Below, one piece after another: positions 1 through 45,141 of a stretch of DNA of 45,141 bases; position 1 is the stretch's first letter, and the number at the start of each line of letters is the position of its first letter. Position numbers and translations under genes: made by a program. Origin of the DNA: Pseudomonadota bacterium (GTDB taxonomy: Bacteria; Pseudomonadota; Alphaproteobacteria; Micavibrionales; UBA2020); the NCBI GenBank assembly GCA_021805245.1, contig JAJZFS010000037.1, positions 1 to 45,141 of the forward strand. The letters run 5' to 3'. Below the pieces are notes generated by a model, which worked only from the letters and a program-made list of their open reading frames with translations, did no database searches and had not been told where the DNA came from.

Positions 1-596
1 CGTTCCCGCTTGATCAGCCGTTCGTCATCATCGGCCTGTTCCTCGGCGGCCTGTTGCCGTTCCTGTTCGGCGCAATGTGCATGACCGCGGTCGGCCGCGC
101 TGCGGGTTCAATCGTGATCGAAGTCCGCCGCCAGCTGAAGGAGATCAAGGGCATCCTCGAAGGCAAGACCAAGCCGGAATATGGCACTGCCGTCGATATG
201 CTCACCAAAGCGGCAATCAGAGAGATGGTTGTTCCGTCTCTGCTGCCGGTGGCGTCTCCTGTCGTGCTGTTCTTCCTCATCTACTGGGTGTCCGGTAGTA
301 AGACAGCAGGTTTCCAGGCGGTCGGTGCGATGCTGGTCGGTACGATCGTGACAGGGCTCTTCGTCGCCATCTCGATGACCTCGGGCGGCGGCGCGTGGGA
401 CAACGCCAAGAAGTATATTGAAGAAGGCCACTTCGGCGGCAAGGGCTCCGAAGCCCATAAGGCCGCTGTGACCGGCGATACCGTCGGCGATCCCTACAAG
501 GACACCGCTGGCCCCGCTGTCAACCCGCTCATCAAGATCACCAATATTGTGGCGATCCTGCTGGTAGCGGTTGTCGCCAAGCTGTTGGCAAACTAA
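1..596 (+). CDS. hppA: Membrane-bound proton-translocating pyrophosphatase, C-terminal part (5' end outside window)
   Basis: Couples hydrolysis of inorganic pyrophosphate to ion pumping across the inner membrane. The reading frame is open from base 3, so the gene starts upstream of the window. The visible part has several hydrophobic segments and the family's C-terminal signature: [14 protein letters not shown], then [22 protein letters not shown] and [10 protein letters not shown], followed by a last membrane helix. These conserved acidic and lysine residues belong to the pyrophosphate/magnesium site of H+-PPases. The subtype (H+ or Na+, K+-dependent or not) cannot be settled without the missing N-terminal two thirds. 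A strong intrinsic terminator follows, so this is the end of its transcription unit. Confidence 0.95.
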
Positions 597-613
597 CAGT
601 TTGATTTAAAAAT

Positions 614-646
614 AAAAAAGCTCTCCGGAAACGGAGAGCTTTTTTT
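614..646 (+). terminator. Intrinsic terminator of hppA
   Basis: A-rich 5' flank, GCTCTCCG stem, GAAA loop, CGGAGAGC stem and a T7 tract. The A and T tracts extend the pairing. It lies 18 bases after the hppA stop and is close to symmetric, so it could work in both directions. Confidence 0.93.
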
Positions 647-666
647 ATGAGTGTCCTTTATCATTA

Positions 667-696
667 TTGACTTGCGGTATTCTATTAACATATAGT
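667..696 (+). promoter_or_regulatory. Probable sigma-70-type promoter of the ankyrin gene
   Basis: TTGACT at 667-672, an 18-base spacer and TATAGT at 691-696. Transcription would start near 703, leaving a short leader that holds the AGGAAGAG ribosome-binding site before the ATG at 729. Confidence 0.5.
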
Positions 697-728
697 CCGG
701 TCTCAAATCATGAATAGGAAGAGACAAC

Positions 729-1334
729 ATGAAACCGTCCTATAAAGAAGCCATAACCGCTGTATATGCAGATGATGCCGACGCCGTCGATGATGTGATT
801 CGGCGGGGGTTTGATCTCACCGAGACGGACAATGTCGGAAATTCCGTGCTGATGTGGGCAGCGCAGGGCCACGAGAAAGCCGTGTGCGCGCTGATCGCGA
901 ACAAGGCGGATATAAATCATAAAAATGAGGCGGGATATACCGCGCTGATGTGGGCCGTAACAGCGCGGGAGACGAAAATAGTCCGGTTGTTGGTCGAGGA
1001 GGGGGCAGACATCAACGCCCAAAGGGAGAATGGGTGGAGCGTTCTGATGACGGCGGTGCAATCGGGATCCATCGAAATCATGCAAATTCTGCTGGATAAG
1101 TGCGTTGATACCGAGGCGCGGAATGATGCGGGTCTGCGCGCGGTTGATATTGCCGAGAAAGGGGGGAAAACCTTAATTGTAGAGCAGATAAAGGATATGA
1201 TCGAAACCAATCGCCACCGCGCCGCAGAGGCGGTCTTGCGGGAAAAGGAAGCTCAACAGGAGGATATCGCGTTAAAGTTGCAGCATTTAAAGCAACGCGC
1301 GCCCAAGGTCAGGCTCAAAGGCTTAGGGCTTTAA
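729..1334 (+). CDS. Ankyrin-repeat protein
   Basis: A 201-residue protein built of about four ankyrin repeats (residues ~15-155). Recurrent signatures are NSVLMWAAQGH, GYTALMWAV and GWSVLMTAV, each followed by a LLxxGADIN-type turn (KADINHKNEAG, GADINAQRENG). The last ~45 residues are charged and helical. There is no signal peptide or membrane segment, so it is probably a cytosolic protein-binding scaffold; the partner is unknown. ATG is preceded by AGGAAGAG at good spacing. It appears to be a single-gene unit between the hppA terminator and a convergent gene. Ankyrin proteins are widespread, so nothing here argues for a secreted effector. Confidence 0.85.
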   Translation: MKPSYKEAITAVYADDADAVDDVIRRGFDLTETDNVGNSVLMWAAQGHEKAVCALIANKADINHKNEAGYTALMWAVTARETKIVRLLVEEGADINAQRENGWSVLMTAVQSGSIEIMQILLDKCVDTEARNDAGLRAVDIAEKGGKTLIVEQIKDMIETNRHRAAEAVLREKEAQQEDIALKLQHLKQRAPKVRLKGLGL

Positions 1335-1347
1335 AGACTGTCTTTTA

Positions 1348-1737
1348 TTACACTTGAGACGATATTTTTTTCATCGTCAGCCGCGTGCTTTCGCGGCCGT
1401 GATCGATCGTGCCACTCAAGACGATCTTGCCGTCTTCGAGTTTGGCGTCGAGGACGGACTTGTATGTGACGAGGCCCTTGGTCGGGTTGCCCTGTTCGTC
1501 GAGGATGTACAGGTCCTTGCCGGCGTGGCTGGGGTCGACCGTCGATTCGATCTGGACTCTTCCTTCGCCGATGACGCTGAAAGAACTTTCCCAGATGCAC
1601 CCCTTGTCATCTTTGCGGAAAGTGAGGCCGTTTTTGATCACCGTGATGCCGTCGCCGTTGACGACAAACGGGCCACCCTGACTTGTTTCTGATGTGACCT
1701 CATATTGTCCATCCAGATCTTCAAGCTTTACGGGCAT
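1348..1737 (-). CDS. Hypothetical protein, 129 residues
   Basis: Not recognised. The protein (MPVKLEDLDGQYEVTSETSQ...) reads as a small beta-rich fold with alternating strands: GDGITVIKNGLTF, GRVQIESTVDP, KIVLSGTIDHG. It has no signal peptide. The start at 1737 was chosen over an in-frame ATG 15 codons upstream because AGGAG lies 8 bases before it on the minus strand, while the upstream ATG has no such site. A lipocalin-like small-molecule or stress role is possible but not supported. It converges with the ankyrin gene, with 13 bases between the stops. Confidence 0.7.
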   Translation of the reverse strand: MPVKLEDLDGQYEVTSETSQGGPFVVNGDGITVIKNGLTFRKDDKGCIWESSFSVIGEGRVQIESTVDPSHAGKDLYILDEQGNPTKGLVTYKSVLDAKLEDGKIVLSGTIDHGRESTRLTMKKISSQV

Positions 1738-1821
1738 GTTGCCGGTCTCCTGTCGTAAGACGAAATTTATCCGCGATTTCATATAGCTAACGATAAATCG
1801 CGTGATTTATCAAGTTATCTC

Positions 1822-1850
1822 TTGCTGTTTGCGGAGAATCTGACAATACT
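1822..1850 (+). promoter_or_regulatory. Possible promoter of the SRP RNA gene
   Basis: TTGCTG at 1822-1827, a 17-base spacer and AATACT at 1845-1850, six bases before the first base of the paired SRP RNA stem. The placement fits a sigma-70 promoter for a stable RNA, although the -10 element is imperfect. Confidence 0.4.
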
Positions 1851-1856
1851 GGTCGC

Positions 1857-1944
1857 GGAAGGCTGGCGGGCGAATGTCTCGCCAATCCGGTCAGGGCCGA
1901 AAGGCAGCAGCCGTAACGAGTTTATCCGGGTCGTTCAGCCTTCC
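1857..1944 (+). ncRNA. ffs: Signal recognition particle RNA (4.5S type)
   Basis: This RNA binds Ffh and FtsY for co-translational targeting of membrane proteins. The ends pair perfectly: GGAAGGCTG at 1857-1865 with CAGCCTTCC at 1936-1944. The conserved apical domain is present: GGTCAGG, a GCC-GAAA-GGC hairpin, then AGCAGCC, which form the symmetric loop contacted by the Ffh M domain, followed by the GTAACGAG side of the asymmetric loop. The tetraloop is GAAA, a GNRA loop, rather than the commoner GGAA. Position just upstream of dnaX is typical of alphaproteobacteria. The mature ends may extend a few bases; a short T run follows. A protein reading frame continuous with dnaX covers this stretch and should not be used to extend dnaX. 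Confidence 0.92.
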
Positions 1945-2010
1945 ACTTTTCCCCTGAATCATGTTAATCTCACGGCCTGTTTTCAAAGAAAAATAAGGCG
2001 GCAAGCAATC

Positions 2011-3669
2011 ATGGCCAAAAAAACGGCATCGGAAAAGCAGGACGTTGCGTTGGAAAAACCGGCCGAATACCGCGTTCTCGCGCGCAAATACCGGCCGCAG
2101 AACTTTGGCGAACTGAAGGGGCAGGATGCGCTGGTGCGCACGCTCACCAATGCCATCGAGTCGGGACGGCTCGCCCATGCCTTTATGCTGACGGGCGTGC
2201 GCGGCGTGGGCAAGACGACCACGGCGCGGATTATCGCTCGCGCGCTCAACTGTGAAAAAGGCCCGACGGTCAATCCTTGTGGCGTATGCGACCAGTGCCG
2301 CGCTATCGCCGAAGACCGCCATGTCGACGTACTGGAGATGGACGCGGCCTCGCGCAACGGCGTTGACGAAATCCGCGAGATTATAGACTCCGTGCAATAC
2401 GCGCCGGTTTCCGGCCGCTACAAAATATTCATCCTCGATGAAGTGCACATGCTCTCCAAGGCGGCGTTCAACGCGCTGCTCAAAACGCTGGAAGAGCCGC
2501 CGGAGCATGTGAAGTTCGTTTTCGCCACGACCGAAATCCGCAAAGTGCCAGTGACGGTGTTGTCCCGCTGCCAGCGGTTTGACTTGCGCCGCATCGATGC
2601 CGATGTGCTGGAAAAATATTTCGGTGAAATTCTGGTTCAGGAAAAAGTGATGGCAGAGCAGGGTGCCGTCGCGCTCATCGCCCGCGCCGCAGACGGTTCC
2701 GCCCGCGACGGCTTGAGCCTGCTCGATCAGGCAATCTCCCGCGAGCCGCAAAAAATCACCGAAGAGCAAGTGCGCGGCATGTTGGGTCTTGTCGACCGTT
2801 CCGTCACGCTGGATTTGTTCGAGGCGGTAATGAAGGGCGATAGCCCTGCGGCGATGGCGTTGCTCGAAAGCCTTTACAAAAGCGGCGCGGACGCGCTGAT
2901 GGTTTTGCAGGATCTGCTTGATCTTACGCATTATCTCACCAAAGTGCGCGTTGCGCCGGATGTCGCCAAAAACGCCGCCCTGCCGGAAGCGGAGCGCGTG
3001 CGCGGGCTGGAATTGTCGCAAAGCCTGTCCATTCCGTCGCTGACCCGCACATGGCAGATGCTGCTCAAGGGCGTGCCGGAAGTGCAGCATGCGTTCAACC
3101 CGCAGCTGGCGCTGGAGATGGTGATCATCCGTCTTCTCTATGTGTCAGACCAGCCGACGCCGGGCGACATCCTCAAGCAATTGCAGGATGGTTCTGTCGT
3201 GAACGCGGGCGGCGGCATGCCGTCCGGCGGTGCGCCACGGGGCACGACGGTCATGTCGCGCGGCAGCGCGGCAGTGGCGGCGGGCTTGCCGCAGGAGAGT
3301 GTCGCGGAACCGGTGAATAGCTTTGAAGAGGCTGTCGCCTTGTTCGCGCAGCACCGCGAAATGCTGTTGAGAACGCAGATCATGAATTGCGTGCATCTGG
3401 TGAAGTTCCAGCCGGGGCATATTTCCGTGCATCTGGCGGAAGGCGCGCCGTCCGACCTGATCGGCAGGATGTCCGATAAGCTGAGCCAGTGGACGGGGCA
3501 GCGCTGGATGATCAGCATCTCGCAGGAACAAGGCGCGCCGACGCTTACCCAAACACAACAGAGCGCGGCGCAGTCGGTTATGGATGAAATCAAGGCGCAT
3601 CCGGCGGTCAGCGCGGTGCTGACGTCTTTTCCGGGCGCGAAGATCATAGAGATAAGGGAGAAAAAATAA
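2011..3669 (+). CDS. dnaX: DNA polymerase III subunit gamma/tau
   Basis: Clamp-loader ATPase that links the polymerase cores and loads the beta clamp. It is 552 residues from the chosen ATG. The AAA+ domain holds Walker A GVRGVGKTT (62-70), a four-cysteine zinc knuckle (C81, C90, C93, C96), the DEVH Walker B box (143-146) and sensor-1 FATTEIRKVPVTVLSRCQRFD. The C-terminal part (to ~550) corresponds to the tau-type extension, with a Gly/Ser-rich linker near residues 400-430. The upstream frame is open for 63 more codons, but it crosses the SRP RNA and the protein similarity begins near residue 15, so the start at 2011 is preferred. The stop overlaps the next ATG (TAATG), indicating translational coupling. 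Confidence 0.96.
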   Translation: MAKKTASEKQDVALEKPAEYRVLARKYRPQNFGELKGQDALVRTLTNAIESGRLAHAFMLTGVRGVGKTTTARIIARALNCEKGPTVNPCGVCDQCRAIAEDRHVDVLEMDAASRNGVDEIREIIDSVQYAPVSGRYKIFILDEVHMLSKAAFNALLKTLEEPPEHVKFVFATTEIRKVPVTVLSRCQRFDLRRIDADVLEKYFGEILVQEKVMAEQGAVALIARAADGSARDGLSLLDQAISREPQKITEEQVRGMLGLVDRSVTLDLFEAVMKGDSPAAMALLESLYKSGADALMVLQDLLDLTHYLTKVRVAPDVAKNAALPEAERVRGLELSQSLSIPSLTRTWQMLLKGVPEVQHAFNPQLALEMVIIRLLYVSDQPTPGDILKQLQDGSVVNAGGGMPSGGAPRGTTVMSRGSAAVAAGLPQESVAEPVNSFEEAVALFAQHREMLLRTQIMNCVHLVKFQPGHISVHLAEGAPSDLIGRMSDKLSQWTGQRWMISISQEQGAPTLTQTQQSAAQSVMDEIKAHPAVSAVLTSFPGAKIIEIREKK

Positions 3670-4238
3670 TGGCATTCGATTACGCGACGACGGGATTGCC
3701 CGACAAAAAAGAATGGCGCGCGGCGGCGGAAATCTGCCATGCGTGGCTGACGGAAAACATGAGCATGTTCGGGCCGGAGCGCATCGCGCGGTTCATGGAC
3801 CATCAGCCCGTGACGGCGGCGAAGCTGATCATGGAGAATTGCGGAGACTGGTCGGAAGAATCCGTTACGCTGGCGCTGCTCGGCCCCGCCAAGGAGGCCG
3901 TGCTCGCGAAAGACAGCGCCTTCAGCGACCGGGCGAAAGATTTGTTTGATGCGATGCTTGAAAAACGTGAGCCCGACGCCGCCATGCAGCGCGACATGAC
4001 GCGTCTGTTCCTTGTCGAGGGGCTTTCGACGATGAACGACCAGATGATCAACCGCAAACGCATCGACGCGCACCATCAGACGCGTTGGAAAATCTTACGC
4101 GGTTTCGAGACCAAATTCGCTACCGTAAAAGGCGAGAACCCCGCGCTGGACAAAATTTTTGAAGCAACACTCAAGGATTCGCGCGCGACCCTGCAGGCGC
4201 TTGATAACGCCGCCAGCAAAAAGAAGCCGTCATTATGA
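3669..4238 (+). CDS. Hypothetical protein coupled to dnaX
   Basis: A 189-residue, mostly helical soluble protein with no signal peptide or recognised motif. Its first base is the last base of the dnaX stop codon, so it is very likely translated by coupling with dnaX. The usual neighbours of dnaX (a YbaB-like protein, RecR) are not here, and this sequence resembles neither: it has no zinc finger or Toprim motif. Composition is acidic in the middle and lysine-rich at the C-terminus (SKKKPSL). Function unknown. Confidence 0.8.
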   Translation: MAFDYATTGLPDKKEWRAAAEICHAWLTENMSMFGPERIARFMDHQPVTAAKLIMENCGDWSEESVTLALLGPAKEAVLAKDSAFSDRAKDLFDAMLEKREPDAAMQRDMTRLFLVEGLSTMNDQMINRKRIDAHHQTRWKILRGFETKFATVKGENPALDKIFEATLKDSRATLQALDNAASKKKPSL

Positions 4239-4276
4239 ATAGATGCGTCGCCGCGTACGCCCGATAACATGCAATA

Positions 4277-4304
4277 TTGACAAGAACGCATAAAACGCTA
4301 CCCT
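4277..4304 (+). promoter_or_regulatory. Possible promoter giving a nearly leaderless message
   Basis: TTGACA at 4277-4282, a 16-base spacer and TACCCT at 4299-4304. The predicted transcription start (about 4310-4312) coincides with the ATG at 4311, and no ribosome-binding site precedes that ATG. Confidence 0.4.
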
Positions 4305-4310
4305 GTTTTC

Positions 4311-4844
4311 ATGGTTACAGGAAATCCCCAGTCCGGACAAAACCTTTCCAACAACATGTTTTACATGTGGCGTTGCATTATCGCCGTCGCGCACAACCAT
4401 GCCGACGGTCGTGTTACGGACAAGGAACGCGCTTACTTCGAGGACAGGTTCAAGAGTCTTGACCGCGCCTATGCGCTGACCGACGGGCAGAAAAAAACTT
4501 TCTCCGACGATCTCGAGAATCCGCAGAAAGTCTCCGAACTGCTGACGCACATCAACGATCCTTCGGTGCGCGGGCAGCTGATCTATTTCTGCGGGCTGCT
4601 GGTGCACGTCAACCCGACGCCCGATCCGATGGAAGAGGCGATCGTTCAAAAGTTGCATGATGACCAGATGTCCAGCCTTGATATGAATGCCATCCGCAAA
4701 CATGTCAACGAGGCGGTCGCCAGCGAAATGTTCCAGCACGACCTCGCGATGAGCCAGTTGCATCCGCAGCATGGTCTTATGGGCGTGCTCGACCATTTCA
4801 TGTCGCGTATGGGTTTCGACATCTCCGATAATTACGTTGGCTGA
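4311..4844 (+). CDS. TerB-like domain protein
   Basis: A 177-residue soluble helical protein. Residues ~16-60 (MFYMWRCIIAVAHNHADGRV, then TDKERAYFEDRF) resemble the TerB/DjlA fold, in which a hydrophobic helix is followed by an A-HADG-xxxxE metal-binding-like turn and a second helix. TerB-like domains occur in tellurite-resistance and stress proteins and as co-chaperone modules; none of the usual ter partners is nearby, so a tellurite role is not implied. No Shine-Dalgarno lies before the ATG. The gene ends three bases before the GTG of the exonuclease gene, so the two are probably cotranscribed. Confidence 0.7.
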   Translation: MVTGNPQSGQNLSNNMFYMWRCIIAVAHNHADGRVTDKERAYFEDRFKSLDRAYALTDGQKKTFSDDLENPQKVSELLTHINDPSVRGQLIYFCGLLVHVNPTPDPMEEAIVQKLHDDQMSSLDMNAIRKHVNEAVASEMFQHDLAMSQLHPQHGLMGVLDHFMSRMGFDISDNYVG

Positions 4845-4847
4845 ACC

Positions 4848-5639
4848 GTGCGCCTTGTCACCTGGAACCTCAATTCCGTACGTTTGCGCATCGGCCTTGT
4901 CACAAAGCTGATCAACAGCCATAAGCCCGATGTCATTTGCTTTCAGGAGACAAAGACGCGCGACGAGTTTTTTCCCGTCGATGCTTTCGAGGCCAAAGGC
5001 TACAAATACCATCACTTCACCGGCATGAAGAGCTACAACGGCGTGGCGATTTTCTCCAAGCTGCCGCTCACCGACAAGCAAATCCACAAGCGCGTCGGCA
5101 AAAACGATTGCCGCCATATCTCCGCGCGCGTCGGCGGTTTCGAGCTGCATAATCTTTATATTCCCGCGGGCGGCTACGAGGCCGACATGGCATCGGAAAA
5201 ATTCCGCCACAAGCTGGATTTCGTCGATGAGCTGACCAAGTGGTTCCCGAAAGAGCGTTCCGCGCGGGCGAAAATGATCGCGGTCGGCGATTTTAACATC
5301 GCTCCGCTCGAAAACGACGTCTGGGACCACAAGAAGATGCTCGATGTCGTCTCGCATACGCCGATCGAGGTGGAAAAATTCATGAAATTTTATCACTCCG
5401 TCGGCTGGGTGGATGCCGTGCGCCATTTCGTGCCGGAGCAAAAGAAGCTCTATTCATGGTGGAGTTATCGCGCCGAAGATTGGGATACCGCCGACAGGGG
5501 CAGGCGTCTTGACCATATTTGGGTGACCAAGAGTCTGGAACTCGCGCTGAAAAAGCAGCAGATTCTGCGCGCCGCACGCGGCTGGGAGCGTCCGAGCGAT
5601 CACGTGCCGGTCATCCTTGATCTGGATGTTTCCGGATAA
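4848..5639 (+). CDS. xth: Exonuclease III family AP endonuclease
   Basis: Cuts DNA 5' to abasic sites and degrades 3' ends in base-excision repair. The 263-residue protein carries all EEP-superfamily hallmarks in order: VTWNLNSVR with the metal-site Asn (residue 7), CFQETKT with the catalytic Glu, YNGVAIFSK, a HNLYIPAGG loop with the active-site Tyr, VGDFNIAP with the catalytic Asp and Asn, RLDHIWV, and the final SDHVPV Asp-His pair. It starts with GTG three bases after the preceding stop; no strong ribosome-binding site is visible, so coupling to the TerB-like gene is likely. Length is normal for XthA. Confidence 0.95.
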   Translation: MRLVTWNLNSVRLRIGLVTKLINSHKPDVICFQETKTRDEFFPVDAFEAKGYKYHHFTGMKSYNGVAIFSKLPLTDKQIHKRVGKNDCRHISARVGGFELHNLYIPAGGYEADMASEKFRHKLDFVDELTKWFPKERSARAKMIAVGDFNIAPLENDVWDHKKMLDVVSHTPIEVEKFMKFYHSVGWVDAVRHFVPEQKKLYSWWSYRAEDWDTADRGRRLDHIWVTKSLELALKKQQILRAARGWERPSDHVPVILDLDVSG

Positions 5640-5691
5640 TATAAAATTTCCCGAAAAAACATTTCATAACGCAAATATAATGTTTCGTGCG

Positions 5692-5704
5692 CGGATAATA
5701 TCCG
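5692..5704. repeat. Short palindrome upstream of acnA
   Basis: CGGATA-A-TATCCG, a perfect 6-base inverted repeat with one central base, about 10 bases upstream of the acnA -35 candidate. Possible operator; no regulator can be named. Confidence 0.4.
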
Positions 5705-5712
5705 AAAAGCCG

Positions 5713-5741
5713 TTTTGTCGGCGGGCGCTTTCGCTTATGAT
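5713..5741 (+). promoter_or_regulatory. Possible acnA promoter
   Basis: TTTTGT at 5713-5718, a 17-base spacer and TATGAT at 5736-5741. It would give a leader of about 40 bases containing AAGGAG before the ATG at 5787. The -35 element is weak. Confidence 0.35.
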
Positions 5742-5786
5742 ACTTGGGACATTGAATTTGCAGCCAGCAGCCAAGGAGTTTGCCCC

Positions 5787-8468
5787 ATGACCACCACCGG
5801 ACACGACAGTCTGAAAACCAGAAAAACCCTCACCGTCGATGGCAAGCAATACGATTATTTCAGTCTTGCGGAAGCGGCAAAAACGGTCGGCGATGTTTCG
5901 AAGCTACCCTATTCCCTCAAAGTGCTGCTGGAAAACCTGCTGCGTTTCGAGGACGGGCGGACCGTCAAGACAGACGACATCAAGGCCATGGGGCAGTGGC
6001 TGAAAGACAAGAAGAGCGACCGTGAAATCGCTTTCCGTCCGGCGCGGGTGCTGATGCAGGATTTTACCGGCGTTCCGGCTGTGGTCGATCTGGCGGCCAT
6101 GCGCGACGCGATGGTGCATCTTGGCGGCGATGCGCAAAAGATCAATCCGCTGGCGAACGTCGATCTCGTTATCGACCACTCGGTGATGGTGGACGAATTC
6201 GGCACAGCGAAAGCGTTTCAGGACAACGTCAAGCGCGAGTTCGAGCGCAACAAAGAGCGCTATGTGTTCCTGCGCTGGGGCTCGAAGGCTTTTAACCGTT
6301 TCCGCGTCGTGCCGCCGGGCACGGGCATCTGCCATCAGGTCAATCTGGAATATCTCGCGCAGACTGTTTGGACTGAAGAAGATGAAGGACAGCCGAATAA
6401 GATGGTCGCCTATCCCGACACGCTCGTCGGCACCGACAGCCATACGACGATGATCAACGGGCTTTCGGTTCTGGGCTGGGGCGTTGGCGGTATCGAAGCC
6501 GAGGCGGCGATGCTGGGGCAACCTGTCACAATGCTGATCCCCGAAGTTATTGGCTTTAAGCTGACGGGTGAACTGAAAGAAGGCACGACGGCGACCGACC
6601 TTGTCCTCACCGTCACGCAGATGCTGCGTAAAAAGAGTGTGGTGAACAAGTTTGTGGAATTCTACGGCAATGGCCTGAAAGCCCTGTCGCTGGCCGACCG
6701 TGCGACGCTCGCCAATATGGCGCCGGAATATGGCGCGACCTGCGGTTTCTTCCCGATAGATGAAGAGACGATCCGTTACCTTCGCTTTACCGGGCGCGAA
6801 GAGCACCGTGTGAAACTGGTGGAAGCTTACGCGAAGGCGCAGGGGTTGTGGCGCGATGAGGGTGCGGCTGATCCTGTATTTACCGATACACTGGAGCTTG
6901 AACTTTCAACGGTTGAACCTTCGCTGGCCGGGCCAAAACGTCCGCAAGACCGCGTGGCCTTGAGCAAGGCGGCGACATCTTTTATCGAGAGCCTTGGCGC
7001 GGATAAAGATAAAAAAGTTGCAGTCACGGGCCATGATTACAGCATGGAGCAGGGCCATGTCGCGATTGCCGCCATCACAAGCTGCACCAATACCTCCAAC
7101 CCCGGCGTGATGCTGGCGGCGGGGCTGGTCGCAAAAAAAGCCGTTGAAAAAGGCTTGAAAGTGAAGCCCTGGGTCAAGACATCGCTTGCGCCCGGTTCGC
7201 AGGTCGTCACCGACTACCTGCTGAAAGCTGATCTGCAAAAAGACCTTGATGCTCTGGGTTTTAACCTGGTTGGCTATGGCTGTACGACCTGCATCGGTAA
7301 TTCCGGCCCGCTGCCCGACCATATTGAAGCAGCGATCAAGGAAGGTGACCTGACCGTTGCGGGCGTGCTCTCGGGCAACCGTAACTTTGAAGGCCGCATC
7401 CATCCGTTCGTGAAGGCGAACTATCTCGCCTCGCCGCCGCTGGTCGTGGCTTACGCGCTGGCGGGGTCGATGAAGATCGACATCACCAAAGACGCGATCG
7501 GCAAGGACAAGGACGGCAAGCCCGTTTACCTCAAGGACATCTGGCCGACCAATCGGGAGATTAAAGACACGTTGAAAAAGGCCGTGACGCAGGAGATGTT
7601 CAAAAAGCGCTACGGCAACGTCTTTGAAGGACCGAAGGAGTGGCAGGAGGTGAAAGTCTCCGGCGGTATGACCTACAAGTGGGATCCGGGTTCGACCTAT
7701 GTGCAAAATCCTCCCTACTTCACCGACATGCCGCAAGAGCCGGAAGCGCTGAAGGACATCAAGGACGCGCGTCTGCTGGCGTTGTTCGGTGACAGCATCA
7801 CGACCGACCACATATCGCCCGCTGGTTCGATCAAGAAAGACGGTCCCGCCGGTGAATATCTGATGGGGCATCAGGTGTCGCCGAAGGATTTCAATTCCTT
7901 CGGGTCGCGCCGCGGCAATCACGAAGTCATGATGCGCGGCACTTTTGCCAACATCCGTATCAAGAACGAACTGATGGATGGCAAAGAAGGCGGCCTCACG
8001 AAGTATTCCGGTGAAACAATGCCGATTTATGATGCCGCGATGAAATATGTCTCTGCGGGCACGCCGTTGATCATTGTCGCGGGCAAGGAATACGGCACCG
8101 GCTCATCGCGCGACTGGGCGGCGAAGGGCACGAATCTTCTCGGCGTCAAGGCGGTGATCGCCGAAAGCTTCGAGCGTATTCACCGTTCCAATCTCGTCGG
8201 TATGGGCGTTTTGCCGCTGCAATTCAAAGACGGCATGACGCGCCAGACGCTGGGACTCAAAGGGAATGAAGCCTTCGACATTTCCGGTATCACGGGCATC
8301 AAGCCGCGCATGGACATGACGGTGACCATTCACCGCGGCGGCAAGACGGAAGAGATCACATGCCTCTGCCGTATCGATACGCTGGACGAGATCGAATATT
8401 TCAGGAATGGAGGTATATTGCAGTATGTTCTGCGCTCCATCGCGAAAACGGCAAGAAAGGCGGCTTGA
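5787..8468 (+). CDS. acnA: Aconitate hydratase A
   Basis: Interconverts citrate and isocitrate through cis-aconitate in the TCA cycle, using a [4Fe-4S] cluster. The 893-residue length matches AcnA/IRP1-type aconitases. Cluster ligands are visible: C433 in [10 protein letters not shown], and C499 and C502 in [14 protein letters not shown]. Other hallmarks are [69 protein letters not shown] and the swivel-domain [15 protein letters not shown]. The start at 5787 has CCAAGGAG ten bases upstream and begins at the normal family N-terminus; an ATG 24 codons earlier has no such support. The next gene follows after three bases. Confidence 0.97.
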
Positions 8469-8471
8469 CCC

Positions 8472-9080
8472 ATGAAAAAATTCCTCATCGCGGCTATTCT
8501 TGCGGTTATTGCGGCGGCGCCTGCTGTTGCACAGGCGCAAGGCGGCACCAGTCCGCCGCCTGCGGACAAGGCTTTGCCATCCTGGATGCAGTATAAATCC
8601 CCCTATACCGGGCAGGAATACGACATATCCAATCCGCACCGTACGAGCGAAGAGATTGAGACGTGGTCGGAGCAGGCCGCGGCCGATGTGCTGTCGTTCA
8701 ATAAGGGCAACTATATGTGGAAGATGAGGAAGTTTAAAAAATACTTCACGGACTCGGGATGGAAGGAATATACGGACTACCTGAAAACATCGCGCATCAT
8801 CGACATGGTTGCGTCGGACAAATATTCCATCGGCGCGATTGTCGACGAACAGCCGCTGATCATCAATCAGGGGGACGTCGGCGGCGCCTATAACTGGATT
8901 TTGCGGATGCCGGTGACGATCAGCTTTTTCACAAAGGATGCAACAGGCACGGAACAAACCGGCCCTTCGGCGAAGTTTTATCTTTTTATAGATGTTGCGC
9001 GCGTGGCAAACGGCGGTGGCCAAAACGGCATCGCCATTTCCAACTGGCGCATGGAAAGTAATGTCAAAAAGGGCGATTAA
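8472..9080 (+). CDS. DotI/IcmL-like secreted protein
   Basis: A 202-residue protein with a clear Sec signal peptide (MKKFLIAAILAVIAAAPAVAQA). The mature part resembles the periplasmic domain of DotI/IcmL proteins of type IVB secretion and IncI conjugation systems: AADVLSFNKGNYMWKMRKFKKYF, a TDSGWKEYTDYLKTS helix, PLIINQGDVGG, then YNWILRMPVTISFF, and a final NGIAISNWRME strand. Classical DotI has an N-terminal membrane anchor; here a cleavable signal peptide replaces it. No other dot/icm gene is in the window. It is three bases behind acnA and likely cotranscribed. Family assignment is from pattern resemblance only. Confidence 0.65.
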   Translation: MKKFLIAAILAVIAAAPAVAQAQGGTSPPPADKALPSWMQYKSPYTGQEYDISNPHRTSEEIETWSEQAAADVLSFNKGNYMWKMRKFKKYFTDSGWKEYTDYLKTSRIIDMVASDKYSIGAIVDEQPLIINQGDVGGAYNWILRMPVTISFFTKDATGTEQTGPSAKFYLFIDVARVANGGGQNGIAISNWRMESNVKKGD

Positions 9081-9268
9081 GAAGAGGATTTGAAGAGTGC
9101 GGCGGCGGCGGCCTTGTGCTTTTCCTTCTTGGCGATGTCTGTTTCGACGCGGACGATTTCTTCCTTCAGCTGAAGAACGTATTCCTTCAGTTCGGGCACC
9201 GAGAGGTTATCGAGCGGACGCGGTTTCTGTTTTTTCGTTTTCGGGTCGAGATCGTCGTCAAAAATCAT
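9077..9268 (-). CDS. DUF1192 family small protein
   Basis: A 63-residue protein starting MIFDDDLDPK, with LDNLSVPELKEYV followed by a coiled-coil helix (LKEEIVRVETDIAKKEKHK) and an alanine-rich tail. The acidic start plus SVxELKEYV helix is the pattern of DUF1192, a short alphaproteobacterial family of unknown function. The start was chosen at MIFDDD because AGGAAA lies upstream on the minus strand and family members begin this way. It is divergent from the quinone oxidoreductase gene, an arrangement I recall as common for this family. Its stop overlaps by four bases the convergent stop of the DotI-like gene. Confidence 0.82.
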   Translation of the reverse strand: MIFDDDLDPKTKKQKPRPLDNLSVPELKEYVLQLKEEIVRVETDIAKKEKHKAAAAALFKSSS

Positions 9269-9296
9269 CTGTTGTTTCCTTTGGAGCTTATCCTTC

Positions 9297-10247
9297 ATGA
9301 AATGTATCGAAATTTGTGGCACGCGGCTTGTGGTGGCCGAACGCCCTGTTCCTAAACTTAAGGCGGAAGAAGTTCTTGTCAAGGTGCATGCGGCGGGCGT
9401 TAACCGCCCCGATATTCTGCAGCGCAAGGGGCTTTATCCGCCTCCGCCGGGCGCTTCGGACATTCCGGGGCTTGAAATCGCGGGCGAAATCGTCACAGGG
9501 GCCGGTAAGGGCAAAAAGATCGTGGCTTTGGTCACGGGCGGCGGCTATGCGGAATATTGCGCCGTGCCAGCGAAACAATGCCTGCCATTACCGAAAAATA
9601 TGGATTTCACCACCGCAGCGGGCATTCCCGAGACGTATTTCACCGTTTGGACGAATTTGTTCGACCGCGGGCACTTGAAGAAAGGCGAAACCATCCTGAT
9701 CCACGGTGGCGCTTCCGGCATTGGCACGACGGCGATCCAGATCGCCCGCGCTTTCGGCGCAAAAGTCATCGTTACCGCCGGAACGGACAAAAAATGCCGT
9801 GCCTGTAAAAAGCTCGGCGCACAGGTGGCGATCAATTACAAGACGAAGGATTTTGTCGCCGAAACCATGCGCGCGACGAAAAAAGCGGGGGTCGATGTCG
9901 TGCTGGATATGGTCGGCGGGGATTATTTGCCACGCAATCTCATGGTATTAAAAGCGGGCGGGCGGCATGTCAGCATCGCCATGCAGCACGGGCGCACAGC
10001 CGAACTGGACATCTTTCAGGTCATGTCCAAGCGTCTGATTTTGACCGGATCGACGCTCCGGCCGCGTAGCGTGGCCGACAAGGCCGCCATCGCCAAAGCG
10101 CTCCACAAGGCCGTCTGGCCGCTTTTGAACAAGGGGAAGCTTGGTCCGGTGGTCGATAAAGTCTTTCCCCTCACGGCGGCGCAGGACGCGCATGAATATC
10201 TTGAATCGGCGGCGCAGGCGGGCAAGGTGATCCTGAAAGTAGTTTAA
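9297..10247 (+). CDS. NAD(P)H:quinone oxidoreductase, zinc-independent MDR family
   Basis: A 316-residue medium-chain reductase of the QOR/PIG3 type, probably reducing quinones with NADPH. The N-terminal GroES-like domain has AGVNRPDILQRKGLYPPPPGASDIPGLEIAGEI; the Rossmann domain has ILIHGGASGIGTTAIQIARAFGAKVI (residues ~134-160), and the VDVVLDMVGGDYL strand follows. The catalytic and structural zinc cysteines of alcohol dehydrogenases are absent. GGAG at 9283-9286 supports the ATG. The gene is divergent from the DUF1192 gene and ends in a terminator that overlaps its own stop codon. Confidence 0.92.
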   Translation: MKCIEICGTRLVVAERPVPKLKAEEVLVKVHAAGVNRPDILQRKGLYPPPPGASDIPGLEIAGEIVTGAGKGKKIVALVTGGGYAEYCAVPAKQCLPLPKNMDFTTAAGIPETYFTVWTNLFDRGHLKKGETILIHGGASGIGTTAIQIARAFGAKVIVTAGTDKKCRACKKLGAQVAINYKTKDFVAETMRATKKAGVDVVLDMVGGDYLPRNLMVLKAGGRHVSIAMQHGRTAELDIFQVMSKRLILTGSTLRPRSVADKAAIAKALHKAVWPLLNKGKLGPVVDKVFPLTAAQDAHEYLESAAQAGKVILKVV

Positions 10248-10275
10248 TTTACCATATAATTAAACTATTTTTTTT
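10236..10275 (+). terminator. AT-rich intrinsic terminator overlapping a stop codon
   Basis: TAGTTTAATT at 10240-10249 pairs perfectly with AATTAAACTA at 10258-10267 across an 8-base loop and is followed by eight T. The left arm contains the TAA stop of the oxidoreductase gene. The stem has almost no GC, so efficiency may be modest. Confidence 0.7.
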
Positions 10276-10406
10276 CTGGACTTGCCATCCCATTATTATA
10301 TTATGCCGCTGTATTTCCAAATCGATTGAAGCCTATCTCAATCGTTGCCGCCCCTGAAAAGACGGCACGCGCACGGAGTTTTATTTTTATAAGGAGAAAA
10401 CAAGAC

Positions 10407-11057
10407 ATGGCCAATAACTATCCTCTGATGCCCAAGGCGACTGCTTCCTGGCTGGTGGACAACACCGCCCTGACGTTCGACCAGATCGCTGAATTTTGCA
10501 ATCTGCACCCGCTCGAGGTGCAGGCGCTGGCGGACGGCGAAGTCAACACCGGGATCATGGGCATGAGTCCTATCCTGGCGGGCGAACTGACCGCGGACGA
10601 AATCGCGCGCTGCGAGAAGAACACCAATGCGCGCCTCAAGATGCTCAAAAGCGATCTGCCCAAGCCGCGCGCCCGCTCGAAAGGCCCGCGCTACACGCCG
10701 GTAACGAAGCGCGCCGAGAAGCCGAACGCGATCTTCTACCTGCTCAAAAAATATCCCGATCTGGCAGATGTCCAAATCGCGCGCCTCGTCGGATCGACCA
10801 AGCCGACCGTTGAGGCCGTGCGCAGCAAGACGCATCCGACGCAATCCATGCTGAAGCCGATCGATCCCATTTCTATCGGTCTTTGCACGGCAGATGAACT
10901 CGACAAGGCGGTGAAGAAGGCGGAACGCCGCGTTGCGCGCGAAGCCGCGGTGGCGGCCAGGAAGTCCGGAGCCGCCGACACATCCATCTCCGCCGTCGCG
11001 ATTGAAGAACAGGACGAGGGCGATAGCGCTCCGCAGGAAAGCGTTTCTTCGTTTTAG
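10407..11057 (+). CDS. trcR: Cell cycle transcriptional regulator TrcR (DUF1013)
   Basis: A 216-residue DNA-binding regulator of the alphaproteobacterial DUF1013 family, called TrcR in cell-cycle literature. Two helix-turn-helix-like modules are visible: ATASWLVDNTALTFDQIAEFCNLHPLEVQALADG (residues ~10-43) and AIFYLLKKYPDLADVQIARLVGSTKPTVEAVR (~110-142). These are joined by a basic linker (KPRARSKGPRYTPVTKRAEKP). A lysine/arginine/alanine-rich helix and acidic tail end the protein. AAGGAGAA lies nine bases before the ATG. The stop overlaps the convergent stop of the flagellar operon's last gene by four bases, so the two transcripts run into each other. Confidence 0.88.
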   Translation: MANNYPLMPKATASWLVDNTALTFDQIAEFCNLHPLEVQALADGEVNTGIMGMSPILAGELTADEIARCEKNTNARLKMLKSDLPKPRARSKGPRYTPVTKRAEKPNAIFYLLKKYPDLADVQIARLVGSTKPTVEAVRSKTHPTQSMLKPIDPISIGLCTADELDKAVKKAERRVAREAAVAARKSGAADTSISAVAIEEQDEGDSAPQESVSSF

Positions 11058-12811
11058 GCTTCCGTTTTCATGTGAGCGACTTCGGGAACCATCCAGCCCT
11101 GTTGGCGGGTCTGGAAGGCGAGACCGCCCTGCATGTCCGCCTGCGCGAGACCTTGGGCAAAGCGTTTCATCAATTCCTGGCGCATGTCGAGCGGAAGGGC
11201 GTCTTCGGTACGTAAAACCATGTCGAAGGCTTTTCTGTGGATGTAGCCGTCAAGCTGTAGGGGCCCTAGGCGGCTGAAGGTCATATTGAGGATGAACCGC
11301 GTGGCGGGTTTTTTTGCCGCGGCGGAGGTCTCTCCTTTTTGTTCCCTGTCATCCTGCCGCCGCACATAAAATTGCATCTGGCTGATTTGTTCCTCGTTGC
11401 GCAGCGGAATGGTGACAGAATGCCAGCCGCCGGGCAAGGCGGTTTTCGATTGCGCGGACATCTTGCTAAAGTCAGCGGAAAGCTCATCTACGGTGCCTTT
11501 TTTCGCCGTTTCAGCGATGAGGCTCAGCGTATTTTCACCAAGCCAGTTTTTAATGTCGCCGGTGCGCAAGGCCGCTAGAAAGAACAGCGCCGCGGGCACA
11601 AGACGTTGCGTTGGCGTCGGCAGCGTGTTGCGCAACAGTTGCGCGGCGGCCGCGGTTTCCTCCTGTGCGGGCGTCAGGGTTTGCAAGGCTTGTTGCAGTG
11701 CCTGCCATGTTTTGTCTTCCGGCGCGGCGCGCATGCCTTGCATGGCCTGTTGCAGAATGTCCTTGGCCGTCATGGGCGTGATGGTCATGATGAGCTTGCA
11801 GCCGTCGGGAAGGTTGACGGGCGTCGTGATGATAAAATGTCCGCCGTCTTCCGTTTGCAGGATGGGTTGTCCGCCCGATGTCGCCGTTTCCACGTTCGCG
11901 ATTTGCATCTTTTCCTCTCCCGCCAGCGTCATTTTCTCCTGTGCGGCCGCGATTTGCGCCGGCGTCGTCTCGGGCGGCAGAATCTTCAGAATGCTTATGC
12001 GGAACATGTTTTGCGGCAGGGGTAACCGGCTTTTCAGGTCCTGCGGCATGAGCTGGCGCATCAGGGCGGCCATGCCGTGCGGTTTTTCCTCGTCGAGGGC
12101 CGTGGCCAGCATATCCAGCGTCGAGGCGAGCGGTAAAAAATTCTCCGGTTTGTTGTTGCGCGGCGCGGAGGAGGATTGCAATGATTCCTGCGTCGCTTTG
12201 GCGAGCAGTTGTGCCCGCATGATGTGCAGGAGATTCTGATCGAGAACACCGGGCGCGGCCGTTTCGTTCGCCGCGCCTTGCGGCAGATAGGTTGAAAGCA
12301 GTTGCTGTAGTATATCGGGGGATTGTTCCACGGGCATCTGCGCTGGTTGTTCTGACGCGGCAGCGGGATAGCCCGGCAACTGCAGCGCCGTCACAGTGCT
12401 GCCTTCCTGCAAGGCGGGCGCGGACTGAACGGCGTTGTCGAGCGTTTGCAGGCCTTGCGTCTTTACCGCCTGCGCCATCGTTTGCGCTTGCCCCGCGCCT
12501 TGCCGGATGACGGAGATCGTCGCGCGCGTTTGTGCATTGGTGGTGAAGATTTCAAGGGAAACCGGCGTATTTTGCGGCAGCGCAACCGTAGTTTGCACGA
12601 CGATTTGTCCTTGCGGCGTTTGTATGTTCATCTGCTGCGTCTGCGGATTGCTGGACAGGACGGTGCCGGAGAGTTGCACGGGCTCTGCCGGCATCGTCAG
12701 CGCGGGTGGCGCTTGTTGGACGGTCGCGTTGGAAATGCTCGTTTGTGGCGTCGAACTTCCCGCAACTGGTTTTGCGGGAAAAGACGGCGTGACGGAAGGA
12801 AGATCCGCCAT
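11054..12811 (-). CDS. fliK: FliK-like flagellar hook-length control protein
   Basis: A 585-residue protein with a long, low-complexity N-terminal region rich in Gln, Pro, Thr and Ala (residues 1-200) and a conserved C-terminal module. That module (~450-575: WHSVTIPLRNEEQISQMQFYVRR, FILNMTFSRLGPLQLDGYI) has the beta-strand pattern of the FliK C-terminal domain that switches export specificity from hook to filament. A disordered ruler-like N-terminus is normal for FliK. It is the last gene of the operon, four bases after flhG. The gene could be one of two FliK-like paralogs, since this is not the usual fliK position; the symbol is tentative. Confidence 0.7.
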   Translation of the reverse strand: MADLPSVTPSFPAKPVAGSSTPQTSISNATVQQAPPALTMPAEPVQLSGTVLSSNPQTQQMNIQTPQGQIVVQTTVALPQNTPVSLEIFTTNAQTRATISVIRQGAGQAQTMAQAVKTQGLQTLDNAVQSAPALQEGSTVTALQLPGYPAAASEQPAQMPVEQSPDILQQLLSTYLPQGAANETAAPGVLDQNLLHIMRAQLLAKATQESLQSSSAPRNNKPENFLPLASTLDMLATALDEEKPHGMAALMRQLMPQDLKSRLPLPQNMFRISILKILPPETTPAQIAAAQEKMTLAGEEKMQIANVETATSGGQPILQTEDGGHFIITTPVNLPDGCKLIMTITPMTAKDILQQAMQGMRAAPEDKTWQALQQALQTLTPAQEETAAAAQLLRNTLPTPTQRLVPAALFFLAALRTGDIKNWLGENTLSLIAETAKKGTVDELSADFSKMSAQSKTALPGGWHSVTIPLRNEEQISQMQFYVRRQDDREQKGETSAAAKKPATRFILNMTFSRLGPLQLDGYIHRKAFDMVLRTEDALPLDMRQELMKRFAQGLAQADMQGGLAFQTRQQGWMVPEVAHMKTEA

Positions 12812-12815
12812 GGTG

Positions 12816-13613
12816 CTAGACCAGCAGTTCTTCGTTGACGGTTTTGGCTATTTTTTCGATATCGGCCGCGGTGTCCGTGTTCGGCGAGCGCGTGAGATAC
12901 GGCGTTTGCGCGCGGATAGATTCTTTGACGCGCTTGTCGTGACGGACGACGCCGAGCAACGGCGGCGCGAGCTTTAAAAAGTTTTTGCAGGCTTTCAAAA
13001 GAGTGTTGTAGGTAGATGTGCCTTCTTTTGCGTCCGCCGACATGTTGACGATAACTTTGATGTTATCCGCGTGCCCAGCGGCGTGGCTGAGCTTGATGAG
13101 AGCGTAAGCGTCGGTGAGCGCCGTCGGCTCATCGGTGGTGACGACGATCGTCGCATCGGCCGCGGCGGTGATGAAACGCACCGTGCGGTCGATGCCCGCG
13201 CCAAGATCGATGATGACGGCGTCGTATTCCGGAACGATGCCGCGGATTTGCTGCAGCAGCGCGTTGAGCCGCTCCAGCGGCAGGGACGAGAGCGAGCCGT
13301 GGCCGGAACGCCCCGCGACGACATCGAAGCCGCCGTCGGCATAGTGCTCGACGACATGCGCGAGGCCGAGATGCCCTTCGATCACGTCGTTAAGATCGCG
13401 CTTGGCCATCAGGCCGAGCTGCACGTCGATATTCGCCAGCCCCAAGTCTCCATCGAACAGTAAAACCTTTTTGCCCGACTGCGCCAGCGCGTGGCTGAGC
13501 GTGATCGAAAACCACGTTTTGCCGACGCCGCCCTTGCCGGAGGCGACGGCAATCAGGCGGCCTTTGCCGGTGGCGGCGGATTTCGTTTCGGGTTTTTGCG
13601 TTTTTGTCGTCAT
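12816..13613 (-). CDS. flhG: MinD-like flagellar number regulator FlhG
   Basis: A 265-residue SIMIBI-class ATPase that limits flagellar number, acting with FlhF and FlbD-type activators. It has the deviant Walker A motif ASGKGGVGKTWFS (residues ~24-36), the switch LLFDGDLGLANIDVQLGL typical of FlhG/FleN, VIIDLGAGIDRTV as switch II, and VVTTDEPTALTDAYALIKL. The N-terminal extension is short and lysine-rich rather than the DQAxxLR activator helix of many FlhG proteins. It follows flhF by eight bases in the operon. Confidence 0.93.
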   Translation of the reverse strand: MTTKTQKPETKSAATGKGRLIAVASGKGGVGKTWFSITLSHALAQSGKKVLLFDGDLGLANIDVQLGLMAKRDLNDVIEGHLGLAHVVEHYADGGFDVVAGRSGHGSLSSLPLERLNALLQQIRGIVPEYDAVIIDLGAGIDRTVRFITAAADATIVVTTDEPTALTDAYALIKLSHAAGHADNIKVIVNMSADAKEGTSTYNTLLKACKNFLKLAPPLLGVVRHDKRVKESIRAQTPYLTRSPNTDTAADIEKIAKTVNEELLV

Positions 13614-13621
13614 GGCTTACT

Positions 13622-14560
13622 TTACCTCTTTTTCTGTGAACGAGGTATTAACAAATCGGCGAGCACATCCGGCACAAGCGTCAGGATGCCATCTACGACT
13701 TGCGGCGTATGGCTCGCTTCCGTAAAAGAAAGGTTTGCCCGCTCGGCCGCGCTGAGAATGCCGCCCAGCCGCCGCACGAAATCGAGGCGCGTCGGAATCA
13801 GCATCTTGACGCCCAAAATTTCGAACGTCAGTGCCATTTCAGCCGATTCCTCGGCGTCAATGCCCGCGGGCAGCACGAGCGCGGACTGCATCTCGCCCGT
13901 ATGCAGCAGCTTGGCGAGGAATTTCATCTCCTGCGGGTCGAAAGGATTGAGCCCGCCGGTATCGATGACGACGGGCGCATGCGGCTTCGCTTTGGCAAGA
14001 AGGACTTTCAACTCTTTTGCGTTCTCCGCCTGCAAAAGCGGTATCTCGAGAATATCGAGAAACGCGGAAAGCTGTTCCACGCCGCCCGCGCGGGCGATGT
14101 CTGTGGTGATGACAGTAGGCTTCGTTTTGCCGTCAAGCGCGAGGCGCGCCGCCAGTTTCGCCGTCATCAGCGTCTTTCCCGCGCCGGGCGGACCGACGAG
14201 AACGAGCGGCTTTTTAAAGGAAATTTCGGTGAAGGAAAACGTCTTTTCCAGCGCGGCGGCGAGCATTTTGTGCGGGTCTTTCGCCGGCAGGGTGATGGCG
14301 GCGGAGAGAATGCGGTCGCTGGTTTCGGCGGGTACGCGGTGTTTGAGCAACACTTCTGTGATGATTTCGATGTTGGTTTCGGCGTCGAAGGAGTCTTCCT
14401 GCTCCGCAGCCGCGTTCATTTGCTCGACGGCGGCGGTGATTTTGACCCAGCCGCTTTTTTCTTCCTTGCTGGAAACGATGATTGCGTCTTCGCCGAGCGT
14501 ATCGCGCACTTGCCGCATCGCTTCAGACATGGATTTCGCGTGGAATGACTTCAGTCTCAT
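13622..14560 (-). CDS. flhF: Flagellar biosynthesis GTPase FlhF
   Basis: SRP-type GTPase that recruits the first flagellar proteins to the cell pole. Length 312 residues. The N-terminal B domain starts MRLKSFHAKSMSEAMRQVRDTLGEDAIIVS. The NG domain holds G1 LVGPPGAGKTLMTAKLA (~131-147), TTDIARAGGVEQL (G2) and VVIDTGGLNPFD in place of the canonical DTAGR G3. The GTP-specificity TKxD motif is not obvious; LPAGIDAEES and IPTRLDFVRRLGGIL occupy the expected region. The TRLD motif there fits the FlhF pattern TKxDE only partly. It sits between flhA and flhG, the classic order. Confidence 0.93.
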   Translation of the reverse strand: MRLKSFHAKSMSEAMRQVRDTLGEDAIIVSSKEEKSGWVKITAAVEQMNAAAEQEDSFDAETNIEIITEVLLKHRVPAETSDRILSAAITLPAKDPHKMLAAALEKTFSFTEISFKKPLVLVGPPGAGKTLMTAKLAARLALDGKTKPTVITTDIARAGGVEQLSAFLDILEIPLLQAENAKELKVLLAKAKPHAPVVIDTGGLNPFDPQEMKFLAKLLHTGEMQSALVLPAGIDAEESAEMALTFEILGVKMLIPTRLDFVRRLGGILSAAERANLSFTEASHTPQVVDGILTLVPDVLADLLIPRSQKKR

Positions 14561-14574
14561 GTTTTTTTATGTTC

Positions 14575-16668
14575 TCAATCGATTTGCGCGACGGTGCGGA
14601 TCTTGGCGCGCGGGTGGATTTCATTTTGCGAGATGACGGTTGTCTGCGGACGGAAGCGCTCGATGATGGAGCGCACGTAAGGACGGACGGGCGGGCTGGT
14701 GAGCAGCACGGGCGTTTCCCCCTTCATCGCCAGGTCCTCATAAGTCTTGCGGATCGACTGGATAAATTCCTGCAACTGCGTCGGCGGCATGGCAAGCTGC
14801 TTGTCTTCGCCTTGGCCGATCAAGGATTCGGCAAAGGCCTGCTCCCACTTCGGCGCCAGCGTCACGATCGGCAGCACGCCCTCGCGGTTGGCATGCTGGT
14901 CGCAGATCTGCCGCGCGAGGCGGGAGCGCACATGCTCGGTGATGAGCGTGATATTGTTAGTGAAGCCTGTCGCCTCGGCGACGCCCTCGAGGATGGTCGG
15001 CAAATCGCGGATGGAGATGCGCTCGCTGACGAGATTTTGAAGCACGCGCTGCAATCCGGTGACGGTGATCTTGGACGGTATGATGTCGGCAACCAGTTTC
15101 TGGTGCGATTTCGGCAGTTCGTCGAGCAGCTTTTGCGTTTCCGCGTAGGAGAGCAGGTCGGCCATATTGTCTTTGATGATCTCGGTCACGTGCGTGGTGA
15201 CGATGGTGGCGGGATCGACGACGGTATAGCCCTTGAAATGCGCTTCCTCGCGGTATTCGGGATTGATCCACATCGCCGGTAATCCAAAAGTCGGCTCGCG
15301 GGTGTTTTCGCCGGGCAGTTCAATTTTTCCTCCTGTAGGATTCATGCACAAAAGCATGTTCGGGCGAACTTCGCCGCGTCCGGCTTCGATTTCCTTGATG
15401 CGAACGACATACGTCGTGGCAGGCAGTTGCAGATTGTCCTGAATGCGTACCGACGGCAGGATGAAGCCCATGTCTTCGGCGAGCTGGCGACGAAGACCCT
15501 TGATCTGGTCGGTGAGCTTGCCCTGTGATTGATTGTTGACCAGCGGCAGAAGACCGTAGCCCAGCTCGATCCGCAAGGTGTCGATGGCGAGCGCTTTGGC
15601 GATCGGTTCTTCGGCGACCGGCAGTTTGGCTTGTGCCGCTCTTTCGGCTTCGACCTTCTCAGTTTCAGCGCGCTTGCGGGTTTCGCGCACGTTGTAAGCG
15701 AAAAGTCCCGCCGTTCCGGCCATCAGCAGGAACGGGAAGGCGGGGATGCCCGGCAGAACGGCGAGCGTGCTCATCAGCACGGCGCTTAACGTCAAGGCCT
15801 GCGGGCGGTTGCTGAGTTGCGAGAAGAGCGCCTTGTCGGCAGTGCCATGTACGCCCGCTTTTGAAACCAGCATACCGGCGGCGATGGAGACGATGAGGGC
15901 GGGGATCTGCGTGATGAGGCCGTCACCGATGGTCAGGTGCGTATAGGTGTCCGCGGCAGTGGAAAAATCCATGCCTTTTTGCGCGACGCCGATGATCATG
16001 CCGCCGATGATATTGACGAAGACGATCAAGAGGCCGGCGATCGCGTCGCCGCGCACGAACTTCGACGCACCGTCCATGGCTCCGAAGAAGGCGCTTTCCT
16101 GCGCCAGTTCCGAGCGGCGTTCCTTGGCTTCGTTTTCGTTGATGAGGCCTGCGGAAAGGTCTGCGTCGATGGCCATTTGCTTGCCAGGCATGGCGTCCAA
16201 GCTGAAACGCGCCGCAACTTCGGCGATGCGGCCCGCGCCTTTGGTGATGACGACGAAGTTGACGATAATCAGAATCGAGAAGACGATCACCCCGATCACG
16301 TAGTTGTTCTGCATCACGAAGCTGCCGAAGGCCTCGATGACGCGCCCGGCGGCGTCCGCGCCCTGATAGCCATTGGCGAGAATAAGGCGCGTCGAGGCCA
16401 GCTCGAGAGACAATCGCACCATCGTCGAGATCAGCAAAATGGATGGAAAGGAGCTTAAATCCAGCGGTTTCTCGACGAACAGCACCGTCATCAAAATAAG
16501 GACGGAGAACGACAGCGACATGGCCAGAGAAATATCCAAAAGCCATTTGGGCAGCGGCAGGATGAGGGTGATGATAATGGCGACGATGCCGAGCGCGAGC
16601 ACGACGTCACCCTTCATCCGGTATCCGGATGAACGTCCCGTCGCGATCGCCGGTGCGGCGTCAGCCAT
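14575..16668 (-). CDS. flhA: Flagellar export apparatus protein FlhA
   Basis: The nonameric export gate protein of the flagellar type III system. From 16668 it has 697 residues: about eight membrane helices (1-~330) including the FHIPEP-region signature MVRLSLELASTRLILANGYQGADAAGRVIEAFGSFV, the acidic loop with DADLSAGLINENEAKERR, then the cytoplasmic docking domain ending in a flexible tail. The start at 16668 was preferred to an ATG seven codons upstream because AGGAGAG precedes it. It overlaps the end of flbD by eight bases, suggesting coupled translation. Confidence 0.97.
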   Translation of the reverse strand: MADAAPAIATGRSSGYRMKGDVVLALGIVAIIITLILPLPKWLLDISLAMSLSFSVLILMTVLFVEKPLDLSSFPSILLISTMVRLSLELASTRLILANGYQGADAAGRVIEAFGSFVMQNNYVIGVIVFSILIIVNFVVITKGAGRIAEVAARFSLDAMPGKQMAIDADLSAGLINENEAKERRSELAQESAFFGAMDGASKFVRGDAIAGLLIVFVNIIGGMIIGVAQKGMDFSTAADTYTHLTIGDGLITQIPALIVSIAAGMLVSKAGVHGTADKALFSQLSNRPQALTLSAVLMSTLAVLPGIPAFPFLLMAGTAGLFAYNVRETRKRAETEKVEAERAAQAKLPVAEEPIAKALAIDTLRIELGYGLLPLVNNQSQGKLTDQIKGLRRQLAEDMGFILPSVRIQDNLQLPATTYVVRIKEIEAGRGEVRPNMLLCMNPTGGKIELPGENTREPTFGLPAMWINPEYREEAHFKGYTVVDPATIVTTHVTEIIKDNMADLLSYAETQKLLDELPKSHQKLVADIIPSKITVTGLQRVLQNLVSERISIRDLPTILEGVAEATGFTNNITLITEHVRSRLARQICDQHANREGVLPIVTLAPKWEQAFAESLIGQGEDKQLAMPPTQLQEFIQSIRKTYEDLAMKGETPVLLTSPPVRPYVRSIIERFRPQTTVISQNEIHPRAKIRTVAQID

Positions 16669-18004
16669 GGCTTCTCTCCTGTTCGCCATATTCCTTCAGC
16701 TTGTTGCGGAGGGTGCGGATCGATATGCCGAGGATGTTCGCCGCATGTGTGCGGTTGCCAAGGCAGTGATCGAGCGTATTGAGGATCAGCTCGCGCTCGA
16801 CGTCGGCGACGGTGCGCCCGACAAGCGCGGCGGACTCGCCGCCCGTTGCGGCGCTGACGACTGTTTGTGCGGTTTGCGCAGCGGATTGTTCCGGTGCGGG
16901 TTGTTTTTGGCCTGAAATCAGGATGGAAGCGGCCTCGATTTCCGCTTCCTGCGACATCAGTACGGCGCGGTGCATGGTGTTTTCAAGCTCGCGGATGTTG
17001 CCGGGCCAGTCGTGTGCCTTGAGGCGTGCGGCGGCGGCTGTGGAGATCTTTTTCTTCGGCAGGCCGTTCTGCTCGCCGTATTTTTCGGCGAACATTTCAG
17101 CCAGCTGCACGATATCTGACGGACGGTTGCGTAAGGGCGGCAAGGCGAGGTTGATGACGTTGAGGCGATGGTACAAGTCTTCGCGGAAGTTGCCCCCCTT
17201 GACGTATGATTCCAGATCGCGGTTGCTGGTGGCGATCAGGCGGATGTCGATTTTGACCGGCGTTTTTCCGCCGATGCGGTCAATGATGCGCTCCTGAATG
17301 GCGCGGAGCAGTTTGGCCTGCAGGGACGGGTGCATTTCGCTCACCTCGTCGAGCAGCAGCGTGCCGCCGTTCGCTTCTTCAAATTTTCCGATGCGCCGCG
17401 CCACGGCGCCGGTGAAGGCGCCTTTTTCATGGCCGAAAAGCTCCGATTCCAAAAGGTTTTCAGGGATGGCGGCGCAGTTGAGAGAAATGAACGGCCCGCC
17501 CGCGCGCTTGCTTTTCTGGTGGATGTAGCGCGACATCACTTCTTTGCCCGTGCCGGACTCGCCGGTGATAAGGATGGTCGCATCCGAGGGCGCGACGCGG
17601 TCGGCCATGGTCAAAACGGTTTTCATCGCCGGATCGTTGGCGAGCATCGTGTTGCTTTCTTCGGCGATAGCCTCAAGCACGGCGGCGATCAGTTCCGCAT
17701 TCGGCGGCAGCGGGATATATTCCTTTGCGCCGGCCTTGATTGCTTTTACGGCGCTGGCGGCGTCCGCGCCGATGCCGCAGGCAACGACGGGAATGGCGAA
17801 GCGCTCGGCCTTGAGCTGGTCGACCAGCGTGGCGATATCCAGCTTGAGATCCATCATGATCAGGTCAGCGCCGCGCCCGTTGCGGAGCGCGCCCATAGCC
17901 TGCTCGACGTCTTCGGTATGCGTCACTTTAGCGCCGCGGCCAATGGCAATTTTTCCGGCCGTGCTGATTTGTCCGCTGAGGCTGCCGATAATCATCAAGC
18001 GCAT
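16661..18004 (-). CDS. flbD: Sigma-54-dependent flagellar activator FlbD
   Basis: A 447-residue bacterial enhancer-binding protein that would turn on late flagellar genes with sigma-54. The N-terminal receiver-like domain (1-~120) keeps one Asp (MMDLKLD) but lacks the N-terminal acidic pair and the conserved Lys, as in Caulobacter FlbD, so control by ordinary phosphorylation is doubtful. The AAA+ domain has Walker A GESGTGKE, the sigma-54 contact loop GAFTGA, Walker B GGTLLLDEVSEM and the arginine finger region FREDLYHRLNVI. The Fis-type HTH lies at the C-terminus (NRTHAANILGISIRTLRNKLKEYG). The position between fliN and flhA mirrors the Caulobacter fliF operon. Confidence 0.94.
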   Translation of the reverse strand: MRLMIIGSLSGQISTAGKIAIGRGAKVTHTEDVEQAMGALRNGRGADLIMMDLKLDIATLVDQLKAERFAIPVVACGIGADAASAVKAIKAGAKEYIPLPPNAELIAAVLEAIAEESNTMLANDPAMKTVLTMADRVAPSDATILITGESGTGKEVMSRYIHQKSKRAGGPFISLNCAAIPENLLESELFGHEKGAFTGAVARRIGKFEEANGGTLLLDEVSEMHPSLQAKLLRAIQERIIDRIGGKTPVKIDIRLIATSNRDLESYVKGGNFREDLYHRLNVINLALPPLRNRPSDIVQLAEMFAEKYGEQNGLPKKKISTAAAARLKAHDWPGNIRELENTMHRAVLMSQEAEIEAASILISGQKQPAPEQSAAQTAQTVVSAATGGESAALVGRTVADVERELILNTLDHCLGNRTHAANILGISIRTLRNKLKEYGEQERSHG

Positions 18005-18044
18005 GGTGTTTCAATTCCCCCTATCGTTATCCCGCGAGATCTTT

Positions 18045-18371
18045 TTAGGACCTGTCGGATTTCACGATTTCCGTCATGGTCACGCCGAGGCGGTCTTCGA
18101 CGACGATGACTTCGCCGCGGGCAACAAGGCGGTTGTTCACGTAAATGTCGATCGCTTCGCCGACTTTGCGGTCGAGTTCGACGACGGCGCCACGGCCCAG
18201 TTTCAAAAGCTGGCTCACCTGCATGGTCGATTTTCCGAGCACGGCGGAAATCTGCACCGGAATGTCGTAGATGGCGTCGATGTCTTTCTTGCGCGTCTCG
18301 ACGGTGGGGCTGGGCGTCACTTCCTCAAAAGAGACGGTTTCCTGCGGGGTCTGTTCATTGGGCGGCGTCAT
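18045..18371 (-). CDS. fliN: Flagellar motor switch protein FliN
   Basis: C-ring component that forms the CheY-responsive lower ring. A 108-residue protein: an acidic, Pro/Glu-rich N-terminus (1-30) and the SpoA domain (~33-103) with DIPVQISAVLGKSTMQVSQLLKLGRGAVVELDR, then VNNRLVARGEVIVVEDRLGVTMTEIV. Length and motif order match FliN. Its ATG overlaps the fliH stop (ATGA), so it is translated by coupling. A 40-base gap before flbD contains AGGGGGAA as that gene's ribosome-binding site. Confidence 0.96.
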   Translation of the reverse strand: MTPPNEQTPQETVSFEEVTPSPTVETRKKDIDAIYDIPVQISAVLGKSTMQVSQLLKLGRGAVVELDRKVGEAIDIYVNNRLVARGEVIVVEDRLGVTMTEIVKSDRS

Positions 18372-19060
18372 TTTTGTTCTCCGTTCCTGTTGGGGTTGTT
18401 GGTTTCCGGTTCCAGCGTCGCGGTTATGCCGGAAACAGCCTTGACGAATTCATTGTCGATTTGCAAAAACAGCCTCTCGAAAAGGCGTTCCGCGCCGCCG
18501 TCCGCCCACTCCACGCGGCAGTCCGTTGCGGCGAGGGCGTCGTCCGCGATGAGGATGACTTTTCCGGCATAGGCTTTTCCGGCCGTTAGGGCGTCGATGC
18601 GGCTCTTTAACTTCTCAAGGTGCTCCGTGGGCACGGTGATGGCGATGCGCGGCTCGTCCCGCCGCGCTTCGAGCGATTGCAGAATGACGTGTTCGATTTC
18701 GGGGAGCGCATGTTTTTGCGCAAGGTTGGGCAAGAGCTTGTGCACCACCTGCATGGTCAGCTTGACGGTATCCCGGCATTTCTCGATTTCGCGGTGGTCT
18801 TCATTCCCGACCAGCTTTTCCGCCAGCGCCAGCGTTTTTTGCAAAAGATTGCCGATGCGCTCTTCCTGTTGTTTCTGTGTTGCGCTCACGCCCTCGGCCT
18901 TGCCGGCGGCGAGGCTTTGCTCTTTTGCGAGCAGCATCTGTTCTTCCGTGTAAAGGATCTCTTCCGGCTGGTTGCCGTCAAAGTTGTTTTGGTCGAACAG
19001 GAATTTCTTCGCGTCGGTCATAGGCACGGATCCGTCTTCTTTAGAAGATGAGCTCATCAT
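18368..19060 (-). CDS. fliH: FliH-like flagellar export ATPase regulator
   Basis: A 230-residue protein in the position of Caulobacter FliH/FlbE, where it would bind the export ATPase FliI and FliN. It is weakly conserved, as usual: an acidic N-terminal region ([10 protein letters not shown]), a glutamine/glutamate-rich coiled coil (~40-75, [22 protein letters not shown]) and a C-terminal globular part with [18 protein letters not shown] and [19 protein letters not shown], the FliH/HrpE signature. The start is uncertain: ATG at 19060 or 19057 overlaps fliG by up to 20 bases; ATG at 19021 would avoid the overlap. Confidence 0.85.
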
Positions 19061-20057
19061 CGTCTTTCGATGTTACAATCGTAATTTCGCCGCGGTCGGC
19101 GAGGTCTTTGGTCACAGCCACGATGGCCTGCTGGGCTTCCTCGACGTCCTTGAGACGGACGGGGCCCATGGCGGCAATGTCTTCCTTCATGATCTTGCCC
19201 GCGCGCTCGGACATGTTGGAGAAGAAGAGGTCTTTCATCGCGTCGGACGCGCCCTTCAGAGCCAGAGGGATCTTTTCCTTGTCGGCGGTGCGGATGACCG
19301 TTTGCAGAGCGCCGGGGTCGAGCTTGGCCAGATCTTCGAACGTGAACATCAGGCTGCGGATTTTCTCGGCGGAATCGGGGTTGCGCTCTTCCAGCGAGCC
19401 CATGAACTGCGTTTCGACCGAGCGGTCGAGATTATTGAAGATTTCCGCCATGATTTCGTGGCTGTCGCGGCGGTTGGTGCGGGCGAGGTTGGTCATGAAC
19501 TCGGTGCGCAGCGTGCGCTCCACGTCGTCCAGAACCTCTTTTTGCACCGCTTCCATGCGCAGCATGCGCATGATGACTTCCATCGCGAAGCCTTCCGGCA
19601 GCAGGGCAAGCACGCGCGCGGCGTGTTCCGGCGTGATTTTCGAGATGACGACGGCGACGGTTTGCGGATATTCCTTTTGCAGGTAGCTGGCGAGAATTTC
19701 CTCGGATACGTTGGAGAGCTTTTCCCACATGGTGCGGCCGGCGGGTCCGCGGATTTCTTCCATGATGTTGTCGACTTTGTCCTTGCCGAGGACGCGCACC
19801 AAGAGGCGTTCCGTCGAGTCAAGCGAGCCGACAAGAGAACTGGTCGAGCTCATGCTTTCGGCGAATTCGACGAACAGGCGCTCCGTCACGTTGGCGCTGA
19901 CCTTGCCGAGCGTGGACATCGTCTGCGAGATGAGCATGATCTCGTCTTCGTCGAGCTGCTCGAAAATCTTGGCGGTGTGGTCTTCGCCGAGCGACAGCAG
20001 CAGGATCGCTGACTTTTCGGTGCCGGTTAATGTGCGGTAATCTTCGCGTACGCGCAT
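19041..20057 (-). CDS. fliG: Flagellar motor switch protein FliG
   Basis: The rotor protein that contacts the stator and generates torque. 338 residues: an N-terminal FliF-binding domain ([30 protein letters not shown]), the middle domain with [23 protein letters not shown], the EHPQ-type region here written [14 protein letters not shown], and the C-terminal torque domain with the charged helix around [30 protein letters not shown]. MotA and MotB, its partners, are encoded at 36.6-38.4 kb. It starts four bases downstream of the fliF stop. Confidence 0.97.
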
Positions 20058-20060
20058 CTT

Positions 20061-21755
20061 TTAATTCTCCTGTGACATCCAAGAGCGGATGACGGAAACC
20101 GTCTCCGCGGGATGGTTTTGCACCAGTTCACTGATCTTTTGCACGGAGGAGGCTTTCACCTTGCCTTCCACCTGCGACATATCGATCATATTTTCAAGAT
20201 CGTCCGCCGCCGGACCGCCGGGCGCGGCGAGCTGCGGCGGTACGGCGCCGGCGGGCAGCAGGCCCGTCATTTCATCCGCGGCGCCGGCACTGGCCCCGAT
20301 ACGCGGCGCGCTTTCGATCATGTGCAGGGCGAGCGGACGCAAGACCAGCAGGATGACCAGCACGGCGACGATGCTGAGCGCGAGCGTTTCGGCCATGCTC
20401 AGCAGGTCAGATTTCTGGAAGCCCATGAACTCCGAAGTGTTCTTGGGCGGCAGCGGTGTCGCTTCCTGCGCGAATTGCATGTTGACGACCTGCACGATGT
20501 CGCCGCGGTCGGCGTTGTAACCGACGGCCGATTTGACAAGCTCCGTGATCTGGCTGATGGCGGTCTTGCTGAGCGGCACGTATTTTTTCGGCGGCTGCCA
20601 GTCGGCGGGCGCGTTCTTGGGTTTTGTGACGGAGGTATCGGGCACATATTTGCCGTCGACCAGAACCGCGACGGAGAGTTTTTTGATCGTCCCCGTTGCG
20701 TGGCGCGTCGTCTGCACGGTCTTGCTGATGTCGTAGTTGGTGATTTCGTGATCCGTGTCGTTCTTGCTGGCCGGCAGGGCGGATTTTCCGTTCGCCGCGC
20801 CGTTGTTCGGCAGGCCGGGCAGGTTGGTCGAGACGGAAACCGCGCCGTTGGCGTTTTGGGAAGACGAATTGTCGATGTTGCTGCTGGTATCGGATTGCGT
20901 GGAGCGCACGACCTGTCCGTTCGGATCGTAGGACTCGGAATTGCTGCTGATTTGATCAAAGTCCATCTCTGCGGTCACGTTGGCGCGGACGTTGCCGTAG
21001 CCGACAATCCGGCCGACCATGTCTTCGATTTGGCGCGCCATGTGCATGTCGTATTTTTCTGTCAGGGAGGCGTTGCTGTCGGCGGAGTAGTCGTCGCTGT
21101 TGCTGCCTTCTCCCTGCGCCAGAAGGTTTCCGTCCTGATCGATGATGGCGACGTTCTCGGCCTTGAGGCGCGGCACGGCGGCGGCGATCAGGTGTTGTAT
21201 GGCGTGGATTTGTTCCGGCGTGATGCTGGCCGTGTTGCGTAGGTTCAAAAACACGCTGGCGGATGCGGGCGTTTCGTTATTGCTGAACAGTTCATGCTGC
21301 GGCAAAACAAGCTGAATGCGCGAACTGCGGACGTCGTCGATGGAGTTGATCGTGCGTGCAAGCGCGCCTTCAAGAGCGCGCTGGGCATCTATGTTCTCGA
21401 CAAACCGCGTCGTGCCGAAAGCCTGTTTCTGGTCGAAGATTTCATAGCCGACCGAGCCTTCCGACGGCAGGCCGTCTTCAGCCAGCAGAATGCGCGCCTT
21501 GCCGACGTCTTTTTGCGGCACCATCACTTGCGTGCCGTCGGCGCTGAGTTTGTAGGGAATGTGCGTATTATCGAGCTTGGCGGCGATCTCCGTTGCGTCG
21601 ATGGTGGAAAGCTTGCTGTAGAGCAGCGTCATGCCCGGCGTATTCGACCGCGCCGCGACGAAAATGAAAAAGACCGCCAGACCGAAGAAAGTCACCAGCA
21701 TGACCGCAAGGCGGCCTGCTCCCATATTTTTTAGCGCTTCAAAAAAAGAATCCAC
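20061..21755 (-). CDS. fliF: Flagellar MS-ring protein FliF
   Basis: Forms the MS ring in the inner membrane, the base on which the motor is built. 564 residues: membrane helix near 17-35 (LAVMLVTFFGLAVFFIFVA), the ring-building motifs (YSKLSTIDATEIAAKLD, VGYEIFDQKQAFGTTRFVENIDAQRALEGALARTI, SRIQLVLP), a Ser/Asn-rich periplasmic loop (~285-330), a second membrane helix (~450-480) and a cytoplasmic tail that binds FliG. It is the first gene of the nine-gene minus-strand operon; the CtrA-type box lies 237 bases or more upstream. Confidence 0.97.
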   Translation of the reverse strand: MDSFFEALKNMGAGRLAVMLVTFFGLAVFFIFVAARSNTPGMTLLYSKLSTIDATEIAAKLDNTHIPYKLSADGTQVMVPQKDVGKARILLAEDGLPSEGSVGYEIFDQKQAFGTTRFVENIDAQRALEGALARTINSIDDVRSSRIQLVLPQHELFSNNETPASASVFLNLRNTASITPEQIHAIQHLIAAAVPRLKAENVAIIDQDGNLLAQGEGSNSDDYSADSNASLTEKYDMHMARQIEDMVGRIVGYGNVRANVTAEMDFDQISSNSESYDPNGQVVRSTQSDTSSNIDNSSSQNANGAVSVSTNLPGLPNNGAANGKSALPASKNDTDHEITNYDISKTVQTTRHATGTIKKLSVAVLVDGKYVPDTSVTKPKNAPADWQPPKKYVPLSKTAISQITELVKSAVGYNADRGDIVQVVNMQFAQEATPLPPKNTSEFMGFQKSDLLSMAETLALSIVAVLVILLVLRPLALHMIESAPRIGASAGAADEMTGLLPAGAVPPQLAAPGGPAADDLENMIDMSQVEGKVKASSVQKISELVQNHPAETVSVIRSWMSQEN

Positions 21756-21865
21756 CTGACGTCACCTTACTTTGCAGCCATGCCAAAGAAGGGAATCCGA
21801 GCGTTTAACAAATAAGCAAAAACCCAAACCCCACATCCTTTAGAGTAATCAATTTTTACGCACTA

Positions 21866-21878
21866 GGCAAATTTTGCC
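21866..21878. repeat. Palindrome between fliF and the FlaG-like gene
   Basis: GGCAAA-T-TTTGCC, perfect 6-base arms. It superficially looks like a sigma-54 element (GGGC...TTTGC on the minus strand), but the spacing between GG and GC is one base short of the fixed 10. An operator is possible. Confidence 0.35.
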
Positions 21879-21991
21879 CGAATCTTTCTTCATCCCTGTG
21901 AGGACATGCATTTTTTATGCTAACAGACTAACTTTTATAAAGGCATAACAACCGTTTAATTTTTAGGGTTATTTTATCATTCCTGCCGGCG

Positions 21992-22007
21992 TTAACTATT
22001 CTTTAAC
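21992..22007. promoter_or_regulatory. CtrA-type binding site
   Basis: TTAACTATTCTTTAAC fits the CtrA consensus TTAA-N7-TTAAC exactly. CtrA is the alphaproteobacterial cell-cycle response regulator that activates early flagellar genes. The site is divergently placed between the fliF operon (start 21755) and the FlaG-like gene (22125). That the cell has CtrA is inferred; the gene is not in the window. Confidence 0.65.
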
Positions 22008-22056
22008 TCTTTGTTTTATAGTGCTTTTTTTCTTGCTTTTATAGAGGTGGCATTAT

Positions 22057-22140
22057 ATGATGAAAGTAGTAGCAGTAGATTTGCCCGTGGAGGGGTGTAT
22101 CTGCTTGGATGGGAGCCATAGAAAATGGTTGGTATTGTAA
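22057..22140 (+). CDS. Possible leader peptide before the FlaG-like gene
   Basis: A 27-codon frame (MMKVVAVDLPVEGCICLDG...) that starts with two ATG codons and has GAGGTGG at 22044-22050, six bases upstream: a better ribosome-binding site than that of the next gene. It runs out of frame across the FlaG-like ATG and ends 15 bases inside it, which fits a coupling or attenuating leader. No homology is claimed, and it could be chance. Confidence 0.35.
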   Translation: MMKVVAVDLPVEGCICLDGSHRKWLVL

Positions 22141-22598
22141 ACGCAATCGCTTCTGCGCAGAATGCCGCTCTGAAATCGGCAGTTCAGAGTATGGCTTCTC
22201 CGGAGCCTGCGCCGCCGCCGCCGCTTTCCAGCATCAATTTCGTCGCTTCCGGCATTCATGTCGATAATTTGCAGAACGTAGCCATTCTTGAGTATCGCTC
22301 CGCCAAGACCGGAGACGTCATACGCCAATATCCTGATCAGTCGCAGATCGACGCCTTCAAGGCCGCCGAACGTCTGGCGCAGGTGGCAGCAGAGGCGCAC
22401 CAGCAGCAAGCGCAGTCTTCCGCGCCGAGTTTAGCGGCGCCGTCGCGTTCTTCGGGGGACACGCCCGTATTTCATCAGAGTACCGGCAGTTCGGGCGCGG
22501 GCGCTTTCGCGGCGCACGCTTCCGTTCCGGCGTCTGTTTCTTCCGGCAGCACGGGCGGATCGCCATCCGGGAACAGCACAGTTTCCATTATGGCCTGA
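22125..22598 (+). CDS. FlaG-like flagellar protein
   Basis: A 157-residue protein. The central segment (residues ~42-85: HVDNLQNVAILEYRSAKTGDVIRQYPDQ) matches the FlaG core, in which a beta hairpin ends in tGxVIRQ-P. FlaG proteins affect filament length and flagellin export. Flanks are low complexity: APPPPP near residue 31 and a Ser/Gly/Ala-rich tail from ~95 on. GGGAG precedes the ATG by about ten bases, and a possible leader peptide overlaps the start. It is divergent from the fliF operon and converges on flaF. Confidence 0.7.
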   Translation: MVGIVNAIASAQNAALKSAVQSMASPEPAPPPPLSSINFVASGIHVDNLQNVAILEYRSAKTGDVIRQYPDQSQIDAFKAAERLAQVAAEAHQQQAQSSAPSLAAPSRSSGDTPVFHQSTGSSGAGAFAAHASVPASVSSGSTGGSPSGNSTVSIMA

Positions 22599-22661
22599 CG
22601 CTCAGGACGCGGCCTGTATTTTCATTTCTGAATGGGTTTTCTGAAAGCTAGACGGACGCGG

Positions 22662-22685
22662 ACAAGGCGCGCGAGCGCTTGTTTT
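22662..22685. terminator. Weak terminator-like hairpin between convergent genes
   Basis: ACAAGGCGC-GCGA-GCGCTTGT followed by TTTT; the stem has one bulged G. It sits between the FlaG-like stop and the flaF stop and could end the plus-strand message. Confidence 0.35.
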
Positions 22686-22706
22686 CGCCCTATTGCTGTT
22701 GAAATC

Positions 22707-23165
22707 TCAGGCTATGTTGTCCGATACCATTTTTGCTTCGGGGGCCTGTGTATGCTTTGCAGCTGTTGCCGCGTCAGGCTTTTTCATGAGCCCTGCGGCG
22801 ATGCAACGGTTGATATTGATCAGAACCTGAAACTTCTCCGGCAGGGTCTCCACGAGGATGTCCTGCGTGTGCTTGAACACGAAGAAGGCAAGGGACGCCA
22901 CGTTATTTCTGAGGTCCTGCGGCAGGTGATGATCCGGATTGTCCATGTCGCTGACGAAAAGCTGCCAGAGCTTCTGGTTGTGATTGAGTATCTCGCCGAG
23001 TTCCTCCAGCCTGACTTTTTCTCCGTCTTGCAGGCGCCGGGCGAGGTCTTCGAGCTTTTGCGCGGCTTGCAGAAGAACGGTCGCTTCCATCGTGCGCTGG
23101 TCGGTGGCAGTGGCGATTTTGACGTAGGCGCCGGCGGCCTGTGAATAAGGGTTTTTATTGGACAT
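22707..23165 (-). CDS. flaF: Flagellar biosynthesis regulator FlaF
   Basis: FlaF works with FlbT to couple flagellin synthesis and secretion to assembly in alphaproteobacteria. The 152-residue protein begins NKNPYSQAAGAYVKIATATDQRTMEATVLLQAAQKLEDL, the FlaF signature, with RNNVASLAFFVFKHTQDIL and LININRCIAAGLM further on. The last ~20 residues are Ala/Lys-rich and variable. Its start overlaps the end of flbT by 11 bases. Confidence 0.9.
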   Translation of the reverse strand: MSNKNPYSQAAGAYVKIATATDQRTMEATVLLQAAQKLEDLARRLQDGEKVRLEELGEILNHNQKLWQLFVSDMDNPDHHLPQDLRNNVASLAFFVFKHTQDILVETLPEKFQVLININRCIAAGLMKKPDAATAAKHTQAPEAKMVSDNIA

Positions 23166-23541
23166 TGGCGAGCATCTCCCTTTCGTGTTCCATGAGGTTG
23201 CGTGCTTCTTTCAGCGCCTTGTAATATTCTCCATTGAGGATATGCATACTGATTTTGGCGAAGAAAAGGGCTGTTGACGGCGCGGCCTTCTGGATGCTGT
23301 TGACAAGGGCGAAATAAGCCTTGTGCAGGCTGTCCGGCGTATCGGAGATGTACATGAGTTGAACGGTAAAATAGACCTTTTTGCAGGGGCTGTTGGCTTC
23401 TTTTTCGGTCATGATGTCTTTTTCACGCAGAATAGGCGCCGATCCTTCGATATGAAGACGCGTACGCGTATCATCATTTGTGACAAGGGCGTTGCCGATA
23501 ATCAGCCGCTCATTGGGTTTCAGATCTATAATCAGAGCCAT
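23155..23541 (-). CDS. flbT: Flagellin translation repressor FlbT
   Basis: Post-transcriptional regulator that binds the flagellin mRNA leader in Caulobacter. The 128-residue protein has the family core: LIIDLKPNERLIIGNALVTND, ILREKDIMTEKEANSPCKKVYFTVQLMYI and a C-terminal helix pair (LNGEYYKALKEARNLMEHE). First gene of a two-gene flbT-flaF unit. No flagellin gene is present in the window. Confidence 0.93.
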   Translation of the reverse strand: MALIIDLKPNERLIIGNALVTNDDTRTRLHIEGSAPILREKDIMTEKEANSPCKKVYFTVQLMYISDTPDSLHKAYFALVNSIQKAAPSTALFFAKISMHILNGEYYKALKEARNLMEHEREMLANVQ

Positions 23542-23692
23542 GAGATTCTCTCCGGTCTATAAAACTTGACGAGTTTCTTTCGCCATCTCAGCTTACTTTC
23601 AGTATCTCACGAGATGGTTAATAAAATAATAACAGATTTTCCTTGTTTTCGGGGCTGATCACGCCCAATTTACCGGATAGAAGGTGTCCTTT

Positions 23693-24532
23693 ATGATGAC
23701 TAAAAAACAAAAATTTACATATAGCGCAGAAGGAGAAGACCGTGCTGACGGGAATATTCCACTGCACGGTCCCGAGGATTTTGAGGGCATGCGCAAGGCG
23801 GGCAGGCTGGGTGCCGAAGTGCTGGATTACATCACGCCCTATGTGCAGCCGGGCGTGACGACCGATCATCTCGACAAGCTGTGCGATGAATATACGCGCG
23901 ATCATGGCGCGATCTCCGCGCCGCTGAATTACCGCGGCTTCCCGAAGTCGATCTGCACGTCGGTCAATCACGTGGTCTGTCACGGCATCCCGGGGCCGAA
24001 GGTGCTGGAAGACGGCGACATCGTCAATATCGACGTTACCGTCATTCTCGACGGCTGGCACGGCGATACCAACCGTACGTTTTACGTCGGCGACAAAGTG
24101 CCGACCAAGGCGAAGCTTCTGATCGACGCGACCTATGAGGCGATGATGCTCGGAATCCAAGCCGTCAAGCCCGGCGCGACGCTGGGCGATATCGGCCATG
24201 CCATCCAGACACATGCCGAGAGCAAAAGATTTTCCGTTGTGCGCGACTTCTGCGGCCACGGCATCGGCAAGATTTTCCACTGCGCGCCGTCCGTGCTGCA
24301 CTACGGCGAACCCGGCACAGGTCTGAAACTGAAGCCGGGCATGTTCTTCACCATCGAGCCGATGATCAACACCGGCGGCTGGGAGACGAAAATCCTCAGC
24401 GACGGCTGGACAGCGGTGACGAAAGACCGCTCGCTCTCCGCGCAGTTCGAACATTCTCTGGCAGTGACGGAAACCGGTTACGAGATCTTCACGCTCTCGC
24501 CCAAGGGGTATACGAAGCCGCCGTATGCCTGA
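23693..24532 (+). CDS. map: Methionine aminopeptidase, type I
   Basis: Removes the initiator methionine from new proteins; dinuclear metalloenzyme. Metal ligands are visible in order: two Asp (NIDVTVILDGWHGDTNRTF), His (CGHGIGK), Glu (FTIEPM) and Glu (QFEHS). A substrate His occurs in NHVVCHGIPG. 279 residues from the ATG at 23693; a GTG three codons earlier is also in frame, but AAGG lies best for the ATG. The N-terminal ~20 residues extend beyond short MetAPs, without an SH3-binding or zinc-finger motif. It overlaps radC by eight bases. Confidence 0.96.
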   Translation: MMTKKQKFTYSAEGEDRADGNIPLHGPEDFEGMRKAGRLGAEVLDYITPYVQPGVTTDHLDKLCDEYTRDHGAISAPLNYRGFPKSICTSVNHVVCHGIPGPKVLEDGDIVNIDVTVILDGWHGDTNRTFYVGDKVPTKAKLLIDATYEAMMLGIQAVKPGATLGDIGHAIQTHAESKRFSVVRDFCGHGIGKIFHCAPSVLHYGEPGTGLKLKPGMFFTIEPMINTGGWETKILSDGWTAVTKDRSLSAQFEHSLAVTETGYEIFTLSPKGYTKPPYA

Positions 24533-25256
24533 CGCCGTCAAAAAAAACGTACCGCAAGATAAAAACAACGCGCCGCCGCACCATACAGGCCACCGTGACC
24601 GTCTGCGCGAGCGTTTTTTGAAGTCCGGTCTTGCCGGCTTGCAGGACTATGAATTGCTCGAAATCATCCTGTTTTCCGCGATCCCGCGCCGCGACGTCAA
24701 GCCGCTGGCGAAACAATTGCTGCAAGAATTCGGCGGCATTTCCGGCGTTCTGAACGCATCGGTCGCCGACCTGCAAAAAATCAAAGGCATGAGCGAAAAC
24801 GCCGCCGTTTTGTTCAAGGCCGTGCAGGGGCTGACGCAAAAGATGCTGATTTCCGACATCGGCAAGAAGCCTGTTTTAAGTTCGTGGCAAAAGCTGATCG
24901 ATTATTGCACCGTCGCCATGGCTCACGAAAAGCGCGAGCATTTCCGCGTTCTGTTTCTCAACCGCAAAAACCAGCTGATCGCCGACGAGGTGCAGCAGGT
25001 GGGCACGGTCGACCACACGCCGGTTTATCCGCGCGAGATCGTCAAACGCGCGCTGGAGCTTGGCGCGACGGCGCTGATCCTCGTCCACAACCATCCGAGC
25101 GGTGACCCCAGCCCGAGCGAACCTGATATTGTGATGACGGAAGAGATCATCCGCGCCGCCTCGGCGCTGGACATTCTCGTGCATGACCATTTGATCATCT
25201 CGCAAAACGGGCATGTCAGTTTCAAGTCTCTCGGGATTTTAAATTTTACCGCCTAG
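24525..25256 (+). CDS. radC: RadC family (UPF0758) JAB-domain protein
   Basis: A 243-residue protein with N-terminal helix-hairpin-helix-like segment (GLAGLQDYELLEIILFSAIPRRDVKPLAKQLL; LQKIKGMSENAAVLFKAV) and a JAB/MPN metalloprotease-type domain with the signature HNHPSGDPSPSEPD (His, His, Ser, Asp metal site). Despite the name, a direct role in radiation repair is not established for the family. Translation is coupled to map. The stop overlaps that of the convergent MaoC gene by four bases. Confidence 0.94.
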   Translation: MPDAVKKNVPQDKNNAPPHHTGHRDRLRERFLKSGLAGLQDYELLEIILFSAIPRRDVKPLAKQLLQEFGGISGVLNASVADLQKIKGMSENAAVLFKAVQGLTQKMLISDIGKKPVLSSWQKLIDYCTVAMAHEKREHFRVLFLNRKNQLIADEVQQVGTVDHTPVYPREIVKRALELGATALILVHNHPSGDPSPSEPDIVMTEEIIRAASALDILVHDHLIISQNGHVSFKSLGILNFTA

Positions 25257-25714
25257 GCCATTCTGCGCGGCACAAAAACGATCGCATCCATTTCCATGAC
25301 GATTTCACTGTTCTGGTTGGTGACGGTGTTTTTTGTGCGCATCAGGCCGCGCTCCGGTGATTTTTCCGAGGTGCGAAGTTCGGTTATTTCGACCGCAAGG
25401 GAGAGGCTGTCGTCCGGGCGCACCGGAAGCGGCCAGTTGATGTTTTCGACCGCGCGACCTACCATGCCGCCTTTCATGTGCGGCGACGCCTGCACGATCA
25501 TGCGCATAGCAAGGCAGGCGGTATGCCACCCGCTGGCCACCAGTTCGCCGAAAACGGTGTCTTTCGCTTTGACGGGATCGGTATGGAAGTCCTGCGGGTC
25601 GTATTGTTTGCCGAACGCGATGATGTCTTCCTCAGTCACTTTTTGCGGACCGGCGGTGAATTTCTGGCCGATGGCGAGGTCTTCATAGGTGATAAAATCT
25701 GTCAGGTTTGTCAT
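25253..25714 (-). CDS. MaoC-type hot-dog dehydratase
   Basis: A 153-residue single hot-dog domain. It has the R-specific enoyl-CoA hydratase-like pattern: YEDLAIGQKFTAGPQKVTEEDIIAFGKQYDPQDFHTDPVKAK with the catalytic Asp and His, then GELVASGWHTACLAMRM. These enzymes hydrate enoyl-CoA, feeding fatty-acid or PHA metabolism; the substrate is unknown. In-frame ATGs occur 7 and 16 codons upstream, but this start matches the family N-terminus. No clear ribosome-binding site was seen for any of the three, so the start is uncertain. Confidence 0.85.
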   Translation of the reverse strand: MTNLTDFITYEDLAIGQKFTAGPQKVTEEDIIAFGKQYDPQDFHTDPVKAKDTVFGELVASGWHTACLAMRMIVQASPHMKGGMVGRAVENINWPLPVRPDDSLSLAVEITELRTSEKSPERGLMRTKNTVTNQNSEIVMEMDAIVFVPRRMA

Positions 25715-25765
25715 GAGTCGATTATATTCTTTCATAATCAATAAGTTAATACATTTATTCATTGC

Positions 25766-25807
25766 TATAATAATGTTGACGTTACTTTTATATTATGTAT
25801 AATAATG
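25766..25807 (+). repeat. Direct repeat TATAATAATG around a promoter
   Basis: Two exact copies of TATAATAATG, at 25766-25775 and 25798-25807, with starts 32 bases apart. The second copy contains the -10 element of the promoter below; the first could be a second -10 or a binding site. Confidence 0.5.
25776..25803 (+). promoter_or_regulatory. Strong sigma-70-type promoter of the HELGH gene pair
   Basis: TTGACG at 25776-25781, a 16-base spacer and TATAAT at 25798-25803. The start point near 25810 gives a ~25-base leader with CCGGAGCGG before the ATG at 25835. Confidence 0.65.
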
Positions 25808-25834
25808 CCTATCATTCTTTAGCCGGAGCGGGGT

Positions 25835-26872
25835 ATGAAAAAATCACTGGTACAGGAATTCAACGAAACGTCTGCAGCGGCGCGCGCGGCTTTTCCGGAT
25901 CGGTTGGAAAGGCTAGTCGTTTTGCTAGTGCCGACGGCAGATACGCCCGTTTATGTCGCGCCAGCCGTGGCCGATCAATTAACGAAAAATATTGCCGCTG
26001 TAAAACAGGCTGTCGCGCATGCAGCTGAAGTGTTGCACAGGTATAGTGCTATAGGGATAGCAAACCGGTATGGCCATGTCGGCGGGACAAGCGTCAATTT
26101 GATCGCCCTGCAAGATAATTTACCGGGCCTTTTTTATAAGGGCTACACGAGAGAGATGTGGTCGGTTTATGTGCTTGATCACGAACTGGGACATCATGTG
26201 ACCCCCAAAGGTGCGGGTTGGGGATATAGCGGACAGGTGAAAGAAAGCTCGGCAGATGCTTATGCGATGTTGCGTCATATACAGCGCTTTGGAAAAAACA
26301 CACAATTTTCAGTCACTCATGCGAACCGTATGGCCAAGGAAATCGTTTTGCGGGGAGATACCGCGCATTATACGACGGATACGATCCAGAGGGTCGTCCA
26401 AGTCGCCAAAGAAATGGACATTTCAAAACTTTCATTGCGGGAAACGGCGGCGCTGGCCCACAAAATAGCCGGTGAAGCGCATCTGGACGAAGGGGTACTC
26501 AAAAAAATCCGCAAAGCGTATCACCCGGTCTTCCTTGCCTGTGAAGAGCAGATAGGCGATATCTCTACGGTTATAGATAAACTTTATGAGCGCGACAAAG
26601 AGGCCTACAAGCTTTTCTGCCGCGAAACGCTTGCCGTTATGAGGGAACACGCGGATGATGCCGATATTTACAAGGCTGGAAAACGCTTCCTGAGCTATGC
26701 GCCCGTCAGAAACTTTATGCAGAAACAGGCTAAAAACGACGCTTTCTACAGAGACGCGCTGGGCTTCCTCAAAGAAGAGCCGTTCGAACAGAGCAATATG
26801 TCCGCCAACGCCGGCCGTCCGGCATCCGGTTCGCAGGGACATCCTCATCCCGCGCACAAAAAGTTCGGGTAA
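25835..26872 (+). CDS. Putative cytosolic zinc metallopeptidase, HELGH/ExxxD (copy 1)
   Basis: Not a named family to me. The 345-residue protein has HELGH at 116-120 and ESSAD at 137-141: an HExxH plus ExxxD pair 17 residues apart, as in gluzincin (thermolysin-like) peptidases. The preceding strand MWSVYVLDHELGHH matches a zincin active-site helix. Then comes ADAYAMLRHIQRFG, shared with the next gene. The C-terminal half is helical and the tail is low complexity (PASGSQGHPHPAHKKFG). There is no signal peptide, so it should act in the cytosol or leave by another route. It has its own strong promoter and is followed after nine bases by a diverged paralog. Peptidase activity is inferred from motif only. 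Confidence 0.75.
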   Translation: MKKSLVQEFNETSAAARAAFPDRLERLVVLLVPTADTPVYVAPAVADQLTKNIAAVKQAVAHAAEVLHRYSAIGIANRYGHVGGTSVNLIALQDNLPGLFYKGYTREMWSVYVLDHELGHHVTPKGAGWGYSGQVKESSADAYAMLRHIQRFGKNTQFSVTHANRMAKEIVLRGDTAHYTTDTIQRVVQVAKEMDISKLSLRETAALAHKIAGEAHLDEGVLKKIRKAYHPVFLACEEQIGDISTVIDKLYERDKEAYKLFCRETLAVMREHADDADIYKAGKRFLSYAPVRNFMQKQAKNDAFYRDALGFLKEEPFEQSNMSANAGRPASGSQGHPHPAHKKFG

Positions 26873-26881
26873 GGATCAGCC

Positions 26882-27898
26882 GTGACGAACCCCGCAAAAA
26901 AATTCCAAGCCGCCACAAAAAAGAATGACGGGTCCGTTTTCGACTTCGATGCCGAGGTGGCGCAGGTGTGGCGCGATTTTCCGGAGATTAAAAACAAGGT
27001 AATCTTTTTGGATGCCAGCCATGACGCGCGCCTCGTTTATCCCGAAGAGGGCGCGGAAAAAGATGCCATAGAGAGATTTTTGAAAATTTATAACCCTAAA
27101 CGCAGGTTGAAATCCGCTTTCGCCCGATGGGGAGAGAAAAATTCTTTTTGTCAGCCGTTGTCCGGCAACACACGGCTGCTTTATATCCTGATGGAAAAGC
27201 ACCCTTACGACAAAATTTCACCGCGCGCGCCGCTGGTGCAGGAGACGGCGTTTGTTTTCGACCATGAGCTTGGTCATGCGATCATTCCCGGGGCGGATGT
27301 TCCGACGAACAGAGCCGAGTGTTTTGCTGACGCCTATGCCACTATCCGTCATTTGCAGCGTTTCGGTGCAGATTCACCTTTTATCGGCCATGTTGTGAAC
27401 AACAGGTCTTTCGATCTTGTTTTCAGGGATAGCTGGTATGGCCATGCGCATTTTACGGGCGCGGTGACAGAGAAAATCCTCGACCGCTGTCACGATATCG
27501 ACTGGAATGCATTGACGCCACGGGAGGCGGCCGATCTGGCGCGAAAATTTGTACTGGAGCATGAAATGGCGTCCGAAGCCCTGAACATGCTCGAAAGGGA
27601 TTTTAAGGCGCTGCACAAGCAGGCGGAGAAAATCGCCCGAGGTGATACGGCACCGCTGAAGGAATTAGCAGAAAAGGTATTGTCCACGGATTCGTCTGAT
27701 GTTTTCAAATACGGGACAAAAGCGCTGGCGCTTTATGTCGACCGGCAAACGGCGGATCTGGTGCTGCAGGGGACGTATTGGAACGAAGTGCGTAAAAAAC
27801 TGGCCAAAAGACGTAAGGCTTTTGCGCGTTATGGTGCGCCGTCACTCAGGAAAATGCTTATGAAAAAAACCATGCATCCATTTAAGGGGCAGATTTAG
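26882..27898 (+). CDS. Putative cytosolic zinc metallopeptidase, HELGH/ExxxD (copy 2)
   Basis: Diverged paralog of the preceding gene, 338 residues from a GTG start with AAGGA eight bases upstream. It has HELGH at 128-132 and ECFAD at 146-150, followed by AYATIRHLQRFG, the same order and spacing as copy 1 apart from a three-residue-shorter loop. The segment TPREAADLARKFVLEHEM corresponds to LRETAALAHKIAGEAHL in copy 1. The N-terminus differs (DFDAEVAQVWRDFPEIKNKVIFLDASHD) and the C-terminus is basic. No signal peptide. The two genes surely form one operon. Substrate and role are unknown. Confidence 0.75.
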   Translation: MTNPAKKFQAATKKNDGSVFDFDAEVAQVWRDFPEIKNKVIFLDASHDARLVYPEEGAEKDAIERFLKIYNPKRRLKSAFARWGEKNSFCQPLSGNTRLLYILMEKHPYDKISPRAPLVQETAFVFDHELGHAIIPGADVPTNRAECFADAYATIRHLQRFGADSPFIGHVVNNRSFDLVFRDSWYGHAHFTGAVTEKILDRCHDIDWNALTPREAADLARKFVLEHEMASEALNMLERDFKALHKQAEKIARGDTAPLKELAEKVLSTDSSDVFKYGTKALALYVDRQTADLVLQGTYWNEVRKKLAKRRKAFARYGAPSLRKMLMKKTMHPFKGQI

Positions 27899-27951
27899 AA
27901 GGCGCGTTGTTATAAACTCCTGACTTGAAAAACAAGTTCAGGAGCATCCGG

Positions 27952-29787
27952 ATGCCCAGCTACAAAGCCCCCCTTGATGACATGCGTTTCGTCTTGAACG
28001 AAGTTCTGGATGTGGCGCAATTGTCGCGCATTGCGGACTTTTCGCAGGTGGACAAGCCGACGATCAACCAGTTCCTTGAAGAAATCGCCAAGATGGCGGA
28101 GAACGTGCTGTTTCCGCTCAATGCCACGGGCGACCGCGAGGGCTGCACGCACGACCGCGAGACGAAAGCGGTCAAAACCCCGACGGGATTCAAAGACGCC
28201 TACCAACAGTTTTGCGAAGCGGGGCTGACCGGTTTTGCCTGCGATCCGAAATACGGCGGCCTCGGCATGCCGATCGTGTTGAACACGGCCTTGAGCGAGA
28301 TGTTCTGTTCGGCCAATCTTTCCTTCGGCATGTATCCGGGTCTGAGCCACGGTGCCTACAACGCGCTGCACGAATACGGCACGGACGAACAGAAGAACAC
28401 CTATCTGCCTAAGCTGGTCTCCGGCCAATGGGCGGGGACGATGTGCCTGACCGAACCGCAGTGCGGCACGGACTTGGGGCTTATCAAAACAAAAGCGGTG
28501 AAAAACGCCGATGGTTCTTATGCCATCACCGGCACGAAGATTTTCATCTCGGCGGGCGAGCACGACCTGACGGAAAACATCTGCCACCTCGTGCTGGCAA
28601 AGATCGAGGCTGCAGACACGCCCGCCGGTATCAAAGGCATCAGCCTGTTCATCGTGCCGAAGTTTTTGCCGGAAGGGTTGGCGCATAACAATGTCACCTG
28701 CGGCCGCATCGAAGAAAAAATGGGCATCCACGGAAATTCCACCTGCGAGATGAACTTCGACGGCGCGAAGGGCTGGCTGGTCGGCGAAGCGCATAAGGGC
28801 ATGAAGGCGATGTTCGTGATGATGAACGAGGCGCGCCTTGGCGTCGGCCTGCAAGGTCTGGGCTTGAGCGAAGTCGCCTATCAAAACGGCCTCAATTACG
28901 CGCTGGAACGCGTGCAAAGCCCGCCGATCGACCAGAAGGGCGAACACGCCTCCGTCACCATCATCAACCATCCGGATGTGCGGCGCGAGATTTTGGGCAT
29001 CAAGGCCGCCGTCGAGGGCGAACGCATGCTGGCCTACTGGATTTCTCTGCAACTAGATATTTCTCAAAAAGATCCCGATGAAGCCGCGCGCAAAAAAGCC
29101 AAGGCGTTCGTCGATCTGCTGACGCCGATCGTCAAGGCGCATTTCACCGACAACGCGGTGGAGAACACCAACTCCGCGATACAGGTGTTCGGCGGGCACG
29201 GCTACATCAAAGAGCACGGCATGGAGCAGTTCAACCGCGACGCGCGCATCACCCGCCTTTACGAGGGCACCAACGGCATTCAGGGGCTCGACCTCATCGG
29301 ACGCAAGGTGTTGAAAGAAAACTTATTGCCGGGCTATTTGCGCTTGCTGATGCAAGACCTGTTCGCGGCGAAAAAGAACGGCGTTTCCCTATGCCTGCTC
29401 TGGCCCGTGGCGCGCAGGGCGGGGACGCTGTGCCGGATTACCTTGAAATTGCGCGTGCGCGCGCTGTTCGGCACGCTGCTGCGGCGCATGTCCTTCATGC
29501 GTGACGCTGCGGGCATGTCGACCGACTATTACAAGCTGATGAGTCTTGTCGTCATCGGCCACATGTGGGTGAAGATGGCGGACACGGCGACGCAAAAGCT
29601 CGCTGCCAATCCGGAAGGCGGGGTGCGCGACTTTTACGAGACGAAAATCAAGACCGCGCACTTTTACATGAAGAAGGTCATGCCGCAGACGGCGGCCTAT
29701 AGCGGGGCGATCGGCGGCGGCACAAACGCGTTGATGGACATTCCCGCCGACAAGTTCGCGCATACGCAAACAACGATCGGAGCATGA
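27952..29787 (+). CDS. Acyl-CoA dehydrogenase, long FadE/DmdC-like type
   Basis: FAD enzyme that makes the first double bond in beta-oxidation of acyl-CoA thioesters. About 611 residues, the size of the three-domain subgroup with an extra C-terminal domain. Visible: CLTEPQCGTDLGLIKTKA and ITGTKIFISAGEHDL (FAD/substrate loops), EEKMGIHGNSTCEMNFD, NEARLGVGLQGLGLSE, QVFGGHGYIKEHGMEQFNRDARITRLYEGTNGIQGLDLIGRK (dehydrogenase signature with the catalytic Glu in YEGTNGIQ). The start at 27952 has AGGAGC upstream; an ATG nine codons earlier is less well supported. Codons over 29380-29505 look unlike the rest (see findings). The stop overlaps the AsmA gene start (ATGA). Confidence 0.9.
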   Translation: MPSYKAPLDDMRFVLNEVLDVAQLSRIADFSQVDKPTINQFLEEIAKMAENVLFPLNATGDREGCTHDRETKAVKTPTGFKDAYQQFCEAGLTGFACDPKYGGLGMPIVLNTALSEMFCSANLSFGMYPGLSHGAYNALHEYGTDEQKNTYLPKLVSGQWAGTMCLTEPQCGTDLGLIKTKAVKNADGSYAITGTKIFISAGEHDLTENICHLVLAKIEAADTPAGIKGISLFIVPKFLPEGLAHNNVTCGRIEEKMGIHGNSTCEMNFDGAKGWLVGEAHKGMKAMFVMMNEARLGVGLQGLGLSEVAYQNGLNYALERVQSPPIDQKGEHASVTIINHPDVRREILGIKAAVEGERMLAYWISLQLDISQKDPDEAARKKAKAFVDLLTPIVKAHFTDNAVENTNSAIQVFGGHGYIKEHGMEQFNRDARITRLYEGTNGIQGLDLIGRKVLKENLLPGYLRLLMQDLFAAKKNGVSLCLLWPVARRAGTLCRITLKLRVRALFGTLLRRMSFMRDAAGMSTDYYKLMSLVVIGHMWVKMADTATQKLAANPEGGVRDFYETKIKTAHFYMKKVMPQTAAYSGAIGGGTNALMDIPADKFAHTQTTIGA

Positions 29788-31796
29788 TGATGAAAAAGTT
29801 TTTTAAAGGACTCGTCTCGTTTATCGTTTTTTTTATAGCGCTGGGTATATTCGTTATTGTCGCCTTGCGGACTTACGTGCCGATGACGAAGGTGGGAGCG
29901 CTCGCAAAACAAAAAGTACATGAGGCGACAGGGCGCGACCTTGCGTTCACGGGCGCGAAGTTTGTTTTCTGGCCGGATATCGGCGTGCGCCTGACGGATG
30001 TTTCGTTCAGCAATCCCGCCTGGGCGCAGAAAAAGAACATGGTCTCGCTCGGGGAGGCAGATGTCGCACTGGCGGTGATGCCGCTGTTGCACAAGAAGAT
30101 CGTCGTCAAACGCTTTATTCTGAACGCGCCGGACATCGACCTTGAAATTTCCAAAGACGGGCAGAGAAACTGGGATTTTTCGCAAACCCCTGCCGCCGCC
30201 ACGCTAGCGGCGCATGAACAACAGCAGGGCAAGAGCGTGCCCGCGCCCCCGCGGCAGCAGCTTGATTTCCATTTCGGGCAGATGCGCATCGACAAAGGGC
30301 GTCTGGTCTTCGCCGACATGCAAAAGGGCCAGACCATCCGCCTCGATGATGTCGACGTGAACGTTAAGTGGCCTGACCCGAAGAGCCCGCTGCATATCGA
30401 CGGCGCGCTGACTTATAAGGGCAAGCGCATCAATCTCGCGCTCGACCTCGACCGGCCGATGGATATTCTTGCGGGAAAAGAATCCAACGGACTGGCCGAC
30501 ATGAAGGCGGATGATTTTAATGTCAAGGCGCACGGCGCCTATGCCATGCAGGGCGTGTTTTTTAACGGCGCAGTCGATGCCGGCATATCCGATCTCGCCT
30601 CCACTTTATCATGGCTGCGGAATGAGAAGACACAGCAAAAACTGCCCTTCCGCACGCTGGCTTTCAAAGGCACCGCGCGGCTGGAAGGCACGGGGCTGAC
30701 CTTGCAGAAGGCGGCGCTGTCGCTGGACGACTTGCAGGCAAAGGGCGATGCGAGCGTGAGCTTCGCGCAAAAGCCCGATATTGTCGCGCGCCTGTCTTTG
30801 AACAAGCTCGATCTCGACCGCTTTACCGGCGGGAGCGCGGGTACTGCGTCCAAGGGCGGAAGCGGTGGCGCGGGCGGACAGGCCGCCACACAAGGAGGAT
30901 GGGATACGACGCCGCTTGATTTCTCGGGGCTGAAGGCGGTCAACGCCGACCTGCAACTGGACACCGGAGGGTTTATGCTGCGGGGCATCGCCGTCGGTCC
31001 GTCGGTGCTGACGGTGAAGCTGCAAAATGGCGAACTGAGATTCCAGTCTTCCGATGCGACGCTGCTCGGCGGGCGGTTTTCATCCGGCCTGGCTTTGAGC
31101 GTTGCGCGTGCCGTGCCGGCGATGTCGTTTGCTTTCAATATGACGGGCGTAGAGGCACAGCCTGTGCTGGCGACTTTCGCGCACTTCAGAAAACTGAGCG
31201 GAACCGCGACGGCGCATGTGGCCGTGACGGCGTTCGGAGACAACCAGAACGCTGTTATCTCCAGCCTCGCGGGCAAAGGGGATTTCGATTTCAAAGACGG
31301 CGAGCTCAAAGGCATCGACATGGTCAAAATCGCCCAGCTGGTGCAGGCGCATTCCTCCAATACGAGCGTGGGGACGGGCACGACGAAGTTCGTCGATATG
31401 ACGGGTACCTTCACGATTGCCAAAGGTGTCGCGGCCAACAACGATCTTAAAGTCGAAGGTGCGGTGTTGCGCGCGTCGGGACACGGCACCATCGATCTGC
31501 CGCAAAAATACATTCACTATCGCGTCACGCCCGTGCTGTTGTCAGGGCAGCAAACAACAGGGCAGGCGGCCGCGGGGCAGCAGAGCGTGTCCGGCCTCAC
31601 CGTGCCGGTCAATATCAGCGGACCTTTCAACCATATCAAGGTCATCCCCGATTTCGCGGCGGCTATCGGCGGGATTGTCGCCAATCCGTCAAACGCGCGG
31701 CAGACCATCAAAAACATCAGGAACAATTTCAAACAGAATCCGATCGGCACGCTGCAAAATCTGCTAGGCAACGGCGGGCTGTTCGGACGCCGCTAA
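29784..31796 (+). CDS. AsmA-family protein
   Basis: A 670-residue inner-membrane-anchored protein with one N-terminal helix (residues ~8-28, LVSFIVFFIALGIFVIVAL) and a long periplasmic part. The AsmA signature follows: VGALAKQKVHEATGRDLAFTGAKFVFWPDIGVRLTDVSFSNP, then repeated beta-strand segments and a Gly/Ala-rich linker near 355. AsmA-like proteins are now thought to move phospholipids between inner and outer membranes. The C-terminal domain (NDLKVEGAVLRASGHGTIDLPQKYIHYRVTPVL) is well conserved. Three ATG codons in a row begin it; the first overlaps the preceding stop, so translation is coupled. Confidence 0.9.
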   Translation: MMMKKFFKGLVSFIVFFIALGIFVIVALRTYVPMTKVGALAKQKVHEATGRDLAFTGAKFVFWPDIGVRLTDVSFSNPAWAQKKNMVSLGEADVALAVMPLLHKKIVVKRFILNAPDIDLEISKDGQRNWDFSQTPAAATLAAHEQQQGKSVPAPPRQQLDFHFGQMRIDKGRLVFADMQKGQTIRLDDVDVNVKWPDPKSPLHIDGALTYKGKRINLALDLDRPMDILAGKESNGLADMKADDFNVKAHGAYAMQGVFFNGAVDAGISDLASTLSWLRNEKTQQKLPFRTLAFKGTARLEGTGLTLQKAALSLDDLQAKGDASVSFAQKPDIVARLSLNKLDLDRFTGGSAGTASKGGSGGAGGQAATQGGWDTTPLDFSGLKAVNADLQLDTGGFMLRGIAVGPSVLTVKLQNGELRFQSSDATLLGGRFSSGLALSVARAVPAMSFAFNMTGVEAQPVLATFAHFRKLSGTATAHVAVTAFGDNQNAVISSLAGKGDFDFKDGELKGIDMVKIAQLVQAHSSNTSVGTGTTKFVDMTGTFTIAKGVAANNDLKVEGAVLRASGHGTIDLPQKYIHYRVTPVLLSGQQTTGQAAAGQQSVSGLTVPVNISGPFNHIKVIPDFAAAIGGIVANPSNARQTIKNIRNNFKQNPIGTLQNLLGNGGLFGRR

Positions 31797-31826
31797 CCCC
31801 TTCATAAACTAAAGGAAGAAACAACG

Positions 31827-33134
<1,308 letters not shown>

Positions 33135-33167
33135 AAATATTCAATAAAATCAAAAAAATATTATATA

Positions 33168-33198
33168 TTATGGAATTTATTTATTGACAATTCCATAA
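33168..33198. repeat. Inverted repeat overlapping a promoter -35
   Basis: TTATGGAATT and AATTCCATAA, perfect 10-base arms with an 11-base loop. The loop and right arm contain the TTGACA -35 element of the next gene. There is no T run after it, so it is more likely an operator than a terminator. Confidence 0.6.
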
Positions 33199-33212
33199 CC
33201 ATTGAATATACA
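33184..33212 (+). promoter_or_regulatory. Near-consensus sigma-70-type promoter
   Basis: TTGACA at 33184-33189, a 17-base spacer and TATACA at 33207-33212. Transcription would start near 33219, about 40 bases before the ATG. Confidence 0.75.
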
Positions 33213-33217
33213 TATTC
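33204..33217. repeat. Palindrome overlapping the -10 element
   Basis: GAATAT-AC-ATATTC, perfect 6-base arms centred on the -10 of the promoter at 33184-33212. With the larger inverted repeat upstream it makes two stacked operator-like sites. Confidence 0.5.
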
Positions 33218-33258
33218 TCCACGTGCATGTAGCAATCAATCAACGGAGGAACTTTGGA

Positions 33259-33525
33259 ATGAAAAACGTATCAAAATTGTGTGCAGCTTTCGCCCTTGTC
33301 GCGGCTTGCAGCGGAACGGCCATGGCGGCCGGCACCCCGTGCTTTACGGATCAGGCGAACAATGTAAAGGTTTGCGCAACGGAAACAAAGGCCGCCGGCC
33401 CGCTTTTCACGGTGGAAAAAGCGCAAGTGACCAACCTGAAAACCGGCAAGACGACCGATCAAAAGGCTGTGATCGTGCTGAACAAGCAAGGGCAGGCGAA
33501 GGGTTATATCTTTAAGGCGAACTAA
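33259..33525 (+). CDS. Small secreted protein of unknown function
   Basis: An 88-residue protein with a Sec signal peptide (residues 1-23, ending GTAMAA) and a 65-residue mature part. The mature part carries two cysteines (CFTD and VKVCATE) that could form a disulfide, then alternating strands (LFTVEKAQVTNLKTGKTTDQKAVIVLNKQGQAKGYI). It resembles no family I know. The ATG at 33259 has CGGAGGA upstream. It is a monocistronic gene, with a strong promoter and its own terminator, so expression may be high or tightly switched. Confidence 0.85.
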   Translation: MKNVSKLCAAFALVAACSGTAMAAGTPCFTDQANNVKVCATETKAAGPLFTVEKAQVTNLKTGKTTDQKAVIVLNKQGQAKGYIFKAN

Positions 33526-33540
33526 GCCTTACTGACTTTA

Positions 33541-33573
33541 AAAAAGCGTCGGCATAGGCCGGCGCTTTTTTTT
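33541..33573 (+). terminator. Strong intrinsic terminator
   Basis: AAAAAGCGTCGGC pairs with GCCGGCGCTTTTT over 13 base pairs (one G-T) across an ATAG loop and is followed by a T tract. It ends the small secreted-protein gene and isolates recO. Confidence 0.92.
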
Positions 33574-33589
33574 ATGCTATCGTCCTCTC

Positions 33590-34306
33590 ATGCTCGAATG
33601 GCAAGACGAAGGCATTGTTCTTTCCGTGCGCGGACACGGCGAAACCGGCGGCGTAGTATCTCTGCTGACGCAGGGGCACGGCCGCGCCATGGGCTATATT
33701 TACGGTGCGACGTCGTCGCGGATGCGCGGCGTGCTGGAGCCGGGCAATCTCGTCTCTGTGCGCTGGCAGGCGAAATCGTCCGACCAACTCGGCAATTTTA
33801 CGCTGGAGCTGGAGAAAAGCGTGGCAGCGGACGTGATGGACGATCCGGTGAAGCTCACCGCCATGCAGTCGGCCTGCATTCTTGCGGACAAAACGCTGCC
33901 GGAGCGCGAAAACCATTCCGGCGTGTTCGAGGGGACGAAGGCGCTGATGGCGTCTTTCTCCACCGACATCTGGGCGGTGACGTATATATATTGGGAGATC
34001 GGTCTGCTACGTGAGCTCGGCTTCGGGCTCGACCTTTCAAAATGCGCCGCGACCGGCGCTGTGGATAACCTGATTTACGTCAGCCCGAAATCCGGTTGCG
34101 CGGTTTCCGCGGCGGCGGGAGAGATTTATAAAGAGCGGCTGCTCAGCTTGCCGGCGTTTTTGCGTGGGCAGGGGAATTTTGACGATCCCGACATTCTCGA
34201 CGGGCTGAAACTGACGGGGCATTTCCTGCGTCACCGTGTTTTCGCCTTGTCGAACAGCGACTTGCCGGAGTCGCGCCTCAGGCTGGAAGAGAAATTTAGA
34301 GCCTAG
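33590..34306 (+). CDS. recO: DNA repair protein RecO
   Basis: Helps load RecA on SSB-coated DNA in the RecFOR pathway. 238 residues: the N-terminal OB fold starts MLEWQDEGIVLSVRGHGETGGVVSLLTQGHGRAMGYIYGA, typical of alphaproteobacterial RecO, and the C-terminal helical domain has IYWEIGLLRELGFGLDLSKCAATG. The last part, FLRHRVFALSNSDLPESRLRLEEK, is the normal C-terminal segment. The zinc-finger cysteines seen in some RecO proteins are only partly kept. parC follows after 32 bases. Confidence 0.94.
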   Translation: MLEWQDEGIVLSVRGHGETGGVVSLLTQGHGRAMGYIYGATSSRMRGVLEPGNLVSVRWQAKSSDQLGNFTLELEKSVAADVMDDPVKLTAMQSACILADKTLPERENHSGVFEGTKALMASFSTDIWAVTYIYWEIGLLRELGFGLDLSKCAATGAVDNLIYVSPKSGCAVSAAAGEIYKERLLSLPAFLRGQGNFDDPDILDGLKLTGHFLRHRVFALSNSDLPESRLRLEEKFRA

Positions 34307-34338
34307 TTTTTCGGCGCAAAATAGGTTAAAAATCGGTT

Positions 34339-36594
34339 ATGGCGAAAAAAGGCAATACCAGTAACGTGTTGGCAATGAACGTGCAGGATCGCGAACTCGG
34401 GCCCATCCTGAGCGAGAAGTATTTGTCCTACGCGCTCTCCACCATCATGTCGCGGTCGCTGCCCGATGTGCGCGACGGCATGAAGCCCGTCCACCGCCGC
34501 GTGATTTACGCCATGATGCAGCTTTCCCTGAAGCCGGAAACACCGCCGAAGAAATGCGCGCGTGTGGTCGGTGACGTCATCGGCAAGTTCCACCCGCACG
34601 GCGATCAGTCGGTTTATGACGCGCTGGTGCGCCTGGCGCAGGATTTCTCGGTGCGCTATCCGCTGGTCGACGGGCAGGGCAACTTCGGCAACATTGACGG
34701 CGACAACGCCGCCGCCATGCGATACACCGAAGCGCGCATGACGCAGGTGGCGCAGTTGCTGCTCGAAGGCATCGACGACGATGCCGTTGATTTCCGCGCG
34801 ACCTACGATGGCGAGACTTTGGAGCCAATCGTTTTTCCCGCCAACTTCCCGAATTTGCTGGCCAATGGGTCTTCCGGCATCGCCGTCGGCATGGCGACAT
34901 CCATCCCGCCACACAACGTCGCCGAACTGTGCGACGCGCTGGAAGTGCTGATCGACACTCCCGATTGTACGGTCAAGGATCTGCTGAAGCATATCAAAGG
35001 CCCGGATTTTCCGACCGGCGGCATCCTGGTTGAAGACCGCGCCAGCATCGTCAGCGCCTATGAAACGGGGCGCGGCAGCTTCCGCATGCGCGCCAAGTGG
35101 CACAAGGAAGAGTTGAAGAACGATAACTGGCAGATCGTTGTCACCGAGATCCCCTATCAGGTGGTGAAGTCACGGCTGATTGAGAAGATCGCCGATTTGA
35201 TCATTAACAAGAAAATTCCGTTCCTCGATGATGTCACGGATGAATCTGCGGAGGATATCCGCATCGTGCTGACGCCGAAGAACAAGAGTATCGAAGCCGA
35301 ACTGCTGATGGAGCAGATTTTCCGTCAGACGGATCTGGAGAGCCGCTTCGGCCTCAACATGAACGTGCTGGACGGCGGCACCGTTCCGCGCGTGATGAGC
35401 CTGAAGGAGGTTTTGCAAGCGTTTGTCGATCACCGGCAGGAAGTGCTGGTGCGCCGCTCAAAGCACCGCCTTGCCCATATCGAGCATCGGCTGGAAGTTT
35501 TGGCCGGTCTGCTGATCGCCTATCTGAACATTGACGAAGTCATCAAGATCATCCGTGAGGAAGACGATCCCAAGGCGAAGATGATCAAGAAGTGGAAGCT
35601 GACGGACGTCCAGTGCGACGCGATCCTCAACATGCGTCTGCGGTCTTTGCGCAAACTCGAGGAAATCGAGATCAAGCAAGAGAACAAGGATCTGACCGCC
35701 GAAAAGGCCGATCTCGAAAAACTCATCGGCAGCACCGCGCGGCAAATGACGGCGATCAAGAAGCAGATTAAAGGGATTTACGAGGCTTTCGGGCCGAAAA
35801 CGGCGCTGGGCGCGCGCCGCACCAAGATCGGCAAGGCTATGGAGACTGTGGATATACCGGTCGACGCCTTTATCGAGAAAGAGCCGATTACAGTGATCTG
35901 TTCGGACAAAGGCTGGATCCGCGCGATGAAGGGCCATCTTGAGCCGGACAAGATCACTTCCATCTCTTATAAGGAGGGCGACGCTGCGAAATTCGTGTTC
36001 CACGCGCAAACGACCGACAAGCTTATCGCCTTCGGCACCAACGGAAAATTCTACACCATCGGCGCGGACAAGTTGCCTTCCGGGCGCGGATTTGGAGAGC
36101 CGGTGCGGTTGATGATCGACCTTGGCAACGAGGCAGATCTTGTGACGCTCATGGTGCATGATCCGGAGCGTAAACTCCTCGTTGCCGCAGACGACGGTCG
36201 CGGTTTTATTGTGCCGGAACAGGAAATTCTCTCGCAGACAAAGAACGGCAAGCAATGCCTGCTGGTCAAAAAAGACGCTGAAGCGCGCGTGTGCGTGCCT
36301 GCTGCCGGAGATCATGTCGCCGTGATCGGGAAGAACCGCAAGCTGCTGATTTTCAAGCTGGATGAAATCCCCGAAATGTCGCGCGGCGTCGGCGTCATTC
36401 TGCAGCGCTACAAAGACGGCGGCCTTGCCGATGCCAAGACGTTCGTTCTCAAAGACGGTTTGAGCTGGATGAGCGGCGGCCGCGAACACACCGAGAAAAA
36501 ACTCAAGCCGTGGATCGGGCAGCGCGCGCAAGCGGGCATGCTGCCGCCCAACGGCTTTCCGCGGCAGCCAAAGTTTGGCGGATCGTCATCCTGA
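34339..36594 (+). CDS. parC: DNA topoisomerase IV subunit A
   Basis: Breaks and rejoins DNA to separate daughter chromosomes; works with ParE (not here). 751 residues, ParC length rather than the longer GyrA. Motifs: [69 protein letters not shown]; and the catalytic Tyr in [11 protein letters not shown]. There is no GyrA-box QRRGGKG in the C-terminal pinwheel, which supports ParC. In the quinolone-resistance region the residues at E. coli Ser80 and Glu84 are Gln and Asp. The recO-parC order is noted. Confidence 0.95.
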
Positions 36595-36597
36595 AAA

Positions 36598-37575
36598 TCA
36601 CGGGAAATAAATAACGCCTTTTTCGCGTTTTCTCATCACAGGCGGCGGCGTGACGGGCATGCCCGCGGCGAGCGCGCCGTTTTCCTTCGCGTTTTCCCTA
36701 TCTTCGGCTTCCGTGATGGAGCGCTTGATGAGAATGAGCGAAATGCGGCGGTTGCGCGGCGAGGCCGGATAGGCGGCGATCAGCGGGTTGTGGTCGGCGC
36801 GGCCCTCGACGTCGTGAATCTGCGACATGTCGTAGCCGGATTCCATCATGACGCGGCGGCTGGCATTGGCGCGGTCGGCCGAAAGCTCCCAGTTCGTATA
36901 GGCGGCGTCTTTGCCGTATGGCATTGAGTCTGTATGGCCGCGCACAGAGACCTTGTTGGGCAGTTCCTTGATGATGCCGGTGATCATGCTGAGGAGCTGC
37001 ACGGTTTGCGGCAAAGGCTTGGCACTGCCGCTCTTGAACATGGGTTTGCCATTCGTGTCGATGACCTGTATGCGCAGACCCTCTGGCGTCATGTCGATGA
37101 GCAGATTCTTGCTGTAGGCTTTGAGCGTGGGCATGGCCTCTATCGATTTGCGAATGTCGTTCGCAGCTTTTTTGAAGGCGACCTGATCTTCAGTGTTAAG
37201 CTGCGCGGTCTTCTGCGGGCTATTGGTGGCATTTTCGATGTTGCCGTGCGGGCTGTTCGGGTTGACAACATTGTTGGCCGTCTTCGCGCCGCGCGGCGAG
37301 AGCGTCGTGCCGCCGAGAAGGCCGCCCGCTCCGCTCTCGTTCTGCGCGATCAGCGGGTTGGTGGGCGAGAAGTAATCGGCGATCTTTTGTTTTTCCTTGT
37401 TGGTGGTGACGCTGAGCAGCCACAGCAGCAAAAAGAAGGCCATCATGGCCGTCACGAAGTCGGCGTAGGCAACCTTCCACGAGCCGCCATGGTGGCCGCC
37501 GCCGACGACCTTCTTGACGCGTCTGATGATGATCTCTTGTTTCTCGTCGCCGCCTTTTTTTTCTTTTTCCGCCAC
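36598..37575 (-). CDS. motB: Flagellar motor protein MotB
   Basis: Stator subunit that anchors MotA to peptidoglycan and carries protons. 325 residues: N-terminal basic segment, then the single membrane helix with the essential Asp in KVAYADFVTAMMAFFLLLWLL, a linker, and the C-terminal OmpA/peptidoglycan-binding domain (VSVRGHTDSMPYG, NWELSADRANASRRVM, EGRADHNPLIA). These match proton-driven MotB. It lies four bases downstream of motA and converges with parC, the stops being three bases apart. Confidence 0.96.
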   Translation of the reverse strand: MAEKEKKGGDEKQEIIIRRVKKVVGGGHHGGSWKVAYADFVTAMMAFFLLLWLLSVTTNKEKQKIADYFSPTNPLIAQNESGAGGLLGGTTLSPRGAKTANNVVNPNSPHGNIENATNSPQKTAQLNTEDQVAFKKAANDIRKSIEAMPTLKAYSKNLLIDMTPEGLRIQVIDTNGKPMFKSGSAKPLPQTVQLLSMITGIIKELPNKVSVRGHTDSMPYGKDAAYTNWELSADRANASRRVMMESGYDMSQIHDVEGRADHNPLIAAYPASPRNRRISLILIKRSITEAEDRENAKENGALAAGMPVTPPPVMRKREKGVIYFP

Positions 37576-37579
37576 GGCG

Positions 37580-38443
37580 TCAGGCCATTGCTGTCAGGTT
37601 TTGCGTGGCCTCTTCCACTTCGAGGAACGTGGGCTGGACGTCATGCATCAGGATCTTGCGGCCGAACTCGACGGCGACCTGCGGTGCGGCGCCTTGCAGG
37701 AAGGCAAGCACGCAGGTTTTGATGCAGAGGAGATATTTGATTTCTGTGTCGGCGCGGCCCTGAATGGCGCTGGCGAGTGGCGCGACGACCCCGTAGGATA
37801 GAAACACGCCCATGAACGTACCGCACAGCGCGCCGCCGATCAGGTGGCCGAGAACGGCGGGCGGCTGGGTGATGGAGCCCATGGTGTGAATAACCCCGAG
37901 AACGGCGGCGACGATGCCGAGGCCCGGCAGGCCGTCCGACATGGTCTGTACCGCGTGGGCCGTATGGCTGCGCGTGGCGATTTCGGTGTCGATTTCCTGC
38001 TCCATGAGCGCCTCGACTTCATGCGGTTTTTCTGCGCCGAGCGAGATCAGCCGAAGATAGTCGCAGAGGAACGTGAGTGCGTGATGGTTTTCGTAGAAGC
38101 TGGGGAATTTTTTGAAAAGATCGCTTTCTTCCGGTTCTTCGATATGGCGTTCAAGCGCCAGCCAGCCTTTTTGCCGCGCCGTTTTGAAGATGGTGAACAG
38201 CACGCCGAGCAGCTCGATATACTGCTCTTTGCCGTATTTGTCTTTTTTGTAGATCATTTTCAGGTCGGTGAAGGTCTGCTTGACCGTGTGCTGGGAATTG
38301 GCGACGAGATAGGCCATGCAGGCACCGCCCCCGATCATCAGCCATTCAAAGGGCTGGTAGAGAACTTTTATGTTCCCGTCGTCGAGAATATACCCGCCGA
38401 AGACGCATAAAAAAACGCCGATGCCGCCGATAGCTTTAAACAT
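37580..38443 (-). CDS. motA: Flagellar motor protein MotA
   Basis: Stator proton-channel subunit that pushes FliG. 287 residues with four membrane helices (residues ~2-20, 33-50, ~170-190, ~200-230) and a large cytoplasmic loop. The torque loop contains conserved charged residues near RQKGWLALERHIEEPEESDLFKKF, and the channel helices have MSDGLPGLGIVAAVLGVIHTMGSI with the family's GLGIVAAVLG motif. motA and motB form a two-gene operon away from the main flagellar operon. Confidence 0.97.
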   Translation of the reverse strand: MFKAIGGIGVFLCVFGGYILDDGNIKVLYQPFEWLMIGGGACMAYLVANSQHTVKQTFTDLKMIYKKDKYGKEQYIELLGVLFTIFKTARQKGWLALERHIEEPEESDLFKKFPSFYENHHALTFLCDYLRLISLGAEKPHEVEALMEQEIDTEIATRSHTAHAVQTMSDGLPGLGIVAAVLGVIHTMGSITQPPAVLGHLIGGALCGTFMGVFLSYGVVAPLASAIQGRADTEIKYLLCIKTCVLAFLQGAAPQVAVEFGRKILMHDVQPTFLEVEEATQNLTAMA

Positions 38444-38527
38444 TCATCTCCGCCTGTTTCATGACATTACGTCACATAACCCTTAACGACCCATACCTAG
38501 ATAGTATGACCCAGCTTTCTTTTATCA

Positions 38528-39484
38528 TCAATCATCAGATGCTGTTTTCGCAAAAACACTTCCGATAATATCTTCAACAAGGGTGCGCGTTTTGTTGTTT
38601 TTGTCATTGTGGGGGTTGAATTCCGTTATTTCCAAAGCACGGAAAAGCGGATGTCGTGCCGCCGCTTTGATAATAGGTAAAACTTCGGCGGGATAGAACC
38701 CCTGCTTTTCAGGCGTGCCGACGCCTGGTGCGGCTTCGGGGTCAAAACAGTCGATGTCGATGCTCATGCCGAAACCGACCGTGCCTGCGGTCGCGCGCTG
38801 CAGGGCTTCGGCGTAGACGGCCTTAAACCCGCGTTTCCTTACTTCATCAAGGTAGTAAACGCGAATGTTGTGTTTCTGTACGAACTCTTTTTCCTGTGGC
38901 TCGAAGCTGTGAATGCCGATCATGCTGATATGTTCCGGCGAAAGCGCCGGGCCTGCGCCGCCGATGTTCGTCAGTTGCGGCAGGCCGTGGCCGACAAGGG
39001 CGCTGACGGGCTGGCCGTGCCACCAGCCGCCCCATTTGCCGTGTTTGGACGTTTCGTACGTATGCGCGTCAAGGTGGGCGTCGAGCCAGATCAGGCCGAA
39101 GTTCTGCGCGGCACGGAGGCCCGCGACAACGCCCGACCATGTGCCGATCGCGGAAGCGTGGTCTCCGCCGATAACAATGGGAATATATTTATTTTCAATG
39201 GCGTTATTCGTGCAATTAAACAATCTTCTTAAGCCTTCGACGACGAGGGGAAGGGTGTCCTCCTTTGTCGTCAGTTCATCGTGACGGCCAAGAAATTTGA
39301 TCCCGAGCGGGCCGCGCCATTTTGCGCTGACGTCGCGCATGCGGAGCTGGCGCAGGACATGATCCGCGCGTACGGCGGCGGGGCCGTCTTCGCAAAGATA
39401 ATTCCCGCAGCCCCAGCCGCTGTCATAACCGATGATCTCGGCCTTGCAGGCACACGGTGATGCTTTTTCACTTATGGTATTCAT
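38528..39484 (-). CDS. Arginase family ureohydrolase
   Basis: Hydrolyses a guanidino group, most likely arginine to ornithine and urea. Both manganese ligand sets are visible: GGDHASA (His), DAHLDAHT (Asp, His, Asp) and SIDIDCFDPEAAPGVGTPE (two Asp). 318 residues is normal for arginase/agmatinase. The substrate cannot be read securely; the APGVGTPE loop is shared by arginase and agmatinase. An unusual cysteine-rich N-terminus (CACKAEIIGYDSGWGCGNYLC) precedes the fold. It is a single gene, 84 bases from motA. Confidence 0.88.
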   Translation of the reverse strand: MNTISEKASPCACKAEIIGYDSGWGCGNYLCEDGPAAVRADHVLRQLRMRDVSAKWRGPLGIKFLGRHDELTTKEDTLPLVVEGLRRLFNCTNNAIENKYIPIVIGGDHASAIGTWSGVVAGLRAAQNFGLIWLDAHLDAHTYETSKHGKWGGWWHGQPVSALVGHGLPQLTNIGGAGPALSPEHISMIGIHSFEPQEKEFVQKHNIRVYYLDEVRKRGFKAVYAEALQRATAGTVGFGMSIDIDCFDPEAAPGVGTPEKQGFYPAEVLPIIKAAARHPLFRALEITEFNPHNDKNNKTRTLVEDIIGSVFAKTASDD

Positions 39485-39550
39485 GGAACATCCACTCTTG
39501 CCCTAGGATGGACGAGCGTCCGGTAAAAGTAAAGGCGGGATAGAGCAGAT

Positions 39551-39578
39551 CCCGATGCGATGGAACTACCACATCGGG
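39551..39578. repeat. Inverted repeat upstream of the membrane gene
   Basis: CCCGATG (39551-39557) and CATCGGG (39572-39578), perfect 7-base arms with a 14-base loop. There is no T tract. Confidence 0.4.
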
Positions 39579-39621
39579 TGAAGATGCCCGTAAATCCATA
39601 TTTACTATTTATTGAAACTCC

Positions 39622-39658
39622 GTATTCCAGTTCTCTTTTCCGTCATTTACTGGAATAC
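39622..39658. repeat. Inverted repeat before the polytopic membrane gene
   Basis: GTATTCCAGT (39622-39631) and ACTGGAATAC (39649-39658), perfect 10-base arms with a 17-base loop, 28 bases upstream of the ATG at 39687. It could be an operator or a leader hairpin. No T run follows. Confidence 0.55.
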
Positions 39659-39686
39659 TGTTCTTTGGGAGTGTCGGGGGGGCGTC

Positions 39687-40490
39687 ATGCTGATGCTGTG
39701 CTGGTTTTATTGCATTCCGCTTGCGAAGGGGGCTTTCTTCGCATCGGGGCCGTTTCTGTTCGTGCTGGCGATGTTTGCGTTGAAGCGCGGCGTGCGCCAG
39801 CAGCGCGGAACCCTGCGTCAGATTGCCTTTTTCATGATGTTCGCCGCGCTCTTGAAGATGACAACAGTGGACATCCATTTCCTGCGCGCGGACCTGCTCT
39901 GCCGTTTCAACCAGTGCCACGACGATGGATTTTTCAGGAATGTGCAGATCGCGGGTCTGGTGGCGCTTGTGGTGTTCAGTTTTCTTTTGTTCAACATGTA
40001 CCGCAGCTTTGCGCGCGACAAGCGGCAAAAGCGCATCTCGCCGCAACAGGTGCACTTGTCGATCTGGGCCAACACCGGCCTGTTGTTGGTGTTGGTGCTG
40101 ATGGGCTGGCTGGCGGCGCCGTGGGTCGGGTACCTGACCGTCGGGCATATCCCCAAGTTTTTTGTTCGTATCCCGTGGCAGCATCTCGCCGAACTGGATG
40201 TCGTCGTTTTGCTCATCGGGTTCTGGAAGCTGGAGGATTGCGTCTGGACGTATGATCCCGTGGAAAGAAAAAAGCGCGGGTTCAAGATAGACGTCTGGAC
40301 GGCGAAGGATACGCTGTGGGTGTCCGTCGTTCTGCTGGTCATCGGGCTGGGGCTTTCTTACGTGTCACACGACGTTTTGTCGATGAACACGCCGCAACAT
40401 AGCGAACATCTGCATATCAACCTCGATAAGCTGGACCAGCTTCAAGGTTTCGACCCGCCGCCCGCGACCGTTCCTCAGGTGCCGGAATAA
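39687..40490 (+). CDS. Polytopic inner-membrane protein of unknown function
   Basis: About 267 residues with roughly six hydrophobic helices. The first is at the start (MLMLCWFYCIPLAKGAFF, then ASGPFLFVLAMFAL), with further ones in AFFMMFAALLKM, IAGLVALVVFSFLLF, TGLLLVLVLMGWLAAPWV, ELDVVVLLIGFW and TLWVSVVLLVIGLGLSYVS. A periplasmic-type tail ends EHLHINLDKLDQLQGFDPPPATVPQVPE. A cysteine pair (LLCRFNQCHDDG) and HHH-free basic loops suggest no known transporter family. The in-frame TTG 25 codons upstream gives a longer N-terminus but has no ribosome-binding site. It converges with the protease-fusion gene. Confidence 0.65.
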   Translation: MLMLCWFYCIPLAKGAFFASGPFLFVLAMFALKRGVRQQRGTLRQIAFFMMFAALLKMTTVDIHFLRADLLCRFNQCHDDGFFRNVQIAGLVALVVFSFLLFNMYRSFARDKRQKRISPQQVHLSIWANTGLLLVLVLMGWLAAPWVGYLTVGHIPKFFVRIPWQHLAELDVVVLLIGFWKLEDCVWTYDPVERKKRGFKIDVWTAKDTLWVSVVLLVIGLGLSYVSHDVLSMNTPQHSEHLHINLDKLDQLQGFDPPPATVPQVPE

Positions 40491-40491
40491 T

Positions 40492-41436
40492 TTAAGCGCG
40501 GTACAGCCACCAGTTTTTGCTGTTGATGGAGAAGATCGGCTGGTAGCGGTCGACGGCCGTGACGGGCTCGACTATTTTGTTTTGGTTATCGAGCACAAAG
40601 TTGTTGTCGCCGGAGCGGACGATCAGGATGGCGTGCGAGAGAGCCTCTACCTTGTCTTCCACGACGGCGATTTTCAGCTGGTCTGTCGAAAAACCGAGGG
40701 CGCGCAGAGAGACATATTTCGCGATGGCGTAATCCTTGCAATCGCCGCCGCTGCCGAAGAACCGCGTCGCCGTCGCGTGCCAGTAGCCATAGCGGCCATA
40801 GACATGCAAATCATCGACATAAGGGATCTGGTTCAGGAATTTGTTGATGCCGTTGATTTGCGCCTGACGGGAAAGGCCGCTCAATTCCCTGATTTTTTTC
40901 TGCCACATCACGACGCCGGGCGACGTCGCGTTCGGGTTTTCCAGTTGTGCCTGAAAACTGTCAATTAGCTCCGACCATTTTTTGAAGGGCGTGATGTCGC
41001 TATGGCGCGTGGCGTGCATGCCGAACAGGTCAGGAGATTGCGGCGTGGCCGCGGCGCTGTTCGCAAACTGCATGGAGACGTTGGTGGCCTGCGTGGACGG
41101 CTCATGTGCCTGCGCCGACACGGGCATGCCGAATTGCATCATCACGGCGATCCCCGCCGCCGCGGCGCGCATGCACCATTGTTCCGTCAGCGCCCGGTAG
41201 AGCTGACCCGTCGTGAGGGCTTTCTGGCCGATGAGGATGCGTCCGAGCTGTCCGCCGGTTTTGGCTTGCGTCTCAAGGGCGTTTTGGAGCTGGCCGGCCG
41301 AGATAAGGCCACTGGCCACCAGCAGGTCGCCGAGCTTGAAGGTTTTGATATTTCTGGCAAATGACCTGAAAAAGCTGCTTCTCAGGCCCGATTGTTCGGC
41401 TGTTTTGGACTTGCGAGAAAAAGGTTTTTGCAACAT
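40492..41436 (-). CDS. MshEN-domain / transglutaminase-like (BTLCP, LapG-type) cysteine protease fusion
   Basis: A 314-residue, apparently trans-membrane protein. Residues 34-57 and 63-86 fit the two 24-residue MshEN motifs ([R]LGxxL-x10-LxxxLxxQ) and are joined by a 5-residue spacer (AKTGG), as in MshE-type cyclic-di-GMP sensors; the Arg of RLG is Lys34 and Gln63. A hydrophobic stretch (88-108, AAAAGIAVMMQFGMPVSAQA) follows, then a BTLCP domain with C233 (GDCKDYAIAKY), H268 (LSHAILIV) and D283 (VLDNQNKI). LapG has Glu after the catalytic Cys for calcium; here it is Lys234. So the sensor would be cytosolic and the protease periplasmic. Divergent from hldE; AGGGA precedes the ATG. Confidence 0.85.
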   Translation of the reverse strand: MLQKPFSRKSKTAEQSGLRSSFFRSFARNIKTFKLGDLLVASGLISAGQLQNALETQAKTGGQLGRILIGQKALTTGQLYRALTEQWCMRAAAAGIAVMMQFGMPVSAQAHEPSTQATNVSMQFANSAAATPQSPDLFGMHATRHSDITPFKKWSELIDSFQAQLENPNATSPGVVMWQKKIRELSGLSRQAQINGINKFLNQIPYVDDLHVYGRYGYWHATATRFFGSGGDCKDYAIAKYVSLRALGFSTDQLKIAVVEDKVEALSHAILIVRSGDNNFVLDNQNKIVEPVTAVDRYQPIFSINSKNWWLYRA

Positions 41437-41491
41437 AGTTTCCCTGTCGTTATCTGCTATAGGGTCTATTATTATGCTAAATTATTAATAA

Positions 41492-41522
41492 AATATGAAA
41501 ACCATTGACGGAATTTCATATT
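41492..41522. repeat. Inverted repeat flanking the hldE promoter -35
   Basis: AATATGAAA (41492-41500) and TTTCATATT (41514-41522), perfect 9-base arms. The -35 TTGACG sits in the loop. It lies in the divergent region of the protease-fusion gene and hldE, so it could control either. Confidence 0.55.
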
Positions 41523-41533
41523 GTTTATATATT
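41505..41533 (+). promoter_or_regulatory. Probable hldE promoter
   Basis: TTGACG at 41505-41510, a 17-base spacer and TATATT at 41528-41533. The start point near 41540 leaves a ~60-base leader before the ATG at 41599. Confidence 0.65.
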
Positions 41534-41598
41534 ACGAACTTATGTAATTTACTCAGCTCGTAACCTACCTCATGAAATGTTCAAAAAAGAATATATAA

Positions 41599-43077
41599 AT
41601 GACTGAAATAAAAGAATTTTATAACAACCTAGAATCTCTTTCGGCGGCGCGTGTCCTATGCGTCGGGGATGTGATGCTAGACCAGTTCATTTATGGCACG
41701 ATCGAGCGTATTTCGCCCGAAGCACCGATTCCCGTATTATTGGTCGACCGCGAAAAGCACATGCTGGGCGGCGCCGGAAACGTGGTGGCGAATGTGGCGG
41801 CGCTGGGGGTGCATGCGGCGCTGGCGACGGTTGTCGGGACGGATGCGACGGGCGTTGAAATCAAAAACCAACTGGCGGCGCTGGGCATCGATTACGCTCT
41901 GGAAACGGAACACAGCCGTTCCACGACGCGCAAAAGCCGCTTCATCTGCGGCCCGCAGCAGGTCTTGCGCGTCGACCGCGAGAAAACCGTTCCGGTTTCC
42001 GCCGCAGTAGAGGACAAGCTTATCGAGCGCATCATGACGCTTGTGCCGCAGGCGGGGGCGATCATTTTATCCGACTACAACAAAGGTCTGCTGACCGACA
42101 GGATCGTATCCGCCGTCATCGCCTGCGCGCGCCAACATAACAAGCCAGTGATCGTCGATCCCAAGGGCAAGAATTTCGCCCGTTATCGCGGCGCGACCGT
42201 CATTACGCCCAACCGCAAGGAGCTTGAAGAGGCGACCGGCATGAAGGCGGGGACGGACGACGAGGTGCGTGCCGCCGCGTTGAAACTGATCATGGATTGC
42301 GGCGTCGATACGGTTCTGGCCACGCGCAGCAAAGACGGCATGTCGATTATCTCGGAGAAAGACGCGCCGGTGCATATTCCAGCGCAAGTGCGCGAGATTT
42401 ATGACGTTTCCGGTGCCGGCGACACCGTGGTGGCGACTTTTGCTGCGGGGCTTGCGGCCGGGTTTCCGGTCAAAAACGCCGCGCTGCTGGCCAATATCGC
42501 GGCCGGTATCGTTGTCGGCAAACCGGGCACGGCGACAGCGCGCCTTGATGAAATTCACGCCGTTCTGGCGGCACGACCGGGGCGGGAAACAATGTCTTCT
42601 GTTCAAAATGGCGCTAAATACGCATCCATAGAGGATGCCGTCACGCAGGCTGAGCGTCTGCGCACGCGCGGCAAGAAGGTCGGATTTACCAACGGTTGCT
42701 TCGATCTGCTGCATCCCGGCCATGTGTCGGTTCTGCGTCAGGCGCGCGCGGCGTGCGACTTTTTGATCGTCGCGATCAACAGCGACTCGTCTGTCAAACG
42801 TCTGAAGGGGCCATCGCGTCCGGTACAGAGCGAGACTGCCCGCGCCGATATTCTATCCGCACTGGAAATGGTCGATATGGTCATTGTTTTTGAAGACGAT
42901 ACGCCCATAGAACTTATACGGAGCATCAAACCGGATGTATTGGTCAAAGGGGGCCAGTATAAGCTTGAGGAGGTTGTCGGCTATGAAGTCGTTATGTCTT
43001 ACGGGGGTCAGATCGTCCGCGCAGAGATGGAAGAAGGTTTCAGCACAACCGACACAATTTCTAGAATCCATGCATAA
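41599..43077 (+). CDS. hldE: Bifunctional D-beta-heptose-7-phosphate kinase / 1-phosphate adenylyltransferase
   Basis: Makes ADP-heptose for the LPS inner core. 492 residues in two domains. The PfkB-type kinase part (1-~330) has VGDVMLDQFIYGTIERISPEAPIPV, GGAGNVVANVAALG and the ATP/catalytic VSGAGDTVVATFAAGLAAG. The nucleotidyltransferase part (~350-492) has VGFTNGCFDLLHPGHVSVLRQAR with the HxGH signature, and the C-terminal KGGQYKLEEVVGYEVVMSYGG. Both halves are intact, so it is the fused HldE rather than separate HldA/HldC. It implies heptose-containing LPS. The leader has only a weak purine-rich ribosome-binding site. Confidence 0.96.
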   Translation: MTEIKEFYNNLESLSAARVLCVGDVMLDQFIYGTIERISPEAPIPVLLVDREKHMLGGAGNVVANVAALGVHAALATVVGTDATGVEIKNQLAALGIDYALETEHSRSTTRKSRFICGPQQVLRVDREKTVPVSAAVEDKLIERIMTLVPQAGAIILSDYNKGLLTDRIVSAVIACARQHNKPVIVDPKGKNFARYRGATVITPNRKELEEATGMKAGTDDEVRAAALKLIMDCGVDTVLATRSKDGMSIISEKDAPVHIPAQVREIYDVSGAGDTVVATFAAGLAAGFPVKNAALLANIAAGIVVGKPGTATARLDEIHAVLAARPGRETMSSVQNGAKYASIEDAVTQAERLRTRGKKVGFTNGCFDLLHPGHVSVLRQARAACDFLIVAINSDSSVKRLKGPSRPVQSETARADILSALEMVDMVIVFEDDTPIELIRSIKPDVLVKGGQYKLEEVVGYEVVMSYGGQIVRAEMEEGFSTTDTISRIHA

Positions 43078-43089
43078 ATACACTACTTT

Positions 43090-43119
43090 TTAACATATAT
43101 AAAGATTTATCCCTATAAT
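43090..43119 (+). promoter_or_regulatory. Possible promoter of the GspE-like gene
   Basis: TTAACA at 43090-43095, an 18-base spacer and TATAAT at 43114-43119. The start near 43126 gives an ~80-base leader. The element also contains a TTAAC half-site. Confidence 0.45.
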
Positions 43120-43205
43120 CTTAGCGGTAAGAAGAACTTTTTAACCCTTTTGTGTCACTCTTTACTTGTAGGGGGAGGCTTTCATAATGGGGTGTATTTT
43201 ATAAG

Positions 43206-45141
43206 ATGACAGATAACCCTGTGCCCAATGGGGCAGAGAAAAATCTTTCAGCGAACGTGCCACCGCCGGCTACTGCGGATAAAAGACCGCCAGTGAACGG
43301 TGCATCGTCTGCTGCCGCAGGCGCGCCGCCGGTCAACGGTACGCCGCAGCCTGCCGCCGCGCCCAAGCCGCCAGTCAACGGCACGCCGCAGTCTGCCGCC
43401 GCAGGCGCGCCGCCGATCAATGGCGTGACACAACCTGCCGTCGCGGGCAACACACAGGTTAAGGTCGCGCCGCCGCCAGTTGCGGAAAAAGACCACTCAA
43501 GATTCGTGTCGACGCCACCTGCCGCTGCAGCGCCGTCGCCAGCAAGCGCGCCACCGCCGCCGCCTGCTGCCGCAGCACCAAAGCAGCCAGCAGCGAGCGC
43601 ACCGCCGTCGCCTGCCGCCGCTGCAGCGCCGCCGCCAGCAAGTGCGCCAACGCCGCAGCCTGTTGCCGCAGCACCAAAGCAGCCAGCAGCGAGCGCACCG
43701 CCTCCGTCCGCCGCAGAGAAAAAAACAGCAGCGAGCGCACTGCCACCACAGCCTGCCGCAGATAAAAAGCCGGTGGTCAGCGCGCCGCCACCTGCCGCAG
43801 GCGAAGAGCTTTCAATGAACGGGCCGCCGCCAAAGGCCGCTGATAAAAACCTTCCGGCTGCGCCAGGGGCTGCAGGGACAAGCCTGCCTGTCAGCGGACA
43901 GACGGCCATGGTCACGACCGATGCGACGCCCGCGCTCGCGGAAGAGATGCGGCTGGAGGAAGGCGGCGAACAGAAGAAGTCTTCAAAGCGCATCGGTGAC
44001 CGTCTGGTCGAGCAAGGGCTGATCACCATAGATCAGTTGAACGTCGCGCTGCATGAAAAGCAGAAATCCGGTAAAATGGTTGGCCAGATTCTGGTCGAGT
44101 TGGGGTTTGTTTCCGAGGCATCCATCACGGCCTTTATCGCGGAAAGTTCGGGGCAGCAGCAGTTCGATTCCAAAAAGACCATGCTGGACCCCGAGGCGCT
44201 GGCGCTGATGACGAAGAAGGATGTGCTCAAGTATCAGGCCATTCCTATCACCGTCCTCAAGGATAAAGGTGAATTCAGGGTCGCCATGGTCGACCCCTAC
44301 GACGTGCTGGCGCTCGATAAGCTGAAGCAGCTTGTGCCGCGCGGTTACGATATTGTCCCGTTCGTTTGTCCGTCGACAGTTTTTTCCGATGTGGTGCAGA
44401 GGGCGTACGGCGTCACCAGCACCATCGAAGGGATCATGAAAGAGCTGTCGGGCGACAAAACCGCAGCCAAGAAAAATATGGACAGCCTTTCGGAAGAGGA
44501 GGCCTACAGCCACCCGATCGTGCGTCTTGTCAACGCGATTGTGTTCGAGGCCGTTAAAATCGGGGCATCGGATATTCACTTCGAGCCTGAGGAAAACTCC
44601 GTGCGCGTTCGCAACCGGATAGACGGCGACCTTGTGGTGGCGCACGTTATTCACAAGGAATACTGGAACGGCATCTGCCAGCGCCTCAAAATCATGGCCG
44701 AGATGAACATCGCGGACAAGCTGTCGCCGCAGGACGGCCGCTTCGGCATGAGCATGGGCGGGCGCGAAGCCGATTTCCGCGTCTCCTGCCTGCCGACGGT
44801 GCATGGAGAAAACATCGTCCTGCGTATTCTCGACCAGAACGCCAGCATCGTGCCGGTCGAAAAGCTGGATTTCAGTGCGCACAATTCGCAGCTGATCGAG
44901 AAAATTCTGGCGCGCCCCGAAGGCATCGTCGTGGTGACCGGCCCGACCGGTTCGGGCAAGACGACGACGCTCTATTCAATGCTCAATGCGATCAATACGC
45001 CCGACGTCAATATCCAGACGTTGGAAGATCCGGTGGAATATTCCCTGAAAGGCATTCGTCAGGCGCACGTGCGCGAGGGTGGCGGCTTTACCTTCGCCGA
45101 CGGCATCAAGGCCCTGCTGCGTCAGGATCCTGACATCATCT
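43206..45141 (+). CDS. GspE/PilB-type secretion ATPase with a long Pro/Ala-rich N-terminus (3' end outside window)
   Basis: Hexameric ATPase that powers type II secretion or type IV pilus assembly. The frame is open from ATG 43206 to the edge (645 codons), so it has no stop here. Residues 1-~255 are low complexity, rich in Pro and Ala with repeats. An MshEN-like domain starts at R262 (RIGDRLVEQGLI; second motif from M291), spacer QKSGK. The ATPase part has the ASDIHFEP Asp box (454-461), Walker A GPTGSGKTTT (579-588) and LRQDPDII of Walker B at the edge. Arg finger and zinc-cysteine motifs lie beyond the window. No ribosome-binding site is strong; the upstream ATG at 43187 stops quickly. Confidence 0.93.
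   Translation, partial: MTDNPVPNGAEKNLSANVPPPATADKRPPVNGASSAAAGAPPVNGTPQPAAAPKPPVNGTPQSAAAGAPPINGVTQPAVAGNTQVKVAPPPVAEKDHSRFVSTPPAAAAPSPASAPPPPPAAAAPKQPAASAPPSPAAAAAPPPASAPTPQPVAAAPKQPAASAPPPSAAEKKTAASALPPQPAADKKPVVSAPPPAAGEELSMNGPPPKAADKNLPAAPGAAGTSLPVSGQTAMVTTDATPALAEEMRLEEGGEQKKSSKRIGDRLVEQGLITIDQLNVALHEKQKSGKMVGQILVELGFVSEASITAFIAESSGQQQFDSKKTMLDPEALALMTKKDVLKYQAIPITVLKDKGEFRVAMVDPYDVLALDKLKQLVPRGYDIVPFVCPSTVFSDVVQRAYGVTSTIEGIMKELSGDKTAAKKNMDSLSEEEAYSHPIVRLVNAIVFEAVKIGASDIHFEPEENSVRVRNRIDGDLVVAHVIHKEYWNGICQRLKIMAEMNIADKLSPQDGRFGMSMGGREADFRVSCLPTVHGENIVLRILDQNASIVPVEKLDFSAHNSQLIEKILARPEGIVVVTGPTGSGKTTTLYSMLNAINTPDVNIQTLEDPVEYSLKGIRQAHVREGGGFTFADGIKALLRQDPDII
43524..43715 (+). repeat. Tandem 96-bp in-frame repeat in the Pro/Ala-rich region
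   Basis: Two adjacent 32-codon units (43524-43619 and 43620-43715). A 35-base core, GCAGCACCAAAGCAGCCAGC plus the next 15 bases, is identical in both. The units encode APKQPAASAPP-type text. Shorter, more diverged PPVNGTPQ-type repeats lie just upstream (about 43310-43430). Confidence 0.75.

What the first reader, a model, noticed from the sequence alone, without database searches (positions are those of the whole stretch)
40492..41436. A cyclic-di-GMP-sensor-like MshEN domain fused across the membrane to a LapG-type protease
Two complete 24-residue MshEN motifs (34-57 and 63-86) with the family's exact 5-residue spacer precede a hydrophobic segment and a BTLCP domain with Cys233, His268 and Asp283. 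In known systems LapG is a separate periplasmic protease held by the c-di-GMP receptor LapD. Here sensor and protease sit in one polypeptide, which would let the cytosolic second messenger act directly on a periplasmic protease. The usual LapG calcium residue (Glu after the catalytic Cys, as I recall) is Lys, so regulation may differ. No LapA-type adhesin or LapD is in this window.
Basis: partly seen in the sequence, partly recalled or inferred. Interest (0 to 1): 0.82.

Follow-up and report, generated by a model that had tools for sequence, protein, structure and literature searches.

The report
Cyclic-di-GMP sensor before protease signal peptide
A gene conserved across one order of bacteria, apparently the order of the predator Micavibrio, joins a sensor for the signal molecule cyclic-di-GMP to a LapG-like protease that in most of these bacteria probably cuts surface adhesins off the cell; the joint looks like a removable export signal, so the sensor probably governs export or release of the protease instead of staying attached to it.

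Summary
The 314-codon gene is real: a 53-residue MshEN c-di-GMP-binding-type domain, a hydrophobic segment and a LapG-type protease with Cys233/His268/Asp283. Full-length homologues occur in 49 of 55 genomes of its order (inferred Micavibrionales); none was found in about 740 other Pseudomonadota genomes. The fusion is an order-level invention under purifying selection.

First, the segment behaves like a cleavable signal peptide, not an anchor: a small-x-Ala signal-peptidase site in 49/49 homologues, hydrophobicity below that of true anchors, and a paralogue that lost exactly the MshEN part and kept an ordinary signal peptide. Sensor and protease are probably cut apart, so c-di-GMP would act on export or processing. 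Second, LapA-like giant adhesins do exist in the order, beside LapB-type transporters, with [IV]EPAAG sites after an N-terminal beta-rich region (14 of 15 read). One appears orthologous to a Micavibrio 'hemolysin' induced on prey attachment. No LapD was found.

The window's own clade is atypical: no such adhesin found, Lys for the calcium-site Glu, and a degraded second motif. Nothing has been tested at the bench. I call it a new variant of the LapD/LapG/LapA circuit.

The parts
40492..41436 (-). MshEN / signal peptide / Peptidase_C93 fusion gene, 314 aa plus stop
   Evidence: ORF; Pfam; NCBIfam; full-length homologues in 49 of 55 genomes
41338..41436 (-). residues 1-33, basic variable N-terminal tail
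   Evidence: sequence; low pLDDT for about residues 1-20
41266..41337 (-). MshEN motif I, residues 34-57 (KLGDLLVASGLISAGQLQNALETQ)
   Evidence: passes relaxed MshEN pattern, Lys for Arg at position 1
41179..41250 (-). MshEN motif II, residues 63-86 (QLGRILIGQKALTTGQLYRALTEQ)
   Evidence: keeps L2, G3, L17, L21, Q24; lacks R1 and G10; the MshEN domain superposes on c-di-GMP-bound MshE, rmsd 0.6 A over 55 alignment columns
41107..41178 (-). residues 87-110, signal-peptide-like segment: invariant R/K90, weak hydrophobic core, A-Q-A at 108-110
   Evidence: helix 76-103 runs without break from the last MshEN helix into this segment in the AlphaFold2 model
41107..41115 (-). putative signal peptidase I site A108-Q109-A110 | H111
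   Evidence: -1 Ala in 49/49; -3 A/S/V/G in 49/49; A110 the only invariant column between Q86 and F151
41029..41106 (-). residues 111-136, variable linker
   Evidence: most of it below pLDDT 50 (segment 108-131)
40495..41028 (-). residues 137-314, LapG-type BTLCP protease domain
   Evidence: Pfam C93; LapG structures 4u65, 4fgo/p/q top Foldseek hits
40735..40740 (-). catalytic Cys233 followed by Lys234 (Glu in 44 of 49 homologues; calcium-site position)
   Evidence: DvhG D316A/E318A calcium-site mutant inactive
40633..40635 (-). His268
   Evidence: invariant
40588..40590 (-). Asp283
   Evidence: invariant
41599..43077 (+). hldE/rfaE-like bifunctional ADP-heptose gene, divergent neighbour (context only)
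   Evidence: divergent upstream neighbour in about 26 genomes; PfkB + cytidylyltransferase domains in the orthologue

Best explanation
The gene encodes a pre-protease: a LapG-type cysteine protease whose signal peptide carries an MshEN (c-di-GMP-binding-type) domain on its cytosolic end. SHOWN from sequence and comparison: the fusion, its conservation across the order, the signal-peptidase-like site, the LapG-type fold and triad, and, elsewhere in the order, giant type I-secreted adhesins with LapG-type [IV]EPAAG sites and LapB-type exporters. INFERRED: after Sec export the protease is released into the periplasm by signal peptidase I and cuts adhesins at EPA|AG, shedding them from the cell; c-di-GMP bound to MshEN acts on insertion, processing or tethering of the pre-protein and so takes the place of the LapD input. 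By the logic of known Lap systems, high c-di-GMP should hold the protease back (adhesin kept, cell attached) and low c-di-GMP should free it (adhesin shed). The last MshEN helix, which bears the ligand-contact positions L79, L83 and Q86, runs straight into the signal-peptide helix, a possible mechanical link. In the window's own clade the adhesin was not found and the calcium-site Glu and motif II have changed, so there the target and control have probably shifted.
For: Fusion full length in 49/55 genomes of the order; outside it the listed hits cover the protease only. MshEN under purifying selection, over the NCBIfam cut-off, model superposes on c-di-GMP-bound MshE at 0.6 A. Signal peptide: -1 Ala 49/49, -3 small 49/49, R/K90 49/49; 19-residue hydropathy 1.39 on average against 2.05-2.86 for six membrane segments from the same order; paralogue L117 and f6 homologue L107 lack MshEN but keep an ordinary signal peptide. 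Protease LapG-like. Adhesins: LapB-type ABC over cut-off in 47/55, T1SS C-terminal domain in 46/55, [IV]EPAAG in 14 of 15 adhesin N-termini against 1 EPAAG in 341,605 background residues, the N-terminal profile in 41/55; the LapG/DvhG consensus is [T/A/P]AAG. GGDEF proteins in all 55, convergent next to the fusion in G018, G031 and G040 and one gene further in G023. No LapD_MoxY_N hit.
Against: No experiment on any member. Cleavage is inferred from sequence; no signal-peptide predictor was available. If the pre-protein is cleaved as fast as ordinary secretory proteins, MshEN may have no time to act. Motif II has R or K at position 1 in only 11/49 and Gly at position 10 in 26/49; putting Ser back for Arg at that position abolished binding in an engineered PilF GSPII-A variant. 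The window's own genome lacks a recognisable EPAAG adhesin and has Lys for the calcium-site Glu. The direction of control is borrowed from LapD/LapG.
Confidence: 0.45

Rival explanations
1. One reading: an uncleaved type II membrane protein, with MshEN in the cytosol controlling, by allostery or clustering, a protease that stays tethered on the periplasmic face.
For: Domain order and basic N-terminal side fit N-in/C-out; helix 76-103 is continuous in the model; DvhG is a membrane-anchored LapG relative, so tethered LapG-type proteases exist.
Against: Small-x-Ala site conserved in 49/49 with no reason in an anchor; hydropathy well under that of real anchors; MshEN-less relatives carry ordinary signal peptides.
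Confidence: 0.2
2. MshEN no longer binds c-di-GMP and serves as a docking module, for example bringing the pre-protease to a pole or to a secretion or pilus platform, with constitutive release afterwards.
For: Motif II Arg and Gly often lost; XpsE shows that the fold can persist without binding, and PilF GSPII-A does not bind either.
Against: The positions making polar ligand contacts are kept: G36 and G65 invariant, Q86 invariant, Q57 in 44/49; PilF GSPII-B binds at 6 nM without Arg; a diguanylate cyclase lies next to the gene in two families.
Confidence: 0.2
3. The fused part is an inert leftover: the protease works as a plain secreted LapG/HvyA-like enzyme and the MshEN stub is degraded.
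For: MshEN can be lost (paralogue L117, family f6 L107).
Against: dN/dS 0.14-0.24 over MshEN in comparisons of the window copy with close relatives, and retention in 49 of 55 genomes.
Confidence: 0.1
4. In the window's own organism (a question separate from the others) the enzyme acts on something other than a LapA-like adhesin, like Caulobacter HvyA, which limits capsule by an unknown target.
For: No adhesin N-terminus found in 7 of 8 genomes of the genus, Lys234 in 5 of them; divergent hldE neighbour hints at the cell surface; HvyA precedent.
Against: Neighbourhood is weak evidence; MAGs are incomplete and adhesin genes assemble badly.
Confidence: 0.3

Closest known systems
LapD-LapG-LapA system (Pseudomonas fluorescens; Legionella LapG structures)
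   Same: LapG-type cysteine protease, LapB-type exporter, giant adhesin with di-alanine site near the N-terminus, c-di-GMP input.
   Different: No LapD found; the c-di-GMP-type domain is MshEN and sits on the protease's own signal peptide. NCBIfam LapG equivalog score 85.5, far under its cut-off of 320.
DvhD-DvhG-DvhA (Desulfovibrio vulgaris, PMC13090378)
   Same: A Lap-like circuit with a different c-di-GMP input; [T/A/P]AAG site; vWF-bearing adhesin.
   Different: DvhG has an uncleaved anchor and a separate HD-GYP/dCache receptor; here the sensor is encoded in the protease gene.
MshEN / GSPII domains (MshE, PilF GSPII-B)
   Same: 53-residue tandem motif with five-residue spacer; closest PDB sequence is PilF; fold superposes.
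   Different: Known fusions named in the main text of Wang et al. are with ATPase, glycosyltransferase, REC, HD-GYP, CheA/CheX, cyclase and kinase domains; no exported protease is named there. Its supplementary tables were not read.
HvyA (Caulobacter BTLCP, PMC4241560)
   Same: Alphaproteobacterial periplasmic C93 enzyme with signal sequence and C/H/D triad.
   Different: HvyA has only a signal sequence before its BTLCP domain, is controlled by cell-cycle expression and turnover, and affects capsule.

Membership tests
MshEN c-di-GMP receptor domain | two 24-residue motifs with 5-residue spacer, RLGxx..G..L...L..Q | tested here: inconclusive
   NCBIfam over cut-off over all 53 positions; spacer exact; motif I passes with Lys1; motif II fails the relaxed pattern of Wang et al. 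at positions 1 and 10
MshEN c-di-GMP receptor domain | four-helix bundle fold as in MshE | tested here: met
   AlphaFold2 model and Foldseek: 5htl rmsd 0.6 A over 55 columns, PilF GSPII-B about 1 A
MshEN c-di-GMP receptor domain | binds c-di-GMP | not testable with these tools
   needs ITC; homologous PilF GSPII-B with Lys/Leu at position 1 binds at 6 nM
BTLCP / Peptidase C93 | Cys-His-Asp triad in transglutaminase-like fold | tested here: met
   Pfam E 1.4e-17; C233, H268, D283 invariant; LapG folds top hits
LapG equivalog | NCBIfam NF045674 over cut-off | tested here: not met
   85.5 bits against a cut-off of 320
LapG-like protease | calcium-site acidic pair flanking the Cys (D-C-E) | tested here: not met
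   D-C-K in the window copy and 4 close relatives; D-C-E in 44 of 49 homologues
LapG-like protease | adhesin substrate with [T/A/P]AAG after an N-terminal retention module | tested here: inconclusive
   found in most of the order, not found in the window's genome; cleavage not tested; N-termini not modelled as retention modules
Lap system | LapD receptor with LapD_MoxY_N periplasmic domain | tested here: inconclusive
   0 of 55 genomes, but no control genome rang
Secreted protein with cleavable Sec signal peptide | basic residue, hydrophobic core, small-x-Ala | tested here: met
   R/K90 49/49, -1 Ala 49/49, -3 small 49/49; hydropathy below anchors; the MshEN-sized cytosolic extension is unusual

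The most novel reading that the evidence does not exclude
Ligand-gated export: binding of c-di-GMP to a folded receptor placed on the cytosolic end of a signal peptide decides whether the pre-protein is inserted, cleaved or held, so a second messenger directly meters the release of a periplasmic protease without a separate receptor such as LapD, and in Micavibrio-type predators thereby sets adhesin display during prey attachment.
Probability: 0.3. Interest if true: 0.87.

Novelty: new variant of a known kind. Interest (0 to 1): 0.66.

Why it matters
If right, this would be a further solution, after LapD and DvhD, to the problem of passing a cytosolic c-di-GMP signal to a periplasmic adhesin protease, and the first I know of in which a second-messenger receptor is built onto a signal peptide. 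It offers a testable account of how an order that appears to include obligate epibiotic predators could switch surface adhesion. It also suggests a new reading of a 2,892-residue Micavibrio 'hemolysin' (GMV0107, strongly induced on prey attachment) as a LapA-like, protease-releasable adhesin.

Tried and rejected
Start codon that removes residues 1-86: rejected; the MshEN part is conserved in 49 genomes and under purifying selection, and the residue at 89 is Met in only 6 of 49. Chance motif match: rejected. The retention_LapA model (NF033682) gave only sub-cut-off hits, some in FecR-domain T1SS-linked proteins of about 1,200 aa; these were not taken as LapA. The single T1SS C-terminal hit in the window's genome lies in a frame of 1,413 aa that appears to begin with an alginate lyase domain, not an adhesin. 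An order-wide operon was sought: only the divergent hldE-like neighbour is common. Papers with both MshEN and LapG: four, reviews by title, not read in full.

Full report
WHAT IS THERE. The window carries one ORF at 40492-41436 on the minus strand, 314 aa. Residues 34-86 are an MshEN-type domain (NCBIfam NF053729, 59.8 bits, cut-off 38), residues 137-314 a Peptidase_C93/BTLCP domain (Pfam E 1.4e-17) whose nearest solved relatives are LapG proteins. Catalytic C233, H268 and D283 are invariant in all homologues. The claim of two complete motifs is not: K34 replaces Arg in motif I; Q63, K72 and A73 depart from the consensus in motif II.

THE FUSION IS OLD AND CONSERVED. A search of 55 genomes from genus to order gave 49 with full-length homologues; in the other six the match is missing or partial, or, in family f6, the homologue lacks MshEN. 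One of the genomes, G052, is a single contig of 2,458,610 bases, which I recall as the size of Micavibrio aeruginosavorus EPB; it also shows the neighbourhood described for strain ARL-13 (see below), so I infer that the order is Micavibrionales. In 385 genomes drawn across the class and 398 across the phylum (about 740 distinct ones outside the order), the listed matches outside the order cover only the protease, from model position 86 on at the earliest. Substitution rates between the window copy and close relatives show purifying selection on MshEN (0.14-0.24) like that on the protease.

SIGNAL PEPTIDE, NOT ANCHOR. Between Q86 and F151 a single column, A110, is invariant. It is the -1 position of a small-x-Ala motif: -1 Ala in 49 of 49, -3 Ala/Ser/Val/Gly in 49 of 49, with R or K at position 90 in 49 of 49, 20-24 residues before the cut. 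The best 19-residue hydropathy averages 1.39 (1.28 in the window copy), against 2.05-2.86 for six membrane segments of HlyD, MotB and CHASE2 proteins of the order. In G007 a second copy (L117) keeps the same N-terminal tail, lacks 66 residues covering MshEN, and runs straight into a conventional signal peptide; other MshEN-less relatives (L107, L118, L119) also begin with ordinary signal peptides. I therefore infer that signal peptidase I frees the protease. The AlphaFold2 model (pLDDT 84) has one helix from 76 to 103, joining the ligand-contacting helix of MshEN to the signal-peptide core, and low confidence at 108-131 where the site lies.

DOES IT BIND c-di-GMP? The modelled domain superposes on c-di-GMP-bound MshE at 0.6 A over 55 columns and on PilF GSPII-B at about 1 A. 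PilF GSPII-B, the nearest PDB sequence, binds c-di-GMP at 6 nM with Lys and Leu at the first positions of its motifs, and the binding domain GSPII-C has Pro at that place in motif II; so Lys34 is no obstacle and Pro63, the commonest residue in the family, is acceptable. Gln63 and Lys72 of the window's copy are untested. G36, G65, L83 and Q86 are invariant and Q57 is kept in 44 of 49. Binding is likely in canonical members and uncertain in this one.

THE SUBSTRATE. 47 of 55 genomes have a LapB/LssB-type ABC exporter over the curated cut-off, and 46 have T1SS C-terminal targeting domains, many in open frames of 2,000-3,600 aa beside that exporter. I read the N-termini of 15 of these adhesins. 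Fourteen contain [IV]EPAAG, often twice, after an N-terminal region that reads as beta-rich and before a Gly-rich stretch; the fifteenth has IEAAAG. EPAAG occurred once in 341,605 residues of other long frames. LapG and DvhG cut between the alanines of [T/A/P]AAG following the retention module. A profile of these N-termini finds them in 41 of 55 genomes. The G052 adhesin (2,871-aa frame, vWF A domain, next to the exporter) corresponds to GMV0107 of M. aeruginosavorus ARL-13, a 2,892-aa vWF-bearing 'hemolysin-related' protein just upstream of TolC/HlyB/HlyD genes, with expression index 16.9 in the attachment phase and 0.3 in the attack phase (PMC3189940). Orthology was inferred from length, domains and neighbours, not from a sequence comparison.

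c-di-GMP CONTEXT. GGDEF proteins occur in all 55 genomes. No LapD_MoxY_N domain was found, but none of the control genomes rang either. A GGDEF gene is the immediate convergent neighbour of the fusion in G018, G031 and G040 and lies one gene further in G023, two families in all. This is suggestive, not proof.

THE WINDOW'S OWN COPY IS ATYPICAL. In its genus seven of eight genomes have no recognisable EPAAG adhesin and the eighth a fragment. Five of the eight, including this one, have Lys for the calcium-site Glu; in DvhG the double mutant of the flanking Asp and Glu is inactive. The same five have lost both Arg and Gly of motif II. Yet the gene is still under purifying selection, so it is probably being used differently instead of decaying.

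MECHANISM. The model I think most likely is that MshEN, as the cytosolic head of the pre-protease, lets c-di-GMP decide how much protease is inserted, cleaved and released; the direction (high c-di-GMP holds it back) is borrowed from LapD/LapG. Cleavage, ligand binding, and adhesin cutting are each inferred. Rivals are an uncleaved tethered enzyme, a docking module that no longer binds the nucleotide, and an inert leftover.

LIMITS. Most of the genomes are MAGs or unnamed; the taxonomic label rests on recall plus gene content. No signal-peptide predictor was available. Supplementary tables of MshEN domain architectures were not read, so a mention of such a fusion there cannot be excluded.

Noticed in passing
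window 43206-45141: A second MshEN-bearing gene, a PilB/GspE-type ATPase with a long Pro/Ala-rich N-terminal tail, lies about 2 kb from the fusion, on the far side of hldE; it runs off the window.
   Followed up: partly
L070 and L124 (G052:C1, about 99-113 kb): The largest Micavibrio 'hemolysin-related' protein (GMV0107 type) has T1SS-143 repeats, a vWF domain and a VEPAAG site near its N-terminus, and looks like a LapA-like adhesin.
   Followed up: partly
L067:1868-14097 and L069: A T1SS cluster seen in both genomes holds a LapB-type ABC, HlyD, a CHASE2 protein (nucleotide cyclase in L067), a cNMP-binding EAL protein (L067) and a FecR-domain protein of about 1,200 aa; cyclase and EAL protein suggest joint cyclic-nucleotide and c-di-GMP control of another secreted protein.
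   Followed up: no
L117 (G007:C127:23490-24125): Paralogue of the fusion with exactly the MshEN part missing, i.e. a natural domain deletion.
   Followed up: yes
L002:1021-2004 (G000:C96) and several places in G003, G004, G010: A second, more distant BTLCP family without MshEN, in clustered copies in some relatives.
   Followed up: no
window 39612-40490: A 292-aa probable membrane protein convergent with the fusion, with homologues in only a few of the neighbourhoods compared and no Pfam family over cut-off.
   Followed up: no
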